Source: Verrucomicrobiales bacterium
Lineage (GTDB): Bacteria; Verrucomicrobiota; Verrucomicrobiia; Verrucomicrobiales; DEV007
Length of the DNA stretch: 64,000 nucleotides
Assembly: GCA_029213065.1 (NCBI GenBank)
Contig: JARGPH010000001.1
Coordinates: 248,001-312,000 of the forward strand
Direction of reading: 5' to 3'
Shown here: positions 1 to 64,000 of the stretch, piece by piece
Layout of the letters: every line of letters starts with the position of its first letter
How positions within the stretch are numbered: the stretch's first letter is position 1
Program-made: the position numbers and the translations under genes
The notes under the pieces: generated by a model
What the model was told of the DNA's origin: nothing
The model's database searches: none
Seen by the model: the letters and a program-made list of their open reading frames with translations, nothing else

Positions 1-104
1 GAATCGAGACTCGCTACCGGGGTCGACGCCCCCCTCTTCCCTGCTGAAGGCGCTAACGATGGCAGAGTCGAGAGATTCTTATTCATAAAGATCTCAAACT
101 TCAT
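1..104 (-). CDS. Possible 5' part of a further integron-cassette gene (partial, runs off the window)
   Basis: A minus-strand frame opens with ATG at 104 and stays open to the left edge, giving about 34 residues beginning MKFEIFMNKN. It resembles no family I recognise. The support is positional. The ATG lies a few bases after a candidate attC R' core (108-114), and the cassette genes at 1846, 2422 and 2942 also start within about 15 bases of such a core. If this is right, the cassette array continues left of the window. It could equally be a chance frame. Confidence 0.3.
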   Translation of the reverse strand, partial: MKFEIFMNKNLSTLPSLAPSAGKRGASTPVASLD

Positions 105-107
105 ATA

Positions 108-114
108 ACCGAAC
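108..114 (-). other. Candidate R' core of a disrupted attC site
   Basis: On the minus strand the bases read GCGTTCGGT, matching the GCGTTCGGC end of the attC at 1852-1976. The neighbouring arm also resembles attC. The partner R'' core, expected about 125 bp away, is absent because the transposase-associated repeats begin near 190. I infer an attC half-site left by insertion or deletion. The evidence is weak because the motif is short. Confidence 0.3.
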
Positions 115-193
115 GCCAGGCAAGCTGAGACAAGTCTGAAAGTAGCAAAATCAGAGAATCAGGTCAAACCCGGGGAATCCAACCCGCCCGAAA

Positions 194-337
194 CAGGGAC
201 AGGTTAATTATCGCAGAGAGGAGCCGAAAGAGGGACAGGTTAATTATCGCGCGGGTTAATTATCGCGCGAAACAGTGACACGCGAGCACGAAAGCACGCG
301 CGAAACAGGGACAGGTTAATTATCGGGTTAATTATCG
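194..337 (+). repeat. Cluster of short direct repeats (RAYT-associated REP-like repeats)
   Basis: Full copies of CAGGGACAGGTTAATTATCG lie at 194-213 and 306-325, with one copy lacking the first base at 231-249. Half copies GGTTAATTATCG lie at 254-265 and 326-337. The same unit in inverse orientation (17 of 20 bases) lies at 1631-1647, on the other side of the transposase gene. This is the pattern expected of REP sequences mobilised by a REP-associated tyrosine transposase. It is not a CRISPR array, because spacers are absent or irregular and half-units are fused. Confidence 0.8.
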
Positions 338-498
338 AAAGGACAAAGCCAGATACTGCTCATTTTCTTCGATTAGCCCAAAGCGATGCTTCACCACGGA
401 AATAGAACCGTTTTCCGCGGTATTCGTTGAAAGGATCGGTGTCCTGTCTCCTCAAGAACGCAGACGCACTCACCTTTGGCACTGACCGCGGCCTCGCT

Positions 499-1582
499 CT
501 ATGGGCCGCTGGAGCGCTTGAAAAGCGACCCTCCCGGTGGGGAGGACTCTGATGCGATCACTTCACGCTGTAAATCCCGTATCACGCACAACCCATTCCA
601 ATCGGCGTCACGCATCTCCCTTGCTCCACTTTCACGCCTCTTTCCAAACAACGCTCGATTTCGCTCGAAGACCTGATTTACAAAACGCTCACTCCCCAGA
701 ACCGCTCCGTCCGTCATATAGCGCACACGATGGCGAATCGCCTCAACCACTGGCATTTTGCCTTTGCGAGCTTCCTCTTTCTCGACCTCGCCCTGAGAAA
801 AAGCTTTCTTCCGATTGACCTGCCCCTCTTCAGAAATTTCACGCGTTCGCCCTTCATGATACAGCCAGAGTCGATAGGTGGCCGCGGTCTCCGGCCATTT
901 CTCCTCAAAATCAGTTCCACTGACATGATCTGAAGTCGTTAGAATTCGCCCCAGTCCACGCCGCGCCCAATGGTTACCTCCAACTGCTGAGGCATAGCCA
1001 CACCAGCGGTATTCCTCCACTTTGGAAACCATATTTGCCCGAATCGGATTGAGATCAATATACGCCGCCATCGTCATCAACGCCTTGGAATCCCCCTCCA
1101 CTAAAACGCTCTTAAAACGATCTTCCCAAAGAGTTCCTTTGCGCCCCTGCCGTCTATTGTGCCACTGGCTGTAGCGCTGCTTCAGATCCTTCATGAATCC
1201 TGACAAATCCCCCATGCGGCGGCGATAACGATTTAAAATCTTCTCCTCCCGCGTGGCATCACCGGAATCACGAGCGCGCTTCAATTCCTCTCGAACCGTT
1301 CGCACGATGGTCGCATCATAGAGAAAGCCGAGACGCTTGAGTATCGTCTCTGCATCAAGTGATTGAGCGGCTTCACGATCAGGCTCTTCGATCAACAGGT
1401 GAAAGTGATTAGTCATCACGCAATACGTGACAATGCGCATCCCGTGAAAAGCCTCCAGCTTTCGCATCAAAGATGACAAAATGCTCTTTCTCCTCGTCAT
1501 GGAAAACATATCGACGATCCACGACGCGAGAGAGGCAGTGATAGTAACTTTTACCCTCTCCCCGGATGCGTGATTGCCTCAT
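499..1582 (-). pseudogene. REP-associated tyrosine transposase (Y1_Tnp, IS200-like), frameshifted
   Basis: This encodes a single-strand DNA transposase of the HUH/Y1 family, which acts on REP hairpins. The N-terminal frame (ATG at 1582, MRQSRIRGEGKSYYHCLSR) carries the usual opening of the family and runs to about 1470. The rest lies in another frame (down to 499) and contains the HUH motif in MTNHFHLLIE and the catalytic-tyrosine region YIDLNPIRA. The C-terminal part (GAVLGSERFVNQVF, then REMRDADWNGL) is also typical. Removing one T from the TTT at 1469-1471 rejoins the frames as HFVILMRKLEAF, giving about 360 residues. The gene is therefore a recent pseudogene, a slippage-expressed gene or a sequencing error. 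It is inserted in an integron cassette and flanked by inverted repeats (194-337 and 1631-1647). Confidence 0.85.
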
Positions 1583-1630
1583 GTAAAAATCATGCCGCAA
1601 TAAAACACTGTTCGCAAGAACATTGTTCAA

Positions 1631-1647
1631 TAATTAACCTGTCCCTG
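1631..1647 (-). repeat. Inverted copy of the RAYT-associated repeat
   Basis: The bases TAATTAACCTGTCCCTG are the exact reverse complement of the first 17 bases of the repeat unit at 194-213 and 306-325. It lies just upstream of the transposase start, so the gene is bracketed by inverted repeats. It also forms the last codons of the truncated cassette gene to its right, which marks the insertion junction. Confidence 0.8.
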
Positions 1648-1846
1648 TTGATTTTGCCGCAGCTTTTGCCTGCCTCTCAAGTTTACCGATTTCAGCGTAT
1701 GAGGATCGAACGAGATCCATTCCGGACTGATCGGTGGCAGCGTCCGCCCATACTGAGATCTTCACTTCGCCGGTAAATGTCCGAAATCGTCCGATCAAAT
1801 TGCCCTCAAACATTGGGTCGGGTTTCAATTTCGGAAGTCGTGCCAT
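1634..1846 (-). pseudogene. Truncated integron-cassette gene (unknown function)
   Basis: A 70-residue frame starting MARLPKLKPDPMFEGN begins 7 bases after the R' core of the attC at 1852-1976, as expected for a cassette gene. Its last residues (STGTG) and stop codon are supplied by the inverted repeat of the transposase element, so the original 3' end is missing. The sequence (FEGN..GRFRTFTGEVKISVW) loosely recalls small DUF2262-type proteins, but I cannot assign it. No continuation is visible left of the element. It is probably inactive or a new truncated product. Confidence 0.55.
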
Positions 1847-1851
1847 TTTGA

Positions 1852-1976
1852 GCCGAACGCCCGAAGATAGGCAGCCTCACCTGGGAGCGCCACTTCGAAT
1901 CTGGATTGAAGGTTGAGTGTCCATGAAGATTTCGACTCGCGGCGTGGTGAGGCTTGCCTACTCTGCCTTGTTCGGC
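1852..1976 (-). other. attC recombination site (cassette 3/4 boundary)
   Basis: On the minus strand the site runs from R'' GCCGAAC (1970-1976) to R' GTTCGGC (1852-1858), 125 bp in all. The arms pair through GGCAAGCCTCACC and GGTGAGGCTGCC, with unpaired extra bases, as in folded attC sites. The central loop differs from the other two sites. The cassette gene at 1958-2422 ends inside it (stop at 1958-1960). Confidence 0.85.
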
Positions 1977-2422
1977 GCTTCGTCTAATCTGTGACTCGCA
2001 TCGAGAGAGAAGCGCAGTTCAAACGTGTCAGAACCGGGAACAATGCCGAAGAAATCAGAACGATAAGTCACCAAAAGTAAGAGCGGTTCGTTGGTCGGAA
2101 AACTTGGTGAACTCTCTTCTGGGATGGACTGTCGAACGTTTATGGAATACCCGTCCCGCGCCTTTTGGATCCCGGATGGAATTTCGCCAAGGACTATTGT
2201 TCCGCCTTCGTAGTAGTTTAGGATGAGTTCCCAATATGTTTCATCTCTATTGGCGGAAACTACGGAGAGAATCAAATATCCACTCCCCTTCGATCGATTC
2301 AGTTCAATCTGAGTTTCTCCGTTGTGATTTGATATCGTAGCAATCTCAGCCCCGACCAGCAATACAGAACCAAAAATCGCAACCACGAGGGCGAGCAAAC
2401 TGAAAATCAAGTTGCGCTTCAT
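1958..2422 (-). CDS. Cassette-encoded exported or membrane-anchored protein, unknown function
   Basis: The 154-residue product has a Lys/Arg start and a hydrophobic stretch (residues 5-25, IFSLLALVVAIFGSVLLVG) that looks like a signal peptide or single membrane anchor. A mainly beta-type soluble region of about 125 residues follows. No family is recognised. The ATG at 2422 lies 13 bases past the point where the cassette begins (R' core of the attC at 2429-2553). The stop lies inside the next attC (1852-1976), so the gene fills its cassette exactly. It was probably transcribed from the integron promoter or read through from upstream cassettes. Confidence 0.75.
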   Translation of the reverse strand: MKRNLIFSLLALVVAIFGSVLLVGAEIATISNHNGETQIELNRSKGSGYLILSVVSANRDETYWELILNYYEGGTIVLGEIPSGIQKARDGYSINVRQSIPEESSPSFPTNEPLLLLVTYRSDFFGIVPGSDTFELRFSLDASHRLDEAPNKAE

Positions 2423-2428
2423 TTCTTA

Positions 2429-2553
2429 GCCGAACGTTTGAGGCATCGTAGCCCAATCTGGGGGCGCAGCCTCGAGTGGAGGATAAGGATTCGAATCAGG
2501 GAAGTCAATCAACTCGCAGCGGGATTGGGCTTACGATCGCCGCCTTGTTGTGC
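2429..2553 (-). other. attC recombination site (cassette 2/3 boundary)
   Basis: On the minus strand this 125 bp site runs from R'' GCACAAC (2547-2553) to R' GTTCGGC (2429-2435). The arms pair as ATCGTAAGCCCAATC and GATTGGGCTACGAT with a one-base bulge. Its central part shares GAGTTGATTGACTTCC and AATCCTTA with the attC at 2949-3073, so these two sites are close relatives, as in sedentary chromosomal integrons. Confidence 0.9.
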
Positions 2554-2561
2554 CCGGATTT

Positions 2562-2942
2562 TCAGAGCCACTCCGACTCGATAATGAAGGCTTCGAACAG
2601 GACTCCGCGTTTCTGGGGATCTGCCTGCTTCTTGAAGTCGTTGAGAAGCGCGATGCATGTAACAAGAAATTCGTTTCGGCGTGGTTTGTTGCTCGATGAG
2701 TGATCGCTATCATACATGTGTTGGTGGAGTTGAAAGTTCCGTTGAGCTTCGTCGAGTGAGCAATGGTTGGGGCCGCCACCGAAGCTATCATCGTCTTCCC
2801 ATCCGCAGATGTTGCAAATCTCGTATCCGCCAGGCTCTGCAATGGTGGGTAGACGACAGCACGGGCATTCAAAAACGGTGTCCGCTTCACCACGGATATT
2901 CGTGAACTCGTAGAGCAACCGTGGTGGATTCTGGATCTCCAT
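2562..2942 (-). CDS. CPCC family cysteine-rich protein (integron cassette)
   Basis: I chose the ATG at 2942 (126 residues, MEIQNPPRLLYEF). The longer frame up to 3032 would translate the attC itself, and this ATG is 12 bases past the cassette boundary. The core contains CPCCRLPT, then YEICNICGWEDD, the two CxxC pairs of the CPCC domain, which probably binds a metal ion. Downstream is a histidine-rich segment (HQHMYDSDHS). Such proteins are small and cytoplasmic, often near toxin-immunity or defence genes, with no proven biochemical role. The stop is 8 bases before the R'' core of the next attC. Confidence 0.8.
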   Translation of the reverse strand: MEIQNPPRLLYEFTNIRGEADTVFECPCCRLPTIAEPGGYEICNICGWEDDDSFGGGPNHCSLDEAQRNFQLHQHMYDSDHSSSNKPRRNEFLVTCIALLNDFKKQADPQKRGVLFEAFIIESEWL

Positions 2943-2948
2943 TTTTTG

Positions 2949-3073
2949 GCACAACGTTCGAGTCATCGTAGCCTGATCAGAGGGCGATGTCTCGGAAACA
3001 GAGTAAGGATTCAAATTTAGGAAGTCAATCAACTCAGAACGTGATCAGGCTTACGATCGACGTCTTGTTAGCC
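2949..3073 (-). other. attC recombination site (cassette 1/2 boundary)
   Basis: On the minus strand this 125 bp site runs from R'' GGCTAAC (3067-3073) to R' GTTGTGC (2949-2955). The arms are ATCGTAAGCCTGATCA and TGATCAGGCTACGAT, nearly perfect inverted repeats with an extrahelical base. The R'' core is complementary to the start of its own cassette (GTTAGCC at 3618-3624). The R' core matches the R'' of the following cassette, exactly as cassette circularisation predicts. Confidence 0.9.
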
Positions 3074-3607
3074 TCCTTTTTGCGGGTCTCGATCGTCCTC
3101 GAGTTCACCATATCGATCCCAATCTGGCTCGATGGATCCATCGGAAAAAAAGAAAACGTCCGACTTGTAGCACGTAAGTGAGAAGTCGAGCAACCTTTGC
3201 AGTGAGTCGAATCCAACCTCCCACGGTGCATGGATACATCTTTGAATTACGTGGCTGCCATGTTTTGGTTGTGCGATTCCATAGCCACCATCCGAGAAAT
3301 CTGAAAGGAAGCGAAAGTTCTTTTTCTTCCCCAAGAATCCGTAAATCGAATTCGTTCGCTTATGGTTTTCTAGAGAAGTCGCAAAAGGAAAGTAACATGC
3401 TCCAGGTAAAATCTCGATATCGTATGATCCATCGTGCCACGAATACAGATCGATAATTTCATCGGGCGGATTGAAGCGGATCTGCTTGAAAGATTCTCGC
3501 AGAATCTCTGAGTCGAGGCCTGGGCGGAACTCGATAGAGGAATCTAGTCGAAGGATCTCTTCCTTGATCTGATTTCCTAAAGCAGCTATTTCACCTTCAC
3601 GAGACAT
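3068..3607 (-). CDS. SMI1/KNR4 (SUKH) family protein, first integron cassette
   Basis: The 179-residue product has the SUKH-type pattern: an N-terminal helix, then NPPDEIIDLYSWHDGS (the 'P.e..ly..hdG' motif, about residues 47-62), then YFPFATSLE and FRFLSDFSDGGYGIA. SUKH proteins commonly act as immunity proteins that neutralise polymorphic nuclease toxins, although many are orphans. No toxin gene is visible here. ATG at 3607 lies about 15 bases after the presumed attI crossover, and the stop codon TAA is formed by the attC R'' core GGCTAAC. Base composition is clearly more AT-rich than the chromosomal genes to the right, which fits acquisition by transfer. Confidence 0.8.
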   Translation of the reverse strand: MSREGEIAALGNQIKEEILRLDSSIEFRPGLDSEILRESFKQIRFNPPDEIIDLYSWHDGSYDIEILPGACYFPFATSLENHKRTNSIYGFLGKKKNFRFLSDFSDGGYGIAQPKHGSHVIQRCIHAPWEVGFDSLQRLLDFSLTCYKSDVFFFSDGSIEPDWDRYGELEDDRDPQKGG

Positions 3608-3617
3608 CGGTTTCCAA

Positions 3618-3624
3618 GGCTAAC
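3618..3624 (-). other. Presumed attI x attC crossover core
   Basis: The minus strand reads GTTAGCC, the complement of the R'' core of the first cassette's attC. The cassette therefore begins here, and the sequence to the right (to about 3700) should contain attI. The exact attI limits cannot be seen. Confidence 0.55.
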
Positions 3625-3688
3625 AGTATTATTATCCCACGCATCCTCTGATATCCCACTCGGAATTTCTGGTCGCAGGTCACCGCTT

Positions 3689-3717
3689 AGAAAACAGACT
3701 ACCCCATACACAGTCAA
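3689..3717 (-). promoter_or_regulatory. Candidate cassette promoter (Pc)
   Basis: On the minus strand, TTGACT (3712-3717) is followed after 17 bases by TTTTCT (3689-3694), pointing toward the cassette genes. The -35 matches 5 of 6 consensus bases and the -10 only 3 of 6. Position between intI and the first cassette is where a Pc is expected. This is a weak prediction. Confidence 0.3.
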
Positions 3718-3920
3718 GCTTCTTCACGTTTTACCCACTGTATTTCAAGCCATCTCATTTAATTAGCTATCATTTACTATTCACGATGATTAGGCGTCTG
3801 ATATCCCTCTCGCGAGGGGGTCGGTCACCGCCCTTACTTAAAATTAGTAGATATTCAGCTAAAGCGAAACAGGTATTTAAATATTGCCATTTTGAACAGT
3901 TGTTTCAATATATTGTTCTT

Positions 3921-5198
3921 ATGAACGCTCAACCTATTCGAAACTACGACTGGCGGGCTGACCTGAATGCCTCCCGTGAGGTGTCACGTCAGGATAAATA
4001 TGGCTACACACTGTTGCTTGAATGGTTTGAGAATTGGAGAATGGCCCACCATCTTGCTCCTTCGAGGGATTCAGCGAAGCAGTTCTGGCGGGCGCAGATC
4101 CTCTCGAAGGAGCGGGAGTCGTGGCAGATCAATCAATGGTCCGAAGCGGTCAGCTGGTATCTGAAATGGCTGACCTATTGCAACGGCATGGGGCAAACAG
4201 GAATGACGGTGGAGGAACGGGTGCGGGCAGCGATGCATCAGGCGGGTTGCCGGAGAGGTTTGGCCAGGAAGACGAAGCAGACCTATTCCCAGCGCATCGG
4301 TGCCTTTGCGAGGTGGACTCTGAAACGCGGAGGCAATGCCCGGACGATGTTGGAGCCTGAGTGCGCCCGTGACTGGCTCACTTCGCTTGTCGAGTGCGGT
4401 GAAGTCGCGTATTCAACTCAGAAACAAGCCCTCAATGCCCTTTCTTTTTTCTATAAAGCGGTCTGTGGGATGGAGGAGGTTGATCTACAGGTTCGCTTTC
4501 GCAGAACACCGAAACGCATCCCTGTTGTGCTGAGCATGAAAGAGGTCGCGGCGATTCTGGAGCGAATTCCTGAGAGTTCGAATCTGGCAGCGCAGTTACA
4601 ATACGGAAGCGGACTGCGCAGGGCTGAACTGATGCGATTGCGGATCAAGGACGTTGATCTGGAACGCGGACAATTGATGATTCGCGGCGGCAAGGGCGGC
4701 CGTGACCGAATGACTATTTTGCCGCGTGCGGTTGCTGAGCAATTAGTGGAGTGGAAGAAGCGCGCGAGGGCTCTTTACGAAGCGGATCGAGCCGCTGATG
4801 CCCCCGGAGTGGATATGCCAACGCGCGGAATGGAACGCAAAATGCCCGGGGCAGGAAAGAAATGGGAATGGTTCTGGCTGTTTCCGGCGGCTAGGGAATC
4901 GGTCGATCCGGAGTCGGGAATTCGACGACGACATCACATTCACCCGGAAACCTATTCGACCCATTTCAGGAACGCGGTCGAAGCAACCGGGATAGAAAAA
5001 CGGGTTACGACCCATGTGCTCCGCCATAGCTTCGCCACTCATCTACTGGAATCGGGAACGGATATCCGAACGCTTCAGGAGTTGCTCGGGCACGAGGACA
5101 TTTCAACGACCCAAATCTATTTGCACATTGCAAAAGGATTGAACCATTGCGGGGTAAACAGCCCGCTGGATAGCGCTCTTGAGCGGAGTTTCGTCTAA
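3921..5198 (+). CDS. intI: Integron integrase (tyrosine recombinase)
   Basis: It catalyses attI x attC cassette integration and excision. The open frame extends up to 3786, but ATG 3921 (MNAQPIRNY, 425 residues) is the likelier start because the preceding stretch is AT-rich and poorly protein-like. Tyrosine-recombinase residues are R233 (GSGLRR), K258 (GGKGG), H365 and R368 (THVLRHSFATH), H391 (LLGHED) and Y400 (TQIYLH). The IntI-specific extra segment between patches is present (KMPGAGKKWEWFWLFPA, then SVDPESGIRRRHHIH), which separates it from XerC/D. The canonical IntI start (VEERVRAAM) lies near residue 97, so this protein carries an N-terminal extension of about 95 residues. It diverges from the cassettes at 1-3.6 kb, the normal integron layout. 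Confidence 0.93.
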   Translation: MNAQPIRNYDWRADLNASREVSRQDKYGYTLLLEWFENWRMAHHLAPSRDSAKQFWRAQILSKERESWQINQWSEAVSWYLKWLTYCNGMGQTGMTVEERVRAAMHQAGCRRGLARKTKQTYSQRIGAFARWTLKRGGNARTMLEPECARDWLTSLVECGEVAYSTQKQALNALSFFYKAVCGMEEVDLQVRFRRTPKRIPVVLSMKEVAAILERIPESSNLAAQLQYGSGLRRAELMRLRIKDVDLERGQLMIRGGKGGRDRMTILPRAVAEQLVEWKKRARALYEADRAADAPGVDMPTRGMERKMPGAGKKWEWFWLFPAARESVDPESGIRRRHHIHPETYSTHFRNAVEATGIEKRVTTHVLRHSFATHLLESGTDIRTLQELLGHEDISTTQIYLHIAKGLNHCGVNSPLDSALERSFV

Positions 5199-5613
5199 GA
5201 GATCGCTGATCCATCGCCAGCGTACAGGGCCACTATTTGACGCAGGGCTGCGGACCACTGACGGGATCGCCCGGGCCTTTCCAGTGTATCTACGGCGTCG
5301 CCCGGAGGCACCGGTATGCGGATTTCTTTCTCATTTTTCTACCTGTATGAAGACATCAACGAAGCCTCCAGTCGATTTGCCGGCTACCAGCTTGAGGAGG
5401 GTCGGGCCACCGAAACCGCCACGGCAAATGACGCGGGCGCGGGTGATTTCGACGGGAGGGTTCGATTGCAGGCGGACGTCGTGATTCCACCCTTTGGCAA
5501 AAGGCATCTACCTGCGGGGCTGAGGCGTCTCTTCCGTCTCTGCTGCGCGGGCACAAAAAAAGCAGGCAGCGCAAGCCACCCGCTTTTAAAATTTGAGATG
5601 GGCTCAGTGAGGA
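5199..5613. other. Intergenic stretch without a convincing gene
   Basis: About 415 bp lies between intI and secG. Several frames are open (for example 5316-5654), but all are rich in Arg/Pro/Ser and resemble no protein family, as expected for chance frames in GC-rich DNA. The right end holds a terminator-like hairpin. I see no attC. Confidence 0.6.
5555..5590 (-). terminator. Probable terminator of secG
   Basis: On the minus strand AAAAGC...GGC, a short loop, then GCC-T-GCTTTTTTT forms an imperfect hairpin followed by T residues, 24 bases past the secG stop. The plus strand also ends in TTTT, so it may work in both directions for the convergent intI. Confidence 0.5.
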
Positions 5614-6159
5614 TTACTCACCGCCTTTTGCACCTTTGGCCGCGTCGCCTTTAGCAGGAGCAGGGGCCGGTGCTTTCGCTTTTTCCTTCGCAGCAGGTTT
5701 TGCAGGGGCCTTCGCTTTTTCTTTCTCTCCGCCTTTGGGCTGCGCAGGCTTGGGAGCCTCTTTCGCCTTGGGCGCTTCGGGGGCCGGAGCATCCGGTGCG
5801 GTCGCCGGAGCAGGAGCAGCCTGCTGAATTTGCTGGATCATCTCAGGAGTGATTCCTTCGGGAAGTTCCGGCTCGCGATCGACGACTTTCTCGAGAACAT
5901 CATTTGCTGCAGACGAGCGGAATTCGCGGGTTTTCACCATCGCGAGTCCGATTGCAGAAACGAAAAAGAGGATACCGAGCCAGGTCGTGAATTTCTGGAG
6001 AATGTCGGTGGTGTGAGCTCCGAGAGCAGAATCAAGAGATCCTCCGCCGAATGCCGCGCCGAGACCTTCCTGCTTGGGACGCTGGATCAAGACGATCAAT
6101 ACCATCAAAATGCTGACAGCAATGATGACGACGGTTAACAAAATGGATAGAATTGCCAT
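5614..6159 (-). CDS. secG: Preprotein translocase subunit SecG with long Ala/Pro/Lys tail
   Basis: It is a small inner-membrane subunit of the SecYEG channel. ATG at 6159 (MAILSILLTVVI, 181 residues) is preferred over the upstream start at 6219. Two membrane helices flank the SecG motif: residues about 3-23, then LIQRPKQEGLGAAFGGGS (QxxKGxGLGAAFGG in the family), then about 54-72. Ordinary SecG is 75-110 residues. Here a low-complexity C-terminal extension of about 80 residues follows, made of Ala, Pro and Lys (KAKAPAPAPAKG type). It is divergent from recD2, with 78 bp between them. Confidence 0.9.
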   Translation of the reverse strand: MAILSILLTVVIIAVSILMVLIVLIQRPKQEGLGAAFGGGSLDSALGAHTTDILQKFTTWLGILFFVSAIGLAMVKTREFRSSAANDVLEKVVDREPELPEGITPEMIQQIQQAAPAPATAPDAPAPEAPKAKEAPKPAQPKGGEKEKAKAPAKPAAKEKAKAPAPAPAKGDAAKGAKGGE

Positions 6160-6237
6160 GGGGCGGCGAATATGCGACACAGGTGTATGGTTGTAAAGGG
6201 CGAGAATTGCGTCTCTCAATCATCGATAGAAAACACC

Positions 6238-8487
6238 ATGCCGGAAAATCCCACAGATCCAGCTTCCACGCCCGAGCTTTTACCCCCAAACGGACCGGTA
6301 GAAATCGAAGGAACTGTGTCGTCGATTGTTTTTCATAACGAAGAGAACGGCTATACGATCATGTCGGTCGCTCAGGAGCTTGGTGAGCCGATCACGGTGC
6401 TGGGACGGCTTCCTGCGGTGGTCGAGGGCGAGCAGGTTCGCGTCAGCGGAAATTGGAAAAATGATAAGCGATTCGGTCGTCAAATGGAGGCTTCCTCGAT
6501 CGTCGCGGTCGCTCCGGTGACGAATACGGGGATCGAAAAGTTCCTCGCGAGCGGTTTCATCGACGGCATTGGAAAGGCCTACGCGAAACGCATCGTGAAA
6601 AAATTCGGCGAGGAAACCTTCCGTGTCATCGAGGAGGAGTCTCAAAGGCTCGAGGAGGTCGAGGGAATTGGGAAAGGCCGCCGACAGAAAATCAAGGCAT
6701 CGTGGAAACGGCAGAAGGCGGTGCGGGACATCATGATTTTTCTTCATGGTCACGGTCTCTCGACGGCGCGATCGCTTCGCCTTTACAAAACCTACGGTCC
6801 CGAGGCGGTCAATATTCTGCGCTCCGATCCCTATCGCCTCGCCCGCGAACTCTCAGGAATCGGATTCAAGACCGCTGACGATATTGCGAGTAAGATGGGC
6901 CAGCCCCTCGAGGCGCCTGCGCGAATCGATGCGGGAATCGAATACGTGCTCGATCAGGCGAAGCAGCACGGCCACTGTGCCCTGCCGAGGCCGGAGCTGC
7001 TGAAGGGAGCCGCTGACATTCTCGGCACGGACGGGGAACTGATCGAGGCATCCCTGAACCGGCTCATCCTCACTTCAAAAGTCGTCATCGAGGACGGCAC
7101 CGCCGATCCCCTCGTCTTTTCCGCCCCTCTTTATGAAGCCGAGCAACTCGTGAGCGCAGCAGTTGCTTCACTTTTGCGGGCTGAGCCAAATCTACCCGAA
7201 TTTGATCCGGAGGCTGCGCTTGCCTGGTTCGAGCGCCATCAGAAGCTCACTCTCGGTGCGGAACAGGCTGCCGCGGTGCTCGAAGCGATCAGCCATCGTT
7301 TCCACATCATCACGGGTGGTCCCGGTGTCGGCAAAACCACGATCATGCGGGCAATTCTCGAGATCGTGACCGCTAAGAAGGTGCAGGTCGTTCTCTGCGC
7401 ACCGACAGGTCGTGCCGCGAAACGTCTCTCGGAAAGCACCGGACAGGAAGCCTTCACGATCCACCGGGCTCTCGAGTATCAGCCTGAGGTCGGCTTCACC
7501 CGGAATCAGAACAAGCCGCTCCAGGGAGATCTCTTCGTGGTTGATGAAGCCTCCATGATCGACATCGAATTGATGGCAAGCCTGATGCAGGCCATTCCGC
7601 CGGACGGCAATGTCCTCCTCGTCGGCGATGTCGATCAGCTCCCCTCGGTCGGACCGGGAAATGTCCTTCGCGATTTGATCAACAGCGGTGTCGTCCCCGT
7701 TTCACGTCTCCGGGAAATCTACCGCCAGGCGGCCGAAAGCGACATCGTCACCGCAGCGCACGATATCAACGAAGGGAAAACCCCGCCCCTGAGCAACGCA
7801 AAAGGAAGTGACTTTTTCTTCCTCGAACGCAACGGCCCCGACGCGATTCGCGAGACGCTCGTGCACCTTATCAGGGAGCGGATCCCGGAGGGCTTCAAAC
7901 TCAATCCCCGCGACGACATTCAGGTGCTCACGCCGATGAACAAGCAGTCGCTCGGCACCGCTGAATTGAACAAACTCCTCCAGGAGAATCAAAATCCGCC
8001 GGGTGCTTTCAAACAGGAAATCGAACGATTCAGCAACCTGTTCCGTCAGGGGGATAAAGTCATCCAGACGCGAAACAACTACGAGAAAGAGATTTTCAAC
8101 GGGGACATCGGTCACATTTCCGAGATCACGAACGAACCGGTTTCGATCTACGTGACCTTCGAAGGGAATCGCCGCGTCCATTTCGAACCGGGCGAGCTCG
8201 ATGAGCTCCAGCTCGCGTATGCGATCACGATTCACAAATCGCAGGGTAGCGAATTCCCCGCCATCATCGTTCCCCTCGCCTCTCAGCATTACGTGATGCT
8301 CCAGCGCAATCTCCTCTACACCGCGGTGACCCGGGGGAAATCTCTCGTCATCATTGTGGGCGAGCGGAGAGCCCTCGAAATGGCTCTATCAAACACCACC
8401 AGTTCGATGCGACATTCCGGTCTTTGCCGACAATTGAAGAAGGCTCTCGAAAATCTGGATGCCCCGTCCGATCACTCGAGTATTTGA
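6238..8487 (+). CDS. recD2: ATP-dependent 5'-3' DNA helicase RecD2 (RecD/TraA family)
   Basis: It is a superfamily 1B helicase acting in DNA repair, independent of RecBC. ATG 6238 (MPENPTDPAS, 749 residues) is chosen because the frame upstream overlaps the secG promoter region. An OB-like N-terminal region (EIEGTVSSIVFHNEENGYTI) is followed by helix-hairpin-helix repeats (IDGIGKAYAKRIV; VEGIGKGRRQKI). Then come Walker A GGPGVGKTT, Walker B VVDEASMID, motif III VGDVDQLPSVGPG, and the C-terminal AYAITIHKSQGSEF and LLYTAVTRGKS motifs. The long N-terminus with HhH motifs separates RecD2 from the RecD of RecBCD. Length is normal. Confidence 0.95.
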   Translation: MPENPTDPASTPELLPPNGPVEIEGTVSSIVFHNEENGYTIMSVAQELGEPITVLGRLPAVVEGEQVRVSGNWKNDKRFGRQMEASSIVAVAPVTNTGIEKFLASGFIDGIGKAYAKRIVKKFGEETFRVIEEESQRLEEVEGIGKGRRQKIKASWKRQKAVRDIMIFLHGHGLSTARSLRLYKTYGPEAVNILRSDPYRLARELSGIGFKTADDIASKMGQPLEAPARIDAGIEYVLDQAKQHGHCALPRPELLKGAADILGTDGELIEASLNRLILTSKVVIEDGTADPLVFSAPLYEAEQLVSAAVASLLRAEPNLPEFDPEAALAWFERHQKLTLGAEQAAAVLEAISHRFHIITGGPGVGKTTIMRAILEIVTAKKVQVVLCAPTGRAAKRLSESTGQEAFTIHRALEYQPEVGFTRNQNKPLQGDLFVVDEASMIDIELMASLMQAIPPDGNVLLVGDVDQLPSVGPGNVLRDLINSGVVPVSRLREIYRQAAESDIVTAAHDINEGKTPPLSNAKGSDFFFLERNGPDAIRETLVHLIRERIPEGFKLNPRDDIQVLTPMNKQSLGTAELNKLLQENQNPPGAFKQEIERFSNLFRQGDKVIQTRNNYEKEIFNGDIGHISEITNEPVSIYVTFEGNRRVHFEPGELDELQLAYAITIHKSQGSEFPAIIVPLASQHYVMLQRNLLYTAVTRGKSLVIIVGERRALEMALSNTTSSMRHSGLCRQLKKALENLDAPSDHSSI

Positions 8488-8912
8488 ATATCACCGCCGG
8501 GAGTCGCGCCCGGCACCGCAGGGCCCTCTGGTTCCGACGCGGTGTAATTCATCAGAACCTGATTCCCCGTCGCGGGAACGCCGCTGAGAATATCGGCGGT
8601 CAAAAACTGCCCGCGTCGCGCGGGACTGACCTGAGCGCTCGCAACAGGCGCGCCCCCGGGGCCGATGATATCGATCATCGTTCCCGGCTCGATTTTCAAC
8701 GCCCGCGAGGAACGAATCAGAACGAACTTGCCCCCGTCATTCACAAGGTGAACCGTCCCGATCGGAATCTGCATTGATCCGACTCGTTCAGCCATAGTCG
8801 GTTCAGCTTTCTTGTTCTTCTTCTTTCTGCCGAGCGTCCGGCAACTCGAGAGCGATCCGAAGAGGGAAAGGAGAAGAAGCGCATGACAGAATTTGATTGA
8901 GAATAAACGCAC
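8472..8912 (-). CDS. Putative lipoprotein, unknown function
   Basis: With a GTG start at 8912 the product has 146 residues, beginning with a basic and hydrophobic stretch that ends in a lipobox (LFGSLSSC, Cys about residue 24), so it is probably a lipid-anchored envelope protein. A Lys-rich linker (GRKKKNKKAE) leads to a beta-rich domain (IGTVHLVNDGGKFVLIRS ... LKIEPGTMIDIIGPGG ... GQFLTADILSG) resembling small barrel folds such as FlgT_C-like domains. I cannot name the family. An ATG at 8975 is also possible but would add 21 residues and overlap the opposite gene. The end overlaps recD2 by 16 bases (convergent). Confidence 0.65.
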   Translation of the reverse strand: MRLFSIKFCHALLLLSLFGSLSSCRTLGRKKKNKKAEPTMAERVGSMQIPIGTVHLVNDGGKFVLIRSSRALKIEPGTMIDIIGPGGAPVASAQVSPARRGQFLTADILSGVPATGNQVLMNYTASEPEGPAVPGATPGGDIQILE

Positions 8913-8973
8913 GCGGTGAGAATGAAGGATCTTGCCAAAGAAATCAAGAAACTCGCGCGTCCCTTTTTTAACC

Positions 8974-9387
8974 ATGAATCTCTTCGTCTACGGCACCCTC
9001 CTCGTCCCCAAAATCTGGGAGACCGTCTCCGGCATCACTGACTCAACAGGAGAAGATGGATCCATCTACGGCTACCGGATCTATCGCGTTGAGGGCGGCG
9101 ATTTCCCGGGCATCGTCGAAACGGGAGAAAAGAATGACGGTGTCCCCGGTCGAGTTTTCTACCATCTTCCCGAGCGGGCCATCGAGCGGCTCGATGCCTA
9201 CGAAGACACCTTCTACGAGCGTCGCGAGGTCACCGTGCAGCTCGCCAATGGAAAGACAACTCAAGCGCATGCCTACGTCGTTCCGGAATCGATTGCGACG
9301 CAGATTTTGTCACCGGCCCCCTGGACTCTTGAGTGGTTCGAAGAGCACGCCCTCGAATCTTACTGGGCAAGGCTTTTCGAATCCTAG
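8974..9387 (+). CDS. Gamma-glutamylcyclotransferase / AIG2-like protein
   Basis: The 137-residue protein starts MNLFVYGTLL, where the YGTL motif forms the substrate-binding loop of this fold. The likely catalytic Glu is in DAYEDTFYERREV. The rest (GYRIYRVEGGDFPGIV, VPGRVFYHLP) fits the family. Enzymes of this fold remove gamma-glutamyl groups as 5-oxoproline, but the natural substrate cannot be read from sequence. An upstream ATG at 8932 would overlap the divergent lipoprotein gene, so the one at 8974 was chosen. Confidence 0.85.
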   Translation: MNLFVYGTLLVPKIWETVSGITDSTGEDGSIYGYRIYRVEGGDFPGIVETGEKNDGVPGRVFYHLPERAIERLDAYEDTFYERREVTVQLANGKTTQAHAYVVPESIATQILSPAPWTLEWFEEHALESYWARLFES

Positions 9388-9582
9388 AAGCGCCCTGCAG
9401 AAGCCAGCCGAACACTCCCGCCTCCCCTGTAGGCGATGGCCGCGACTTCGCTCTTCGAAGCATTCGGACACCCTCAACGATCTGTCCGAGCCCGCGGGAC
9501 GGGGACACTTTATCTCGGCTACAGCGCTTTCACGTGTCATTACCGCGCTGGATTTTGAGGGCAATCTTTGCCACCTTCGGGC

Positions 9583-11019
9583 ATGTCAAAGCCTCTCGTA
9601 TTTTTCCTCGCGGCATTCGCGATATTCACAGCCCCTCTCGCGGCCGCCGAAAAGCCCAACTTAATTTTTATTCTCGCAGACGATTTAGGCTACGGGGATG
9701 TCGGCTGTTTCGGTCAGGAAAAAATCAAAACGCCCCGGATCGACGCGATGGCGGAAAAGGGCCTGAAGCTCACAGACTTCTACGCGGGGGCACCGGTCTG
9801 CGCGCCTTCGCGATCCGTGCTCATGACGGGACAGGACACCGGCCACACCTGGGTGCGCGGCAATGCCGGAGGCTCTGACCGATCCGCGCAAACCCTGCGC
9901 ACCGCTGACATCACCGTCGCGGAAAAGCTGAAAGAAGCCGGTTACGACACTGCGCTGATCGGGAAGTGGGGCCTCGGCGAGATTGGCTCGGTCGGTCATC
10001 CCAACCGTCAGGGCTTTGACTATTTTTACGGCTATCTCAATCAACGTCACGCCCACAATTTCTACCCCAAATTCCTCGTCCGCGACGAAACGATCGTTCC
10101 CTTGAAGAACACGGAATCACCGGAGTGGGTCAGCATCCGCGAAGGCCAGGGCAAATCAGACGACGGCGCCGGTTTTGCGACGCCTGACGGAAAGGTCGAA
10201 TACTCACATGACCTCATCGCCGACGAAGCGCTCCAGTGGATCGACGACAAAGGCAAACAGGACGATCCCTTTTTCCTCTACCTCGCGCTGACGGTTCCCC
10301 ACGCCAACAACGAGGCCGGTCGTGCCCTCGGTAACGGCCAGGAAGTGCCGGACTACGGTATCTACGCGGACAAAGACTGGCCCGATCCGGACAAGGGACA
10401 GGCGGCGATGATCTCACGGATGGACAAAGACGTTGGCCGCATTCTCGACAAACTCGACGAGCTGGAGATCAGCGACAACACTCTCGTGATTTTCACCTCC
10501 GACAACGGCCACCACAAAGAGGGCGGCAACAATCCCGAATTCTTCGACGCGAACGGCCCTCTCAAAGGCATGAAACGCGACCTCACCGAAGGCGGCATTC
10601 GCGTGCCGACGGTGGCCTACTGGCCCGGCACGGTGAAAGCCGGCACGGAGTCAAACCACGCCTCCGGCTTCATGGACTGGATGGCAACGGCCTGTGAGCT
10701 CGCCGGAGTCGAGGCACCTGAAAACCTCCAATCGATCAGCTTTGTTCCGACGCTCAAAGGTGACACAGCAGCTCAGAAAAAGCCCGAATTTCTCTACTGG
10801 GAATTTTACGAGAGAGGTAGCAAACAGGCGGTGCGCTTCGGCGACTGGAAGGCAATTCGACGTCCCATGTTCACCGGAGAGATCGAGCTGTTTGATCTCA
10901 GTAAAGATCTCGGCGAGGAAAACAATCTTGCGGCATCACATCCTGACAAAGTGGCACAGGCGAAAGCCATGATGGAAAAAGCCCACGTCGACAACCCCAA
11001 CTGGAAAGTTCGGAAATAG
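9583..11019 (+). CDS. Secreted sulfatase (arylsulfatase family)
   Basis: It hydrolyses sulfate esters, probably on glycans, in the periplasm or outside. ATG 9583 gives [12 protein letters not shown]..., a clear signal peptide ending near AAAEKPN. Metal ligands lie in [11 protein letters not shown]. The formylglycine site is C73-A-P-S-R (CxPSR), then [10 protein letters not shown] second metal-binding set ([14 protein letters not shown]) and the C-terminal subdomain ([24 protein letters not shown]) are complete. Total 478 residues, normal for S1 sulfatases. No maturation enzyme is in the window. The next gene is convergent. Confidence 0.93.
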
Positions 11020-11052
11020 GCTTTCGAGAGGGCCGGAGCGAGGTGAACACGA

Positions 11053-12210
11053 TCAGTTCACCTCCGGCTCTGCCGCGAGGATTTTGAACCCCGGAGAGCC
11101 CGCCCGCGAAGGCAGAGCCTGCCGGACTTTTGACCTCGCCGTCGGAGTTCGTCCCCGCTTGTCGGTCAGATTCGGAACGACGAGCATAGGGGCATTTTCA
11201 AACTGATCCACAATCCGGGCCGCAGCCAATACCGGCATATCCGAGAACAAACCGCCGTGCGGAGCGGGATTGCTGAAAGCCTGAATTCGACCGTAGAATC
11301 GAAGTCCCAGTGAGGCGCAATTTTTCCGGAAGACCCTGAAACTGCCGGCCTGATGAGGCTCGCCGGAAGCGGCGAAGTTATCCAGGAGGATTTTCTGCTC
11401 CTCCATCACCGGCAGGAACCAGAGGTTCACGTAGCAATTGCGGTACTCCGTTTGGGTGTAGATCCAATCGTAGAGATTCTCGGTGAACGCTTTTAACTTC
11501 AAACGGTTGTGAATATTCACCGCCTCGGTCACGCGGGGGACGCGGTCCTCTCGCCAGGGAGCACGAAAATCAAAGAGGACATCGCCGTCGGGATCCCCTC
11601 CCCGCTCTCTCAGCGCAAAGCAGAAATGCCCCGCACTCTCTTTCTCCCCTTTGTAATCGTAGTGGATATTGATGATCACGAGATGGTGGTCACGACGGGG
11701 CTTCAGCCGGTTACCCATCCTGACATCCCACCAGGCATTGAGAACAGGGTCGGCAACAGGAACCCCTGTGAGACGCTTGCCGGCGAGGTCGAGGAAGATC
11801 CCGCGATTCATTTCGACGAGCTCATCCATATTGAGCTTTTTCTCATTCCAGTTTCGTGCCGACTGAGAAACCACTTTCGAGAAAAACCGATTCGCGAGAC
11901 CTTTCGCAATGAGGGAGCGAACTTCGGCGTCACTCGCGGTTGCACCGGCCGTGACTCTGATGACGCTACGCGTGGGCGTTTTATCAAACCCTTTCCCTGC
12001 GGTGAAAACGCCTGTCTTCGAGAGGGAGACCGTTTCGACTCCGATAGGATGGCGTTTCACACGGACCTCGGGATTGCCGAAGAGCAATTGAAAGGCCGGC
12101 GGATACTCAAGCCAGTCCTCGACCGTTTCAGCCCGAACTGATCCCGCGAGGTGGCCGTTTGAAAACAAGAGGCCGAAAAAGATGAAGGTGGTGAAACGCA
12201 ACACGGTCAT
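11053..12210 (-). CDS. Exported DUF4105-like protein, unknown function
   Basis: The 385-residue product has an N-terminal signal peptide (FTTFIFFGLLFSNGHLAGSVRA). The middle contains HLVIINIHYDYKGEKESAGHFCFALRER split around a conserved-looking GHFCFAL block. Further on are NCYVNLWFLPVMEEQ and FRVFRKNCASLGLRFY. The His block plus the later NCAS motif resembles DUF4105/Lnb N-terminal domains, a papain-like fold in envelope proteins. If so, Cys of NCAS and His of GHF could be catalytic. This is a tentative assignment. It is convergent with the sulfatase and divergent from the next gene. Confidence 0.55.
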   Translation of the reverse strand: MTVLRFTTFIFFGLLFSNGHLAGSVRAETVEDWLEYPPAFQLLFGNPEVRVKRHPIGVETVSLSKTGVFTAGKGFDKTPTRSVIRVTAGATASDAEVRSLIAKGLANRFFSKVVSQSARNWNEKKLNMDELVEMNRGIFLDLAGKRLTGVPVADPVLNAWWDVRMGNRLKPRRDHHLVIINIHYDYKGEKESAGHFCFALRERGGDPDGDVLFDFRAPWREDRVPRVTEAVNIHNRLKLKAFTENLYDWIYTQTEYRNCYVNLWFLPVMEEQKILLDNFAASGEPHQAGSFRVFRKNCASLGLRFYGRIQAFSNPAPHGGLFSDMPVLAAARIVDQFENAPMLVVPNLTDKRGRTPTARSKVRQALPSRAGSPGFKILAAEPEVN

Positions 12211-12355
12211 GCTTCCTCTTTCATAGCAAGCCCCGCCAGCGAATCAATCAAGAAACGTAAAATGAATTGTCACTTGGCAGGATATTGACGGGACAGGGAT
12301 CAGGGAAACGCGCCATTGCCACCGCTCTTAAAAACGTTCACCTTTTGCGAAATTT

Positions 12356-14968
12356 ATGAGCCGTCTTATCACTTTTTCAACGTTCGCCCTCGGAGCGTCC
12401 CTCTATTTCAGCCCCGCTTTTGCACAGGATGCTGCTCATTTGGCCCTCGAATCGGAGTTCGGCTCCTTTGTCGAAGAAGGCTTTCCGTATTTCACCCAAA
12501 CCGTGGATGCCCGGGAATTCGGTGAAAACGCCGAACCCACCAACCTGACGCCGCGCGGCATCGTCGTGAAGGCCGGCAACGGGTATTTCGGCTGTTTCGA
12601 TCCCGACCTGCTCCGCTGGTCCCTGATCTGGAAAGCAACTGACGAGGGCGAATACCTCTCCATGGACGGAATGGCCCCGGGCAGTTACCGGCTCCCGAAT
12701 CGCAAATCATCGGCCGGCCAGGACAGCCTACCGAAGCCGAAAGGAACGGCGATCTACCAATCTCCCGCTTTGCCCGGCGTCGCGGTGGGTGACGATGCTG
12801 GAGACAAAGATCCACGAAATCATGATGGCGCCGATGAAGGCGAAGTCGGACTCGGCCCGATTCCGGTAGAGCTGGGAAGATTCTCCGGAATCCGGCTCAC
12901 TGAGAACGGCGCGCAGATTGAGTATGAAATCGCGGGAGTGAAGGTGACTGAGTATTTGGAGGTGACCGATAAAATTTCCCGGGTCATCACCGTCGAACCG
13001 CAATCCGAGAAGACAATCAAGGTTCGTTCGGAATCGGGCTTCACGAAAGTGGGTAGTACCAAGAGTGCTCCGATCCGGCTCAGCTATGGGAAAGTGGACG
13101 GCCCTCCACTTTCCCCAACCAAGATCGACCCGTCCAAAAAACGCTGGACCGAAACGGTGACGCTTCCAACGCCTCCACCTGCAACCGGCGGCACGTCCTA
13201 CCTCACCTTCGACACCCTTCCCCTCCCCACGCAGAACCCGTGGAAGCGGAACGTCCGTCTCAGCGGTTTCGATTTTTTCTCCGATGGGCAGGCTGTGATT
13301 TGCTCTTTCGACGGGGATGTTTGGCTCATTGACGGGCTCGTCGAGGACAGCAAGGAACTTAAATGGACGCGCTTTGCCTCCGGCCTTCATGAACCGATGA
13401 ACGTCTGCATCGTCGACGACGTAATCTATGTGTCAGATCGCAACGGCATTGTCCGGCTCCACGACACCGACAAGAACGGCGAGGCGGACTGGTATGAGAA
13501 CTTTTCCAACATCGTCAGTCAAACCGCTGAGACGCGTGAGTTCGCGATGGACATGATCGCGACCAGAGAGGGAACCTTCCTCCTCGCGAAAGGCGGTCAG
13601 GTTGGCTCGACGCGCGGACGGCACAACGGAACCGTAATCGAAGTCTCCGCAGATGGACGCTCCTTTGAGATTCTTTCAACCGGCCTGCGTCAGCCTTACC
13701 TCGGCTACAATTCAGAAACCGGCATGATCACTTCGAGCGATCAGCAGGGAAACTGGAAACCGGCCACGCCGATTTACCAGATTGAACGCGGCAAGTATTT
13801 CGGCTTTCAACCCGCGAAGTTCAAAGAAAAAGCGGTTCACCCCGCCTCGATTGATCCGCCGGAACTCTGGATTCCCCACTTCATCAACCAGTCAGGCGCC
13901 TCGCAGGTCTGGATGAACGGATCGGTGAATATGGGGGCACTGAACGGGGATCTCATTCACATCGGCTACAACCGCCCCGAACTTTTCAAGATCTATCTCA
14001 GCGAAACACGCGAGCAGGGGGCGGTCGTTCCGCTTCTTGCCGGGTTTCCCGCCGGACTTCTCAAAGGGCGTATCAACCCCAACGACGGTCGACTTTATGT
14101 CTCCGGCTTCGAAGTCTGGGGCACCTCAGGAACCGATGTGAGCGGACTCTACAGGGTCAGGCCTACGGCCCAACCCTCCTGGATCCCCCGCCGTATCGAG
14201 GCGGCGAAGCGGGGCCTGCTACTCAGTTTCGATCAACCGCTCGATCCGAAGCTCGCCGGGGAAATCGGCCGCTATTCCGCGGACCGGTGGAACTACAAGC
14301 AGACTCACAACTACGGGTCCGGAAACTACATGCTCAACGGCGAGCCCGGCCAGGAATCCATTCCCGTCGCCAGCGCGATGCTCTCGAAGGACAAAAAGTC
14401 CCTCTTCCTCGGTATCCCCGACATGATGCCATCAGACTCCCTTCGCATCACCTACCGCCTCCCCGTTCCCGACCGACTCGATGTCGAGAGCGCTTACCTC
14501 ACGATGCGGGCGCTGCCTTCGGTGGATCTCACCGAAGAGGGATTTGCGACGAACGAGGTGAACCTCAAAATTGATCCCTCGCTCACGAAAGCGGCGGAGA
14601 AAGTCGAACCAACCGCAGAGCTCGGAAAGCAGGTCGCAATGCAATACGGCTGCATCGCCTGCCATGCCACCGGAGAAGGCCCTGCCCCGGTCGCCTCGCC
14701 CGCCACCGCTGAAGGGGGCGCTCAGGTTGCGGTCGGTCCACCCTGGACCGGCTTATGGAAATCAAAACGCGTCTTCACCGATGGCTCCTTCATTAGAGCC
14801 GCCGACGAAACTTATCTGAAAGAATCTATTCTCGATCCGGGACGTCGTGTCGCCGAAGGGTTTGACTCCGTGAAAACCGGAGTGGGAATGCCTTCCTATC
14901 TCGGTGTCCTCAAGGAACACGAAATCGATTCGGTGATCCTTTACATCAAAACGCTTCAGAAAAAATGA
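12356..14968 (+). CDS. DUF6797 / beta-propeller protein with C-terminal cytochrome c domain
   Basis: The 870-residue exported protein starts MSRLITFSTFALGASLYFSPAFAQDA (signal peptide, residues 1-23). It has an N-terminal DUF6797-type region (FGCFDPDLLRWSLIWKA, LPGVAVGD), then a glucose/sorbosone-dehydrogenase-like propeller (FSDGQAVICSFDGDVWLID; GLHEPMNVCIVDDVIYVSDRNGIVRL; GLRQPYLGYN). At the end is one c-type haem site CIACH (near residue 766) with a distal GMPSYLG Met. Such proteins are typical of PVC bacteria and are thought to oxidise sugars in the periplasm, but the substrate is unknown. It stands alone as a transcription unit. Confidence 0.85.
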   Translation: MSRLITFSTFALGASLYFSPAFAQDAAHLALESEFGSFVEEGFPYFTQTVDAREFGENAEPTNLTPRGIVVKAGNGYFGCFDPDLLRWSLIWKATDEGEYLSMDGMAPGSYRLPNRKSSAGQDSLPKPKGTAIYQSPALPGVAVGDDAGDKDPRNHDGADEGEVGLGPIPVELGRFSGIRLTENGAQIEYEIAGVKVTEYLEVTDKISRVITVEPQSEKTIKVRSESGFTKVGSTKSAPIRLSYGKVDGPPLSPTKIDPSKKRWTETVTLPTPPPATGGTSYLTFDTLPLPTQNPWKRNVRLSGFDFFSDGQAVICSFDGDVWLIDGLVEDSKELKWTRFASGLHEPMNVCIVDDVIYVSDRNGIVRLHDTDKNGEADWYENFSNIVSQTAETREFAMDMIATREGTFLLAKGGQVGSTRGRHNGTVIEVSADGRSFEILSTGLRQPYLGYNSETGMITSSDQQGNWKPATPIYQIERGKYFGFQPAKFKEKAVHPASIDPPELWIPHFINQSGASQVWMNGSVNMGALNGDLIHIGYNRPELFKIYLSETREQGAVVPLLAGFPAGLLKGRINPNDGRLYVSGFEVWGTSGTDVSGLYRVRPTAQPSWIPRRIEAAKRGLLLSFDQPLDPKLAGEIGRYSADRWNYKQTHNYGSGNYMLNGEPGQESIPVASAMLSKDKKSLFLGIPDMMPSDSLRITYRLPVPDRLDVESAYLTMRALPSVDLTEEGFATNEVNLKIDPSLTKAAEKVEPTAELGKQVAMQYGCIACHATGEGPAPVASPATAEGGAQVAVGPPWTGLWKSKRVFTDGSFIRAADETYLKESILDPGRRVAEGFDSVKTGVGMPSYLGVLKEHEIDSVILYIKTLQKK

Positions 14969-15028
14969 CCCTCCGCCTCGCATTTCTCTTCGCCACAACC
15001 GCGAAATAGTGAAAAATACAGTGACTCT

Positions 15029-15079
15029 AACAGGGTTGATAAATTAAGTTTCTATTCAAAAGTTCAGGTCACTGATTCA
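15029..15079 (+). repeat. Dispersed intergenic repeat, copy 1
   Basis: AACAGGGTTGA (15029-15039) and TCAGGTCACTGATTCA (15064-15079) lie in the 200 bp gap before xseB. The same two blocks recur near 50.77 kb, and the first near 31.51 kb. The adjacent bases GATTCAGAACCCTGAATC form a small palindrome. Confidence 0.6.
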
Positions 15080-15168
15080 GAACCCTGAATCAAAAGGCTT
15101 GAACTCAAGCCGTTCCACGCGAAGAAATAGGAGTTCCGCAGACAAACGCGTTCTCCCGGATTGATACT

Positions 15169-15483
15169 ATGCCCAAAGCTAAAAACAGCTCAGCCGACAC
15201 AGAATCTGCTCTCCCCTTTGAGCAGGCTTTGACGCAGCTTGAGGATCTCGTTCGGGAGATGGAGTCAGATGAGCTCCCTCTCGAAGAGTTGATCCAAAAG
15301 TATGAGCAGGGAACCCAGTTGCATCGTGTATGCGAGAAAAGGCTGGATGAAGCGCAGGGACGTATCGAAATGATCCGTAAGAAACGCAACGGCGAAACCG
15401 TAGTGGAACCCTTCGACGAAAATGCCGAATCCGCCCCCGTCGAAGAAACCAACGACTCTAAAGAGAATGGAGAACTATTTTGA
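15169..15483 (+). CDS. xseB: Exodeoxyribonuclease VII small subunit
   Basis: The 104-residue protein contains the XseB signature LPFEQALTQLEDLVREMESD, then LPLEELIQKYEQGTQLHRVCEKRLDEAQGRIEMI, two helices that bind the XseA large subunit. The family is usually 70-85 residues. The surplus here is an acidic C-terminal tail. xseA is not in the window. The 3' end overlaps the dxs start by 17 bases, implying co-transcription and translational coupling with dxs, a common pairing. Confidence 0.93.
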   Translation: MPKAKNSSADTESALPFEQALTQLEDLVREMESDELPLEELIQKYEQGTQLHRVCEKRLDEAQGRIEMIRKKRNGETVVEPFDENAESAPVEETNDSKENGELF

Positions 15484-17386
15484 ATTTCCCGACGTCCCCA
15501 CCGATCAGCTTCCCAAAGTTGATTCGGCGGACGATCTAAAAAACCTGCCGATCGAGGATCTCCCCAAGTTGGCGGAGAATATTCGACGCACTCTCATCAA
15601 GTCGCTTGCAAAGACAGGCGGCCACCTCGGGCCGAATCTCGGAGTCGTTGAGTTAAGCATTGCGATGCACCGCATCTTCAACACCCCGAAGGACAAATTC
15701 GTCTTCGATGTGAGCCACCAGGGCTACGTTCACAAAATGCTGACAGGTCGCTGGGACGAGATCCACACGATCCGTCAGTATGAGGGCCTCAATGGCTTCC
15801 TCCTCCGAACCGAGAGCGAGCACGATTGCTACGGAGCGGGACACGCAGGAACCGCCGTTTCCGCCGCCCTCGGAATGGCCGCAGCCCGTGATGTCAAAGG
15901 AACTGACGAGCACGTCGTCGCCGTCGCCGGTGATGCCGCATTCACCTGTGGCCCCACTTTTGAAGCGCTCAATAACATCGCCTCGACAACGAAGAAATTT
16001 ATCCTCGTGCTCAACGACAACGAATGGTCGATCGACCGGAATGTGGGAGCGATTGCGAAGTATTTTCACGCTCTTCAGACGAGCTCGACTTACTCGCACA
16101 TCCACGACAAGGCCGCTGACTTCGTCGAGAAAATCGCCGGCAAATCGATTCGAGACATCGCCCAGAAGGTCGAAAGCGGAGCGAAAAACCTCCTCTTCCC
16201 CAACGTCCTTTTCGAAAAATTCGGGATTCACTATTACGGCCCCATCGACGGGCACGACGTGGATCTCCTCGTGAAGACCTTCGACTTTCTGAAAGATCAG
16301 GACGAACCCGTCATTCTTCACATCATCACCGAGAAAGGCCGCGGCTACGAGCCCGCTAAAGCCAATCCGATGAAATTCCATGGCCTCGGTCCCTACAAGA
16401 CTGAAACGGGTGAGACTCCCGCTGGAGGGAGCCCCACTTACTCGCAAATTTACGGTCAGCAGCTCGGTAAGCTCGCTCTCGAAGACAAAGACATCGTCGC
16501 GGTTACCGCGGCAATGCCGAGCGGAACCGGACTCGTTGAATTCCAGAAAGTGGTTCCGGAGCGCTACTACGACGTCGGAATCGCCGAAGAGCACGCCGCT
16601 CTTTTTGCCTGCGGGCAGGCGGTTCAGGGCCTCAAGCCGTTCCTCACGATCTACTCGACCTTTTTCCAGCGCGCCTACGATATGGCCGTGCACGACATGG
16701 GGATTCAGAAGCTACCCGTCCGCCTCTGTATGGACCGCGCGGGACTCAGTGGAGACGACGGCCCGACTCACCACGGCCTCTTCGATATCGGCTACATGCG
16801 CCACCTCCCCAACTGGGTTCTGATGCAGGCGAAAGACGAGGACGAGTTCGTCGACATGATTTACACCATGTCCATGTATGAAGACGGCCCCACTGCGATT
16901 CGCTATCCGAGAGGAGCCGGAACCGGAGCAAGCCTTAAAGACAAACCGGAGTTGCTCGAAATCGGAGTCGCCGAGGTTGTTTCCGAAGGCACCGACGTTG
17001 CCATCTTCGGACTCGGAAACATGTTCGAGATGGCGGAACGAACTGCGGCAACGCTCACCGAAATGGGCTATTCAGTGGCCCTTGTGAATCCCCGCTGGAT
17101 CAAGCCTCTCGACCTTTCCTGCATCGACCGGTTCGCGAAGGCCTGCCCCGTTTTGCTCACTTTCGAAGATCACACCATCCAACACGGATTCGGCGCCGCC
17201 ATCATCGATCATCTCAACGACGCCGGCATTCAAACGCCCGTCGAGAGAATCGGCTGGCCCGACCAGTTTGTTGAACACGGCAGTGTTGAGATTCTGAGAA
17301 AGAAACATGGCCTCACTGCGGAAAATGGCGTGACCAAGGTGCTCAAGCATCTTCCCGCGATTAAAGGGGAAGCGGTCGCCGGGTGA
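15467..17386 (+). CDS. dxs: 1-deoxy-D-xylulose-5-phosphate synthase
   Basis: It is the first enzyme of the MEP isoprenoid pathway, a TPP-dependent enzyme that condenses pyruvate with glyceraldehyde 3-phosphate. ATG 15467 (MENYFEFPDVP, 639 residues) follows an AAAGAG sequence and is preferred over ATG 15422 inside xseB. Seen are TGGHLGPNLGVVEL, SHQGYVHKMLTGR, the TPP motif GDAAFTCG...NDNEWSI, YYDVGIAEEHAALFACGQA with the catalytic Glu, and DRAGLSGDDGPTHHGLFD. The TPP motif has Ala where most DXS have Gly (GDG), a modest variation. The end has the usual transketolase C-terminal domain. Confidence 0.93.
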   Translation: MENYFEFPDVPTDQLPKVDSADDLKNLPIEDLPKLAENIRRTLIKSLAKTGGHLGPNLGVVELSIAMHRIFNTPKDKFVFDVSHQGYVHKMLTGRWDEIHTIRQYEGLNGFLLRTESEHDCYGAGHAGTAVSAALGMAAARDVKGTDEHVVAVAGDAAFTCGPTFEALNNIASTTKKFILVLNDNEWSIDRNVGAIAKYFHALQTSSTYSHIHDKAADFVEKIAGKSIRDIAQKVESGAKNLLFPNVLFEKFGIHYYGPIDGHDVDLLVKTFDFLKDQDEPVILHIITEKGRGYEPAKANPMKFHGLGPYKTETGETPAGGSPTYSQIYGQQLGKLALEDKDIVAVTAAMPSGTGLVEFQKVVPERYYDVGIAEEHAALFACGQAVQGLKPFLTIYSTFFQRAYDMAVHDMGIQKLPVRLCMDRAGLSGDDGPTHHGLFDIGYMRHLPNWVLMQAKDEDEFVDMIYTMSMYEDGPTAIRYPRGAGTGASLKDKPELLEIGVAEVVSEGTDVAIFGLGNMFEMAERTAATLTEMGYSVALVNPRWIKPLDLSCIDRFAKACPVLLTFEDHTIQHGFGAAIIDHLNDAGIQTPVERIGWPDQFVEHGSVEILRKKHGLTAENGVTKVLKHLPAIKGEAVAG

Positions 17387-17476
17387 AAATTCGCTCACTT
17401 GCTTTTCCGCAGGGTGATCCTTCAGTATCTCTTTCTGCTCTCTCAGAGGCATCAAAAATGCTTTTAAGGAGAACGA

Positions 17477-19567
17477 ATGCTCATGCACGAACTAACCATT
17501 TCAGAAGGATCGCCTCACCCGCTTGGTGCCACTCCCCATAGCGACGGATCAGTCAATTTTGCGGTAACATCTCAGAACGGGGTTACGATCACTCTCTGCC
17601 TTTTCGCCAATCCCGACAACCGGGCGGACGAAACTCACCGGATTCTCCTCACGGGGAGATCGGGGGACACCTGGTTCGCCCGCATCCACGGGATTCCGGA
17701 AGGTGCGACCTACGGTTACCGGGTCGACGGTCTCTGGGAACCGGTCGGCGGCCACTTTTTCAATCACAGCAAACTGCTGTTGGATCCCTACGCGAAACAC
17801 ATCGACGGCCCTTCGCTTTTCCATCCCACAATGCCGTCATCGACCCGCGAGGGAAAGCTCTGCCGGAAAGACAGTGGTCCCTTCGCGCCGAGAGCCGTCG
17901 TGCCAAAAATCAGCCACTACGACTGGGAGGGCGACGAGCGCCCCGAACTTCCGCTCGCGGATTCGACCTTCATGGAACTGCATGTGAAAGGGTTCACGAA
18001 GGAGAATCCCGAGGTGGAGGAATCCATCAGAGGCACCTACGCAGGCCTCGGCAGCGACGCATCGATTCAGTATTTCAAGGAGCTCGGCATCACCACGGTT
18101 CAGCTGCTTCCGGTCCATCAGCATCTCGACGACGGCTTTCTCATCAAAAAGGATCTCGTGAATTACTGGGGATACAACACCCTTGGATTCTTCGCACCGG
18201 AAGCCCGCTACAGCGCCGGTGACGACCCCGTCACCGAGTTCAAGGACATGGTGAAGGCATTTCACCGTGCCGGGATGGAAGTGATTCTCGATGTGGTCTA
18301 CAACCATACCTGCGAAGCGGGAACCGACGGTCCAACCTGCTTTCTGCGCGGACTGGACAACATGGTCTACTATCACACCGATCCCAGTGTGCCCGCGCAC
18401 TACCGCGATTACACCGGCTGCGGGAACTCGGTCGATGCCTCGCACCCGCGCTCACTGCGCCTCATCCTCGACAGCATGCGCTATTGGGTCGAGGAAATGC
18501 ACGTGGACGGATTCCGCTTCGACCTCGCCGTCGAGCTCGGTCGAAGCCAGGAGCCCTTTCGCCGCCGCGCTGCCTTTTTCCAGGCGATCTCGCAGGATCC
18601 GGTTCTCTGCCGCGCGAAAATGATCGCCGAACCCTGGGATCTCGGACCCGGAGGCTACCAGATTGGCAACTTCCCCACCGAATGGGCCGAACTGAACGGA
18701 AAGTTCCGTGACTGCATCCGTCAATTCTGGCGGGGGGATCCGGGCATCTCCGGTGAATTCGCAGCGCGCGTCACCGGCAGTGAGGATTTATTTGCCCACA
18801 ACCGGAGGAAGCCGGCGGCAAGCATCAACCTGATCACCTCGCACGACGGGTTCACCCTTCACGACCTCGTGAGCTACAACCACAAGCACAACCTCGCCAA
18901 CGGGGAAAACAATGCTGACGGGGACTCTCACAATCTGTCGTACAATCACGGGGAGGAAGGTGAGACAGAAGATCCCGAGATCCTGGAATTGCGGCAACGT
19001 CAGATCCGTAACTTTCTCGCCACTACGATCTGTGCCAAGGGAGTGCCCTTTCTCACCGCCGGCGACGAACGTCTCCGCAGTCAGGGGGGAAATAACAACT
19101 CCTACTGCCAGGACAACGAACTGAGCTGGATTAACTGGGATGACTCGGAAAGCGCGAAGAATCTGCGTCAGTTCGTTTCGAAACTCTTCACCTTCAGAAG
19201 AGAATCCCCTCTCCTGCGACAAAACAGATTTCTCACCGGAAAACCTCCCGGAAAAAATATCCCCCCCGATGTCTGCTGGCTGCGGGCCGACGGGAACATC
19301 AAGAAGCAGGTCGACTGGGAGATGGAAAAAGCGGGAGCATTCGCCATGATGCTGCACGACGCCGATGCCACCGAGTCGATTATTTTCTTCTTCAACGCAC
19401 GCCAGGAGGACAAGACCTTCCACTTCCCCACGAAAGTGGACTGCGACTGGACCCTCGTGGCCGATTCAGCCAATCCCGACGATGCGGACCGCCAATCGAA
19501 CGCGTCGAAAACGACTGAACTGATCGACCGCTCCATGCAGATTTGGAAGCGCTCCGGCGATAGCTGA
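17477..19567 (+). CDS. glgX: Glycogen debranching enzyme GlgX (isoamylase type, GH13)
   Basis: It hydrolyses alpha-1,6 branches of glycogen or limit dextrin in the cytoplasm. AAGGAG at 17464-17469, 7 bases before ATG 17477, is a good ribosome site and fixes the start. An N-terminal CBM48 region (HPLGATPHSDGSVNFAVTS) precedes the GH13 barrel: VILDVVYNHTCE, GFRFDLAVELGR (nucleophile Asp), MIAEPWDLG (acid Glu), and LITSHDGFTLHDLVSYN. The 696 residues fit GlgX length. It lies 90 bp downstream of dxs and may share its transcript. No other glycogen gene is present. Confidence 0.93.
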   Translation: MLMHELTISEGSPHPLGATPHSDGSVNFAVTSQNGVTITLCLFANPDNRADETHRILLTGRSGDTWFARIHGIPEGATYGYRVDGLWEPVGGHFFNHSKLLLDPYAKHIDGPSLFHPTMPSSTREGKLCRKDSGPFAPRAVVPKISHYDWEGDERPELPLADSTFMELHVKGFTKENPEVEESIRGTYAGLGSDASIQYFKELGITTVQLLPVHQHLDDGFLIKKDLVNYWGYNTLGFFAPEARYSAGDDPVTEFKDMVKAFHRAGMEVILDVVYNHTCEAGTDGPTCFLRGLDNMVYYHTDPSVPAHYRDYTGCGNSVDASHPRSLRLILDSMRYWVEEMHVDGFRFDLAVELGRSQEPFRRRAAFFQAISQDPVLCRAKMIAEPWDLGPGGYQIGNFPTEWAELNGKFRDCIRQFWRGDPGISGEFAARVTGSEDLFAHNRRKPAASINLITSHDGFTLHDLVSYNHKHNLANGENNADGDSHNLSYNHGEEGETEDPEILELRQRQIRNFLATTICAKGVPFLTAGDERLRSQGGNNNSYCQDNELSWINWDDSESAKNLRQFVSKLFTFRRESPLLRQNRFLTGKPPGKNIPPDVCWLRADGNIKKQVDWEMEKAGAFAMMLHDADATESIIFFFNARQEDKTFHFPTKVDCDWTLVADSANPDDADRQSNASKTTELIDRSMQIWKRSGDS

Positions 19568-19604
19568 TCCGGGGTTAGCTCCCGAAGTCAACGATCAGCG
19601 AAGA

Positions 19605-20888
19605 TCAGATATCGGCTGCCTCATCGGATGAGACGCCCTCCGCGTCGGCTTCCGAAGAGTGAGGCACCCCTATCCCCTTGCCCATGAAGGCGGAGATCCA
19701 GCGAAGGTCAGAGCTGTTATCCAGCATTACTTTGACCATCATTGTCAAGGGAACCGCCAGAAGCATACCGACCGGTCCCCACACATAGCCCCAAAAGAGA
19801 ACCGAGAGGATCACAATCACCGTGGAAATCCCGAAGCGATCCCCGAGTAACATTGGTTCCAGAAAATTTCCAATCGCCACATTGATAATCAAATAGAGCG
19901 AGAGCAAACCGGCCGCCCACCAGAATCCATTTGAAATCAGCGCCAGCAAGGTTGGGGGAATTGCAGCAACAATCGACCCGATCGCAGGCACGTAATTGAA
20001 AAGGAAAGCGACCAGTCCCCAGAGAAGCGGGAACTCGATCCGGAAAATGACGCAAACCAGCGTTGCCAAAAGCCCGGTCGCAAAACTCACAGCCGTTTTA
20101 ATACCGAGGTATTTCTGAATGTCCTGCGAAGTGTTCTGAAAGCGACTCAAATCGGGCCCCCTGACGTGGAGAACGTCGTGCACCTTGTGAGCGTAACTCC
20201 CTGACTCGGCGAGCACGAAAATCATTACGATAAGGGCGAAGAAGCTCTGCGTCGCCAGAGTCGTAAACCGGGAAACGACATCAAACTGAGCAATGAAAGC
20301 CACGACCCGGTTGGTATCAAAGTAGTCGTCGACGAGGTCCTTGAAGCTGAGGGTCCCGAGATCGAATGATTGATTCGGCTCCGAACCGTCAGCACTCGCC
20401 CCATCCACTTTCGGGGCGTCCCCGACCGTTTCCACCGCAACTTCCGGATCGGCAATCGACTCCGATTTAGGGGTGGTTTCACCGTCCCTGTCAGGTGTCT
20501 GATCCCAGAAATTCCCGAATCGCTGGAACTGCGCGTCCATCTCAACCGAAAAAGTTGCCGCCCGGTCCCGTAACAATTCAGCGTAACCTTTCGTCTTCTT
20601 CTGGAAATCACCCAAAACACTGAAAGCAAGAAAAACGATAAACCCGAGAATGAGGAGATCGACAAAGACAGTCGTGAGCACAGCAAGAGGCCTCGGGAAC
20701 CCGCGACGATCAAGCCAGTTCAATATCGGCAGGGACAGCAGGGCGAGAAAGAACCCCAGCATGATCGGGATAAAAAGCTCTGCAGCCGATTTCAACCCCG
20801 CCACGACGACAATAACACTCGCCAGCGACAGGAGGACGCGGATACCGCTCCCTGCCTGTTTTCTGCCCGTCATGCCCTCTCTCGTCAT
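19605..20888 (-). CDS. AI-2E family transporter (PerM/YdiK-like permease)
   Basis: The inner-membrane protein has about 7-8 hydrophobic helices, with the family's paired N-terminal segments (VLLSLASVIVVVAGLKSAAE; PIMLGFFLALLSLPILNWLD). The conserved C-terminal part is LLWGLVAFLFNYVPAIGSIVAAIPPTLLAL, here split around YVPAIGS, and ends with FWGYVWGPVGMLLAVPLTM. A hydrophilic acidic insert of about 80 residues lies between helices 3 and 4. Members have been linked to autoinducer-2 export or sodium/proton exchange, and the substrate here is unknown. ATG 20888 (428 residues) is used; 20969 and 20873 are possible. It is convergent with glgX. Confidence 0.85.
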   Translation of the reverse strand: MTREGMTGRKQAGSGIRVLLSLASVIVVVAGLKSAAELFIPIMLGFFLALLSLPILNWLDRRGFPRPLAVLTTVFVDLLILGFIVFLAFSVLGDFQKKTKGYAELLRDRAATFSVEMDAQFQRFGNFWDQTPDRDGETTPKSESIADPEVAVETVGDAPKVDGASADGSEPNQSFDLGTLSFKDLVDDYFDTNRVVAFIAQFDVVSRFTTLATQSFFALIVMIFVLAESGSYAHKVHDVLHVRGPDLSRFQNTSQDIQKYLGIKTAVSFATGLLATLVCVIFRIEFPLLWGLVAFLFNYVPAIGSIVAAIPPTLLALISNGFWWAAGLLSLYLIINVAIGNFLEPMLLGDRFGISTVIVILSVLFWGYVWGPVGMLLAVPLTMMVKVMLDNSSDLRWISAFMGKGIGVPHSSEADAEGVSSDEAADI

Positions 20889-21073
20889 CGTCGGAAAACA
20901 TCCCGAATGCGGGAAACTAAACAAGAGTTTTTTCAAACAGAAATCCGCGCGCTTCCGTTCAATATCCACGACAGCCCCCCCCCGGGACTCAGATGGTCAG
21001 GTAATCACTTTTCAAATTTGCCGTAGCGCTCCCGTGATCTATTCTCCTACTCTGCCGATACAATTCCCTCCCC

Positions 21074-22636
21074 ATGAAAAAGTCCCTCCGACTGATCACA
21101 CTTATTCTCTGCCTCCTCTTCGGACCGGTCGCCTATCTCGTGATTTCAATGAAAGGGATGACCTTTCTGAACTGGTTCATTCCCGCCGCCTTCCTCCTTT
21201 CGCTTCTCTTCCTCGGAATCTGGTTTCTCATTTTCGGCAAAGCCGCCTTCAAGGTTCGACTGCAGCGATTTTTCATCGGCATCGGGGTTTTCATCCTCAC
21301 GGGAATCGCAGCGAGTCAGTTGTTGCGCTACGAAGGCTCCTCTTCGGGCTCGTCGTTTCCGAAGTTTTCCTGGAAATGGGCTCCGGAGATTTCAACTGAG
21401 ATAGAGGCGGAAAAGAACGCCTTGCCATCCGCAGCCACCTCCGCGGCAGATCTCCTGAACTTCCTCGGACCGGATCGAAACGGCAAATGGGACAAGCTCC
21501 ACTTCAACCCCGACTGGAAGAACCACCCTCCCGAACTGGTCTGGCGGCGGCCCATTGGAAAAGCGTGGTCAAGCTTTGTCGTAAAAGGAAACAGGGCCAT
21601 CACCCAGCAGCAGAACGGCGATAACGAGGAAGTGATCTGCCTCGATATCTCAACGGGAGACGAACTGTGGAGCTACGCCGACAAAGGTGTGCGCCTCCTT
21701 CTTGAAAAGGCGGAGAACGGCGGAGCTGCGATGGGAGGCGACGGTCCCCGCTCCACTCCCACCATTTTCGGGGACCGGGTCTTCAGCCTCGGCTCTACCG
21801 GGATAGCGAACTGTCTCGATCTCACTACCGGAAAACTCCTCTGGAGCCACAACGTGATCAGAGACCACATGGGGGAAATTCAGCGATGGGGAAGCGCGAA
21901 CGCTCCCCTCGTCATACCCGAAGAGAACCTCGTCGTCTTCGCCGGCACCGATCAACGAGGCGCCACCTTGATTGCCTGTGACATCGAAACCGGAACAACA
22001 CGCTGGATCTACAACGGCAGCGGCGCGAGCTACAGCTCCCCCCGGATCCTCACTCTTCATGGCACAGAGCAGATCGTGAGCGTTAACGCAAAGGACGTCA
22101 CAGGCCTCACGATTGAAGACGGAAAGGAACTCTGGAAATACGAGTGGCCGGGAAGCTACCCCAAAGTGGGACAGCCCCTCAAAGCCACTGAAAACCGAAT
22201 TCTGGTCACCGCCAGCTACGGCGTTGACAGCCATCTCATGGAGATTTCCAAAAACGGAGACAAGTGGACTGCCACCGAAATCTGGAAATCAATACGGATG
22301 AAAACGAAGTTCAGCTCCGCAGTGATCCTCGGGGAACACATCTACGGCCTCGATGAAGCGCGACTCGCGTGTATCGAGCTCGAAACCGGAAAGAAGACGT
22401 GGAAAGGAGAGAAATTCGGCTTCGGCCAACATCTCCTCTTCGGCAATCAATTGCTCATTCAGGGAGAGGAGGGCTTTCTCGCAACGGGCACGATTTCCCC
22501 GGAAGGCTATACCGAAACAGGACGCGTTGATGCGCTCCACAGCATGACCTGGAACGTCCCCGCCGTGGCGGGACGCCTTCTTCTCGTAAGAAACGACCGC
22601 GAAGCAGCTTGCTTTCTCCTACCCGGGAAAGACTGA
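21074..22636 (+). CDS. Membrane-anchored PQQ-like beta-propeller protein
   Basis: The 520-residue product begins with three hydrophobic segments (about residues 5-26, 31-55 and 66-85), then an outside domain with PQQ-type propeller repeats. Examples are EVICLDISTGDELWSY, NCLDLTTGKLLWSHN, LIACDIETGTTRWIYNGS, GLTIEDGKELWKYEW and RLACIELETGKKTWKGE. Such WD-like 'outer membrane protein assembly / pyrroloquinoline' repeats occur in many PVC proteins. No dehydrogenase active-site residues are recognisable, so a binding or scaffolding role is as likely as catalysis. Confidence 0.8.
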   Translation: MKKSLRLITLILCLLFGPVAYLVISMKGMTFLNWFIPAAFLLSLLFLGIWFLIFGKAAFKVRLQRFFIGIGVFILTGIAASQLLRYEGSSSGSSFPKFSWKWAPEISTEIEAEKNALPSAATSAADLLNFLGPDRNGKWDKLHFNPDWKNHPPELVWRRPIGKAWSSFVVKGNRAITQQQNGDNEEVICLDISTGDELWSYADKGVRLLLEKAENGGAAMGGDGPRSTPTIFGDRVFSLGSTGIANCLDLTTGKLLWSHNVIRDHMGEIQRWGSANAPLVIPEENLVVFAGTDQRGATLIACDIETGTTRWIYNGSGASYSSPRILTLHGTEQIVSVNAKDVTGLTIEDGKELWKYEWPGSYPKVGQPLKATENRILVTASYGVDSHLMEISKNGDKWTATEIWKSIRMKTKFSSAVILGEHIYGLDEARLACIELETGKKTWKGEKFGFGQHLLFGNQLLIQGEEGFLATGTISPEGYTETGRVDALHSMTWNVPAVAGRLLLVRNDREAACFLLPGKD

Positions 22637-22654
22637 GCCAACGAGGTTCCCCTA

Positions 22655-22927
22655 CTAGGCCAATTTAGCGCGGAGATGCCCCACTTCGATCCCCTTAGCA
22701 GCAAGCTGATCGAGAAAGTCACCCGCCTCAGCACCCTGCAGCACTAGAGAAAGCGGCATCATGCTGGCCCCTTGAGCGATCGTTGAAGCAGCGGAAAATC
22801 CGATCACGATCTGTTTTTCGCCCCCTTCGGAAGCCCCGTCAGGAGCCTGCCGTGTGCGTGAGGTAAGAAATGCAATAGCATTCAAGTTAACTATTTTTCC
22901 ACCTATGGTTGAGATAAAGTCGCTCAT
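22655..22927 (-). CDS. Small protein at the end of the SecA-HlyD-TolC operon
   Basis: The 90-residue protein has no signal peptide or membrane segment. It begins MSDFISTIGGKIVNLNAIAFL. The pattern 'IVNLNAIAFL ... KQIVIGFSA ... PLSLVLQGAEAGDFLDQLA' looks like three beta strands followed by a helix, similar in layout to small 'xVNLxxVxxV' proteins of unknown role. It starts 28 bases after the adaptor stop on the same strand, so it is probably co-transcribed. It could be an accessory factor, regulator or substrate of the export machine. No family is assigned. Confidence 0.65.
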   Translation of the reverse strand: MSDFISTIGGKIVNLNAIAFLTSRTRQAPDGASEGGEKQIVIGFSAASTIAQGASMMPLSLVLQGAEAGDFLDQLAAKGIEVGHLRAKLA

Positions 22928-22955
22928 TCTAATCTATAATAAAAATGTTTCTATA

Positions 22956-23828
22956 CTAGCTTTCAGGGGAATCTTCAAATATTACTAACGCGTGAGATCC
23001 ACTCTGTAATTTACCCTCACGATTATCTATAACTAAACGGGTCCGCAGCGTCTCACTGGAGGGATCAATGGCCGGCGAAACAAACTCAATCGTTCCGGTC
23101 GTCGTCACTGCTGCCTCCCCCCGGTCCAGACTGAGACTGCTTTGCTTGAGAATGCGCACGGGGAGCTGTTTCCCGACCTCCAGTCCCAGTGAATAGACGG
23201 ACGGGACATGAATCACGAGTTTGAGACGGTCGATCTGAGCCACTTTCACCAGGGGACGGTTCTGAACCCCTTCCTGCGGCGATGTCGCTGATTCTGCAAT
23301 CTCCCGGTTGATCTCAAGGACGACACCATCGATTGGACTTCTCAAAACACGACGGGCGATTTGAGCGTCGATCTCCTGAACTCGAAATTCAGCAATCTTC
23401 TTCTCTTCGTTGGCAATACTAACCTGTCCCTCCGCTTTTTTCATATCCGCTTCAGCGCGTGAAACTTCTGAAGAGTGCGCAGTGCCGCTTCGCTTTAGTT
23501 TATACAATTTGTCGTAGCGCTCTTTGGAAACCGATAAGTCGGCATCGGCCACGATGATGGCCGCCTCACTCGCCGCCTGAACCTTTGCAATAGCCAGCTG
23601 TGCCTCAAGAACGCTGTTGTCCAAACTCAACAGTTCCTGCCCCTCGGCGACCGACTCCCCTTCCGAAACGTGTATTTTGCCAATCACCCCGGCTTCAGAC
23701 GCATTCATCTCGATGCTCCGATAGGGTTCGAGATACCCCAGCACCTTAATTTCTTTCTCCGCGGCGGAAGAGAATGAAAAACAAGAGGTCCACAAGAGGA
23801 CGAACAGTAAGCTTTGGATTCTTTTCAT
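22956..23828 (-). CDS. HlyD/RND-type periplasmic adaptor (membrane fusion protein)
   Basis: The 290-residue protein has a signal peptide (IQSLLFVLLWTSCFSFSSA) and then a lipoyl-type half (LGYLEPYRSIEMNASEAGVIGKIHVSEGESV). A helical hairpin of about 90 residues (ISLDNSVLEAQLAIAKV... to EFRVQEIDAQIA) follows, then the second lipoyl half (VLRSPIDGVVLEINREI) and a beta-barrel. This is the layout of adaptors that bridge inner-membrane pumps to TolC. ATG 23828 overlaps the TGA of the SecA-like gene (ATGA), indicating translational coupling. No inner-membrane transporter gene accompanies it. Confidence 0.88.
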   Translation of the reverse strand: MKRIQSLLFVLLWTSCFSFSSAAEKEIKVLGYLEPYRSIEMNASEAGVIGKIHVSEGESVAEGQELLSLDNSVLEAQLAIAKVQAASEAAIIVADADLSVSKERYDKLYKLKRSGTAHSSEVSRAEADMKKAEGQVSIANEEKKIAEFRVQEIDAQIARRVLRSPIDGVVLEINREIAESATSPQEGVQNRPLVKVAQIDRLKLVIHVPSVYSLGLEVGKQLPVRILKQSSLSLDRGEAAVTTTGTIEFVSPAIDPSSETLRTRLVIDNREGKLQSGSHALVIFEDSPES

Positions 23829-25789
23829 CGTGCCAGTGATTCTTTGGTTTCTTCCAGCCATTCGTCTCTCTCCGCCATTCTCAGCCGCATCTCGTACCGA
23901 GTACGTTCGACCTCAGCCTGCACTTTATCAAAGACTGCTTTCAATTTTCCAGACAACTCACCATTTTCATCAGCTTTCATCCCCTGAACCTGATCCCTGA
24001 CATCCTCAGCATAGATATCCAGCAGGTAATCCTCCGCCGAAACAAACGATTGAGCCGATCCCGGTTGCCCCTGACGGGCCCCGCGCCCCACCAACTGGCG
24101 GTCAATGCGGACAGATTCATTTCTCTCCACAGCAATGACGTGAAGCCCTCCCGCCTGTTTTACAGCTGCAGGCAGATCAATATGAGTCCCCCGTCCCGCC
24201 ATGTTCGTCGCGATGAGAATACTCCCGGGTTCGCCTGCTGAGGCGATGATCTCGTCCTCCTCAGCATCCTGCTTCGCGGTCAGGACCCGGTGGGGAATCC
24301 CCGTTTCACTCAACCTTGCGGCAAGCCGCTCACTGTCACGAATCGTCCTCGTTCCCACAAGCACGGGCTGATGCCGCTGATAGCGCGCCGCAATGTCAGC
24401 CACGATCGCCTTGTCCATCGCCTCATGGCTTATAAAGATTCTCTCGGGAAAGATTTTGCGCCGACTCGGAACATGAAGCGGGATCGGGACAACGTGCATT
24501 TTAAAGAAACGCCAGAATTCACCGGCGCTTTCTCCTGCAGTCCCCGTAAGCCCGCAGATCACATCATAGAGAGCGTAAAATCGCTGCCTCGTGACACTTG
24601 CAGCGGAATCAGCCTCCGGTCGCACCTCAACCTCCTCTTTCGCCTCAACCGCCTGATGCTGACCTTCCCTCCAACTCCGGTCGGCAAACCGTCGACCGGT
24701 AAACTCATCGACGATGACGACCTTTCCCTCATCATCTACGACATACTGTTCATCGCGGTGAAAAAGGAATTCCGCTTTGAGCGCGTTGATGATGTATACT
24801 TCCCAGGGCCGTCTCAAAAGCTCCCAGGGAATCACTGAATCATCTCTGAAAATTTCCCGGCGCCCCTCAACTGTGAGATCTATCTTTCTGCGGTTCCGAT
24901 CCAGAGAGTAATGCTCACCCTCAACGAGATTCAGTGCCAAATCCCTCGCACGGAAAAAGGGAAGGTCAGCCCCCTCGCCCGGCTTCGCCGCCTCACTGAT
25001 CAAAAGAGGGCTTCCCGCCTCATCAATCAAAACACTGTCGACCTCATCGATAATCGCGTAGGCCAGCCCCCGCTGACAGACATCCGGCTCGGGCTTTTCG
25101 ATGCCGCGAATCGCATAACGCAGATCCTCTCCCGGCGTCCCACCCGGATGCCTCATCCAAATGAGCTGATCTCGCATGTAGTCAAAGCCATACTCATATC
25201 CCACTCCATAAGTAATATCGCAGTGGTAAGCCTCCTTTTTCTCAGCCGGAGTTGCCTCCTTACCTTCCGGAAGGAGACCGATCGAAATACCCAGAAAATC
25301 AAAGATTGGCTTTGAGAACTCAAAGTCCCTTCCAGCGAGATAGGAGTTCACCGTAACGACGTGCACCCCTCTGCCGACGAGTGAAAAGACGAACGCAGGC
25401 AGGCTCACAGCGAGAGTTTTACCCTCTCCCGTAGCCATTTCAGCGACACCGCCCCGAACCAGAGCGAGGCCTGCAAGAATTTGCTCATCATAGTGAAACA
25501 GCCCTGTAGTCCGCCGCGAAACTTCCCTGAGAAGGGCAAAACCCTCTTCAATGATGGAGGGAAGTGCCTCCGCGTCTTTGCTTACGACCTCCTTGAGACG
25601 GCCCACCCGCTCACGAATCTCGTCGTCAGATAAATTCGCGATGATCTCCCCGGCAGCATTAATGCGCGAAAGCCGCACCGTATCAGGGACCGCCTTCTTC
25701 TTCCGAAACAGAGAATCGAACCGATGCAGAAACCGCCCCTGCAAATAAGCGGAGCGGTCATACTGGCGTGACAGGAGAGAGTTACTCAT
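23825..25789 (-). CDS. Shortened SecA-like ATPase (non-canonical)
   Basis: The 654-residue protein has the SecA motor parts. Walker A ATGEGKT is at 119-125 and VNSYLAGRD at about 148. The DEAD-like IIDEVDSVLIDEA is at 246-258. A preprotein-crosslinking-like insert (DEQYVVDDEGKVVIVDEFTGRR) follows, then SCIT-like GLTGTAGESAGEF, ILIATNMAGRGTHIDL and RIDRQLVGRGARQGQPGS. It stops shortly after the first scaffold helix (VQAEVERTRYEMRLRM). The helical wing, IRA1 and the zinc-binding tail of 850-1000-residue SecA are therefore missing. It is probably a second SecA serving the neighbouring adaptor and TolC-like protein rather than the housekeeping motor. The ATG at 25789 lies 69 bases after the TolC-like stop. 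Confidence 0.88.
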   Translation of the reverse strand: MSNSLLSRQYDRSAYLQGRFLHRFDSLFRKKKAVPDTVRLSRINAAGEIIANLSDDEIRERVGRLKEVVSKDAEALPSIIEEGFALLREVSRRTTGLFHYDEQILAGLALVRGGVAEMATGEGKTLAVSLPAFVFSLVGRGVHVVTVNSYLAGRDFEFSKPIFDFLGISIGLLPEGKEATPAEKKEAYHCDITYGVGYEYGFDYMRDQLIWMRHPGGTPGEDLRYAIRGIEKPEPDVCQRGLAYAIIDEVDSVLIDEAGSPLLISEAAKPGEGADLPFFRARDLALNLVEGEHYSLDRNRRKIDLTVEGRREIFRDDSVIPWELLRRPWEVYIINALKAEFLFHRDEQYVVDDEGKVVIVDEFTGRRFADRSWREGQHQAVEAKEEVEVRPEADSAASVTRQRFYALYDVICGLTGTAGESAGEFWRFFKMHVVPIPLHVPSRRKIFPERIFISHEAMDKAIVADIAARYQRHQPVLVGTRTIRDSERLAARLSETGIPHRVLTAKQDAEEDEIIASAGEPGSILIATNMAGRGTHIDLPAAVKQAGGLHVIAVERNESVRIDRQLVGRGARQGQPGSAQSFVSAEDYLLDIYAEDVRDQVQGMKADENGELSGKLKAVFDKVQAEVERTRYEMRLRMAERDEWLEETKESLAR

Positions 25790-25858
25790 ACTCCCGTTAA
25801 ACTACGCCCCCGAATTCTATACGGAGGAGAGTTTTTTTATAAAAAGGCACCTTCGTAA

Positions 25859-28387
25859 TTAGTCCAGAGGCTTGGCACTGGCCTGCGGAGTAACGGTTAC
25901 CGTCTTCTTGAGTGAGACATTGCCGACAGGGCGGGCCATCACAGCAGGTGTTTCAATCACCGGAATCGGCTTAGTCCTTGGAACACTGGAGAAAGTTGAC
26001 GCTGAAATTTTATTCGACGCAAACTCACTTCCCCCGCTTGATGGAACAGCCGCAGCGACAGGAGCCGCTACCGCAGGAGAAGCGGAAACCACCTCGTCAG
26101 AGACAGGCTTCACCGAAACAGATGGCATCGATGAGCCGGAGCGATTCGAACGGCCCGCTTTGTTACCGCCATTGTGATTCGCCTTACGAAGTCCGCCGAA
26201 GAGGCCTTTCTTCTCTTTCACTTCAGGCGCAGGCGCTGAATTCATTGCATTCGCCTCGGCCAAAACGCTGAAGCTCTCTTCACCGGTAGAAGCCTGCTCC
26301 GGAACATCCGGAATCGGCTGATCGTAGGAAGGCATTTCAGACTCGGAAATTGAAGGGTAACTCTTTCCGCCTTTTGTGCTCGTGATGTTGGTCGGCTTGC
26401 TTACGTGAATCTTCTCAAGCTCCTCACCGGGGTGAGCAGGATCGGAGTCCATGATGCGCTTGATCTCAACATTCTCCGAACGAAGGAACGTTCCGCGAGC
26501 GCGCTGGAGAGCGGCGAATGATGCATTGTAGGCAACCACTGAATCAAGGAAGAGCTCTTCGGCATTCTGGTTACGGTCCATTGAATCGAGAATCAACTGG
26601 AGTTGGGAAGCCGTGGTGCGACCACCCTCCTCTTCCGTGTCCACTTCGAGACGATCACGGAGCTGACGAGTCTCTTCACGGGAAGCACGAAGCGCTGAGT
26701 AGCGGCCCTGCATGTCGCGATAGGCTGTCATCAATTCACGATAGGAAACCAATGCCTCGAGAAGAACCACATCGATCGTGGCGCGGAGCTGATTCACCTG
26801 CTGTCTCAGCTCGATCTCGCTTCTGAGGAGACGGGCACGGTCAGCATCATTATCCCATGGCTGCTCGAACTCGAATCCAACAAGGTAGCCTGTTCCGGCT
26901 TCCCACTGATCTTTAAAAGCACGGCCGGCGGCATCATTACTCTCAATGTCACCCATCATCATCTCAGCGACGAGATTCAAGGTTGGCCATTTGTTGTTCT
27001 TCTGCATGTCGCGGCGCACGATGGCAGCGCGAAGCTCGTCAAATGCCTGCTGCACTTCAGGACGGTTTCTAAGAGCGTCTTTGGCAACACTCTTAACGCT
27101 GTCAACATAACGAGTCATGATCGGCGGTGTCGTCGGAATCATTTCAGCGTTGGAGCCGATATCCTGGTCAGGATCGTTGACGAGAGCACGGAGGCGCTCT
27201 TCGCTGTTACGAACTGCCATTTCCGCACGGTTGAGCATCGACTTGCGCATCGCGAGCGATGAACGGGCGCGAAGCACCTCACTCTGAAGCGCATCCAAAT
27301 CAGAACGCTGCTCCAATTGTGAAAGGATATTGCCTGTCTCTCCCACGAGATCGCGGCTCAGGAGATAATAAGAACGAGCGTAATAAAGAGCCCAGTAGGC
27401 ACGGTTCACTTCAAGAAGGTGAGACTGAAGCTGTCTCACGAACTCTGCCGAAGCCATGCGGGAATCAAACTTGGCGAGCTTGATTTTCGACATGTTGTAG
27501 TGATAACCACTTCCCTGAAGAAGGGGCTGAACCACTGAAAGAACAAACTCAGAAGAACCCTGATTCTGAGGAACGAGGAAAGAGGAGTTGTTGCTCAGCG
27601 TTGAAATCCGGTTGGACATCGTCACTTCTGCACCGGTCGCGAACTTCTTGCGAACACCGCCTTCGAGGTAATCACGGTTCTCGCGGAAGCGATTGGCGAG
27701 GTTTCCTGTCGTGAGCGTCGAACCGATTGGCTCGTTACCGCGCTGGAGACGACCGTCGATGAACGTGGTGATGTCAAACTCACCGTCAGCCTCCTGCATT
27801 CCCGTTTCACGGATCAGAGGAAGATCGCTGTAAACTTTGATCTGGTTTGAGTGCTCAAGCGCTCTGCGGTAAATATCTTCAACGGAATGAACCACCTGGC
27901 GCTGATCGTGCCAGACGGGAGAAGCAGCACGTGCTTTCCAAATCGTAGGGTATCCGGTTGGAATACTCCCCATCGCGGAAATGCGTGAGCTGCGAAGATC
28001 AGGCGGGTCCATGTGACCGATACGGGCGTCGTATGCGGAGTATATCGTTTCGATGAGCGTCTCGATCGTTTTCTGCGAACTGTTCTTAACGGTGAGGTAA
28101 CCCGGAATTTCAGGGAAACGCTCGACGGGATCGTTCTCGCGACTCTCGAGCGCTTCGATCTCCGCATCGACAATCGCAGAAATTGACTCTGCATGCCTGT
28201 CGGTGTGCGCATCGTGAATTTTCCCATTGTAGCCCGGCCCCGGATTCCGGAACTGATGCTTATCTTTTGAAAACAGTTTCTCCAAAAACGAATTGTTCTC
28301 GGCTTGCGCAACGTCGTCAGCAACAGCAGCTCCGCCCATTAAAACAGGCAGTACCCCAGCTATAGTTATTAACTTTCCGAATCTCAT
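25859..28387 (-). CDS. Large TolC-family outer-membrane protein
   Basis: ATG 28387 (MRFGKLITIAGVLPVLMGGAAVA, a signal peptide) is preferred to a TTG at 28486, giving 842 residues, nearly twice a normal TolC. An N-terminal region of about 180 residues (YLTVKNSSQKTIETLIETIY) precedes two outer-membrane-efflux repeats with long helices (EFVLSVVQPLLQGSGYHYN; VNRAYWALYYARSYYLLS; LRNRPEVQQAFDELRAAI; FEFEQPWDNDADRARL). A Ser/Pro/Ala-rich tail of about 180 residues (SSGSSMPSVSVKPVS) follows. It is the first gene of the operon with the SecA-like and HlyD-like genes. It would form the outer-membrane duct. Confidence 0.88.
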   Translation of the reverse strand: MRFGKLITIAGVLPVLMGGAAVADDVAQAENNSFLEKLFSKDKHQFRNPGPGYNGKIHDAHTDRHAESISAIVDAEIEALESRENDPVERFPEIPGYLTVKNSSQKTIETLIETIYSAYDARIGHMDPPDLRSSRISAMGSIPTGYPTIWKARAASPVWHDQRQVVHSVEDIYRRALEHSNQIKVYSDLPLIRETGMQEADGEFDITTFIDGRLQRGNEPIGSTLTTGNLANRFRENRDYLEGGVRKKFATGAEVTMSNRISTLSNNSSFLVPQNQGSSEFVLSVVQPLLQGSGYHYNMSKIKLAKFDSRMASAEFVRQLQSHLLEVNRAYWALYYARSYYLLSRDLVGETGNILSQLEQRSDLDALQSEVLRARSSLAMRKSMLNRAEMAVRNSEERLRALVNDPDQDIGSNAEMIPTTPPIMTRYVDSVKSVAKDALRNRPEVQQAFDELRAAIVRRDMQKNNKWPTLNLVAEMMMGDIESNDAAGRAFKDQWEAGTGYLVGFEFEQPWDNDADRARLLRSEIELRQQVNQLRATIDVVLLEALVSYRELMTAYRDMQGRYSALRASREETRQLRDRLEVDTEEEGGRTTASQLQLILDSMDRNQNAEELFLDSVVAYNASFAALQRARGTFLRSENVEIKRIMDSDPAHPGEELEKIHVSKPTNITSTKGGKSYPSISESEMPSYDQPIPDVPEQASTGEESFSVLAEANAMNSAPAPEVKEKKGLFGGLRKANHNGGNKAGRSNRSGSSMPSVSVKPVSDEVVSASPAVAAPVAAAVPSSGGSEFASNKISASTFSSVPRTKPIPVIETPAVMARPVGNVSLKKTVTVTPQASAKPLD

Positions 28388-28562
28388 GCTTAATATCTTT
28401 ATTATTAAAAAGGCCGGTATCGAAATCTCAGGGAAAAAATTACAACACGACATCTGGTTTGTTGCATACTCTCCAACCAAGGGCAACCACTAAAACTCTG
28501 ACAAAGCGAATTTTTTCAAGATTGCAAACCAATATAAATAATTAAGATAAGTTTACAAAAAA

Positions 28563-28997
28563 ATGAAATTTGAGACGCAAACACGAGAATTCGAGGTGCG
28601 AACCAGCGGCAAGGGAACTTACGAAATCAGCTCGCAGGTAAGAGCGTTTTTGAAAGATTCCGGCATCGCGAGCGGCCAGATGACCGTGTTTGTAAGGCAT
28701 ACCAGCGCCAGCCTCGTCATCATGGAAAACGCTGACGCTGAAGCGCGAACGGATCTTCACGCGTTTTTTGATCACCTTGTCCCGGAAAATTTGCCATTTT
28801 TAGTCCACACTTATGAAGGCCCTGATGACAGTCCCAGCCATTTGCGAATGGCCCTTACGCGAACAAGTGAGGTAATTCCGATTTATGAAAGAAATCTCGC
28901 CCTGGGAACCTGGCAGGGCATTTTTCTGTTCGAACATCGCCGCGCTCCTCATGTTAGAAAGATCACTATGTCTATAGTGGGAACGCCTGACGATTAA
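28563..28997 (+). CDS. yjbQ: YjbQ family protein (UPF0047, secondary thiamine-phosphate synthase-like)
   Basis: The 144-residue protein has the family core VFVRHTSASLVIMENADAEARTDL, then HTYEGPDDSPSHLRMALTRTSE, and the C-terminal LGTWQGIFLFEHRRAPHVRKI. YjbQ has weak thiamine-phosphate synthase activity, and the true role is unsettled. The leader between this gene and the divergent TolC-like gene is strongly AT-rich, so promoters for both probably lie there. Its last four bases overlap the end of the convergent glycosyltransferase gene. Confidence 0.88.
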   Translation: MKFETQTREFEVRTSGKGTYEISSQVRAFLKDSGIASGQMTVFVRHTSASLVIMENADAEARTDLHAFFDHLVPENLPFLVHTYEGPDDSPSHLRMALTRTSEVIPIYERNLALGTWQGIFLFEHRRAPHVRKITMSIVGTPDD

Positions 28998-31471
28998 GCC
29001 AATGAAAGTCCGATTCGATCCGCGGCACGGATGAAGTCAGCCCGCTTCAACTTCATATAACTTTTTGATGCGAAGTACCCGATAACAACGGCAACGGCAA
29101 GCCCGCCCCCGAATACGGTCGGCTCTTTCAGGACGGCGAGCACGGAGCCCACCATTACAGGCAGAACCAGAAGCCGCGTAAGCATCTGCGGTCGCGCGAG
29201 AAGCCTTAAGCGGGTCAAACGTCCCTCATTTTCATGGTATTCCGTCGTCGTAAGCACCGCCCAGTTCCAGAAGAGACCACGCTTCAATATGATATCAGTT
29301 TTCCCCGTTGAATCGTCTTCCGAAGTGGGGAAATCCTCCCGAATTGCTGCTAGAAGCTCATCCCGTCCAACTCCATTCTCACTCCAGAAATTTTTCTCAT
29401 CACCGAGCTTCCACCAGGGTGAAACCGCTTTTCGCGCAGCTAAAGCGCCAAGAAAACCTATACTCTGAGTCCATTTAGCCGACTTCCAACCATGCCGGAT
29501 ACGGGAGCTGCTCCGGAGCAGCCCCTGCAACAGAATCAGCCCGGCAAGTTTCAGCCGGGAAATCCTTGAATCGAACTTAGGCTCTAGTCGTGAACGACTT
29601 GCGCGCCTCAGAGCAACCTTAAAGGTCCCGAAAAGCATCGCTGCAGCGGGAATCCAGAGCCAGTTTGACCACCATCCTGCAATGGTAAAAGCCAGTAGAA
29701 GCACCCACCAAACTATATGTAAAACAACATCGCCCATTCCCGATTCGGGGGACGGATATACCAGTTGAAATGGTTCATATCCATAGCGGCCATGATAGAC
29801 AATAGAGCTTGAAGGGTTGCGGGATATATATACTTGTCCTCTCCAAACCGCCCCTCCGAGACCGCGAAAACGCTGCTGGTGAAAAGGCATCAGTAACGCC
29901 TCAGCCCGCCCGTAGCCCATCTGCTGACGACAATAAGCGCGCGGAGTAAACCTGCGATAGTGCCAGACGTAAGCTGCGGCAACGAACCCCAGCTCATATC
30001 CCGCATCTGTAATCCGCCAGCAGAAGTCGACATCATCGCCCGCGGTCCGAAAAACGGGATTGAACCCGCCAACCTCTTCGAACACATCCCTGCGAACCGC
30101 AATATTACAGCCGGGAAGGTGCTCTGCCTCTGTATCCGTGAGCAAAACATGAACCGGCCCGCCGGGAGCGGCAATAATTCGGGCCTGGGTCGCTGATTGC
30201 GGCGGAGGAGGAATATTCGGGCCGCCAACACAGCCGACATTCGGCCCTTTCTCGAAACCCTTCACGATCCAGGTGAGCCAATCCGGCTCGACGATACAAT
30301 CATCGTCGGTATAGACAAAAATATCACCGGTAGCGGCCCCCGCGCCGAGATTCCGGGCCACGCTGAGACCGCCGTGCTCAACAGAGTGCAAATTAACCGC
30401 GGGATAAAGCGACGCGATCTCGTTCACCCTGGCATCGGCCCCGTCATTAACGAGAATCAGCTCAAGATTCGGATAATCCAGCGCGACAAGCGAATCGAGA
30501 CAGGGAACCAGAGTCGCACTCCCCTTATACGTGCAGACGATCACGGAAACCTTCGGCGTCGCCGCCAAATCCACCAGCTCGCCCGGTCTTCCTACCGGCT
30601 CCCAACACTCGCGAACGACATCCAACGCGGGCTTCGGGGTGGCATCGCGGCGTGTCAGCCCAAAGCTCCAGTCAGCAATCGTGGCTCCACCGCGCTGCCA
30701 GAGATCACTCCACGCAAAAATCGTCGTTCCCGCACCTCCGGCGCGACAGACTTCCTCGATGTGCCATTTTAACATCTCCCCTTGCTCCGGTTCGCCATGA
30801 GCCCCCGAATCAACCCCGAATTCTGAAATCAGGAGCGGCTTATCTCCCGCGAGGTTCTGCAATCGCTCCAAATAACCGGCCAGTGACTCCGGTGTCTCCA
30901 GATAAAGGTTAAATGCCGTAAAATCCTGATTTCGGGGCAGTAGATACTCTGTGCTGGGATAATTCGCGTAGGCAAATAGCGCATTGGGATCGTTAGCGTG
31001 CCCCAGATCGATGAGACGCTCCAGTTGTTCGAGAACCCGTCGGCGGCCCATCCATCGAACCAGGGTCGTCTCGATCTCATTCCCCACAAAGTAGCCTGCA
31101 AGGGCGGGGTGTCCGCGAAACTGACGAATCGTCTCGAGGAGCAACTGATCCACCTCCGCAAGAACATGACTGTTCTTAAAAAAATCGATGTGCTGTGACC
31201 AGGGAATCGTAATAAAAACGCGCAATCCGATCTCCGCGCAGTCATGCATGAAATCGAGGGTCGGAATCTCGTAAATCCGTATCGTATTGGCCCCGAGCTC
31301 CTTGTGAATCCGCTCCAGCTCAGCCCGGCCTCCATCCCGGAAAGTCCCCACAGGAAAAGGGCCGAAGGTGACGATCTTTAGAAAAGTGACCTTGCCCCCT
31401 TCACAAAAATACTTACCGGAAACCCGAAGTGGGTCATCGATCGCCGAGACAGGAATTTCAAGAGGAGACAT
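28994..31471 (-). CDS. Clan GH-A glycosidase-like domain fused to a GT2 glycosyltransferase
   Basis: The 825-residue protein has an N-terminal (beta/alpha)8-type domain, about residues 1-290. It contains GANTIRIYEIP, the acid/base-like GYFVGNEIE (E132), nucleophile-like KPLLISEFGVD (E217) and IFAWSDLWQRGG. A GT2 domain follows (about 305-560) with VSVIVCTYKG, DDD at 389-391 (FVYTDDDCIVEPDW), GCNIAVRRDVFEEVGGF and GDDVDFCWR. Hydrophobic segments near 595-625, 655-670 and 765-800 suggest a membrane enzyme. It may build and trim an exported polysaccharide. Both domains keep their key acids. The start at 31471 is followed upstream by repeat-rich DNA. Confidence 0.85.
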   Translation of the reverse strand: MSPLEIPVSAIDDPLRVSGKYFCEGGKVTFLKIVTFGPFPVGTFRDGGRAELERIHKELGANTIRIYEIPTLDFMHDCAEIGLRVFITIPWSQHIDFFKNSHVLAEVDQLLLETIRQFRGHPALAGYFVGNEIETTLVRWMGRRRVLEQLERLIDLGHANDPNALFAYANYPSTEYLLPRNQDFTAFNLYLETPESLAGYLERLQNLAGDKPLLISEFGVDSGAHGEPEQGEMLKWHIEEVCRAGGAGTTIFAWSDLWQRGGATIADWSFGLTRRDATPKPALDVVRECWEPVGRPGELVDLAATPKVSVIVCTYKGSATLVPCLDSLVALDYPNLELILVNDGADARVNEIASLYPAVNLHSVEHGGLSVARNLGAGAATGDIFVYTDDDCIVEPDWLTWIVKGFEKGPNVGCVGGPNIPPPPQSATQARIIAAPGGPVHVLLTDTEAEHLPGCNIAVRRDVFEEVGGFNPVFRTAGDDVDFCWRITDAGYELGFVAAAYVWHYRRFTPRAYCRQQMGYGRAEALLMPFHQQRFRGLGGAVWRGQVYISRNPSSSIVYHGRYGYEPFQLVYPSPESGMGDVVLHIVWWVLLLAFTIAGWWSNWLWIPAAAMLFGTFKVALRRASRSRLEPKFDSRISRLKLAGLILLQGLLRSSSRIRHGWKSAKWTQSIGFLGALAARKAVSPWWKLGDEKNFWSENGVGRDELLAAIREDFPTSEDDSTGKTDIILKRGLFWNWAVLTTTEYHENEGRLTRLRLLARPQMLTRLLVLPVMVGSVLAVLKEPTVFGGGLAVAVVIGYFASKSYMKLKRADFIRAADRIGLSLA

Positions 31472-31769
31472 ACAGAGAGGTCAACTGAATCAGGCCCACG
31501 GAGGATACCTAACAGGGTTGAATCAATGACCCAACAGGGTATAGACGTAGAGTCAACAGGGTTTAACAGAAGAAAGAGATTCATCGCACCGCAAACAGGG
31601 ATGAACCGCTAACTCCGACAGGAACTGAAACAGCAAAATCGCCGCCAAATGGCTTTAAAAAATCCAAAAACCCGGGACCGGGGCCTCTCACTGTCCCACC
31701 CCCGGCACTAAAGTTGACCCGAAGCAAAAATCGAGGCCTCTCAATGGCCAAAATTCTCTCACTCTACCC
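31472..31769. other. 298 bp intergenic region with tandem-like repeats
   Basis: It separates the divergent glycosyltransferase and sbcD genes. Its left half holds three AACAGGGT units (31511, 31533, 31555). The right half is plain sequence in which I see no gene, hairpin terminator or clear promoter. Confidence 0.6.
31511..31565 (+). repeat. Dispersed intergenic repeat, copy 2 (three AACAGGGT units)
   Basis: AACAGGGTTGA at 31511-31521 is followed by AATCAATGACC, AACAGGGT at 31533-31540, and TCAACAGGGTTT from 31553. The units are spaced 22 bases apart, which is two helical turns. They lie just upstream of the glycosyltransferase start. Confidence 0.6.
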
Positions 31770-33014
31770 ATGGATAAACCCTACCGAATTTTACACACCG
31801 CCGACTGGCACCTCGGGAAATTGCTGAACGATCAGTCCCGCGACACGGAACACGGTTTGTTTCTGGCGTGGCTACTCGCCGTGGTGAAGGAACAGCAAAT
31901 CGACGCCATCCTCGTCGCCGGTGATATTTTCGATACCGCGAATCCTCCGCAAAGCGCCCTGCAGCGCTATTACGATTTCGTTTCGAGTCTCTTCGCCCAG
32001 GGTAACTGCGAGCTCGTCATCATCGCAGGCAACCACGATTCGGCCGCCCAGCTCGAAGCTCCCAAAGGAGTCCTTCATTCCCTGAAGACGCACGTGGTTG
32101 GATTTCTACCGGAAGATCCTGAAGATCGAGTGCTCTATCTCCCCGACGCTGACTCGCCCCGGGCTGCGATCGCCCTGATTCCCTTTTTGAGAGATCGGGA
32201 TCTACGCGTCGGGAAAGCCGGAGAAACAGCCGAAGAAATCCGCGCTCAGCTCGCGGAGGGAATTTCGGCGCGCTACGCGGAGACAGCGGCGGCACTGGAA
32301 AAGGCAAATGTAAGCTGCCCTGTCATTGCGACAGGACACCTCACCGTGGTCGGTTCGGAAACATCCGACAGTGAGCGCGACATTCACATCGGTGGGCTCG
32401 GCTCTGTCACACCGGGGCATTTTCCTGAAGCATTCGACTACGTCGCCCTGGGCCATCTGCATCGACCTCAGGCCACCGACGAACAGGGCCGGGTTCGCTA
32501 TTCAGGCTCGCCGATCGCGCTCAGTTTCAGCGAATCGAAGGACAGAAAAGAAGTAAGCATTCTCGAAATCGCCGACGACAAAATCGAACAGAGTTCCCTC
32601 CCCATTCCCGTTTTCCGGAAACTCTCACAGCTCCGGACCAGCACCGCGGATCTCGAAAAATCCCTCAGTGATTTTTCAGTCAAAGCAGGGGAACTCCGGA
32701 GCTGGGTTGAACTGATCGTGGAAGATGCCAGCATCGAAGACAACCTCACCGAACGGGTCGCGGAGCTCATCGCTGACCGCGACTTTGATGTTTTAAAAGT
32801 GATTCGCGGCAAGGCCGACTCCCTCGTCGCGATGACAGTGGATAACGCGACAGATGACGAAGCGATCGAATCCCTCCTCGTTCAGCCGACCCGCGTCTTC
32901 GAGCATCTTCTCGACCAGCAGGAACAACTCACGCCCGCGGAGAAAGATGAACTGAAACTCGCCTTTTCCCGGCTCATGGAACTCGAGGCACAACCCGAAC
33001 TGATCGAAGCGTAA
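31770..33014 (+). CDS. sbcD: Exonuclease SbcCD subunit D (Mre11-type nuclease)
   Basis: The 414-residue metallophosphoesterase cleaves DNA hairpins and ends together with SbcC. Metal-binding motifs are ILHTADWHLGK, VAGDIFDTANPP, IIAGNHDS, TGHLTVVGSETSDSER and YVALGHLHRPQ, in the expected order. A C-terminal capping domain follows. The stop TAA shares its last base with the sbcC ATG (TAATG at 33012-33016), so translation is coupled. Confidence 0.95.
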   Translation: MDKPYRILHTADWHLGKLLNDQSRDTEHGLFLAWLLAVVKEQQIDAILVAGDIFDTANPPQSALQRYYDFVSSLFAQGNCELVIIAGNHDSAAQLEAPKGVLHSLKTHVVGFLPEDPEDRVLYLPDADSPRAAIALIPFLRDRDLRVGKAGETAEEIRAQLAEGISARYAETAAALEKANVSCPVIATGHLTVVGSETSDSERDIHIGGLGSVTPGHFPEAFDYVALGHLHRPQATDEQGRVRYSGSPIALSFSESKDRKEVSILEIADDKIEQSSLPIPVFRKLSQLRTSTADLEKSLSDFSVKAGELRSWVELIVEDASIEDNLTERVAELIADRDFDVLKVIRGKADSLVAMTVDNATDDEAIESLLVQPTRVFEHLLDQQEQLTPAEKDELKLAFSRLMELEAQPELIEA

Positions 33015-35947
33015 TGAAGATTCTCAGTGTCCGACTTCACAATTTGAATTCCCTGAAAGGGGAGCACCTCATCCGCTTTGACGAAGAGCCTCTCGCCAGT
33101 GCGGGGCTATTCGCGATCACCGGGCCGACCGGAGCGGGAAAAACCACGCTTCTCGATGCTATCACCCTCGCCCTTTACGGGAAGGTCGCCCGCTACGGAA
33201 ACGAATCCAATCCCGAACACGTCATGACCCGTCACTGCGGGGAATGCTCGGCGGAAGTGGAGTTCGAAGTTCCCTCAGGGAAGTACCGCGCCGCGTGGGA
33301 ACGCCACCGCGCCGGCAAAAAGCCGGACGGAAAACTTCAGGCACCAAAGCGCTATATTTACAACGAAGCCGGAGAGCCGCTCGCTCAGCAAATCCGCGAA
33401 GCCGAACAGAAAATTGAGGATCTGTTAGGCCTGAATTACGATCGCTTTTTGCGGAGCGTCCTCCTCGCACAGGGAGACTTTGCGAGATTTCTCAAGGCGG
33501 ATGCAAATGAACGGGCCGGCCTCCTCGAGAGCCTCACCGGAACCACAATCTACTCACGACTCGGGAAGCTTGCCCACGAGGAGGCAAACCGTCGCGGAGA
33601 GAATCTCAAAGCGCGCGAGGCGAGCCTTGATCAAATCGAATTGCTCGAAGAGAAGGAGCGCACAGAATTGGAAACCACCCTGAAAGCGGGTGAAGCGCAG
33701 AACAAAAAACTCTCCGTGGAGCTGGAGCAGGGAGCGGAAATGCTCAAAGGAATCGACCAGCTGCGTGCCGCCCGCGCCAAAGAATCCGAAGCCCGCAGAG
33801 CGAAAGAGAATTTCACCCAATCGCTCGAAGCGGCGAAGGGCAATCTGGATCTCTTGAAACGCCACCGTGCCACTCTGCCCTTTTCAAAAGACCTCTCCAG
33901 TCTGGACCATGCCGAAGCGGCCTTCAAAGAATCCGACCTGAGAAGCAAGGCAGCCGCGGAGAATCATCGGCTGGCTAAAGCAGGATTGGACCGGTCATCC
34001 CTCGTCTATCAAGTCTCTCTCGACGCCGCTCTCTCGCGGGCGAAGGAGGCCGAAGCAAACGCCCTCGCCGCCGCCGGGAAAGCGGAAGAGGAGAGCGCGG
34101 AAGCACGAAAATGGCTCTCAGAAAACCGGAGTGACGCAACCCTCGCAAACAGCCTCGCAGAATTGGTTTCAGCAACTGGCGACGTGAAAAGCTTCCGCGA
34201 GGCAGCATCGCGATCCTGGTCGGATTGGAGGAGGACGGCAGGCGAAGTGGCTCCCGCTGAAGCCTCTCAATTGCCGGATACCATCCTGGAGATACCGGGT
34301 CACGAGCTCGAACCACTCCTCGCGAAGCTTGTCGATGCGGGGAACTTAAAACAGGAGGCGCTTAAAGCAGCCGGGATAGAAGCGAAACGTCAGTTGCAGC
34401 TGAGACAGGATCACCTCAACAAAACACTTATTGTCGCGAGCCTCGATAAACATCGCCCCAATCTCAAAGCAGGTGAAGAATGTCCGCTCTGCGGCTCCAC
34501 CGAGCACCCTTTTGCCGACGGTGCTCCCGTCGATTCAAACCTTCGCGAACTGGAAGCCGAAGTGACTTCAGCGACAGCCAAACTCGACGAGACCAGAGAC
34601 GAATACAAACAACTCTCAGCCGATTTAAAACGACTCGAGGCGGGAAAACTTGATCTTCTTGAGGGCGTTTCGCGGGTGCACGCGAGCAGCGCCAATCTCA
34701 CACAACTTCTCACCCCGCTCGCAACAACGCTCCCCCGCCCCGGCGAAGAGGCGGCGTTGCAAAAATCCCTGCAGGAACGAGCCGCCAACTTCCGGGCAAA
34801 GGAGAAACTCAGTGAAGCCGGTGCGAAAGCAAAAGAGGATGCGGAGAACCGCGCCAAATTGGCAGCTGATGAGGCGGCACAGCTTCTCACCAAGGCAGGA
34901 AAACTCGGTGAGCGCCCCGATGCAACCGCGGAGGGTATTACTCCGATTGCAGTGAACGAGGCGGAGGAAATGTTTCTCGAAGCGACCCAGTCCGGGAAGG
35001 TCGCATCCTCGCAAAACGCCGAACGTAAGAAGGATCTCGAATCCTCTGCCGCCAAATTGAAAGAGGTCAGCGCCTCGCTCGAGCAGGCGGTCGCCGAGTC
35101 GAGCTTCGCCAGCCTCTCAGAACTGAGATCGGCGAATCTCTCCGCGGAGGATGCCGCTGCGTTTGAATCACTGGAAAGCCAATTGAAAGAACGTTCAGCG
35201 GCAGCGGAGGCACTTCTAAAACAGGCGACGACCGATGTGACCGATCTCGTCGCGAAGAAGATTCTGGAAGGCGAGCCGGCCGATGCTTTCATCGCTGAAC
35301 AAAACGATCTCAAAGCCGGGCGCGACCAGCTACTCGAGCAACAGGCGACCCGGCGAAACGAACTCGCGCAGGACGACAAAAACCGGAAGCGGAAAGAGGA
35401 TAGTGAAAAGGAACTGGCAGAGGACAAAAAGCATTTCGCGGTGTGGCGTCGTCTCAAGGAACTGATCGGCTCTCACGACGGGGCAAAATTCCGCAAGCAC
35501 GCCCAGTCGATCTCACTCGACATTCTGACGCGTCATGCCAACAAGCACCTTATCAAATTGAGCGACCGCTACCGGATTTGCCGCGACCTCACCGGCGAAT
35601 TGAATCTCGAAATCGAAGATCTTCACCAGGCGGGAGCGAAGCGCCCCATGGCAAGTTTGTCAGGAGGCGAAAGCTTTCTCGCAAGCCTCGCTCTCGCGCT
35701 CGGACTGTCCGATCTCGCGGGGCGCACCGTGAGAATCGATTCCCTCTTTATCGACGAAGGCTTCGGCAGCCTCGACCCCGATTCACTCGAAGTGGCCATC
35801 GCGACTCTGGAAAGCCTCCAACAGGATCACAAGACCGTGGGAGTCATTTCCCACGTCGATTTGCTCAAAGAACGAATCGGCACCCAGATCACCGTCGAGA
35901 AAAAGCCGGGCGGCATCAGTGAGATCCGGGTCGTTCCCGTTATTTAA
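33014..35947 (+). CDS. sbcC: Exonuclease SbcCD subunit C (Rad50-type ATPase)
   Basis: The 977-residue SMC-like ATPase partners SbcD. The N-terminal Walker A is GPTGAGKTTLLDAITLALYG (about residues 36-55), followed by the Q-loop LLAQGDFARFLKA. Long coiled coils flank a zinc hook with CPLCGSTEHPF in the middle. The C-terminal half has the signature SLSGGESFLASLALALGLSD and Walker B SLFIDEGFGSLDPDSL. The coiled-coil segments are Ala/Glu/Lys rich. Complete and of normal size. Confidence 0.95.
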   Translation: MKILSVRLHNLNSLKGEHLIRFDEEPLASAGLFAITGPTGAGKTTLLDAITLALYGKVARYGNESNPEHVMTRHCGECSAEVEFEVPSGKYRAAWERHRAGKKPDGKLQAPKRYIYNEAGEPLAQQIREAEQKIEDLLGLNYDRFLRSVLLAQGDFARFLKADANERAGLLESLTGTTIYSRLGKLAHEEANRRGENLKAREASLDQIELLEEKERTELETTLKAGEAQNKKLSVELEQGAEMLKGIDQLRAARAKESEARRAKENFTQSLEAAKGNLDLLKRHRATLPFSKDLSSLDHAEAAFKESDLRSKAAAENHRLAKAGLDRSSLVYQVSLDAALSRAKEAEANALAAAGKAEEESAEARKWLSENRSDATLANSLAELVSATGDVKSFREAASRSWSDWRRTAGEVAPAEASQLPDTILEIPGHELEPLLAKLVDAGNLKQEALKAAGIEAKRQLQLRQDHLNKTLIVASLDKHRPNLKAGEECPLCGSTEHPFADGAPVDSNLRELEAEVTSATAKLDETRDEYKQLSADLKRLEAGKLDLLEGVSRVHASSANLTQLLTPLATTLPRPGEEAALQKSLQERAANFRAKEKLSEAGAKAKEDAENRAKLAADEAAQLLTKAGKLGERPDATAEGITPIAVNEAEEMFLEATQSGKVASSQNAERKKDLESSAAKLKEVSASLEQAVAESSFASLSELRSANLSAEDAAAFESLESQLKERSAAAEALLKQATTDVTDLVAKKILEGEPADAFIAEQNDLKAGRDQLLEQQATRRNELAQDDKNRKRKEDSEKELAEDKKHFAVWRRLKELIGSHDGAKFRKHAQSISLDILTRHANKHLIKLSDRYRICRDLTGELNLEIEDLHQAGAKRPMASLSGGESFLASLALALGLSDLAGRTVRIDSLFIDEGFGSLDPDSLEVAIATLESLQQDHKTVGVISHVDLLKERIGTQITVEKKPGGISEIRVVPVI

Positions 35948-35953
35948 GCAGGA

Positions 35954-36850
35954 CTACTCTTCGGCGGAACCCCTCGGCGCTGCCCGGATCGTGTAATCGT
36001 CGTAGTGAACGTCGTTGGCGTAGGTCGTGACACTGACCGACGCCTTCGTCTCGTGGGCATTTCCCTCCGACGCAAAACTCCCGACTTCTTTCCCATCGAT
36101 CGAAACGGTGATGACCTCCCCTTTTGTCTGAATGAGAAGATCGTGCCACTCTTCCTTATCCTTTTCAAAATCGACTTCGAAGCGCTTCGTTTTTGTCGCT
36201 AAAAGTGCTTTGGTCGCTTCGTCGAGGCCCTCTGCCGATTTCTTCATCTCGTAGATGGAATTCTCCATATTTCCGGTCTTTGCATCCGTGATCGTAACGC
36301 TTGTCGGACTCACGGTAACGTTGGCGACGTGCCCGGCATGCGCTTCCACGAGGGTTCGATCGTCAAACCAGACATTGAAGCGCTCTGCCTCCGGCCCCGC
36401 GAAACGAAACTTCACCGAAAACTCGAGATCCTGCCGACCTTCAAACCGAATCGCATCGACTCCGGCGTGATCTTTGACATCAATCGATTTCCCGATGAGG
36501 ACGCCGTCTTCGAGCACGCTCGCGCTCTTATAGTGACTCCACTGCTCTCCGAAACCCTCACCCGAAAAATCGTCGACGAAAATCTCCTCACTGTAATAGG
36601 AATCCCCCTCAGATTCACTCCCTTCCGCTGACCAGTCTTTGAAAAAAGCCTGATCGGCCTCGGAAAGCCGTTCAACAGGAACTTCAAAAACCCGCCCCCG
36701 GGACCGGATCTTAAGCATCCCTTCGTTGAGTTCGAGGAGCTCAGCTTCGATCTTTTTCCCGTCGCTGCTCGTGATTTCACGGAATTCGCGCGCGTCGGAA
36801 AAAGAACACAGGCTCACCGCCAGGAGGATCAGTAGGGGTCTCATACGCAT
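35954..36850 (-). CDS. Exported protein with SHD1-like N-terminus and a laminin-G-like domain
   Basis: ATG 36850 (MRMRPLLILLAVSLCSFSDA) gives a signal peptide and 298 residues. The longer frame to 36937 lacks a natural secretory start. The mature N-terminus (REFREITSSDGKKIEAELLELNEGM, then VFEVPVERLSEADQAFFKDW) is the SHD1-like motif common in PVC exported proteins. The rest reads like a concanavalin/DUF1080-type sheet domain (FVDDFSGEGFGEQWSHYKSASVLEDGVLIGK). Function unknown. Divergent from the DUF1080-SMP30 gene. Confidence 0.75.
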   Translation of the reverse strand: MRMRPLLILLAVSLCSFSDAREFREITSSDGKKIEAELLELNEGMLKIRSRGRVFEVPVERLSEADQAFFKDWSAEGSESEGDSYYSEEIFVDDFSGEGFGEQWSHYKSASVLEDGVLIGKSIDVKDHAGVDAIRFEGRQDLEFSVKFRFAGPEAERFNVWFDDRTLVEAHAGHVANVTVSPTSVTITDAKTGNMENSIYEMKKSAEGLDEATKALLATKTKRFEVDFEKDKEEWHDLLIQTKGEVITVSIDGKEVGSFASEGNAHETKASVSVTTYANDVHYDDYTIRAAPRGSAEE

Positions 36851-37001
36851 CAAATACCATCTCCTCAATCGGCACGCAACTCCCCGAAATTCCATACCTG
36901 CGCCGGATTTATGACTTTTCACACGGCCCATTATCACTTTGATTCACCAATCTTTCCGTTTACTCCTCATTCTGTTTGATTACAGCTCGTCCTATACCTT
37001 T

Positions 37002-38477
37002 ATGAAAAAGTTACTGCTCACTCTCCTGATCTTACCGCTACTCTCCATCGCCGAAGAACCCGGCCGGTGGGTCGAGCTCTTCAATGGTAAAAACCTCGAA
37101 GGCTGGACACAACGGGGTGGCGTTGCCAAATACCATGTCGAGGACGGAGTCATCGTCGGGACAACCGTTCCTAAAACACCGAATTCATTTCTCTGCTCCG
37201 ACAAAGACTACGGAAATTTCATTCTCGAAGTGGAATACAAAGTCGATCCCAATCTCAACTGCGGAATCCAGTTTCGCTCACTGAGCACACCGGATTACAA
37301 AGACGGACGCGTCCACGGCTACCAGGCGGAGATCGACCCTTCAGATCGCGGCTGGAGCGCGGGCATTTACGATGAAAGCCGCAATGGCTGGATCGGCGAT
37401 CTCTCCAAAAATCCCGAAGCGCGCTACGCCTTCAAACAGAACGATTGGAATCACTACCGCATCGAAGCGGTCGGCAACCACCTCGTGACATTCATCAACG
37501 GAGTCCGCGCTGCAGACATCACCGACGACACCACCGCAAAAGGCTTCATCGCCCTCCAGGTTCACGGCATCGGGAGCAATCCTGACATCATGCAAGTGCG
37601 CTACCGCAATATCCGCATTCAGGATCTCGGTGAGACCGACTACAAGACACCGGCAGCCGAAGTTTACACCCACGAAGGCCCTCTCGTAAAAGAGGGAGCC
37701 GAGTTCCGTAAACTCGCCGGAGATTTCAAATTCACGGAAGGCCCCGCCCTTTCACCGGACGGGAAAATTTTCTTCAATGATATCCCTAACGAACGCACAC
37801 ACATCTTCGACCCTGAATCCGGAGAGACGACCATCTTCCGCGAGCCAAGCGGTCGCGCCAACGGTCTTTTCTTCACCCCGGCCGGAGCCCTCATTTCCTG
37901 TGAAGGAGGCAATCGCAAAGTCACCCGCACCGACTACGCCGGAAAAGTAACCGTTCTCGCTGACAAGTATGACGGTAAAAAACTCAACAGCCCCAACGAC
38001 GTCGTTCCTGACGGAATCGGAGGATTCTACTTCAGCGATCCCCGATACGGAAACGAAGATGACATGGAACTGGATGTCCAGGCCGTCTACTACCTCGATC
38101 GAAAAGGAAAGATCACGCAGGTCGCGAGCGACCTCCCCAAACCGAACGGTGTGATCCTCTCACCCGACGGCGAAACGCTCTATGTCGCTGACACCAGTGC
38201 CGAAAAAATCTTCGCCTACGATGTCACCGCTCCCGGAAAAATCGAAAACAAGCGCGAGTTTGCCGACACCGGCAGCGACGGCATGTCGGTCGATAAACTC
38301 GGAAACATCTACATCACGCAGGTTGATATCGTCGCCTTTGCTCCGGACGGAAAAGAGGTCCTGCGCCTCACACCTCCTGAGAAACCGGCCAACTGCCTCC
38401 TCACCGGAAAGACCCTTTACGTCACCGCCAGAACCGGATTCTATGCGATCGACCTCGAGGTTGAAGGCGTCCAGTAG
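37002..38477 (+). CDS. DUF1080 (3-keto-disaccharide hydrolase-like) fused to SMP-30/gluconolactonase
   Basis: ATG 37002 (MKKLLLTLLILPLLSIAEEP) gives a signal peptide and 491 residues. The first half (WVELFNGKNLEGWTQRGG; NCGIQFRSLS; NDWNHYRIEAVGNHLVTFINGV) is DUF1080, a family shown to cleave 3-keto-glycosides. The second half (FTEGPALSPDGKIFFNDIP; NSPNDVVPDGIGGFYFSDPR; KPNGVILSPDGETLYVAD; DGMSVDKLGNIYIT) is an SMP-30/lactonase propeller with likely metal ligands Glu, Asn and Asp. A fused pair could open a sugar and its lactone in one step, but that is inference. 24 bases before the next sulfatase, so a likely operon. Confidence 0.88.
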   Translation: MKKLLLTLLILPLLSIAEEPGRWVELFNGKNLEGWTQRGGVAKYHVEDGVIVGTTVPKTPNSFLCSDKDYGNFILEVEYKVDPNLNCGIQFRSLSTPDYKDGRVHGYQAEIDPSDRGWSAGIYDESRNGWIGDLSKNPEARYAFKQNDWNHYRIEAVGNHLVTFINGVRAADITDDTTAKGFIALQVHGIGSNPDIMQVRYRNIRIQDLGETDYKTPAAEVYTHEGPLVKEGAEFRKLAGDFKFTEGPALSPDGKIFFNDIPNERTHIFDPESGETTIFREPSGRANGLFFTPAGALISCEGGNRKVTRTDYAGKVTVLADKYDGKKLNSPNDVVPDGIGGFYFSDPRYGNEDDMELDVQAVYYLDRKGKITQVASDLPKPNGVILSPDGETLYVADTSAEKIFAYDVTAPGKIENKREFADTGSDGMSVDKLGNIYITQVDIVAFAPDGKEVLRLTPPEKPANCLLTGKTLYVTARTGFYAIDLEVEGVQ

Positions 38478-38501
38478 AGAACCTCTTCACGAGAATTTAT
38501 T

Positions 38502-40004
38502 ATGCTTGCGTTAGTCAGATCAATTCTACTTCTATCAACCGCCCTCACTCTGGGTGTTACGGCGGCGTTCGCGGACGAACGTCCCAATTTCATCGTCCTC
38601 ATTGCGGATGATATCAGCTTCGACGACCTCGGGTGCTACGGCAGTATCGATGCCCGCACCCCTCACATTGATGCCCTCGCGAAGGAGGGAATCCTTTTCA
38701 CGAATGCCTTCCTCACCACGAGCAGTTGCAGCCCGAGCCGGAGCAGTATCATCACGGGTCGCTATCCCCACAACCTCGGAGAGGCCGCAGAGCTGCACCG
38801 TCCGATCTCGTGGCACATCCCTTCGTTTCCGGGAACCCTGCGTGATGCCGGTTACCACACCGCCCTCGCAGGAAAAGACCACATGAGATGGACGAAGGCA
38901 CCGGACGGCGAAACCGCGCCGACCGAAGCGTTCGACAAAAAGTATTCTCCGAAAGTGAAAGGCAACTCGGGTGGGCACGGCAACTGGCTCAAGGCCATCG
39001 AAGAGTGCCCGGAAGATAAACCCTTTTTCCTCTGGCTTGCCGCGCTCGACGCGCACCGCGTCTGGGACGGCCAACACGAGTGGGACGCAGCGAAGTACGG
39101 CCCGAAATACGATCCCTCTTCTCTAACACTGCCACCAGCATTTGTCGACACTCCGGAAACACGCGACGATTTCGCCGCCTATCTTCTCGAGGTGACCCGC
39201 TTCGATCACTTCGTCGGTGAGGTTGTCAATCGACTCAAGGAAGACGGAACTTTCGAAAATACCTACCTCTTCGTCATCGCTGACAACGGACGCCCTTTCC
39301 CCCGCGCCAAGACCCGGCTCATCGACGACGGCATGAAGACCTACTTCATCGCGACCGGCCCTTCGATCAGGAAACCGGGTTCAAAGAGTGATTCGCTCAT
39401 CAGCGTTCTCGACATCGCCCCGACCGTTACCGACCTCGCCGGCATCGATAAGCCCGCCACCTTTCAAGGACGTTCGATCGCTCCCGTCTACGAGGATGCG
39501 AATGCTTCAATTCGGCCGTTTGCGATCTCCGAACACAACTGGCACGACTACGAAGCCCACGGCCGCTCTGTCCGGGACGGACGCTGGCTCTACATTCGTA
39601 ACTTCCGTCCTGACCTCGCGCTCCAGGGCCCGGCCGACTCCTGCAGCTCAGTGACATTTGCGGCACTCCTCGCCGCGAAGGAATCATCGGAACCGCTCGC
39701 GCCCGCGCAGGCCGATGTCTTTCTCGCCCCGCGTCCGGAAGTCGAGCTCTATGACACCCAAAGCGATCCCCGCCAGATCAGCAATCTGGCAGAGGACAAA
39801 ACCTATTCAGATATCAGGACAAAACTCTCCGACGTGCTCGACAACTGGATGGAGAAAACCGGTGACTCGGTTCCTGACGAAATCAGTCATGACTACTTCA
39901 GCCGCGAGAATGGCGAAAAGCTTCCGATCACGCCGGACGATTTCCAGCGCCCCCCTCCCGGTGCAGACCGGAATGCGGACAAGATCAACGCAGAGGGATT
40001 CTAA
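38502..40004 (+). CDS. Secreted sulfatase (heparan N-sulfatase-like type)
   Basis: The 500-residue protein has a signal peptide ending near AAFADERPN. The first metal site is IVLIADDISFDDLGCYG. The formylglycine Cys is C76 in SSCSPSRSSIITGRYPHNLG. Further on are GKDHMRW, FFLWLAALDAHRVW, FVIADNGRPFPRAK and the C-terminal ELYDTQSDPRQISNLA. The general layout recalls N-sulfoglucosamine sulfohydrolase-like enzymes, but the substrate cannot be fixed. It follows the DUF1080-SMP30 gene closely on the same strand. Confidence 0.92.
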   Translation: MLALVRSILLLSTALTLGVTAAFADERPNFIVLIADDISFDDLGCYGSIDARTPHIDALAKEGILFTNAFLTTSSCSPSRSSIITGRYPHNLGEAAELHRPISWHIPSFPGTLRDAGYHTALAGKDHMRWTKAPDGETAPTEAFDKKYSPKVKGNSGGHGNWLKAIEECPEDKPFFLWLAALDAHRVWDGQHEWDAAKYGPKYDPSSLTLPPAFVDTPETRDDFAAYLLEVTRFDHFVGEVVNRLKEDGTFENTYLFVIADNGRPFPRAKTRLIDDGMKTYFIATGPSIRKPGSKSDSLISVLDIAPTVTDLAGIDKPATFQGRSIAPVYEDANASIRPFAISEHNWHDYEAHGRSVRDGRWLYIRNFRPDLALQGPADSCSSVTFAALLAAKESSEPLAPAQADVFLAPRPEVELYDTQSDPRQISNLAEDKTYSDIRTKLSDVLDNWMEKTGDSVPDEISHDYFSRENGEKLPITPDDFQRPPPGADRNADKINAEGF

Positions 40005-40014
40005 TTCGCGGAGG

Positions 40015-40821
40015 CTAGTCCCCGGCTTTCAATTCAATCACCGCAAAAACGGGAAGATGGTCAGAGGCCATCTTCTCGTCGATGACGCGCGCTTCTTTGA
40101 CGCTCAGCTCGTCACTTTTCCGTGTCAGGATGTAGTCGATTCGTGATCGAGGGGCTTTCGACGGAGCGGTCGGTGCGAGCCCTTCGTCTTTCGCAATCTC
40201 CCACTCCTCCAGGAGAATTTTCATCGGCGCAGAGTCAGGCAGCGCATTCATATCCCCTGCGAGAATTGTCCTGACAGAATCCTCATCATCAACGAAGAGC
40301 CGGTTGATTCGCTTCGCCTGCTCGATGCGATCCGGTTCAAGGTTGTGTTGAAAATGCGTGCTCACAAACCTGAGCGGTTTTCCGTCCGGAGCCTCTACCG
40401 TCACCGCGATAGCCGCCCTCGGATACGTGACGGTCTCTTCGGTTGCCTCGGTATAAGGCAGAGGTTGGATCACAACATCGAGAATCGGCAACCGGCTCAA
40501 GACACCATTCCCATACAAGCCTCCCTGATAATGCTGAGTAGGCCCGTAACGCGAGGCCATCCCCGTCAGTTTCCCCAACTCCCGAATCTGGTGGACCCGC
40601 CCCGATCGCTCGACCATGACGTCGATTTCCTGAAGCGCGACAAGGTCAGGCTTCGTCGCTTCGATCACTTTGGCAAGTCGCTCGACATCGTAGACGCCGT
40701 CATTTCCCTGTCCGTAATGAATGTTGTAACAGAGCACCCGAATCGATTTCACCTCTTCGCCCCTGCTACCCAAAAAAGCGCAGAGAAGCAGCACCGCCAG
40801 ACAGATTTTTTTCGTATTCAT
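40015..40821 (-). CDS. Exported endonuclease/exonuclease/phosphatase family protein
   Basis: The 268-residue protein has a signal peptide (TKKICLAVLLLCAFLGSRG). The EEP-fold motifs are RVLCYNIHYGQG, LVALQEIDV, FVSTHFQHNLEPDR, ILAGDMNALPDS and the terminal MASDHLPVFAVIEL. Members cleave phosphodiesters of nucleic acids, phospholipids or inositol phosphates. A secreted single-domain member could release phosphate, but the substrate is not clear. It is convergent with the sulfatase at 38502-40004. Confidence 0.9.
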   Translation of the reverse strand: MNTKKICLAVLLLCAFLGSRGEEVKSIRVLCYNIHYGQGNDGVYDVERLAKVIEATKPDLVALQEIDVMVERSGRVHQIRELGKLTGMASRYGPTQHYQGGLYGNGVLSRLPILDVVIQPLPYTEATEETVTYPRAAIAVTVEAPDGKPLRFVSTHFQHNLEPDRIEQAKRINRLFVDDEDSVRTILAGDMNALPDSAPMKILLEEWEIAKDEGLAPTAPSKAPRSRIDYILTRKSDELSVKEARVIDEKMASDHLPVFAVIELKAGD

Positions 40822-41087
40822 ATCGCCTCGTCAAAAAAGGAAAAGAGGAAACCGCCCGAAGAAGGATCTCTCAGCCGGCATTTTCCAATTTCATTCTTTT
40901 CACCCTTGCGCTTCTGAAAAGAAAAAAAGCGCCGCATACCGGACCGGTCCCGGTGATGAATCAAAATTCTCATCGTGGCTTCGATCCGGTTATGTCTATC
41001 CTCAATCTATCTTACCCCTGAACTTTCATTTCTTCACGTATCTGTTCTCAAAGGCCTCGAAGGAATAGACTCTTTCATACTTTCGAT

Positions 41088-44000
41088 ATGACCTTCACCT
41101 TCAATGCCCTTGCGAGTCGCCTCGTTCTCACGGCCCTGCTTGCCCACGCCGGAATTGGCTTCAGCAAAGAAGTCGATTTCAACAGGGACATTCGACCGAT
41201 TCTCTCCGACAAGTGCTTTCATTGTCATGGTCCCGATGCGGACAACCAGAAGTCCGATTACCGCCTCGATTCGGAGGAATCCGCGTATGCCGGGCTGGAC
41301 GGGTATTTCGGAATCGTCCCGGGCAACCTGAAGGAGAGTGAAGTTCACTGGAGAATCCGGGCTCCCAAAGGCGACATCGATGTCATGCCGCCGGAAGATT
41401 CGAACCGAAGCCTAACGGAAGCAGAAAAGGACCTCCTTGACGCGTGGATGGAACAGGGGGCAAAATACGACACCCACTGGTCATTCAAGCAACCGGTCCG
41501 TCCCGCTCTGCCGAAACTCAGCCCCGGGACTCAGAAGCAGGTCAGAAACCCCATCGATCATTTCATCTTCGCCCCCCTTGAAGCAGAAGGACTGAAGCCG
41601 TCACCCGAAGCCTCTCTCGAGAACAGAATTCGGCGGGCAGCCCTCACCCTGACGGGATTACCTCCGACCGTCGAGATGCTGAATGATACCACGGGGAAAG
41701 ACCCGAAACTTTCCTACGCCGCATTCATCGATGAGCGGCTTCAGTCATTCGACTTTGCCGAGCGCCAGACCCTGCGTTGGCTCGACGCAGCCCGATACGC
41801 CGATACCGACGGCTATCAGAATGATGCGGAGCGGAAAAACTGGCCGTGGCGCGACTGGGTCATCGGGGCCTTTCACGACAACATGCCTTTTGATCAGTTC
41901 ACGATCGAACAGCTGGCGGGTGACATGATTCCCGATGCGACTCCAAAGCAAATCCTCGCGAGTGCCTTCAACCGGAATCACCGGCAGAACTCGGAAGGCG
42001 GCGCCCTTGCGGACGAATTCTTTGTCGAGAATGTGATCGACCGGGTTGAAACCACCTCGACGGTCTGGCTTGGCCTCACGATGGGTTGCGCACGCTGTCA
42101 TGATCACAAATACGATCCACTGAGCCAGCGCGAGTTCTTCCAGATGTTCGCCTACTTCAACAACATCGGAGAGAAAGGAATTGGCAAAGGAGTTTCGGCT
42201 AATCCTACGAGAATTTACAGTTCCCCGCTCATGACGCCTCCACCTGAACTGGTCGAGGTAAAGAAAGCAGCAGAGGAAAAACTGAAGGAAGCACAAAACA
42301 ATCTCAGTAAACGCTCACTCGAGTGGGCCGCAGAGACAGCCGGCGCCTTAAACGAAACGACCGGCGATGACTGGACTCCCGCGAAAGTCACCCGGGCCGC
42401 AGCGGGCAATGGCGTGACCTTGAAGCAACTTCCCGACGAGAGCTGGCTGGTCGGAAAAGAATCAGCGGGCAGCACGACCTACTCACTCACGGTCGATGCC
42501 TCCAGCGAGTATGTCTCCGGCATATCAATTGATGCCCTTCCTCACGATTCGCTCACCAGCCCTCGAAAATTGGCTCCGTCTACGAACGGAAACTTCGTCC
42601 TCTCCGAAGTACGGGTAACCATCAACGACCCTTCACGGGATGCTCCGATCGCAGCGAAAATCAAGCAAGCCGTCGCCACTTACGAACAGGATAACTACCC
42701 TGCGGAAAATGCGATCGACGGAAAATCGAACACTGGCTGGGCCGTCTACGGAGCGACCCCGGAATCCCTTCCCCCAACCGTCAGCTTATTCCTCCTTTTC
42801 GAAGAGCCCTTCGACCTTTCACGCAAAGCGACCATCAACCTGGAGCTTCAGCACACTTCAGGCTTCTCAAGCCATCACATCGGGCGCTTCCGGATCAATC
42901 TTACCAAATCCAAAATGCCTAAGATGGGAACGGGCACAGGCCTCCCTCCTGATGTCCTCAGTGCAATCCAAACGGAGGAAGGAAAACGGTCCCCCGCTCA
43001 GAAGAAGGCGATCCTCCAGCACTACCGGAAACTGGACACACCCCTGGCAGGGGCGGAAAATGCATTGAGCATCGCCACGAAAGCATTGGAGAGAGCCGGT
43101 CATTTTGAAGTCCCCGTCATGGTCATGGAGGAAAATGCAGGGGAGCCGGTTCCCGCCTACCTTCTCAATCGAGGCCAGTACGATGCCCCCGACAAATCGG
43201 AAGCCCTCCCGCGCGCTGTTCCCGCTGCACTTTTCAGCGGGGATCAAAAAAACCAACCGGGCGACAGACTCGAACTTGCCCGGTGGCTCGTATCAAAGGA
43301 GAACCCCATCACGGCACGAGTCGTCGTCAACCGCATCTGGCGCGATCACTTTGGAACCGGCATCGTTAAGACCGTTGAGGATTTCGGTGCTCAAAGTGAA
43401 TACCCCAGTCACCCCGATCTACTCGATTGGCTCGCGGTTGAACTCGTTGAATCCGGCTGGAATATTCGGGCCTTGCATCGCCTCATCGTCACCAGTGCGA
43501 CCTTTCAACAGAGTGCCAAAATGGATTCCACCCTCTTAAGCGAAGACCCTGACAATCGTCTACTGGCAAGGGGTCCGCGCTACCGAATGGATGGCTTTGC
43601 GATTCGTGACTCTGCGCTGCAGTCAGCCGGTCTGCTCGACTCACGGGTCGGAGGTGCTCCTGTAAAACCCTACCAACCTGAAGGGCTCTGGAACGTGGTC
43701 GCTGCCGGGGCAGGGACACGCTATCAAATGGACAAAGGTGAAAAGCTCTATCGCAAAAGCCTCTACACCTATTGGAAACGGGCAGTGAACCCGCCGAGGC
43801 AGCTCATCTTCGACTCCAGTGGTCGCGAAGCCTGCAGCGTCAGTGTCAGCAGAACCAACACTCCCCTGCAGGCGCTCGTGCTCATGAATGACGTGACTTT
43901 TATCGAGGCGGCAAAGCATGCCGGCCTTCGAGCGCTCGCCTTCGCCGGCGATGACGAAACGAAACTGAACTATCTCTACCGAACCATCACCGCTTCTGAA

Positions 44001-44204
44001 ATGACAACTCATTCAGGAGAGATTTTAAAAGAGAACCTGAAGTATTTCCGCAGCCTTTATTCCGGCAGTGAAGAGAAAGCGAAAGCGTTTCTATCCGCAG
44101 GTGAAGCGCCTCTTCCCGAGGAGCTTCCGAAAACGGAACTCGCCGCCTGGACCGCAGTGGCCCACCTCCTTCTCAATTTGGACAAGACAATCACCGTCGA
44201 ATAA
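41088..44204 (+). CDS. PSD1 and planctomycete cytochrome c domain protein (DUF1549/DUF1553)
   Basis: The 1038-residue exported protein starts with a hydrophobic signal ([17 protein letters not shown]). A PSCyt1 cytochrome domain with CFHCH (residues about 45-49) follows. Next is DUF1549 ([61 protein letters not shown]). Then comes a mid-region sheet domain with a DUF1553/PSD1 C-terminal part ([57 protein letters not shown]). Function is unproven; these are hallmarks of PVC genomes. The DUF1501 gene follows 22 bases later. Confidence 0.93.
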
Positions 44205-44226
44205 TCATCTCACCGATTGCTTCATC

Positions 44227-45699
44227 ATGAACCCCATTCTCCAATCTCGACTGGTTCAAAACCGCCGGCACTTTTTCGGCAACTCGGCAAAAAGTATCGG
44301 CGCGGCGGCACTTTCATCACTCCTCGGAAAAGAGAGCCTGGCAAAGGAAGGAGCGACCGCTTCCGGCGATGCACTGAATGAAACGGAGTCCCGTTTCCAC
44401 CATCCCGTCAAAGCCAAGCGCATCATCTACCTTTTCCAGAGCGGTGCCCCCTCGCAGCAGGATCTCTTCGACCACAAACCGCTTCTTCAGAAACACTTCG
44501 GGGAAGACATGAGAGATCATTTCGACATGACGCAACGCGTCACGGGGATGACCGCCGGGCAGCAAACCTTCCCCCTCGCGGGAACGAAGTTCGCCTTCTC
44601 AAAGCACGGCGAAAGCGGCACCGAGATGAGTGAACTGCTTCCCCATATCGGGGGAATTTCCGATGATATCTGCCTCATTCGATCCATGTACACCGAGGCG
44701 ATCAATCACGATCCCGCGATCACTTTCTTCCAGACCGGTCATCAGCTCGCGGGTCGCCCTTCGATGGGGTCATGGCTCTCCTACGGTCTCGGCTCCGCGA
44801 ACAAAAACCTCCCCGAGTTCGTCGCCATGGTCTCGCGTGGAACGGGACGCCCCAACTGCCAACCCCTCTACGATCGCCTCTGGGGCAGCGGCTTTCTTCC
44901 CAGCCAGTATTCCGGTGTGAAGTTCATGAGCGTCGGCGATCCCGTTCTCTATCTGAACAACCCCGCCGGTTTCGATGCGAGCTCCCGTCGCCGCATGCTC
45001 GATGATCTCGAGAAGCTCAATCAGGAGCATCTCGATTCCTTTCGCGATCCCGAGATCAAAACCCGCATCGAACAGTATGAAATGGCCTACCGCATGCAAA
45101 CCTCGGTTCCGGAACTCACCGATTTTTCCGACGAGCCGAAACACATTCTTGAAATGTACGGACCCGACGTCGAAACGCGCGGCACCTATGCCTACAACTG
45201 CCTCCTCGCACGCCGCATGGCCGAGCGTGATGTCAGGTTTATTCAACTTTATCACATGGGCTGGGATCAACACTTCACCCTGCCAAAACAACTGTCAGGC
45301 CAGTGCAAAGACACCGACCGGGCTTCCGCAGCGTTGATAAAAGATCTCAAACAACGAGGCATGCTCGATGACACCCTCGTGGTCTGGGGCGGGGAATTCG
45401 GACGGACGTCCTACTGTCAGGGCAAGCTCACCAAGGATAACTACGGGCGTGACCACCACCCACGCTGCTTCTCACTCTGGATGGCAGGAGGCGGAGTGAA
45501 ACCCGGGATCACCTACGGCGCGACCGACGACTTCAGTTACAACATCACAGAGAACCCTGTTCATGTCCACGACCTCCACGCGACGATGCTGCACCAGATG
45601 GGAATCGATCACGAAAAACTGACCTATTTCTTCCAGGGAAGGCACTACCGCCTCACTGATGTTCACGGGCACATCGTCAAAGACATCCTCGGGTCGTAG
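44227..45699 (+). CDS. DUF1501 domain-containing protein (TAT-exported)
   Basis: ATG 44227 ([18 protein letters not shown], 490 residues) places the TAT motif [21 protein letters not shown] correctly, with the twin Arg near residue 14. The upstream open frame is inside the previous gene. Conserved blocks ([59 protein letters not shown]) are those of DUF1501, related to the sulfatase/alkaline-phosphatase fold. The gene pairs with the PSD1 cytochrome protein in most PVC bacteria, so a joint role is probable. Confidence 0.93.
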
Positions 45700-45705
45700 C
45701 GAACT

Positions 45706-46461
45706 TCACTCTTTCAAGTGGGCCACTAACTCGTGGTCGAGGCGCTTCAACTCCGCGATGACGAGTCCTGCGATCAGCGCAGCGCCTTCTTCGTTGAAAT
45801 GCGTTATGTCAGTCTCCTTCGGGTTGAAGGCAGCGCTCTTCTCCGGCCCGAGTTCATTGTGCAATTTGACGCTCTCCCCATAAAGATCCACAAACGGCAG
45901 GCCTTCTTTTTTCGCAAAGGCAGCGGCGGCATCCGCCCAGGGCTTCAGCGGGAGATAGTTTTTAACCCCCTCGGGAACGGGAGCGTCGGGTTCTGTTCGA
46001 ATGTGATCCGTCCCCGCAAAATCACGACGCGTCACCGAGCTTATGATTACAGGCTGCGTGCCGATTGCGGCGAGCGCGTCGACGTACTGCTTCAAATATT
46101 CGGGATAGGTAGTCTCAGGATCCGTCTCTCTCGCCGCCCCTTTTCCCGGCTGCCCGTTATGACCAAACTGAATCAAAGCAAAATCGGGGCGTTCTTTGAT
46201 AACCGCCGGTAGACGGTCCTCAGCAAGCCAGCTCTTCGCGCTTCTTCCGCCTGCGGCATGGTTCGAAACCACCACCGAAGCATCGAAGGCCTCCGCAAAA
46301 GCCTTCCCCCACCCCGCCGCATCGGTAACGGTCGAGTCCCCAATCAGCGCCACTTTGATCACTTCTGCCGAAGGGTCATCCTTGTCGTTGGCTACCAGGG
46401 CGGGCACTGCCATGGCAACAAACATCACTCCGAAAATCACTAATTTCATACACCCGTTCAT
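45706..46461 (-). CDS. SGNH-hydrolase (rhamnogalacturonan acetylesterase-like)
   Basis: The GDSL esterase has a signal peptide (MKLVIFGVMFVAMAVPALVAND, beginning either at 46461 or 46449). Catalytic Ser is in ALIGDSTVTD, Gly in HAAGGRSAKSW, Asn in IQFGHNGQPGKG, and Asp/His in the C-terminal DITHFNEEGAAL. These match rhamnogalacturonan acetylesterases that remove acetyl groups from pectin side-chains or other glycans. Neighbours are glycan-active enzymes. It is convergent with the DUF1501 gene. Confidence 0.88.
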   Translation of the reverse strand: MNGCMKLVIFGVMFVAMAVPALVANDKDDPSAEVIKVALIGDSTVTDAAGWGKAFAEAFDASVVVSNHAAGGRSAKSWLAEDRLPAVIKERPDFALIQFGHNGQPGKGAARETDPETTYPEYLKQYVDALAAIGTQPVIISSVTRRDFAGTDHIRTEPDAPVPEGVKNYLPLKPWADAAAAFAKKEGLPFVDLYGESVKLHNELGPEKSAAFNPKETDITHFNEEGAALIAGLVIAELKRLDHELVAHLKE

Positions 46462-46534
46462 AGCCTGAATTTTCGAGAATCCCCTTCCTCCCGCAAGCTT
46501 GCTTTCTACGCATTCAGGGGAAACATTGATTCTC

Positions 46535-46903
46535 ATGAATGATGTCGAACAGCTTCGGAATTTTGCCCTGAGTCTCCCCGAGACAACCGAGGAGACACCC
46601 TTCGGCCCCGATGTCGCCGTTTACAAAGTCGCCGGAAAAATGTTCGGAACACTCTCGCCCGAAGACGTCCCCGTTCCCATGAATCTGAAATGCGATCCTG
46701 AGCGTGCCATTGAACTCCGCGATGAACACGAAGCCATTCTTCCCGGCTTTCACATGAACAAAAAGCACTGGAACACGCTCAAGTTGGACGGATCACTCAA
46801 GGATGACTTTGTAATCGAACTGATTAGACACTCCTACGATCTCGTCGTCGCGGGGCACACCAGGGCGATCCGGGAACGCCTTCTCAAAGCAATCGATTCC
46901 TGA
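46535..46903 (+). CDS. MmcQ/YjbR family DNA-binding-fold protein
   Basis: The 122-residue protein has the YjbR/CyaY-like fold: NFALSLPETTEETPFGPDVAVYKVAGKMFG, then NLKCDPERAIELRD, and HMNKKHWNTLKLDGSLKDDFVIELIRHSYDLV, here quoted around the conserved KHWN. The family's role is unclear, though it is often called DNA-binding. ATG 46535 was chosen over 46499, where the longer frame overlaps the divergent gene's leader. Confidence 0.85.
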   Translation: MNDVEQLRNFALSLPETTEETPFGPDVAVYKVAGKMFGTLSPEDVPVPMNLKCDPERAIELRDEHEAILPGFHMNKKHWNTLKLDGSLKDDFVIELIRHSYDLVVAGHTRAIRERLLKAIDS

Positions 46904-46912
46904 GACAACGCA

Positions 46913-49900
46913 CTATTCAAACAACTGCTCCGAGATCTCTTTCAACTCCTCCGGCGCGATTTTCTGCACTTTACGGTCATAGGTAAGTAACCCGTTAATC
47001 TCGCCTTCGACGTCAGTCGTCTGCGTGTAGATCCCTGCGGCAATTCCCTCACCCTTCAATTTCGCGAGCATCTCGATTGAGGTCCGGTAGCGCTCCAGCC
47101 ATTCCGTCTTGTCTTTGGGCAATCCGCCGTATCCCCAGTTCCTCGTTTTCGTGTCCCAGACGTGTCCCTTCACGGGAAAACCGTGACCACCGAACTCGCC
47201 CATCACTTTCACGAAGTCGGTGAAGCGTCCGCCTTCCCCGTCACCAAAAGGAAACTCGGGATGAGGATAATGATGGGCATCGACAATGTGACCGCCCGGA
47301 AAGAAATTCCCTCCGCTCGCAATGTTGACCTGACGGGTCTTGTCGTAATCCGTCGTCCACTTACCCACCTCGAGAGTCTGGTGCTGCCCCCAGCGTTCAT
47401 TGAAAGGCACCCACTGCACAATCGAAGGATGATTGTGCAGCGTATCCATCATCAACTTCAACTCGGACATGAACTGCGCATGAGCACCCTCCGGCCATTC
47501 CACCGTGGGAGGATTCGGCTTCAAGCGGGTCCACTCGGGGTTATCAGCCATTGCACTGACCTGGTCCTGCCACACTAACATCCCCATTTTATCGCAGTGA
47601 TAGTAATAGCGGCGCGGCTCGACTTTGATGTGCTTCCGGATTGTGTTGAATCCCGCGTCTTTCAAAAACTGAATATCGGATACCATTGCCTCCTCTGAAG
47701 GCGGAGTGAGCAATCCGTCAGGCCACCATCCCTGGTCAAGTGTTCCCCAGTGAAAAATCGGATTCCCGTTCAAGGTGAAACGCCAGTGTCCCGCATCGTC
47801 CTTTTCAATTCCTGTTTCACGAATCCCGAAGTAGGAGTGCACGACATCCTTCCCCGCTGTGATCCGGAGGTCGTAGAGATTCGGTTGATGAGGACTCCAC
47901 AACCTCGGGTTCGGCACCGTGATTTCAAAAACGCCTTCTTTCCCTTTTTTCCCTGCCATTTCATCCCCACGATGCAGGACCATCACTTCGATGTCGTCTC
48001 CACGACCATAACCGTCGAGCGTCACCGCAACCGTGATTCGACCACTCGCTTTCGTCGACACCTTCACGTGATCAATGTGGAGGGCGGGCACCTCCTCCAT
48101 CCAAACGGTCTGCCAAATCCCCGAAACAGGCGTGTAGAAAATTCCTTTCGGATTGAGTCGTTGTTTACCGTGCAATTGATAAGCACCCTCCTGATCCGTC
48201 GCATCAGTCACCTTCACGACGACGGTGTTTTCGCCTGATTTCGCCGCATCGGTAATCTCAAAACGAAACGGTAAATTACCACCCGTGTTCCGCCCCACCT
48301 CGACACCGTTGACCCACACGGCACACTCATAGTCGACTGCCTCAAAATTCAGGAAGTAACGCATCCCCTCCTTCTTCTCCATTCTCATCGTGCGCTGATA
48401 CCACAGCGCATCATCCGGAGTGAAACGTCGCTCAACACCGGAAAGCGGAGCCTCGATCGCAAAGGGCACGAGGATCTCGCCGTCCCAGTCCCCGGGCACC
48501 TCGCTCCCTTCCTTCGGCACCACCGCGTAATTCCACATTCCGTTCAAATTCGTCCAGTTCTCCCGACGCAACTGCGGGCGCGGGTAGGCATCCCAGACAT
48601 TCGCCGCCGTTACCTTCTCCGCCCAGGGAGTTCGCATCACCACCTTGGGAACGATCACTTCGACTTTGTGATCAATGAGCTTTCCATTGAAGCGATGGGG
48701 CGCTTTGTAATCTCCCACTGCATGCACTCCGTCACCGCCGAGGAAAAGCCCGAGGCCCGGCTGTTCGGCGAGAAAGCCGTCGATCTCCCCACTCGCGACC
48801 GGCTTTCCGTTCACCGACAAGGTGATCTCTTTTTCACTGACATGAACACGAAGGGCAACCTTTCCCTTCACCGGTTTCTCAGATGCCACCACAGTGAGCT
48901 TGCTCTTATTCCGCCACGCAAAGGAAGGACGCCCCTCTTTGAAATACAGCGAGTAGCCAAACGCGTTTCCTCCCTGAGCGAGAACAACTCCGTTCGGTTT
49001 CGGAGCACGCACGTTCGCCGTCACTGTGAATTCCCTCCCGACGATCTGAGGCGGATTGGGCTCCGGTTTGAGAGCGGACGGATTGCCATGTTCATCAGCA
49101 TTTGCGCCATTTGCACCTGCAGCCGACGAAGGACTTCCCTTCCCGCGCGGATAGACACCGACCCGATTCGCCCACGCTTCCCACAAGCGAGCCATCGACT
49201 GGACCGTCTCAGGATTCGCCGCAGCGAGATCATGCATTTCGGTTCGGTCGCGCTCCATATCATAAAGCTCCCACTGCTTCTGATTCGTCCCCGCCAGCAT
49301 TGCGACCTCTTTCCCCACCAGCTTCCACTTCCCGTCGCGAACCGAGGCATTGGTTTCGTGTTCGAGGAAAATGGGGTCAGGACGATTCAGAGGCTTCGCC
49401 CCGAAAGCAGGCCGGAGAGAAATTCCATCGAGAGCGGGAATGTCATTTCCGCGCATTTTCTCCGGATACGTTGCCCCTGCCACATCCAGAATCGTCGGCA
49501 TGATATCGATAAGCTGACCGGGTTCGCCATACCAGTCGGCACGGGGCTCGATCTCAGCCGGCCAATGCATGAAGAACGGCGTCGCCGATCCACCTTCGTG
49601 GGTGAAGTGCTTATAGTAGCGGAAAGGAGTGCTTCCCGCGTTCGCCCAGGCCTCGCCATAGCTGTTATTGTCGCTTTGATTGCGTTTCTCAATATCCAGG
49701 AAGGCACCGCGCCCCAGGATGCCACCTTCCTGACAGGCTCCATTATCCGAAAGAAAAAGGATCAAGGTGTTCTCATAAGCGTTTTCCGCTTTCAGATTTT
49801 CAATCAACTTTCCAATATTGTGATCCACCCGGTCAACCATCGCAGCATAGACCGCCATCTTGAGATCCATCTCATCCTGCTTTTTCTCGTCGAGAGAATC

Positions 49901-50749
49901 CCAGTCGGGAATCCCCGGTGTCCTCGGGGAAAGCGGCCAGTCCTGATCGATCAAACCAAGCTCGATCTGCTTCGCATAGCGAGCCTCCCGCAAGACCTCC
50001 CACCCCTCCTTGTATTTTCCCCGATACCTTGCGATGTCATCCTCAAAAGCCTGCAATGGCCAATGCGGCGCGGTGTAGGCGAGGTAGAGAAAGAAAGGAT
50101 CCTCAGCGCGTTCCTTTCGATGTTCACTGACAAACTGAATCGCGTAATCGGTGAACGCATCGGTCGTGTAGTAATCCTCATCCGTCGTGCTCACGGGAGG
50201 GTCGACCGGCTCATTTCCCAAAGAAATACCACGGTCGCCATGAGGGTGAAAAAATCGTGTAGCCCCGGTAACACAACCATAATATTTTTCGAATCCGCGC
50301 TGCATCGGCCAGTCGGATTTATCACCGGCACCGAGATGCCATTTTCCCGTCATGAGTGTTCCATACCCGGCTTCCTTCAGCGCCTCCGCAATCGTCACAC
50401 ACGACTCGTTGAGATGCCCCAGATAAGCCGGCGGTTCGCTTTTCCCACGCTTGCTTCCGGGAGGCTGAGTCATCCAACCGATCCCCGTTTCATGGGGATG
50501 AAGCCCCGTCATCAACGTGGCCCGGGTCGGACAACACCTCCCCGAATTGTAGAATTGAGAAAACCTCACCCCACCGGCAGCAAGGGCGTCAATGTTAGGT
50601 GTTTCAATCTCACTGCCATGATAACCGAGATCGGAAAACCCGAGGTCATCGAGCATGATCAAAATCACATTGGGACGCTCAGCAGCCTCCATGGGCATTA
50701 GAAAGAGAAGACTGCAGGCGAAAAAGAAAACGGATAATCGATTCATCAA
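46913..50749 (-). CDS. Sulfatase - laminin-G-like - GH2 glycoside hydrolase fusion
   Basis: The 1278-residue exported protein has a signal peptide (LSVFFFACSLLFLMPMEAA). Sulfatase domain about 24-520: ILIMLDDLGFSDLGYHG, formylglycine C72 in GRCCPTRATLMTGLHPHETG, GKWHLGAGD, ILFLSDNGACQEGG. A short sheet domain about 560-700 (FTVTANVRAPKPNGVVLAQGG, GKVALRVHVSEKEITLSVNGK) separates it from a GH2 module about 720-1278: sugar-binding fold (VDYECAVWVNGVEVGRNTGGN), acid/base Glu in VPFNERWGQHQT and nucleophile Glu in VMGEFGGHG. One polypeptide could desulfate and cleave a sulfated galactan- or glycosaminoglycan-type substrate. Both active sites look intact. Confidence 0.9.
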   Translation of the reverse strand: MMNRLSVFFFACSLLFLMPMEAAERPNVILIMLDDLGFSDLGYHGSEIETPNIDALAAGGVRFSQFYNSGRCCPTRATLMTGLHPHETGIGWMTQPPGSKRGKSEPPAYLGHLNESCVTIAEALKEAGYGTLMTGKWHLGAGDKSDWPMQRGFEKYYGCVTGATRFFHPHGDRGISLGNEPVDPPVSTTDEDYYTTDAFTDYAIQFVSEHRKERAEDPFFLYLAYTAPHWPLQAFEDDIARYRGKYKEGWEVLREARYAKQIELGLIDQDWPLSPRTPGIPDWDSLDEKKQDEMDLKMAVYAAMVDRVDHNIGKLIENLKAENAYENTLILFLSDNGACQEGGILGRGAFLDIEKRNQSDNNSYGEAWANAGSTPFRYYKHFTHEGGSATPFFMHWPAEIEPRADWYGEPGQLIDIMPTILDVAGATYPEKMRGNDIPALDGISLRPAFGAKPLNRPDPIFLEHETNASVRDGKWKLVGKEVAMLAGTNQKQWELYDMERDRTEMHDLAAANPETVQSMARLWEAWANRVGVYPRGKGSPSSAAGANGANADEHGNPSALKPEPNPPQIVGREFTVTANVRAPKPNGVVLAQGGNAFGYSLYFKEGRPSFAWRNKSKLTVVASEKPVKGKVALRVHVSEKEITLSVNGKPVASGEIDGFLAEQPGLGLFLGGDGVHAVGDYKAPHRFNGKLIDHKVEVIVPKVVMRTPWAEKVTAANVWDAYPRPQLRRENWTNLNGMWNYAVVPKEGSEVPGDWDGEILVPFAIEAPLSGVERRFTPDDALWYQRTMRMEKKEGMRYFLNFEAVDYECAVWVNGVEVGRNTGGNLPFRFEITDAAKSGENTVVVKVTDATDQEGAYQLHGKQRLNPKGIFYTPVSGIWQTVWMEEVPALHIDHVKVSTKASGRITVAVTLDGYGRGDDIEVMVLHRGDEMAGKKGKEGVFEITVPNPRLWSPHQPNLYDLRITAGKDVVHSYFGIRETGIEKDDAGHWRFTLNGNPIFHWGTLDQGWWPDGLLTPPSEEAMVSDIQFLKDAGFNTIRKHIKVEPRRYYYHCDKMGMLVWQDQVSAMADNPEWTRLKPNPPTVEWPEGAHAQFMSELKLMMDTLHNHPSIVQWVPFNERWGQHQTLEVGKWTTDYDKTRQVNIASGGNFFPGGHIVDAHHYPHPEFPFGDGEGGRFTDFVKVMGEFGGHGFPVKGHVWDTKTRNWGYGGLPKDKTEWLERYRTSIEMLAKLKGEGIAAGIYTQTTDVEGEINGLLTYDRKVQKIAPEELKEISEQLFE

Positions 50750-50760
50750 ATCAAACAGGG

Positions 50761-50786
50761 TCAGGTCAGTGATTCAACAGGGTTGA
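50761..50786 (+). repeat. Dispersed intergenic repeat, copy 3
   Basis: TCAGGTCAGTGATTCA (50761-50776) joined to AACAGGGTTGA (50776-50786), preceded by another AAACAGGG. One mismatch in 16 separates the first block from 15064-15079. It lies just upstream of the sulfatase-GH2 start. Confidence 0.6.
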
Positions 50787-50903
50787 GTCGTCCACAGTGA
50801 GCGCTAAGGTCATTCAAATCAATGAGTCGCTTTGTCGTTTACAGTCGAACTCTTTAAGAAATCGGACAGCCCCGGAAAGGGCTCGCCCTCCCCTCACAGG
50901 CCT

Positions 50904-52302
50904 CTATTTGGCTTTCTTCTTAGCCGGAGAGAAAAGAGGATCGCCACCGGCCTGAGGCGTCCGACCGGTCTCAAACAAAGGGGCCAGCCTCGCAACCACA
51001 TCCGGGAATTCTTCAGCGAGATTCTCTGTCTCCGCGATGTCTTTTGAGAGATCGTAAAGCTCGATCTGCATCGCCTTTTTGCCCTTCTGTGTTTTAAGGC
51101 GATGAATCTTCCAGTCACCCTGACGAATCGCCTGCCAGCCGCCTTTTCCGACATTCTCCCAATAGAGGAACTCATGTGACTTCTGCTCTGCGGTTTCCCC
51201 GTAAAGGGTAGGAAGGAAACTGATTCCATCAATCCCCGCAGGAACGTCTGCCCCCGTCAACTCGGCGAGGGTGGGCATGACATCCCATTGCGCGGAAACA
51301 TGGTCGGTTTCCGATCCCGCTTCAATTTTCCCCGGCCAGCGTGCAATCATCGGGCAGCGAATCCCCCCCCTCATAAAAATCAAATTTGATCCCGCGAAAG
51401 ACACCATTCCCGTCAAAGAACTCCGGGTCAGCGCCTCCGGCGGGGGTTGGCCCGTTATCGCTCGTGAAAACAATTAACGTGTTATCCGCCAACCCTAACT
51501 CATCCACCAAATCGACAATTCGCCCGACGTCACGATCGAGCCGCGAAACCATTCCGGCAAAGGCCGCGTGCGGCGTCTTTTGATGAATGTAGTGCTGACC
51601 ACCCGGCTTTCCGTAGGGCTTCGTTTCCTCAACCTTTCCGACCCAGGGTTCAACGGAATCCGGAGGCACATCAAGATCGACATGGACAAGAGTAAACGGC
51701 ACATAGAGGAAGAAAGGCTGATCCTGATTGTCTTCGATAAAGGTCAGGGCTTCGCGCGTGAATTCATCATGACTGTAATGAGTCCGGAATTCTTCGTTCC
51801 CAGGATAGATAACCTTCTCCTCATTTCGCCACATGAAGGGCGGGTAATGCTTGTGCGCATTGCGTTGATTGAGGTAGCCGAAGAAATGATCGAAACCCTG
51901 ATACCAGGGCACTCCGGTGGTGCCTTCTTCACCGACGCCCCATTTCCCGATCGCAGCGGTTTTGTAACCCGCATTTTTCAACACCTCCCCCACGGTGACG
52001 TCCTGATCGAGCAAGGGACCGTCGCCATTCGAACGAACGCGCGTATGCCCCGTGTGCTGCCCGGTCATAAGACAACTGCGAGTCGGAGCGCAGGATGAAC
52101 TGCCCGAGTAATGCTGAGTAAATCGCATTCCCTCCTTCGCGAGCTGATCAATTCGCGGTGTCTTCAGAAGGGTCTGTCCGTAACACCCGACATCTCCGAC
52201 ACCAAGGTCGTCCGCGAGGATATAGATAATATTCGGCTTTTCCGCTGAAGAGACGACCAGCGGAAACAGTAGAACCAGAAAAAGCGGGAGAATACGCCTC
52301 AT
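50904..52302 (-). pseudogene. Secreted sulfatase, split by a one-base frameshift in an 8-G tract
   Basis: ATG 52302 (MRRILPLFLVLLFPLVVSSAEKPN) opens with a signal peptide, then YILADDLGVGDVGCYG, formylglycine C71 (SSCAPTRSCLMTGQ), GKWGVGEEGTTG and VFTSDNGPTPAGGADP. After GIKFDFYEGG the frame turns to a stop at 51322. The expected continuation GIRCPMIARWPGK ... ELYDLSKDIAETENLAEEFPD is in the next frame, ending at 50904. Removing one C from the run of eight (51363-51370) restores a normal 465-residue sulfatase. It may be a pseudogene, a slippage-controlled gene or an assembly error. Follows the Gfo/Idh/MocA gene by 19 bases. Confidence 0.88.
51363..51370 (-). other. Homopolymeric G8 tract at the sulfatase frameshift
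   Basis: On the minus strand GA is followed by eight G residues and ATTCGC. Seven G would keep EGGIRCPM in frame; eight gives EGGDSL and an early stop. This is the place where the frame changes. Confidence 0.85.
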
Positions 52303-52321
52303 AGAATCACTTCGAGTTAAA

Positions 52322-53683
52322 TCAGGCATCGAGCGACCAGCCTTCACGGTAGGAGCGCCCGAGGTATTTCTCCATTTCCGGAGCGTTCGGGAATTTCATA
52401 TTTTTCGCATCCCATTCGAGCTTTTTACCGGCACGGAAAGCGACGTTACCGAGGTGATTTGCCTCCGTCAAAGGTCCCGAGTAGCTGAACTCACAAAGCG
52501 GCCTCGGTCCTTCGCCCTTGCAGGCGAGAATCCACTCAGCCTGCTGCCCGGGCGACGGGTCAATGTAAGGCGTGGGCGGAGTAAAGCCTGAGAACTTATC
52601 TTCCGGGAGCAATTGCAGCTTACTGTAATCGGCGAGGAGCATTCCCTCGTCGCCGACGAAGAGGCAGCCTTCGTTCCATTGCGGGATCCTGCCGTCTTTC
52701 CACAGCGCCGGTTTTTCTGAACCCTGATACCATGTCAAAGTCACCGGTGGCAGCTTCCCGCGTTTCCCATACTCATACTTCGCCCACATCGATGCAGGGG
52801 CAATGTCAGGGTGAGCCGCGTGAGGTCCGCCCGCTTCGATGCTCAAAGGCGCATCGAGTTTCAAAGCCCAGAATGGCAGGTCATTCCGATGACTCCCCAG
52901 ATCTGACATCGTTCCATTTCCAAAATCCCACCAGCGATACCAGCGGGGACCGGGAAAATACCATTCGTGAAAATCACGATACGGAGCCGGCCCGATCCAG
53001 GTATCCCAGTCGAGGCCATCGGGAACCGGCATGGCATCTTTCGGCGTATCGGGTGTGTAAATAAGATCTTTGTTAGCCTTTGCCTCCTCCTCCGTCTGAT
53101 GCCCCCAGGCCCGGCTCGTCCAGACATGAGTCTCACGAACCGCACCGATCGCTCCGCTTTCAATCAGCTCGACGACACGACGAAAATTCTCCCCTGCATG
53201 AATCTGGGTTCCCATCTGGGTCATCAACCCGGGACGCTTCGCTGCTTCTTCAGTGATAAGGCGACACTCGTGAACATCACGGGTCAGTGGCTTTTCGCTG
53301 TAGACGTGCTTTCCGGCACGGAGAGCGGGAAGGGTGACAAAGGCGTGGGTGTGCTCGGTCGTCGAGACAACCACAGCGTCGATATCTTCGAGCTGACCTA
53401 ACAAATCACGAAAATCCCCGTAACTTCTCGCCTTCGGAGCCGTCTCCATTGCCTTCCCGAGATTGATCTCGTTCACATCGCACATTGCGATGATGTCCTC
53501 TCCCAGTTCAGAGACAGCTTTGACATGGGCACGCCCCCTACCGCCAACACCGACGAGTGCGACATTCAATTTTGAATTGGGGGACTGAGAACGCGTGATC
53601 GCCGGAAAACTGAAGGTGGACGCCGCGGCGACAGCACTGGTCTGCAGTATCTTCCGGCGCGAGGGCAAAGTAGGTTGCTTCAT
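52322..53683 (-). CDS. Gfo/Idh/MocA family oxidoreductase (TAT-exported)
   Basis: The 453-residue protein begins with a TAT signal (PSRRKILQTSAVAAASTFSFPA). The Rossmann fold follows (LNVALVGVGGRGRAHVKAVSEL; DIIAMCDVN) with the sugar-binding EKPLTRDVHEC and the downstream WDFGNGTMSDLGSH. The C-terminal domain is the DUF-type seen in PVC homologues. Such enzymes interconvert sugars through keto intermediates with tightly bound NAD. It is the second gene of a likely unit: dimethylformamidase-like, then this, then the split sulfatase. Confidence 0.92.
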   Translation of the reverse strand: MKQPTLPSRRKILQTSAVAAASTFSFPAITRSQSPNSKLNVALVGVGGRGRAHVKAVSELGEDIIAMCDVNEINLGKAMETAPKARSYGDFRDLLGQLEDIDAVVVSTTEHTHAFVTLPALRAGKHVYSEKPLTRDVHECRLITEEAAKRPGLMTQMGTQIHAGENFRRVVELIESGAIGAVRETHVWTSRAWGHQTEEEAKANKDLIYTPDTPKDAMPVPDGLDWDTWIGPAPYRDFHEWYFPGPRWYRWWDFGNGTMSDLGSHRNDLPFWALKLDAPLSIEAGGPHAAHPDIAPASMWAKYEYGKRGKLPPVTLTWYQGSEKPALWKDGRIPQWNEGCLFVGDEGMLLADYSKLQLLPEDKFSGFTPPTPYIDPSPGQQAEWILACKGEGPRPLCEFSYSGPLTEANHLGNVAFRAGKKLEWDAKNMKFPNAPEMEKYLGRSYREGWSLDA

Positions 53684-53746
53684 GGCCGGATCATAAAAAC
53701 GGGATCACTTTTCGGAAAGGCGATAGCGGGCGCAATTGCGGAAGTC

Positions 53747-55264
53747 TCACCTCGAAACAGCGCGGTCCAAAAGATTCTTTGTCATCCTCTGAACCCGCTC
53801 ATCGGGACCGTGTGGACGGGACCAGTGCGACCAGGGCAACATGTGCCCCGGGGGAGAACTGAGCCCCTGACACCAGAAGATGGTCGAGGCATTGAAGACA
53901 AAGTTTCCCTTCGGTCCCGGATAAACCGTTGCGGCCCATTGCTGAGGATTGACTCCTCCCTGCAAAGCGGTTCCCGCGCCGACGACCTCAAGCCCATCGA
54001 TATCGTCCGGCGGATCGCCGTGATACTCCCACCCGATCAGCCCGGGAATTCGATCCCCCTTTTTCATCCCTGTTCCTTCAAACATCCAGTGCTCCGGCTT
54101 CTCGCATATCCAGTCTCCCCCGCCATTTACCGGATCGACATTTCGAGCTCCCATGAGATACCCCTCGTCAGGTCCGCGATGCGGAAAGGGTCCCTCGTCA
54201 CGCTCGCGCGCTTCCGCGTAGCGATACTCCCCGCCATAAGGTCCCCCACGGAACATGATCCGGTTCTCCCGCCCGTCGGAGGAAGGCGTCATCGGTGTCA
54301 CCCAGCAGACCGAGTTTCCCGAGAAGAAGAGAAGGTTCGTCCCCGCGTCCCGCATCTTAACGACGTTGTCGTAGGCCCGACGATCCCAGTATTCATCGTG
54401 CCCATTGCTGATAAAGGCCTTGAACCGGTCCGGCTGCGCATACTCCGGATCGATCATGTCAGCGTTCGAACAATAAGTGACATCGTAGCCCTCTTTCTCC
54501 AGCCAGTAGGCCATGGGAAACTCAAAACAAAGCCATTCGCCCGATCCGATCGACTGGGGATTCTCGTAGATCTGAGAGTATTTCCCGTAAGGGCGGTCAA
54601 AACTCACATCCGCCCAGGGCCCCTGATTTCCTTTCGGGTGCGTGTAGACCGAGAAGTCATTCGGCCAGCGATTGTAGGCCTGCCAGGTGTTGTCAGAGCA
54701 CTGAAGGCAAATATCCGCTTTGCGATCATCCTTGACGATGAAGACGATGTAGCTTTGCCAGTATCCCCCGTCTTCATCGGAGGCAGTCGTGAGACGCGCT
54801 AGATAGACACCGCTCTGCCAGTCATCGGGAACAGTCATTGAATGCGTCGGCTCCCACTGACATTCATGCAAATGCCGGTCCCCCCGTGTCGATTCCGGAA
54901 CCGCCCGGGTTTTACAGGGCACCTCATTAACCCGCTCGACGAGGCGTGCTCCCTTTCCGCCATAGTAGCCGGTTCGGAAAATTTCAATGGTGCAGCGGCC
55001 CGGTGCCCTGACGCTGATAAAAAACGCTATCTCCTCCCCGCTCCTGACTGACTGTTTCGAGGCATACCCCTCGATATCGGAGGCTCGATACCCGGACCGC
55101 TCGTCGAGCCGGACCCGTGTGAGTTGCCAGTCATCGCTTCCCTCCTTCGCGTTTTCGAGGACAACACGGTTCGCGCTATCGGAGGCTTCGCTGCCTAAGA
55201 GAGGACTCGCTCCGATCGGCGCGAGGAGCCCTCCTTTGAGAAATCGTCGACGATTCGCTTTCAT
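53747..55264 (-). CDS. N,N-dimethylformamidase large-subunit-like protein
   Basis: ATG 55264 (MKANRRRFLKGGLLAPIGAS, a TAT-type signal) gives 505 residues. The main body carries the DMFA2_C-type blocks: IEIFRTGYYGGKGARLV, DDWQSGVYLARLT, DICLQCSDNTWQAYNRWP, ISNGHDEYWDRRAYDN, LLFFSGNSVCWVTPM and the C-terminal NASTIFWCQGLSSP. In dimethylformamidase this subunit holds the active site; other members act on unknown amides. It lies 63 bp before the Gfo/Idh/MocA gene. An export signal suggests a role outside the cytoplasm. Divergent from the parvulin gene. Confidence 0.82.
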   Translation of the reverse strand: MKANRRRFLKGGLLAPIGASPLLGSEASDSANRVVLENAKEGSDDWQLTRVRLDERSGYRASDIEGYASKQSVRSGEEIAFFISVRAPGRCTIEIFRTGYYGGKGARLVERVNEVPCKTRAVPESTRGDRHLHECQWEPTHSMTVPDDWQSGVYLARLTTASDEDGGYWQSYIVFIVKDDRKADICLQCSDNTWQAYNRWPNDFSVYTHPKGNQGPWADVSFDRPYGKYSQIYENPQSIGSGEWLCFEFPMAYWLEKEGYDVTYCSNADMIDPEYAQPDRFKAFISNGHDEYWDRRAYDNVVKMRDAGTNLLFFSGNSVCWVTPMTPSSDGRENRIMFRGGPYGGEYRYAEARERDEGPFPHRGPDEGYLMGARNVDPVNGGGDWICEKPEHWMFEGTGMKKGDRIPGLIGWEYHGDPPDDIDGLEVVGAGTALQGGVNPQQWAATVYPGPKGNFVFNASTIFWCQGLSSPPGHMLPWSHWSRPHGPDERVQRMTKNLLDRAVSR

Positions 55265-55388
55265 GGAACGGAGACTATCAGACGGAACCGGCCTTGTGAA
55301 CGCAGAGATTCGCAGTGTCGCAGCCCGTAATTGCGTGCATATTCCGGTTGTTTCCAAAACCAATCGAAACGAAACTTCCCCTCAAAAT

Positions 55389-56534
55389 ATGATAAAAAAC
55401 CGAAAATTCCTTGGATTGGCTCTCGGGCTCACCTTCGCGCTTTCCCTCCCCATTGTGACTGCTCAGGATGAGACTCCAGCCGAACCGGCAGCACCTGAGG
55501 CAGCCGAAGCTCCCGCCGCACCGGCTGAAAAGCCATCTCTCCCCGCAGACGACGATGTTGTTTTGCTCGTGGATAAAACGCCCATCACAGCACGTGATGT
55601 TCGCGAACTCTTCACGGCCCGCTACGGCCGCCAGTTCGAACAGATCCCTCCGGAACAGCGCAAGATGCTCGAGCCTCAGATCCAACGCATGGTCGTTTCC
55701 GAACTCATCAACAAGACACTGCTCTTAAATGCAGCGAACAAGGAAGAGATCCAAGCGACTGACGAAGAAGTGAGCAAGAGTCTCGAAGAGATCAAAAAGT
55801 CAGTTCCCGAGGGAACCACGCTGGAAGAGTTTACCAAAGCCGCCGGAGTCAGCATTGAACGCATCAAGAATCAGATCAGCGAAGACACCAAGATCAAAAA
55901 ACTGGTAGAGACCGTCACCGCTGACGCGAAGAAACCTACCGACGAAGAGGTTAAGACTTACTACGACGAACACCCCGATGACTTCAAACAGGAGGAAAGC
56001 ATCGAGGCTTCCCACATTCTCATTTCCACACAGGGAATCGAAGACGAAGGCCAACTCGCGAACAAAAAGAAAATCGCTGAAGAACTCCAGGCAGAACTCG
56101 TGAAAAACAAAGGGGCCAATTTTACCGAGCTTGCCAGCGCGCATTCAGATTGCCCAAGCAAAGCCAAAGGCGGAAGCCTCGGAACTTTCGGGAAGGGCCA
56201 GATGGTTCCCGAGTTTGAAACGGCAGCCTTTTCCCAGGAAGTCGGAGCGATCGGAGACCTCGTCAAAACGGACTTCGGTTACCACATCATCAAAGTCGAT
56301 TCAAAACAGTCCGCTGAAGCAACCAGCTTTGAAGACGTGAAGGAAGACCTCGGAGACAGCCTTTTCTCGGAAGCGAAGGCGAAAGCGCTCGAAGGCTACG
56401 TGCAGGGGCTCCGCGAAAAAGCGGATATTCAGCAGCCAACGGTAGAGGGCGCTGAAGAAGCTGAAGGCAAAGAAGCCGAACCCGCTCCTGCTTCGAACGA
56501 GTCGGAAAAAGAAGAAGCGCCTGCGGAGTCGTAA
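55389..56534 (+). CDS. Exported peptidyl-prolyl isomerase (SurA/PrsA-like parvulin)
   Basis: ATG 55389 (MIKNRKFLGLALGLTFALSLP) gives a signal peptide and 381 residues. The upstream open frame overlaps the opposite gene. A SurA-like N-terminal chaperone helix region (residues about 50-190) precedes a parvulin PPIase domain: ASHILISTQGI, FTELASAHSDCPSKAKGGSLGTFG, MVPEFETAAF and FGYHIIKV. The C-terminal tail is acidic and Ala/Glu-rich. It assists folding of exported proteins. A strong terminator follows at once. Confidence 0.9.
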   Translation: MIKNRKFLGLALGLTFALSLPIVTAQDETPAEPAAPEAAEAPAAPAEKPSLPADDDVVLLVDKTPITARDVRELFTARYGRQFEQIPPEQRKMLEPQIQRMVVSELINKTLLLNAANKEEIQATDEEVSKSLEEIKKSVPEGTTLEEFTKAAGVSIERIKNQISEDTKIKKLVETVTADAKKPTDEEVKTYYDEHPDDFKQEESIEASHILISTQGIEDEGQLANKKKIAEELQAELVKNKGANFTELASAHSDCPSKAKGGSLGTFGKGQMVPEFETAAFSQEVGAIGDLVKTDFGYHIIKVDSKQSAEATSFEDVKEDLGDSLFSEAKAKALEGYVQGLREKADIQQPTVEGAEEAEGKEAEPAPASNESEKEEAPAES

Positions 56535-56557
56535 CCGCAGAGACTTGATTTTTAAAG

Positions 56558-56594
56558 AGCGTGCTTCCGGAGAGATTCGGGGCACGCTTTTTTT
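56558..56594 (+). terminator. Rho-independent terminator of the parvulin gene
   Basis: AGCGTGC (56558-56564) pairs with GCACGCT (56582-56588), with CC/GG pairs extending inward, and is followed by a run of T to 56594. It also ends at the convergent ceramidase-like gene. Confidence 0.8.
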
Positions 56595-58014
56595 ATGGCT
56601 TCAGCAAAGCACGGGTCATTCCGACGATCTCACCAACGAGTTTGTCTTCAATCCCCGGCCCCCAGGGAGCGGGATGGATCGTCGATCTCGCGAAACGCAT
56701 CGCCTCGCCTCCCTCATAGCCACCTTCTTTGAGGACCCGCTCACTCGGAATATAGGTCATGACATCATTGGAGTAGCCAGCGACCCAGACTGGATTTCCT
56801 CCGGTCAGTTCGGAAAGTTCCTTCTTCAAACGGAGCGAATAGTCGATCACGACCTCACCTCCGAGAGTTGCCATCGTCAGCTCATTTCCAAACCGGAAGA
56901 CTTGAACCGGCACCGGGTAACTCGTTGGCAGCTCCCCTCCCTGCTCCAGTATTTCGAGAAGAAAAGCAGCATGACGCGCTTCGTATTTGTCCGCGGATTC
57001 GACTCTCTTCTCGAGGACCCGCTTTCCGGGCGGCTCCTGATAGGCAATGTCCACCCAGGAGAGGTCACTCCGCAACGGCCCCGTCAACGCGACCGAGGGT
57101 GTGTCCAGGGCCGCCTCAATGGCCGTCGCCATGCTCTGACCATGACGCTGCGCGAACCGGAGCATGCGCCTCGGGTAGGGATTCTGATCTCCCGAACAAC
57201 CATTCACGAACATCGCAACCACTCCGGGATGGTCTTCTTCAAAATAGCGCTGCGCGTAGCCCGGCCAGTCGCCGTTGATCTCCATGAGGGAAAGGACCGT
57301 GGCATGACAGGAGTAACCAAATAGGACCGCTTTCAGTTTCCCATCTTCGCTCGATTTCACCTGGAGCACCGGCACCTCATGATCGACCGGCCCTTCCGGG
57401 TTGGGGCTGTTCTTCCATTGGCCTGCCGCTGCGGGCAGTCTGCGATTGATCGCGAAGCCGCACCGTGTTTTTGACCAGAGCATCTTCGAAGGGGCTGCAG
57501 ACTTGAAAGCGTCATCGACAATACCAACCGCTTTCTTCTCGAGGAATTTTAGGTAGTCCTGCGTCTGCTTTACCCGTAGTTCCTGCTGATCTTCGGGAAC
57601 ATTTTCATAAGCGGCTTTCACCTCCCCGTTCCCGCCCGGTGGCTTGTAAACCCGGATCATCGGCCCACTGTGCGTGTGCGAAGCATTGATGAGCAAAGCA
57701 TCCCCCGGCAGATCAAACTTCGTCTGAAGCGCCGCCTCCACCGCATCCCGAAAAGGACGCGGAACCCCGATGAGATCCATTGTCACAATGACAAGACGAT
57801 TCGACTCCCCGTCCTCCATCGTGATCGCCTTTGCAAAAATCGGCTCAAGCACTTTTAGCGCCGGACCCTTTCGGGCAGAATATCCTGCCATCCATCCAAG
57901 CTCCTTCGGTGTGATATCTGCGACCGCGACGCCGACCTTGAAGGTGTCGTCTCCGGCCCCCAGCAGAGGGCTCCCCCCGATGAGGAGAGATAACGCAATT
58001 CCCCTCAGATTCAT
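56593..58014 (-). CDS. Neutral/alkaline ceramidase-like exported hydrolase
   Basis: ATG 58014 (MNLRGIALSLLIGGSPLLGAG, signal peptide) gives 473 residues. The ceramidase N-terminal pattern is present: KVGVAVADITPKELGWMAGYSARKG, VIVTMDLIGVPRPFRDAV, LLINASHTHSGPMI and FGYSCHATVLSLMEINGDWPG with zinc-binding His. The usual C-terminal domain is shortened, as in many PVC 'neutral ceramidase N-terminal' proteins, which may act on substrates other than ceramide. The gene is divergent from the next, with 39 bp between them. Confidence 0.85.
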   Translation of the reverse strand: MNLRGIALSLLIGGSPLLGAGDDTFKVGVAVADITPKELGWMAGYSARKGPALKVLEPIFAKAITMEDGESNRLVIVTMDLIGVPRPFRDAVEAALQTKFDLPGDALLINASHTHSGPMIRVYKPPGGNGEVKAAYENVPEDQQELRVKQTQDYLKFLEKKAVGIVDDAFKSAAPSKMLWSKTRCGFAINRRLPAAAGQWKNSPNPEGPVDHEVPVLQVKSSEDGKLKAVLFGYSCHATVLSLMEINGDWPGYAQRYFEEDHPGVVAMFVNGCSGDQNPYPRRMLRFAQRHGQSMATAIEAALDTPSVALTGPLRSDLSWVDIAYQEPPGKRVLEKRVESADKYEARHAAFLLEILEQGGELPTSYPVPVQVFRFGNELTMATLGGEVVIDYSLRLKKELSELTGGNPVWVAGYSNDVMTYIPSERVLKEGGYEGGEAMRFARSTIHPAPWGPGIEDKLVGEIVGMTRALLKP

Positions 58015-58053
58015 CGTGATCGAATTTATCATCTCCTGATAGCCTAACCGGAG

Positions 58054-60444
58054 ATGAAAGTTCAGGTCTCTCCCGCAATCACGTTTTGCCTCACCGCTTT
58101 TCTACTCAGCGAACCGGCCAAAGCGCAAGAACCCGCCACTCCGGTTCCCGAAATGGAAGCCTATGAAAGCTGGAAAATGGCAAAGAGCGGAACCCGTGCC
58201 CTGACAGAGATACAAGCCCCGAAAGGGTTCACCGTGGAACTGATCCGGGAAGCGAAGAAAAATGAAGACTCATGGGTCGGCATGACCTTCGATGACGAGG
58301 GAAGACTCTTTCTCGGAATGGAAAAGAAGGGCATTCTTCGTCTCTCATTCACCACGTCGGAAAATCAGAATCCGCCTCAGGTAAGCGCCGTCGAAGTCGT
58401 GAACGAAGATCTTGAGGAATGCCGTGGCCTGCTCTGGGCCTACGACTCTCTCTACGCAAACGCCAATGATTCCAAGGGCTTTTATCGTTTACGGGATACC
58501 AATGGAGACGACCGCTTTGATGAAAAGAAACTCCTCCTCGCAACAGGTGGCGGAGTTGGTCACGGGCGAAATCATCTCCGACTCGGACCCGACGGAATGA
58601 TCTACCTCACTTACGGTAATGACCCTCAGCTCGCGCCGGAGAACGACTCACCCGACTCGCCCTTCAAGAACTGGGGCGAGGACCAGCTCATCCCCAATCC
58701 GTGGGATGACAGCTGGAACAAACTCCCCGCACCCGCAGGCTACATCCTCAAGACAGACAAAGACGGCAGCTCTTTTGTGAGACTTTGCGGCGGCCTGCGA
58801 AACCCGCTCGATATGGACTTCAATCGCGACGGGGAGATTTTCGTCTACGATGCCGACAGCGAATGGGATGCCGGACTCGCCTGGTATAAACCCACCCGCG
58901 TTCTCCACATCGTCAGCGGAGGCGAATACGGATGGCGTCGCGGCACCGGGAAATGGCCGGCCTACTACCCCGACTCACTCCCCTCCTCCATCGACATTGG
59001 CCTCGGATCGCCGACCGGAGTCGGCTTCGCCTGCGAATCCAATTTTCCGCCGGAGTGGCGCGACACCTTCATGATCGCAGACTGGTCCTACGGGCGGGTT
59101 CTCGCAGTCACCCTCTCTCCGGATGGTGCATCCTACACGGGGAAGAAAAAGACATTCCTCTCCGGTCGTCCCCTCAACCTCACCGACTTCGTTTTTCACA
59201 AAGGCGACATGTGGTTCATCACCGGCGGCCGCAAAACCCAGTCAGCGCTCTATCGGGTTCGCTGGACCGGTGAGAAAACTGATACCCCTAACAAGGACAC
59301 AAAGATCACGGGCGAACTCAGCCTGCGAAGAGAGCTCGAAAAGTATCATACCCAGGAGAGCGAAGAAGGCCTTCAACTCGCTCTCAATCACCTCGATCAC
59401 GGGGACCGGTTCATCGCTTTCGCCGCGAGAGTGGCTCTCGAGAACCAGCCCGTCAAACGATGGCGGCAGCAAGTTGAGAGTTCGGGCAATGGCCTCCTCG
59501 CCCTCGCCCGTGTTGGAGACAAAAGCGATCAGGCGGCAGTTATCAGTCAAACCCTGAAACTGATCCAAGAGGGTAAGGTCGCTGACTCAACCCTCTTAAC
59601 TCTCCTGAGAACCCTCCAACTGACCTTCATTCGTCACGGTGAACCTGACACGCCGACACGAGAGCGCGTTCGCGAAGCGGTTCTCAAACGGTTTCCGGGC
59701 CCAAGCCGTCCTCTCAATCACGAATTCGTCGAACTGCTCGTTTACCTTAAGGCACCCGGAATCATCGACCCGATTCTAGCCCTCGCCGAAACATCCGGTG
59801 ACACGCGCGACTGGTCGCACTATCTCACCTTCCTCCGCTACATCGACGACGAATGGACAACCGGGGAGCGGAAACGTTACCTCACGGTTCTGCGACGCTT
59901 CGAAGAATTCCCCGGTGGTCGCTGGTATGTGCGAACCGCGCAGGATTTGCGGAGCGAAGCGCTCGCCAGCCTGACAGAGCAACAGAAGAACGAACTGGCG
60001 GAACTCCTTGCGCCGGCTCAACCCGCGGTCGCGGCATCGCCAGTCACTGTCGACCCGGAGGTTTTCGTGGCGAACTGGAAGCTGAGCGATTTTGCCGCGG
60101 AACTTCGCGATGGATTCGGCACTCCCGATGAGGTGAAGGGTCGCGCCGCCTATCACAAAGCGGGTTGCGCCGCCTGCCACCGACTCACTTCTGATGCGGC
60201 GACCAACCTGGCCATTCTCGGACCGGACCTCACCGGAATTGCAATGCGCTTCGATCCCCGGACGATCCTCGAGTCCATCATTCACCCTTCGAGAGTGATC
60301 GGAGACAAGTATCAGAATCCCGCAGCACCGAACCTTTCAACGATGCCCCCGGGATTGATCAACGGATTGGAAAAAGAGGAGATTGTTCAACTGGTCTCCT
60401 ATCTACTCGGAAAGCGAGAGAACGAGCCCGCTACTCCACAATGA
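58054..60444 (+). CDS. PVC-type haem-binding CxxCH protein (propeller plus HEAT-like plus cytochrome c)
   Basis: The 796-residue exported protein has a signal peptide ending near AKAQEP. An NHL/sorbosone-dehydrogenase-like propeller (residues about 50-400) follows, with EDSWVGMTFDDEGRLFLG, GVGHGRNHLRLGPDGMIYLTYG, LRNPLDMDFNRDGEIFVYD and DWSYGRVLAVTLSP. A helical repeat region comes next, then a cytochrome c domain with AGCAACHRLT (near residue 705) and HPSRVIGDKY. Many PVC genomes encode several such proteins, thought to oxidise sugars or alcohols. Its last 14 bases overlap cysQ. Confidence 0.9.
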   Translation: MKVQVSPAITFCLTAFLLSEPAKAQEPATPVPEMEAYESWKMAKSGTRALTEIQAPKGFTVELIREAKKNEDSWVGMTFDDEGRLFLGMEKKGILRLSFTTSENQNPPQVSAVEVVNEDLEECRGLLWAYDSLYANANDSKGFYRLRDTNGDDRFDEKKLLLATGGGVGHGRNHLRLGPDGMIYLTYGNDPQLAPENDSPDSPFKNWGEDQLIPNPWDDSWNKLPAPAGYILKTDKDGSSFVRLCGGLRNPLDMDFNRDGEIFVYDADSEWDAGLAWYKPTRVLHIVSGGEYGWRRGTGKWPAYYPDSLPSSIDIGLGSPTGVGFACESNFPPEWRDTFMIADWSYGRVLAVTLSPDGASYTGKKKTFLSGRPLNLTDFVFHKGDMWFITGGRKTQSALYRVRWTGEKTDTPNKDTKITGELSLRRELEKYHTQESEEGLQLALNHLDHGDRFIAFAARVALENQPVKRWRQQVESSGNGLLALARVGDKSDQAAVISQTLKLIQEGKVADSTLLTLLRTLQLTFIRHGEPDTPTRERVREAVLKRFPGPSRPLNHEFVELLVYLKAPGIIDPILALAETSGDTRDWSHYLTFLRYIDDEWTTGERKRYLTVLRRFEEFPGGRWYVRTAQDLRSEALASLTEQQKNELAELLAPAQPAVAASPVTVDPEVFVANWKLSDFAAELRDGFGTPDEVKGRAAYHKAGCAACHRLTSDAATNLAILGPDLTGIAMRFDPRTILESIIHPSRVIGDKYQNPAAPNLSTMPPGLINGLEKEEIVQLVSYLLGKRENEPATPQ

Positions 60445-61207
60445 AGAACGGATTGAGAAGGTTCTCTTTGTTGTAAAGCAGGGGTGAATCCGTTCCGTGC
60501 TGAATCACCTTTCTGCCCGCCTCGAGAGCGATTGCATGAGCCGCTCCGGTGTCCCACTCCATCGTCGGCCCGAGTCGCGGGTAGACGTCGGCAACTCCCT
60601 CGGCAACGAGACAAATCTTGAGGGAACTTCCCGCGGAGAGAAATTCAACGGTCTTCCCTTCCGCTTCGAGATCGGCAACGAACTGCTTCACCTCATCGGT
60701 CATGTGGGAACGACTCGCGACGACAGTGACATCGGACTTATCACGGAAATATTCTCCTCCACTGAGCTTTACCGCCTCACCACCGGCGGTCGATTTCCAG
60801 GCGCCTTTTGACTCAACGGCCCAGAACAAATGTTCCCCGACCGGCTGAAAAACGACCCCGGCGACGGGAACTCCCGATCGAACCAGCGCGATGTTCACGG
60901 TGAATTCACCGTTTCGTTTCACAAACTCTTTGGTGCCGTCGAGCGGGTCGACGAGCCAGAAATACTCCCAGTCTTTCCTCTCCGAATAGTCGACCGCTTT
61001 CGTCTCTTCAGAGATTACAGGAATCTCAGGATAAAGTCGCTCCAGAGCCTCGACGATCACGGCATTGGCGCGACGGTCAGCCTCGGTGAGAGGCGACTTG
61101 TCCTCCTTCACATCCACGGAAAACTCAGTGCCGTAGACAGCCATAACTTCAGCGCCTGCAGCCACCGCGATTTCTTTGATATCCTCAATTTGGATCTGGT
61201 CGATCAT
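60431..61207 (-). CDS. cysQ: 3'(2'),5'-bisphosphate nucleotidase CysQ
   Basis: The 258-residue Li-sensitive phosphatase removes PAP formed in sulfate activation and sulfotransfer. Metal-binding motifs are VISEETKAVDYSE, WLVDPLDGTKEFVKRNGEFTVNI and MEWDTGAAHAIALEAG. All are complete. A PAP phosphatase is sensible in a genome with sulfated-glycan metabolism, but the enzyme is also ordinary housekeeping. Convergent overlap with the CxxCH gene by 14 bases; 72 bp downstream of the pseudokinase gene on the same strand. Confidence 0.92.
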   Translation of the reverse strand: MIDQIQIEDIKEIAVAAGAEVMAVYGTEFSVDVKEDKSPLTEADRRANAVIVEALERLYPEIPVISEETKAVDYSERKDWEYFWLVDPLDGTKEFVKRNGEFTVNIALVRSGVPVAGVVFQPVGEHLFWAVESKGAWKSTAGGEAVKLSGGEYFRDKSDVTVVASRSHMTDEVKQFVADLEAEGKTVEFLSAGSSLKICLVAEGVADVYPRLGPTMEWDTGAAHAIALEAGRKVIQHGTDSPLLYNKENLLNPFFIVE

Positions 61208-61279
61208 CGCGCAAAAAAGCCCTCAACGCGACAATAGTCAATGCGGAGTTCCCCCGTTCTTCACCGCCGGTTCAATCAC

Positions 61280-64000
61280 CTACAAACCACGCAACTGCTC
61301 GCTGGTCCACTTCGCGGCCTGAGCCGCATCGGGATCGTCGGGATTTGACTGAATGTAGTTGTCCCATCCCGCCTTCGCGAGCGTGAGGTGCTCCTTCGCC
61401 CCGCTTTTATCCCCGCTCTTGATACAGGCAAAACCGGCAAGCCCCCGGGCCCTCGCGAGCGCCCGATGGTGCGACGCCAGTGACTTCTCCGATTGGGTAA
61501 CCCGCTCAAGAATCGTAATCGCTTCGCGAAGCGGAACACGCGAGGCATCAAATTTGCCCACATCGCCGAGCAACTCAGCAAGATGGGAAAGTCGCTCCGA
61601 ATAGGAAAACAACACGTCGGGGGCGACGGCCTCATTGTCCACGATCGGTTTCAAGATCGCGAGTGCCTCACGTTCCAGCTCCACTGCATTATCGAGCTTC
61701 CCGCCGTCTCTCTGATTTTCAGCAAGGACGCCGTAGATATCAGCGAGTGTCTTCAGATAATTCGACTCGTAGGGGTTTGATGCGACGACTCCTGCGAGAA
61801 CCTCAGCGGCACCTTTGAGTTTTGTCTGATCGTTGCTGATCAAACCGGTCCGCGCGAGGCTGTTACCCAGCCCCAGGTGGTAGGCGTCGACCGTCGAATT
61901 CAACTCAATCGCCTTGGCATAGAGGTCACTCGATTGCTGAAAGGCTTTCTCGGCATCGTTCATTCTCCCCATTGCCTCAAAGACTCTCCCCGCAAGAGCA
62001 AAAGACCTCGCCAGGGCGCCGCTCGCCTCGTGATCATCGCCATCGTTTTCAAGAATTTCGGCAATTTGCACCCCCACGGAAAGGGCCGCATCGAGAGCTG
62101 GTTCGAACCGCTCCATCGCAAATTCGCATTCGACGATAGAAAGAGAATTTTCGTGAATTTTGATCGCCGCAGTCTTCGCCCAACTTTGATCCATCGCACG
62201 AACCTCTCCCCAGAATCGCGAAGACTCGGTGAAGTAGTGGCGACCGATCGAGTACTCGCCGGACTTGATTGAGAGCTCGCCCAGTGATTCCTTGGCAATT
62301 GCGATGTTCCGCACAAACTCAATGTTGGCGGTCGATGAATCGTCAAGCAGAGCGGTGTAGCGACGCTCGGCCTCGCCATAGACAGCGAGGGCTTTTCCGA
62401 ACTCGCCCATCTCGCGATATATCTGCCCGAGATAAAAAAGGGCGTTCGCCGTCGAGACGATGAAATCAGGAGCATCCCCGTAGACTTCGATCAGGCGTTC
62501 ATAATGCTTCCGCCCCTCGATCAGAGCTGCTGCCCGGTCCTCTCTGAAACCGGGAACATCGGTGTCTCTGTTCTCGAGCACGAGCTTGAAGAACTGGTCA
62601 CCGTTTTCCTGGGTCTGACGCACAATTTGACGAGCCAGCTTGGCCTCCCCGACGAGCTGACTGCGGGAATCCTCGACCTCGTTCAACTCCGACTGCAACT
62701 GGGTCGTGTTGCGCTGCTTGTCGAGAAGCTCTCTTTTATAAACGGAAGCCTGCTTCTCAACATCGGCCTGGAGAGCGGCCGCCTCCATCGACAACTCCTC
62801 TTGAGCGTCCTTGAACTGAAAATAATTAAAGAGCGCAAAATAGCTCAACGGCAAAATCGCGATGAGGGCGACAACGGCTATCGCCTGCCACCGGATCAAG
62901 GGGCGATGAACCACATCGCTGAAGAAAGTTCGAATCGAGGTGGGAGCGGATTCCCACTCGGGGGAAAACACAGGAGCGATGGAATCCTCAGCAGGTTCAA
63001 CGAGGGCAAGCCCGGCTCCCTCGTCAGAAAGAGGAACTGATTCCTCCTCTATCTCCCCCGCTTCAGGTCCATCCTGAACTGCAGGCTCGGACTTGGCAAC
63101 CGGCTCAGGCAAATTTGCAGCCACGGGGACCTTATCGGCTGCGGAGGAAAGCGAGTCCTCCGGAAGTCCTTTCCAAATCGTTTCGATCGACGAGGTGATA
63201 TCGATCATCGAGACCGGCCTTGATGAAGCATCAAAACTCAAACATTTCTCAATAATCCCCCTGAGACTCTTTTCCTTCTGATCGGCTGCCTCCGTGGGCC
63301 ATTCGACCGATTTCTCGAGTTCAATCTGATCGAGAACGTGCTCCGAAACCTCGGTCAACTGGCCATAGGAAATGGCGGTGGCGTGTTCAAACAGCTCCGG
63401 CTTTTCGACACTACGATTCCAGAGGTGGTCGAGCCGCGGAAGGTGCCCCGTAAGCAGCTGAAAGGCAATCACGCCAAAGGCGTAGACATCCCACTGTTTG
63501 CCGCGCCCGTCGGAAAAATCTCCGGTCATGAGCTGCTCAGGGGCGGTGTAGAAGAGCAAATCTCCCGCTTCAAGGTAATGAAGCCCGCCCATGAAGATCT
63601 GACCAAACTCGCTCACCTGAACTTGATGCCCCGATTGCGCATCCCCGGTCAGATAGATTTCAGAAGGCCTCAGGCCTCCATGGAAAATGTTCTCGGCGTG
63701 AATCGCGCTGAGAACCGAAGCGAGATTGCGGACTAAATCCTGCGCCTGATCGTCCTCGACCGCACGCATGAGCCGCTTCAGCGAACTTTGCTGCCACTTT
63801 CCCGAATTAGTCCCCTTCCAGCCGAAGAACGGAGTCGCATAAGCGGTCAAGCTTTCACGATTCTGGAAAGTATAATCATGAACCTTCGCAACCCCTTCGA
63901 TTCCAAAGCCCGGCTTCGCAAAACGCTTTAAGTAACTGTAAATGAACTGGTCACTGGTCGCCTGAGCTTTAAAAACCTTAATCAAGCGCTTCTCGCGGCC
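61280..64000 (-). CDS. Pseudokinase-TPR membrane protein (5' end outside the window)
   Basis: The frame is open to the right edge, so the real start lies beyond 64000; a TTG at 63985 is not needed. The visible N-terminus (REKRLIKVFK) looks like the kinase beta-3 strand with its Lys. A kinase-like C-lobe follows, but the catalytic loop reads HGGLRPSEIYL instead of HRDLKPENILL, and DFG is replaced by SEFG. It therefore lacks the catalytic Asp and probably does not phosphorylate. After an acidic linker comes one membrane helix (WQAIAVVALIAILPLSYFALF), a coiled coil and about ten TPR-like units reaching the C-terminus. Likely a scaffold or sensor. The family is widespread in Verrucomicrobiota and Planctomycetota; function here is not known. 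Confidence 0.85.
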   Translation of the reverse strand, partial: GREKRLIKVFKAQATSDQFIYSYLKRFAKPGFGIEGVAKVHDYTFQNRESLTAYATPFFGWKGTNSGKWQQSSLKRLMRAVEDDQAQDLVRNLASVLSAIHAENIFHGGLRPSEIYLTGDAQSGHQVQVSEFGQIFMGGLHYLEAGDLLFYTAPEQLMTGDFSDGRGKQWDVYAFGVIAFQLLTGHLPRLDHLWNRSVEKPELFEHATAISYGQLTEVSEHVLDQIELEKSVEWPTEAADQKEKSLRGIIEKCLSFDASSRPVSMIDITSSIETIWKGLPEDSLSSAADKVPVAANLPEPVAKSEPAVQDGPEAGEIEEESVPLSDEGAGLALVEPAEDSIAPVFSPEWESAPTSIRTFFSDVVHRPLIRWQAIAVVALIAILPLSYFALFNYFQFKDAQEELSMEAAALQADVEKQASVYKRELLDKQRNTTQLQSELNEVEDSRSQLVGEAKLARQIVRQTQENGDQFFKLVLENRDTDVPGFREDRAAALIEGRKHYERLIEVYGDAPDFIVSTANALFYLGQIYREMGEFGKALAVYGEAERRYTALLDDSSTANIEFVRNIAIAKESLGELSIKSGEYSIGRHYFTESSRFWGEVRAMDQSWAKTAAIKIHENSLSIVECEFAMERFEPALDAALSVGVQIAEILENDGDDHEASGALARSFALAGRVFEAMGRMNDAEKAFQQSSDLYAKAIELNSTVDAYHLGLGNSLARTGLISNDQTKLKGAAEVLAGVVASNPYESNYLKTLADIYGVLAENQRDGGKLDNAVELEREALAILKPIVDNEAVAPDVLFSYSERLSHLAELLGDVGKFDASRVPLREAITILERVTQSEKSLASHHRALARARGLAGFACIKSGDKSGAKEHLTLAKAGWDNYIQSNPDDPDAAQAAKWTSEQLRGL

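Follow-up and report, generated by a model that had tools for sequence, protein, structure and literature searches.

Does a single reading frame in this 64,000-nucleotide stretch of a Verrucomicrobiales genome (hereafter the window) encode one protein that joins a sulfatase to a GH2 glycosidase and, if so, on what kind of glycan would the pair act? The preliminary description had proposed one polypeptide with a C72-C-P-T-R sulfatase site and the GH2 glutamates in FNERWG and GEFGGHG, and all three motifs were found where claimed, the glutamates being E1118 and E1185. The minus-strand frame 46913-50749 is open throughout, with no internal stop, and counts 1278 codons from a TTG at 50749. Because the codon directly after this TTG is an ATG (50746) and a near relative likewise begins with MNR, the ATG is the likelier start, and the protein has 1277-1278 aa (Table 1). 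A by-eye reading of the N-terminus gives a hydrophobic core followed by EAAERPN, and the protein is probably exported or secreted; no second signal peptide was seen by eye inside the frame, and promoter- and terminator-like sites inside the gene showed no excess over shuffled sequence, so that the DNA gives no sign of the two separate transcripts named earlier as a ground for doubt. Chance resemblance is no concern, since the two halves each match solved enzymes (E 6e-151 and 3e-109). Two intact modules within one protein are well supported. The kinds of parts are known and the combination is new; no fusion of the same kind was recognised in the titles and abstract openings of the literature searched, most subscription journals lying outside that search.

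Table 1. Features of the fusion gene in window coordinates.
Feature	Position	Strand	Basis
Whole gene: S1_4-type sulfatase / beta-sandwich / GH2 fusion	46913..50746	-	ORF, Pfam, relatives
Signal-peptide-like N-terminus, ~residues 2-23	50681..50746	-	Read by eye
Formylglycine sulfatase module, nearest S1_4, ~residues 24-540	49130..50680	-	Pfam, structure matches, alignment
Low-complexity linker, residues 541-559	49073..49129	-	pLDDT <50
Beta-sandwich, ~residues 560-700, LamG-like by sub-threshold Pfam	48650..49072	-	Pfam, model
GH2 furanosidase-type module (group III, GH2_18 side), residues 703-1278	46916..48643	-	Pfam, structure matches, alignment

The N-terminal module matches the Pfam Sulfatase model over residues 26-426 (202 bits) and has the makeup of an S1 formylglycine sulfatase: besides the C72 motif with R76, residues D34, D35, K136, H138, H229, D335, N336, and K380 are present and conserved, with catalytic and metal-binding roles that we presume from PAS and BT4683. 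In the alignment, R71, C72, H229, D335, N336, and E341 are retained in 21 of 21 fused rows, which include two contig-cut loci (L013 and L014) and one frame-broken locus (L030). Among solved structures, 7all and PAS rank first both by sequence (369 and 317 bits; the next match, at 200 bits, covers part of the length only) and in a fold search with the predicted model (7all, Z 53.8 over 468 aligned residues at 2.0 Å; PAS, 48-50; S1_19, 43.4), and the module is closest to the S1_4 enzymes, BT4683 and then PAS. R71 and E341 align in sequence with R72 and E335 of BT4683, which we take to be contacts to O2 of the galactose at the 0 subsite; specificity is not established by that alignment. 7ALL is given as BT4683 (PMC12421950), which is described as an S1_4 endo-acting 3S-galactose sulfatase with an open cleft (PMC10154612), and PAS is likewise placed in S1_4 (PMC5066984). 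S1_4 includes arylsulfatases as well, and BT4683 itself cleaves in endo mode at galactose, so the sulfatase module need not act on a furanose. The source genome holds 144 sulfatase matches and candidates for FGE, while matches to an anaerobic sulfatase maturase in the genome search stay below the cut-off.

In the C-terminal half, the Pfam models GH2_N, GH2, and GH2_C all exceed their cut-offs, and the N-terminal, immunoglobulin-like, and TIM-barrel domains of the family are present, with N1117-E1118 as acid/base and E1185 as nucleophile. E1118, E1185, and T1242 occur in all 54 aligned rows, and N1117 in 53 of them. The best solved matches by sequence are 7sf2 (507 bits; entry title, beta-galactosidase), the galactofuranosidase 9j6n (372), and 7xyr (222), and the model ranks them in the same order (Z 50.4, 47.6, and 40.6, followed by a galacturonidase at 32.3). 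With 9J6M/7XYR nearest and T1242 at the Trp-to-Thr position of the -1 subsite, a position picked by eye from the motif, the module belongs to GH2 group III (GH2_18/19) and is neither of LacZ nor of glucuronidase type. This group is reported to comprise beta-D-galactofuranosidase and alpha-L-arabinofuranosidase activities, with Thr replacing Trp (PMC12243196). The GH2_18 reference lies closer than the GH2_19 reference by both measures given above (9j6n versus 7xyr), the root of the GH2 tree on 7xyr being a choice.

Between the two catalytic modules, the preliminary description had placed a sheet domain likely to bind glycan. A beta-sandwich is indeed predicted there, coming after the disordered linker and, in the model, joining GH2 without one. 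The domain reaches no lectin or LamG Pfam cut-off (the LamG models score 20.4 and 20.6 bits against thresholds of 27.6 and 24), so it falls short of membership in the LamG or concanavalin-A-like lectins, and glycan binding by it is at most a possible role. The fold searches used model residues 2-524 and 178-734, chiefly the catalytic parts.

The balance of evidence tips slightly toward a secreted two-step sulfatase and furanosidase-type exo-enzyme for a sulfated, furanose-bearing glycan. After export, C72 would be converted to formylglycine, and the S1_4-type module would remove a sulfate ester, perhaps one at O3 of an arabinosyl residue or of a residue with galacto configuration. Acting next on the same chain, the GH2 module, as a furanosidase-group exo-glycosidase with a retaining mechanism, would remove a beta-D-galactofuranosyl (or alpha-L-arabinofuranosyl) unit, either one blocked by the sulfate or one beside it, and the sandwich may bind the glycan or act as a spacer. 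Candidate targets would be sulfated galacto-arabinans of green algae that bear Galf side chains; sulfated arabinans carrying beta-D-Galf side chains are on record (PMC7550628; PMC9695659). The substrates suggested earlier (sulfated galactans, fucoidan, and glycosaminoglycans) fit poorly to a GH2 group reported active on furanoses. A more specific version is doubtful: that the protein is the key enzyme of a dedicated sulfated-furanose route (green-algal galacto-arabinans with Galf, or sulfated alpha-L-Araf chains), its S1_4 module having a new specificity for arabinosyl or galactofuranosyl sulfate and working in cis with the GH2 furanosidase, and some relatives forming a three-enzyme chain with GH43.

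A serious competitor, less probable than the two-step reading, is that the modules act on separate parts of a polymer in no obligate order, an endo sulfatase working on backbone units such as 3-sulfated beta-L-Arap or Gal while GH2 trims unsulfated furanose side chains, so that the fusion serves co-localisation only. The described endo action and open cleft of BT4683, the disordered linker that separates the sulfatase from the rest, and Cladophorales arabinans, whose backbone is reported to be 3-sulfated and whose side chains are Galf (PMC7550628), all agree with it, whereas the ulvan enzyme P36 is described as acting consecutively on one residue. It is unlikely that GH2 is instead an ordinary beta-D-galactopyranosidase and the fusion a 3S-galactose sulfatase with an exo-beta-galactosidase that would degrade sulfated galactans or arabinogalactan proteins. 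The entry title of 7sf2, the reported action of BT4683 on 3S-Gal, and a description of Bacteroides plebeius using sulfated arabinogalactan proteins by means of a sulfatase and neighbouring GH2/GH43-type enzymes (PMC8406133) speak for that assignment; however, LacZ/GUS-type structures score far below the close galactofuranosidase (at most 81 bits, Z about 30-32), and Thr stands at the group III position in every aligned row. A catalytically dead module retained for binding is very improbable: some GH2_19 members are reported to have lost the NE motif (PMC12243196), but here the GH2 Glu pair and the six checked sulfatase residues are intact in all the rows counted above. An assembly join, or a read-through artefact of two adjacent genes, can practically be dismissed. 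Relatives do carry separate S1_4-sandwich, sandwich-GH2, and GH2-only genes, but the same fusion sits in one frame across relatives, including a single-contig genome, and purifying selection acts on the sandwich and both modules.

These relatives bear directly on the join between two genes that had been named as grounds for doubting the single polypeptide. A near-full-length, single-frame fusion occurs in 12 of 23 same-genus genomes, the source included, the other 11 copies being 57-85% identical and 3 of the 12 touching a contig end. The fusion is split by contig ends in two further genomes (G002 and G018), the sulfatase frame runs off its contig in G016, and a search for the GH2 part at E 1e-60 had no hit in the remaining 8 of the 23. 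Elsewhere in the order, 0 of 13 genomes yielded the fusion. The phylum sample has it in at least 3 of 387 genomes, a lower bound since scoring covered each genome's top two candidates; two other genera are represented, one by the single-contig genome. The loci retrieved in all contain 20 distinct full or near-full fusions; the scan for related loci kept the best 80 of 107 matches, or 79 loci. Against three relatives, dN is far below dS in both halves, with dS near or at saturation.

Alignment rows were chosen by score and length, and divergent relatives are therefore missing. The GH2 alignment kept 54 of 58 rows, the window included (left out: L053, L082, L085, and L090), and the sulfatase alignment 39 of 42 (left out: L041, L058, and L062). 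Before tree building, we removed 11 loci, namely the window's own copy (L001), L049 (close to L048), L033 (contig-cut), L030 (frame-broken), and seven that each match a G genome (L021, L023, L024, L026, L027, L028, and L037), along with rows failing the score or length limits. Trees were built by quick searches, with no bootstrap: on the GH2 tree (66 rows) the S-L-G label must change at least four times, and on the sulfatase tree (46 rows), which has many long branches, seven times.

The recurrence of such couplings supports the earlier suggestion that joining desulfation to glycosidic cleavage points to a sulfated glycan. L101 (genome G347) encodes S1_4-sandwich-GH2-GH43 with a different S1_4 (42% identity) and a GH2 at 63%, L042 (Planctomycetales 10988) a sulfatase-GH2-GH43 whose sulfatase is only 25% identical, L050 the reverse order, GH2 then S1_4, L048 a GH2-GH43, and L064 a GH127-GH2. 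Pairing in both orders favours neither consecutive nor co-localised action, and the GH43 and GH127 fusions hint that the sugar is arabinose or xylose and not Galf. GalK adjoins the fusion in L032 and GalT lies between S1_4 and GH2 in L043, a weak observation because it was spotted post hoc in 2 of 110 loci; the sole further matches in a phmmer search of these 110 loci were weak kinase ones, in L091 and L093. With 19 window proteins as phmmer queries, synteny among the 32 loci listed was strong in L021 and partial in L039 (three neighbours) and in L037, L029, and L023, where each shared one or two, with no constant glycan-related partner gene. Pfam found no transporter or classical glycosidase among 13 window frames and a 3-keto-disaccharide hydrolase domain in one. 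Verrucomicrobiota GH2 genes near sulfatases have been termed likely galactosidases in print (PMC8857213).

To our knowledge, no sulfatase is known to act on sulfated furanose glycans. A natural fusion tells which two steps belong together, as annotation of a genome with so many sulfatase matches cannot, and the conserved sulfatase-furanosidase pair offers a handle on how Verrucomicrobiota break down green-algal sulfated arabinans; if the two-step action is true, the protein would also be a useful tool enzyme.

Over the full length of the sulfatase module, the closest solved relatives are BT4683 (7ALL) and P. aeruginosa AtsA/PAS (1HDH), neither of which has a GH2 in its chain; 7ALL shares the GRCCP-R segment with the fusion protein, and where both have Arg before the motif, PAS has Thr. 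For the GH2 module they are the beta-D-galactofuranosidase ORF1110 of Streptomyces sp. JHA19 (9J6M/9J6N, GH2_18) and the B. cellulosilyticus GH2 (7SF2), which have the same Glu pair and YT.-TDVE.E.NGL.TYDR tail and no sulfatase. L042 and L101 do join this GH2 type to a sulfatase, with an extra GH43 module. The nearest precedent for the architecture is Formosa agariphila P36, described as an S1_25 sulfatase with a GH78 alpha-L-rhamnosidase for ulvan, likewise a formylglycine sulfatase and an exo-glycosidase in one polypeptide for a marine sulfated glycan, whose modules are reported to act in consecutive steps (PMC8511951). Compared by its end modules, P36 differs in sulfatase subfamily, GH family, and phylum (Bacteroidota); our sulfatase model scores Z 34.8 against 6hr5, the S1_25 module of an F. 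agariphila rhamnosidase that we infer to be P36 itself, versus 53.8 for 7all. The window protein is thus an S1_4-type sulfatase with GH2 and not an S1_25-GH78 hybrid, and the best reading, by analogy, is that it would work as P36 does on ulvan, on furanose-bearing sulfated glycans.

The gene at 46913-50749 (minus strand) is open throughout its 1278 codons in the ORF listing of the window, and the preliminary description was right to read it as a sulfatase and a GH2 glycosidase in one protein, with C72, E1118 and E1185 at the positions it had assigned. Pfam places a Sulfatase domain at residues 26-426 and GH2_N, GH2 and GH2_C domains within 745-1145, each above cut-off, with sub-threshold LamG matches in the beta-sandwich region between them. 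TTG 50749 is the mechanical start; ATG 50746 is likelier, because it is the next codon and a close relative (locus L021) begins MNR, and the N-terminus reads by eye as a signal peptide. On the strand opposite the sulfatase module, 48668-50701 (plus strand) is open for 677 aa, which probably just reflects codon use.

The fusion occurs as a single three-module frame in 12 of 23 same-genus genomes, its own included; three of these frames reach a contig end, and the other 11 copies are 57-85% identical to ours. Contig ends interrupt it in G002 and G018, a sulfatase frame continues past a contig end in G016, and the GH2 part had no match at E 1e-60 in the remaining eight. Outside the genus, 13 genomes of the order yielded no fusion. 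In the phylum sample, 3 of 387 genomes carry it (its own, G041 at 57% and the one-contig genome G347 at 53%), a lower bound since only two candidates were scored per genome. Among titled records, where the best of 107 matches gave 79 loci, 11 had it unbroken, several from genomes already counted; removing duplicates left 20 distinct full or near-full fusions. The same single frame in relatives, including G347, rules out an assembly artefact. In comparisons with three relatives, dN was far below dS (near or at saturation) in all three parts. One same-genus genome carrying the fusion, G004, has a second GH2 copy (G004:C71:13178-14914, plus strand; 58% to residues 705-1278) within a 3017 aa open frame.

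The sulfatase module ranked closest in the PDB to 7all (369 bits) and the P. aeruginosa sulfatase PAS (1hdh, 317 bits), the next other enzyme scoring 200 bits over less than half the length. Residues 22-705, modelled with AlphaFold (mean pLDDT 87.8), matched 7all at Z 53.8 (468 residues, 2.0 A), PAS at Z 48-50 and S1_19 enzymes at Z 43. 7ALL is BT4683 (PMC12421950), described as an endo-acting S1_4 sulfatase on 3S-Gal in which Glu and Arg hold O2 (PMC10154612); PAS is likewise assigned to S1_4 (PMC5066984). R71 and E341, aligned to BT4683, are conserved in 21 of 21 fused rows. A PF03781 match (286 bits) is plausibly a formylglycine-generating enzyme, and the anaerobic sulfatase maturase model stayed below cut-off in the genome.

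For the GH2 module, sequence ranking gave 7sf2 (507 bits), 9j6n (372), 7xyr (222) and LacZ-type enzymes (81), and the predicted model of residues 545-1278 (mean pLDDT 91.2) matched the first three at Z 50.4, 47.6 and 40.6, no other listed GH2 structure exceeding Z 32.3. One published division assigns 9J6M to GH2_18 and 7XYR to GH2_19, both in group III, with reported beta-D-galactofuranosidase and alpha-L-arabinofuranosidase activities and a conserved Thr replacing the -1 Trp; GH2_18 enzymes are mostly secreted, whereas GH2_19 enzymes mostly are not (PMC12243196). Evidence against a furanosidase is that 7sf2 bears the title beta-galactosidase and that Verrucomicrobiota GH2 genes near sulfatases have been termed likely galactosidases (PMC8857213). 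The module fits the furanosidase group because E1118, E1185 and T1242 are kept in 54 of 54 aligned rows and N1117 in 53, and its nearest structures after 7sf2 are group III. Within this furanosidase group, GH2_18 is favoured over GH2_19.

Related couplings recur in relatives (table). L101, whose genome is a single contig and represents a different family within the order, has a divergent S1_4 part (42% identity vs 63% for its GH2); the L050 frame directly follows a separate S1_4-like gene. Other loci encode another sulfatase with GH2 and GH43 (L042), GH2-GH43 (L048) or GH127-GH2 (L064), and S1_4-sandwich (L061) and sandwich-GH2 (L034) also stand alone. GalT lies between S1_4 and GH2 genes in L043, and GalK immediately precedes the fusion in L032. 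Taken together, these arrangements indicate glycans that bear furanose, arabinose and galactose rather than a single sugar. In the window, the adjoining sulfatase gene (50904-52347, minus strand) consists of two overlapping frames, 51322-52347 and 50904-51473; its counterpart in L021 is a single frame (5980-7389), and either the window frame is truly broken or its sequence contains an error.

Coordinates of neighbouring genes and of multi-domain frames in relatives and the own genome
Feature	Location	Strand	Remarks
N,N-dimethylformamidase beta-subunit C-terminal domain-like	window 53747-55363	-	268 bits
Neutral ceramidase-like	window 56593-58032	-	63 bits
S1_4-sandwich-GH2-GH43	L101:370-5445	-	1691 aa; three enzymes in one protein
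GH2 first, S1_4-type sulfatase second	L050:5613-9146		Planctomycetales
GH86-like + two sulfatases	L114:804-6548 (own genome C21:21500-30500)		1915 aa from first Met
DUF7133 + HEAT + cytochrome c + two sulfatase domains	L115:1258-8586 (own genome C74)		2443 aa
DUF7133 + HEAT + copper-binding + one sulfatase domain	L116:590-7321 (own genome C21)		2244 aa

The own genome has 144 sulfatase matches. In its L114 frame, a part resembling GH86 agarases/porphyranases (E 4e-13 to 8h97) and a beta-porphyranase C-terminal domain accompany the two sulfatase domains. With at least this one further likely sulfatase-glycosidase fusion in the genome, the window gene is not unique in being fused in this way.

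Natural glycans carrying both sulfate and furanose groups exist, and we infer that such glycans may be the substrate: Cladophorales arabinans are reported to contain 3-sulfated beta-L-Arap and to carry beta-D-Galf as side chains, Chaetomorpha has 5-linked alpha-L-Araf with 2- or 3-sulfate (PMC7550628), and the sulfated arabinan of Codium isthmocladum is branched with Galf side chains (PMC9695659). A tested precedent is P36 of Formosa agariphila, whose S1_25 part desulfates terminal rhamnose, which its GH78 part then removes (PMC8511951). By analogy, our protein would desulfate first and then trim. It combines known modules in a way that is new, as a new form of sulfatase-glycosidase hybrid.
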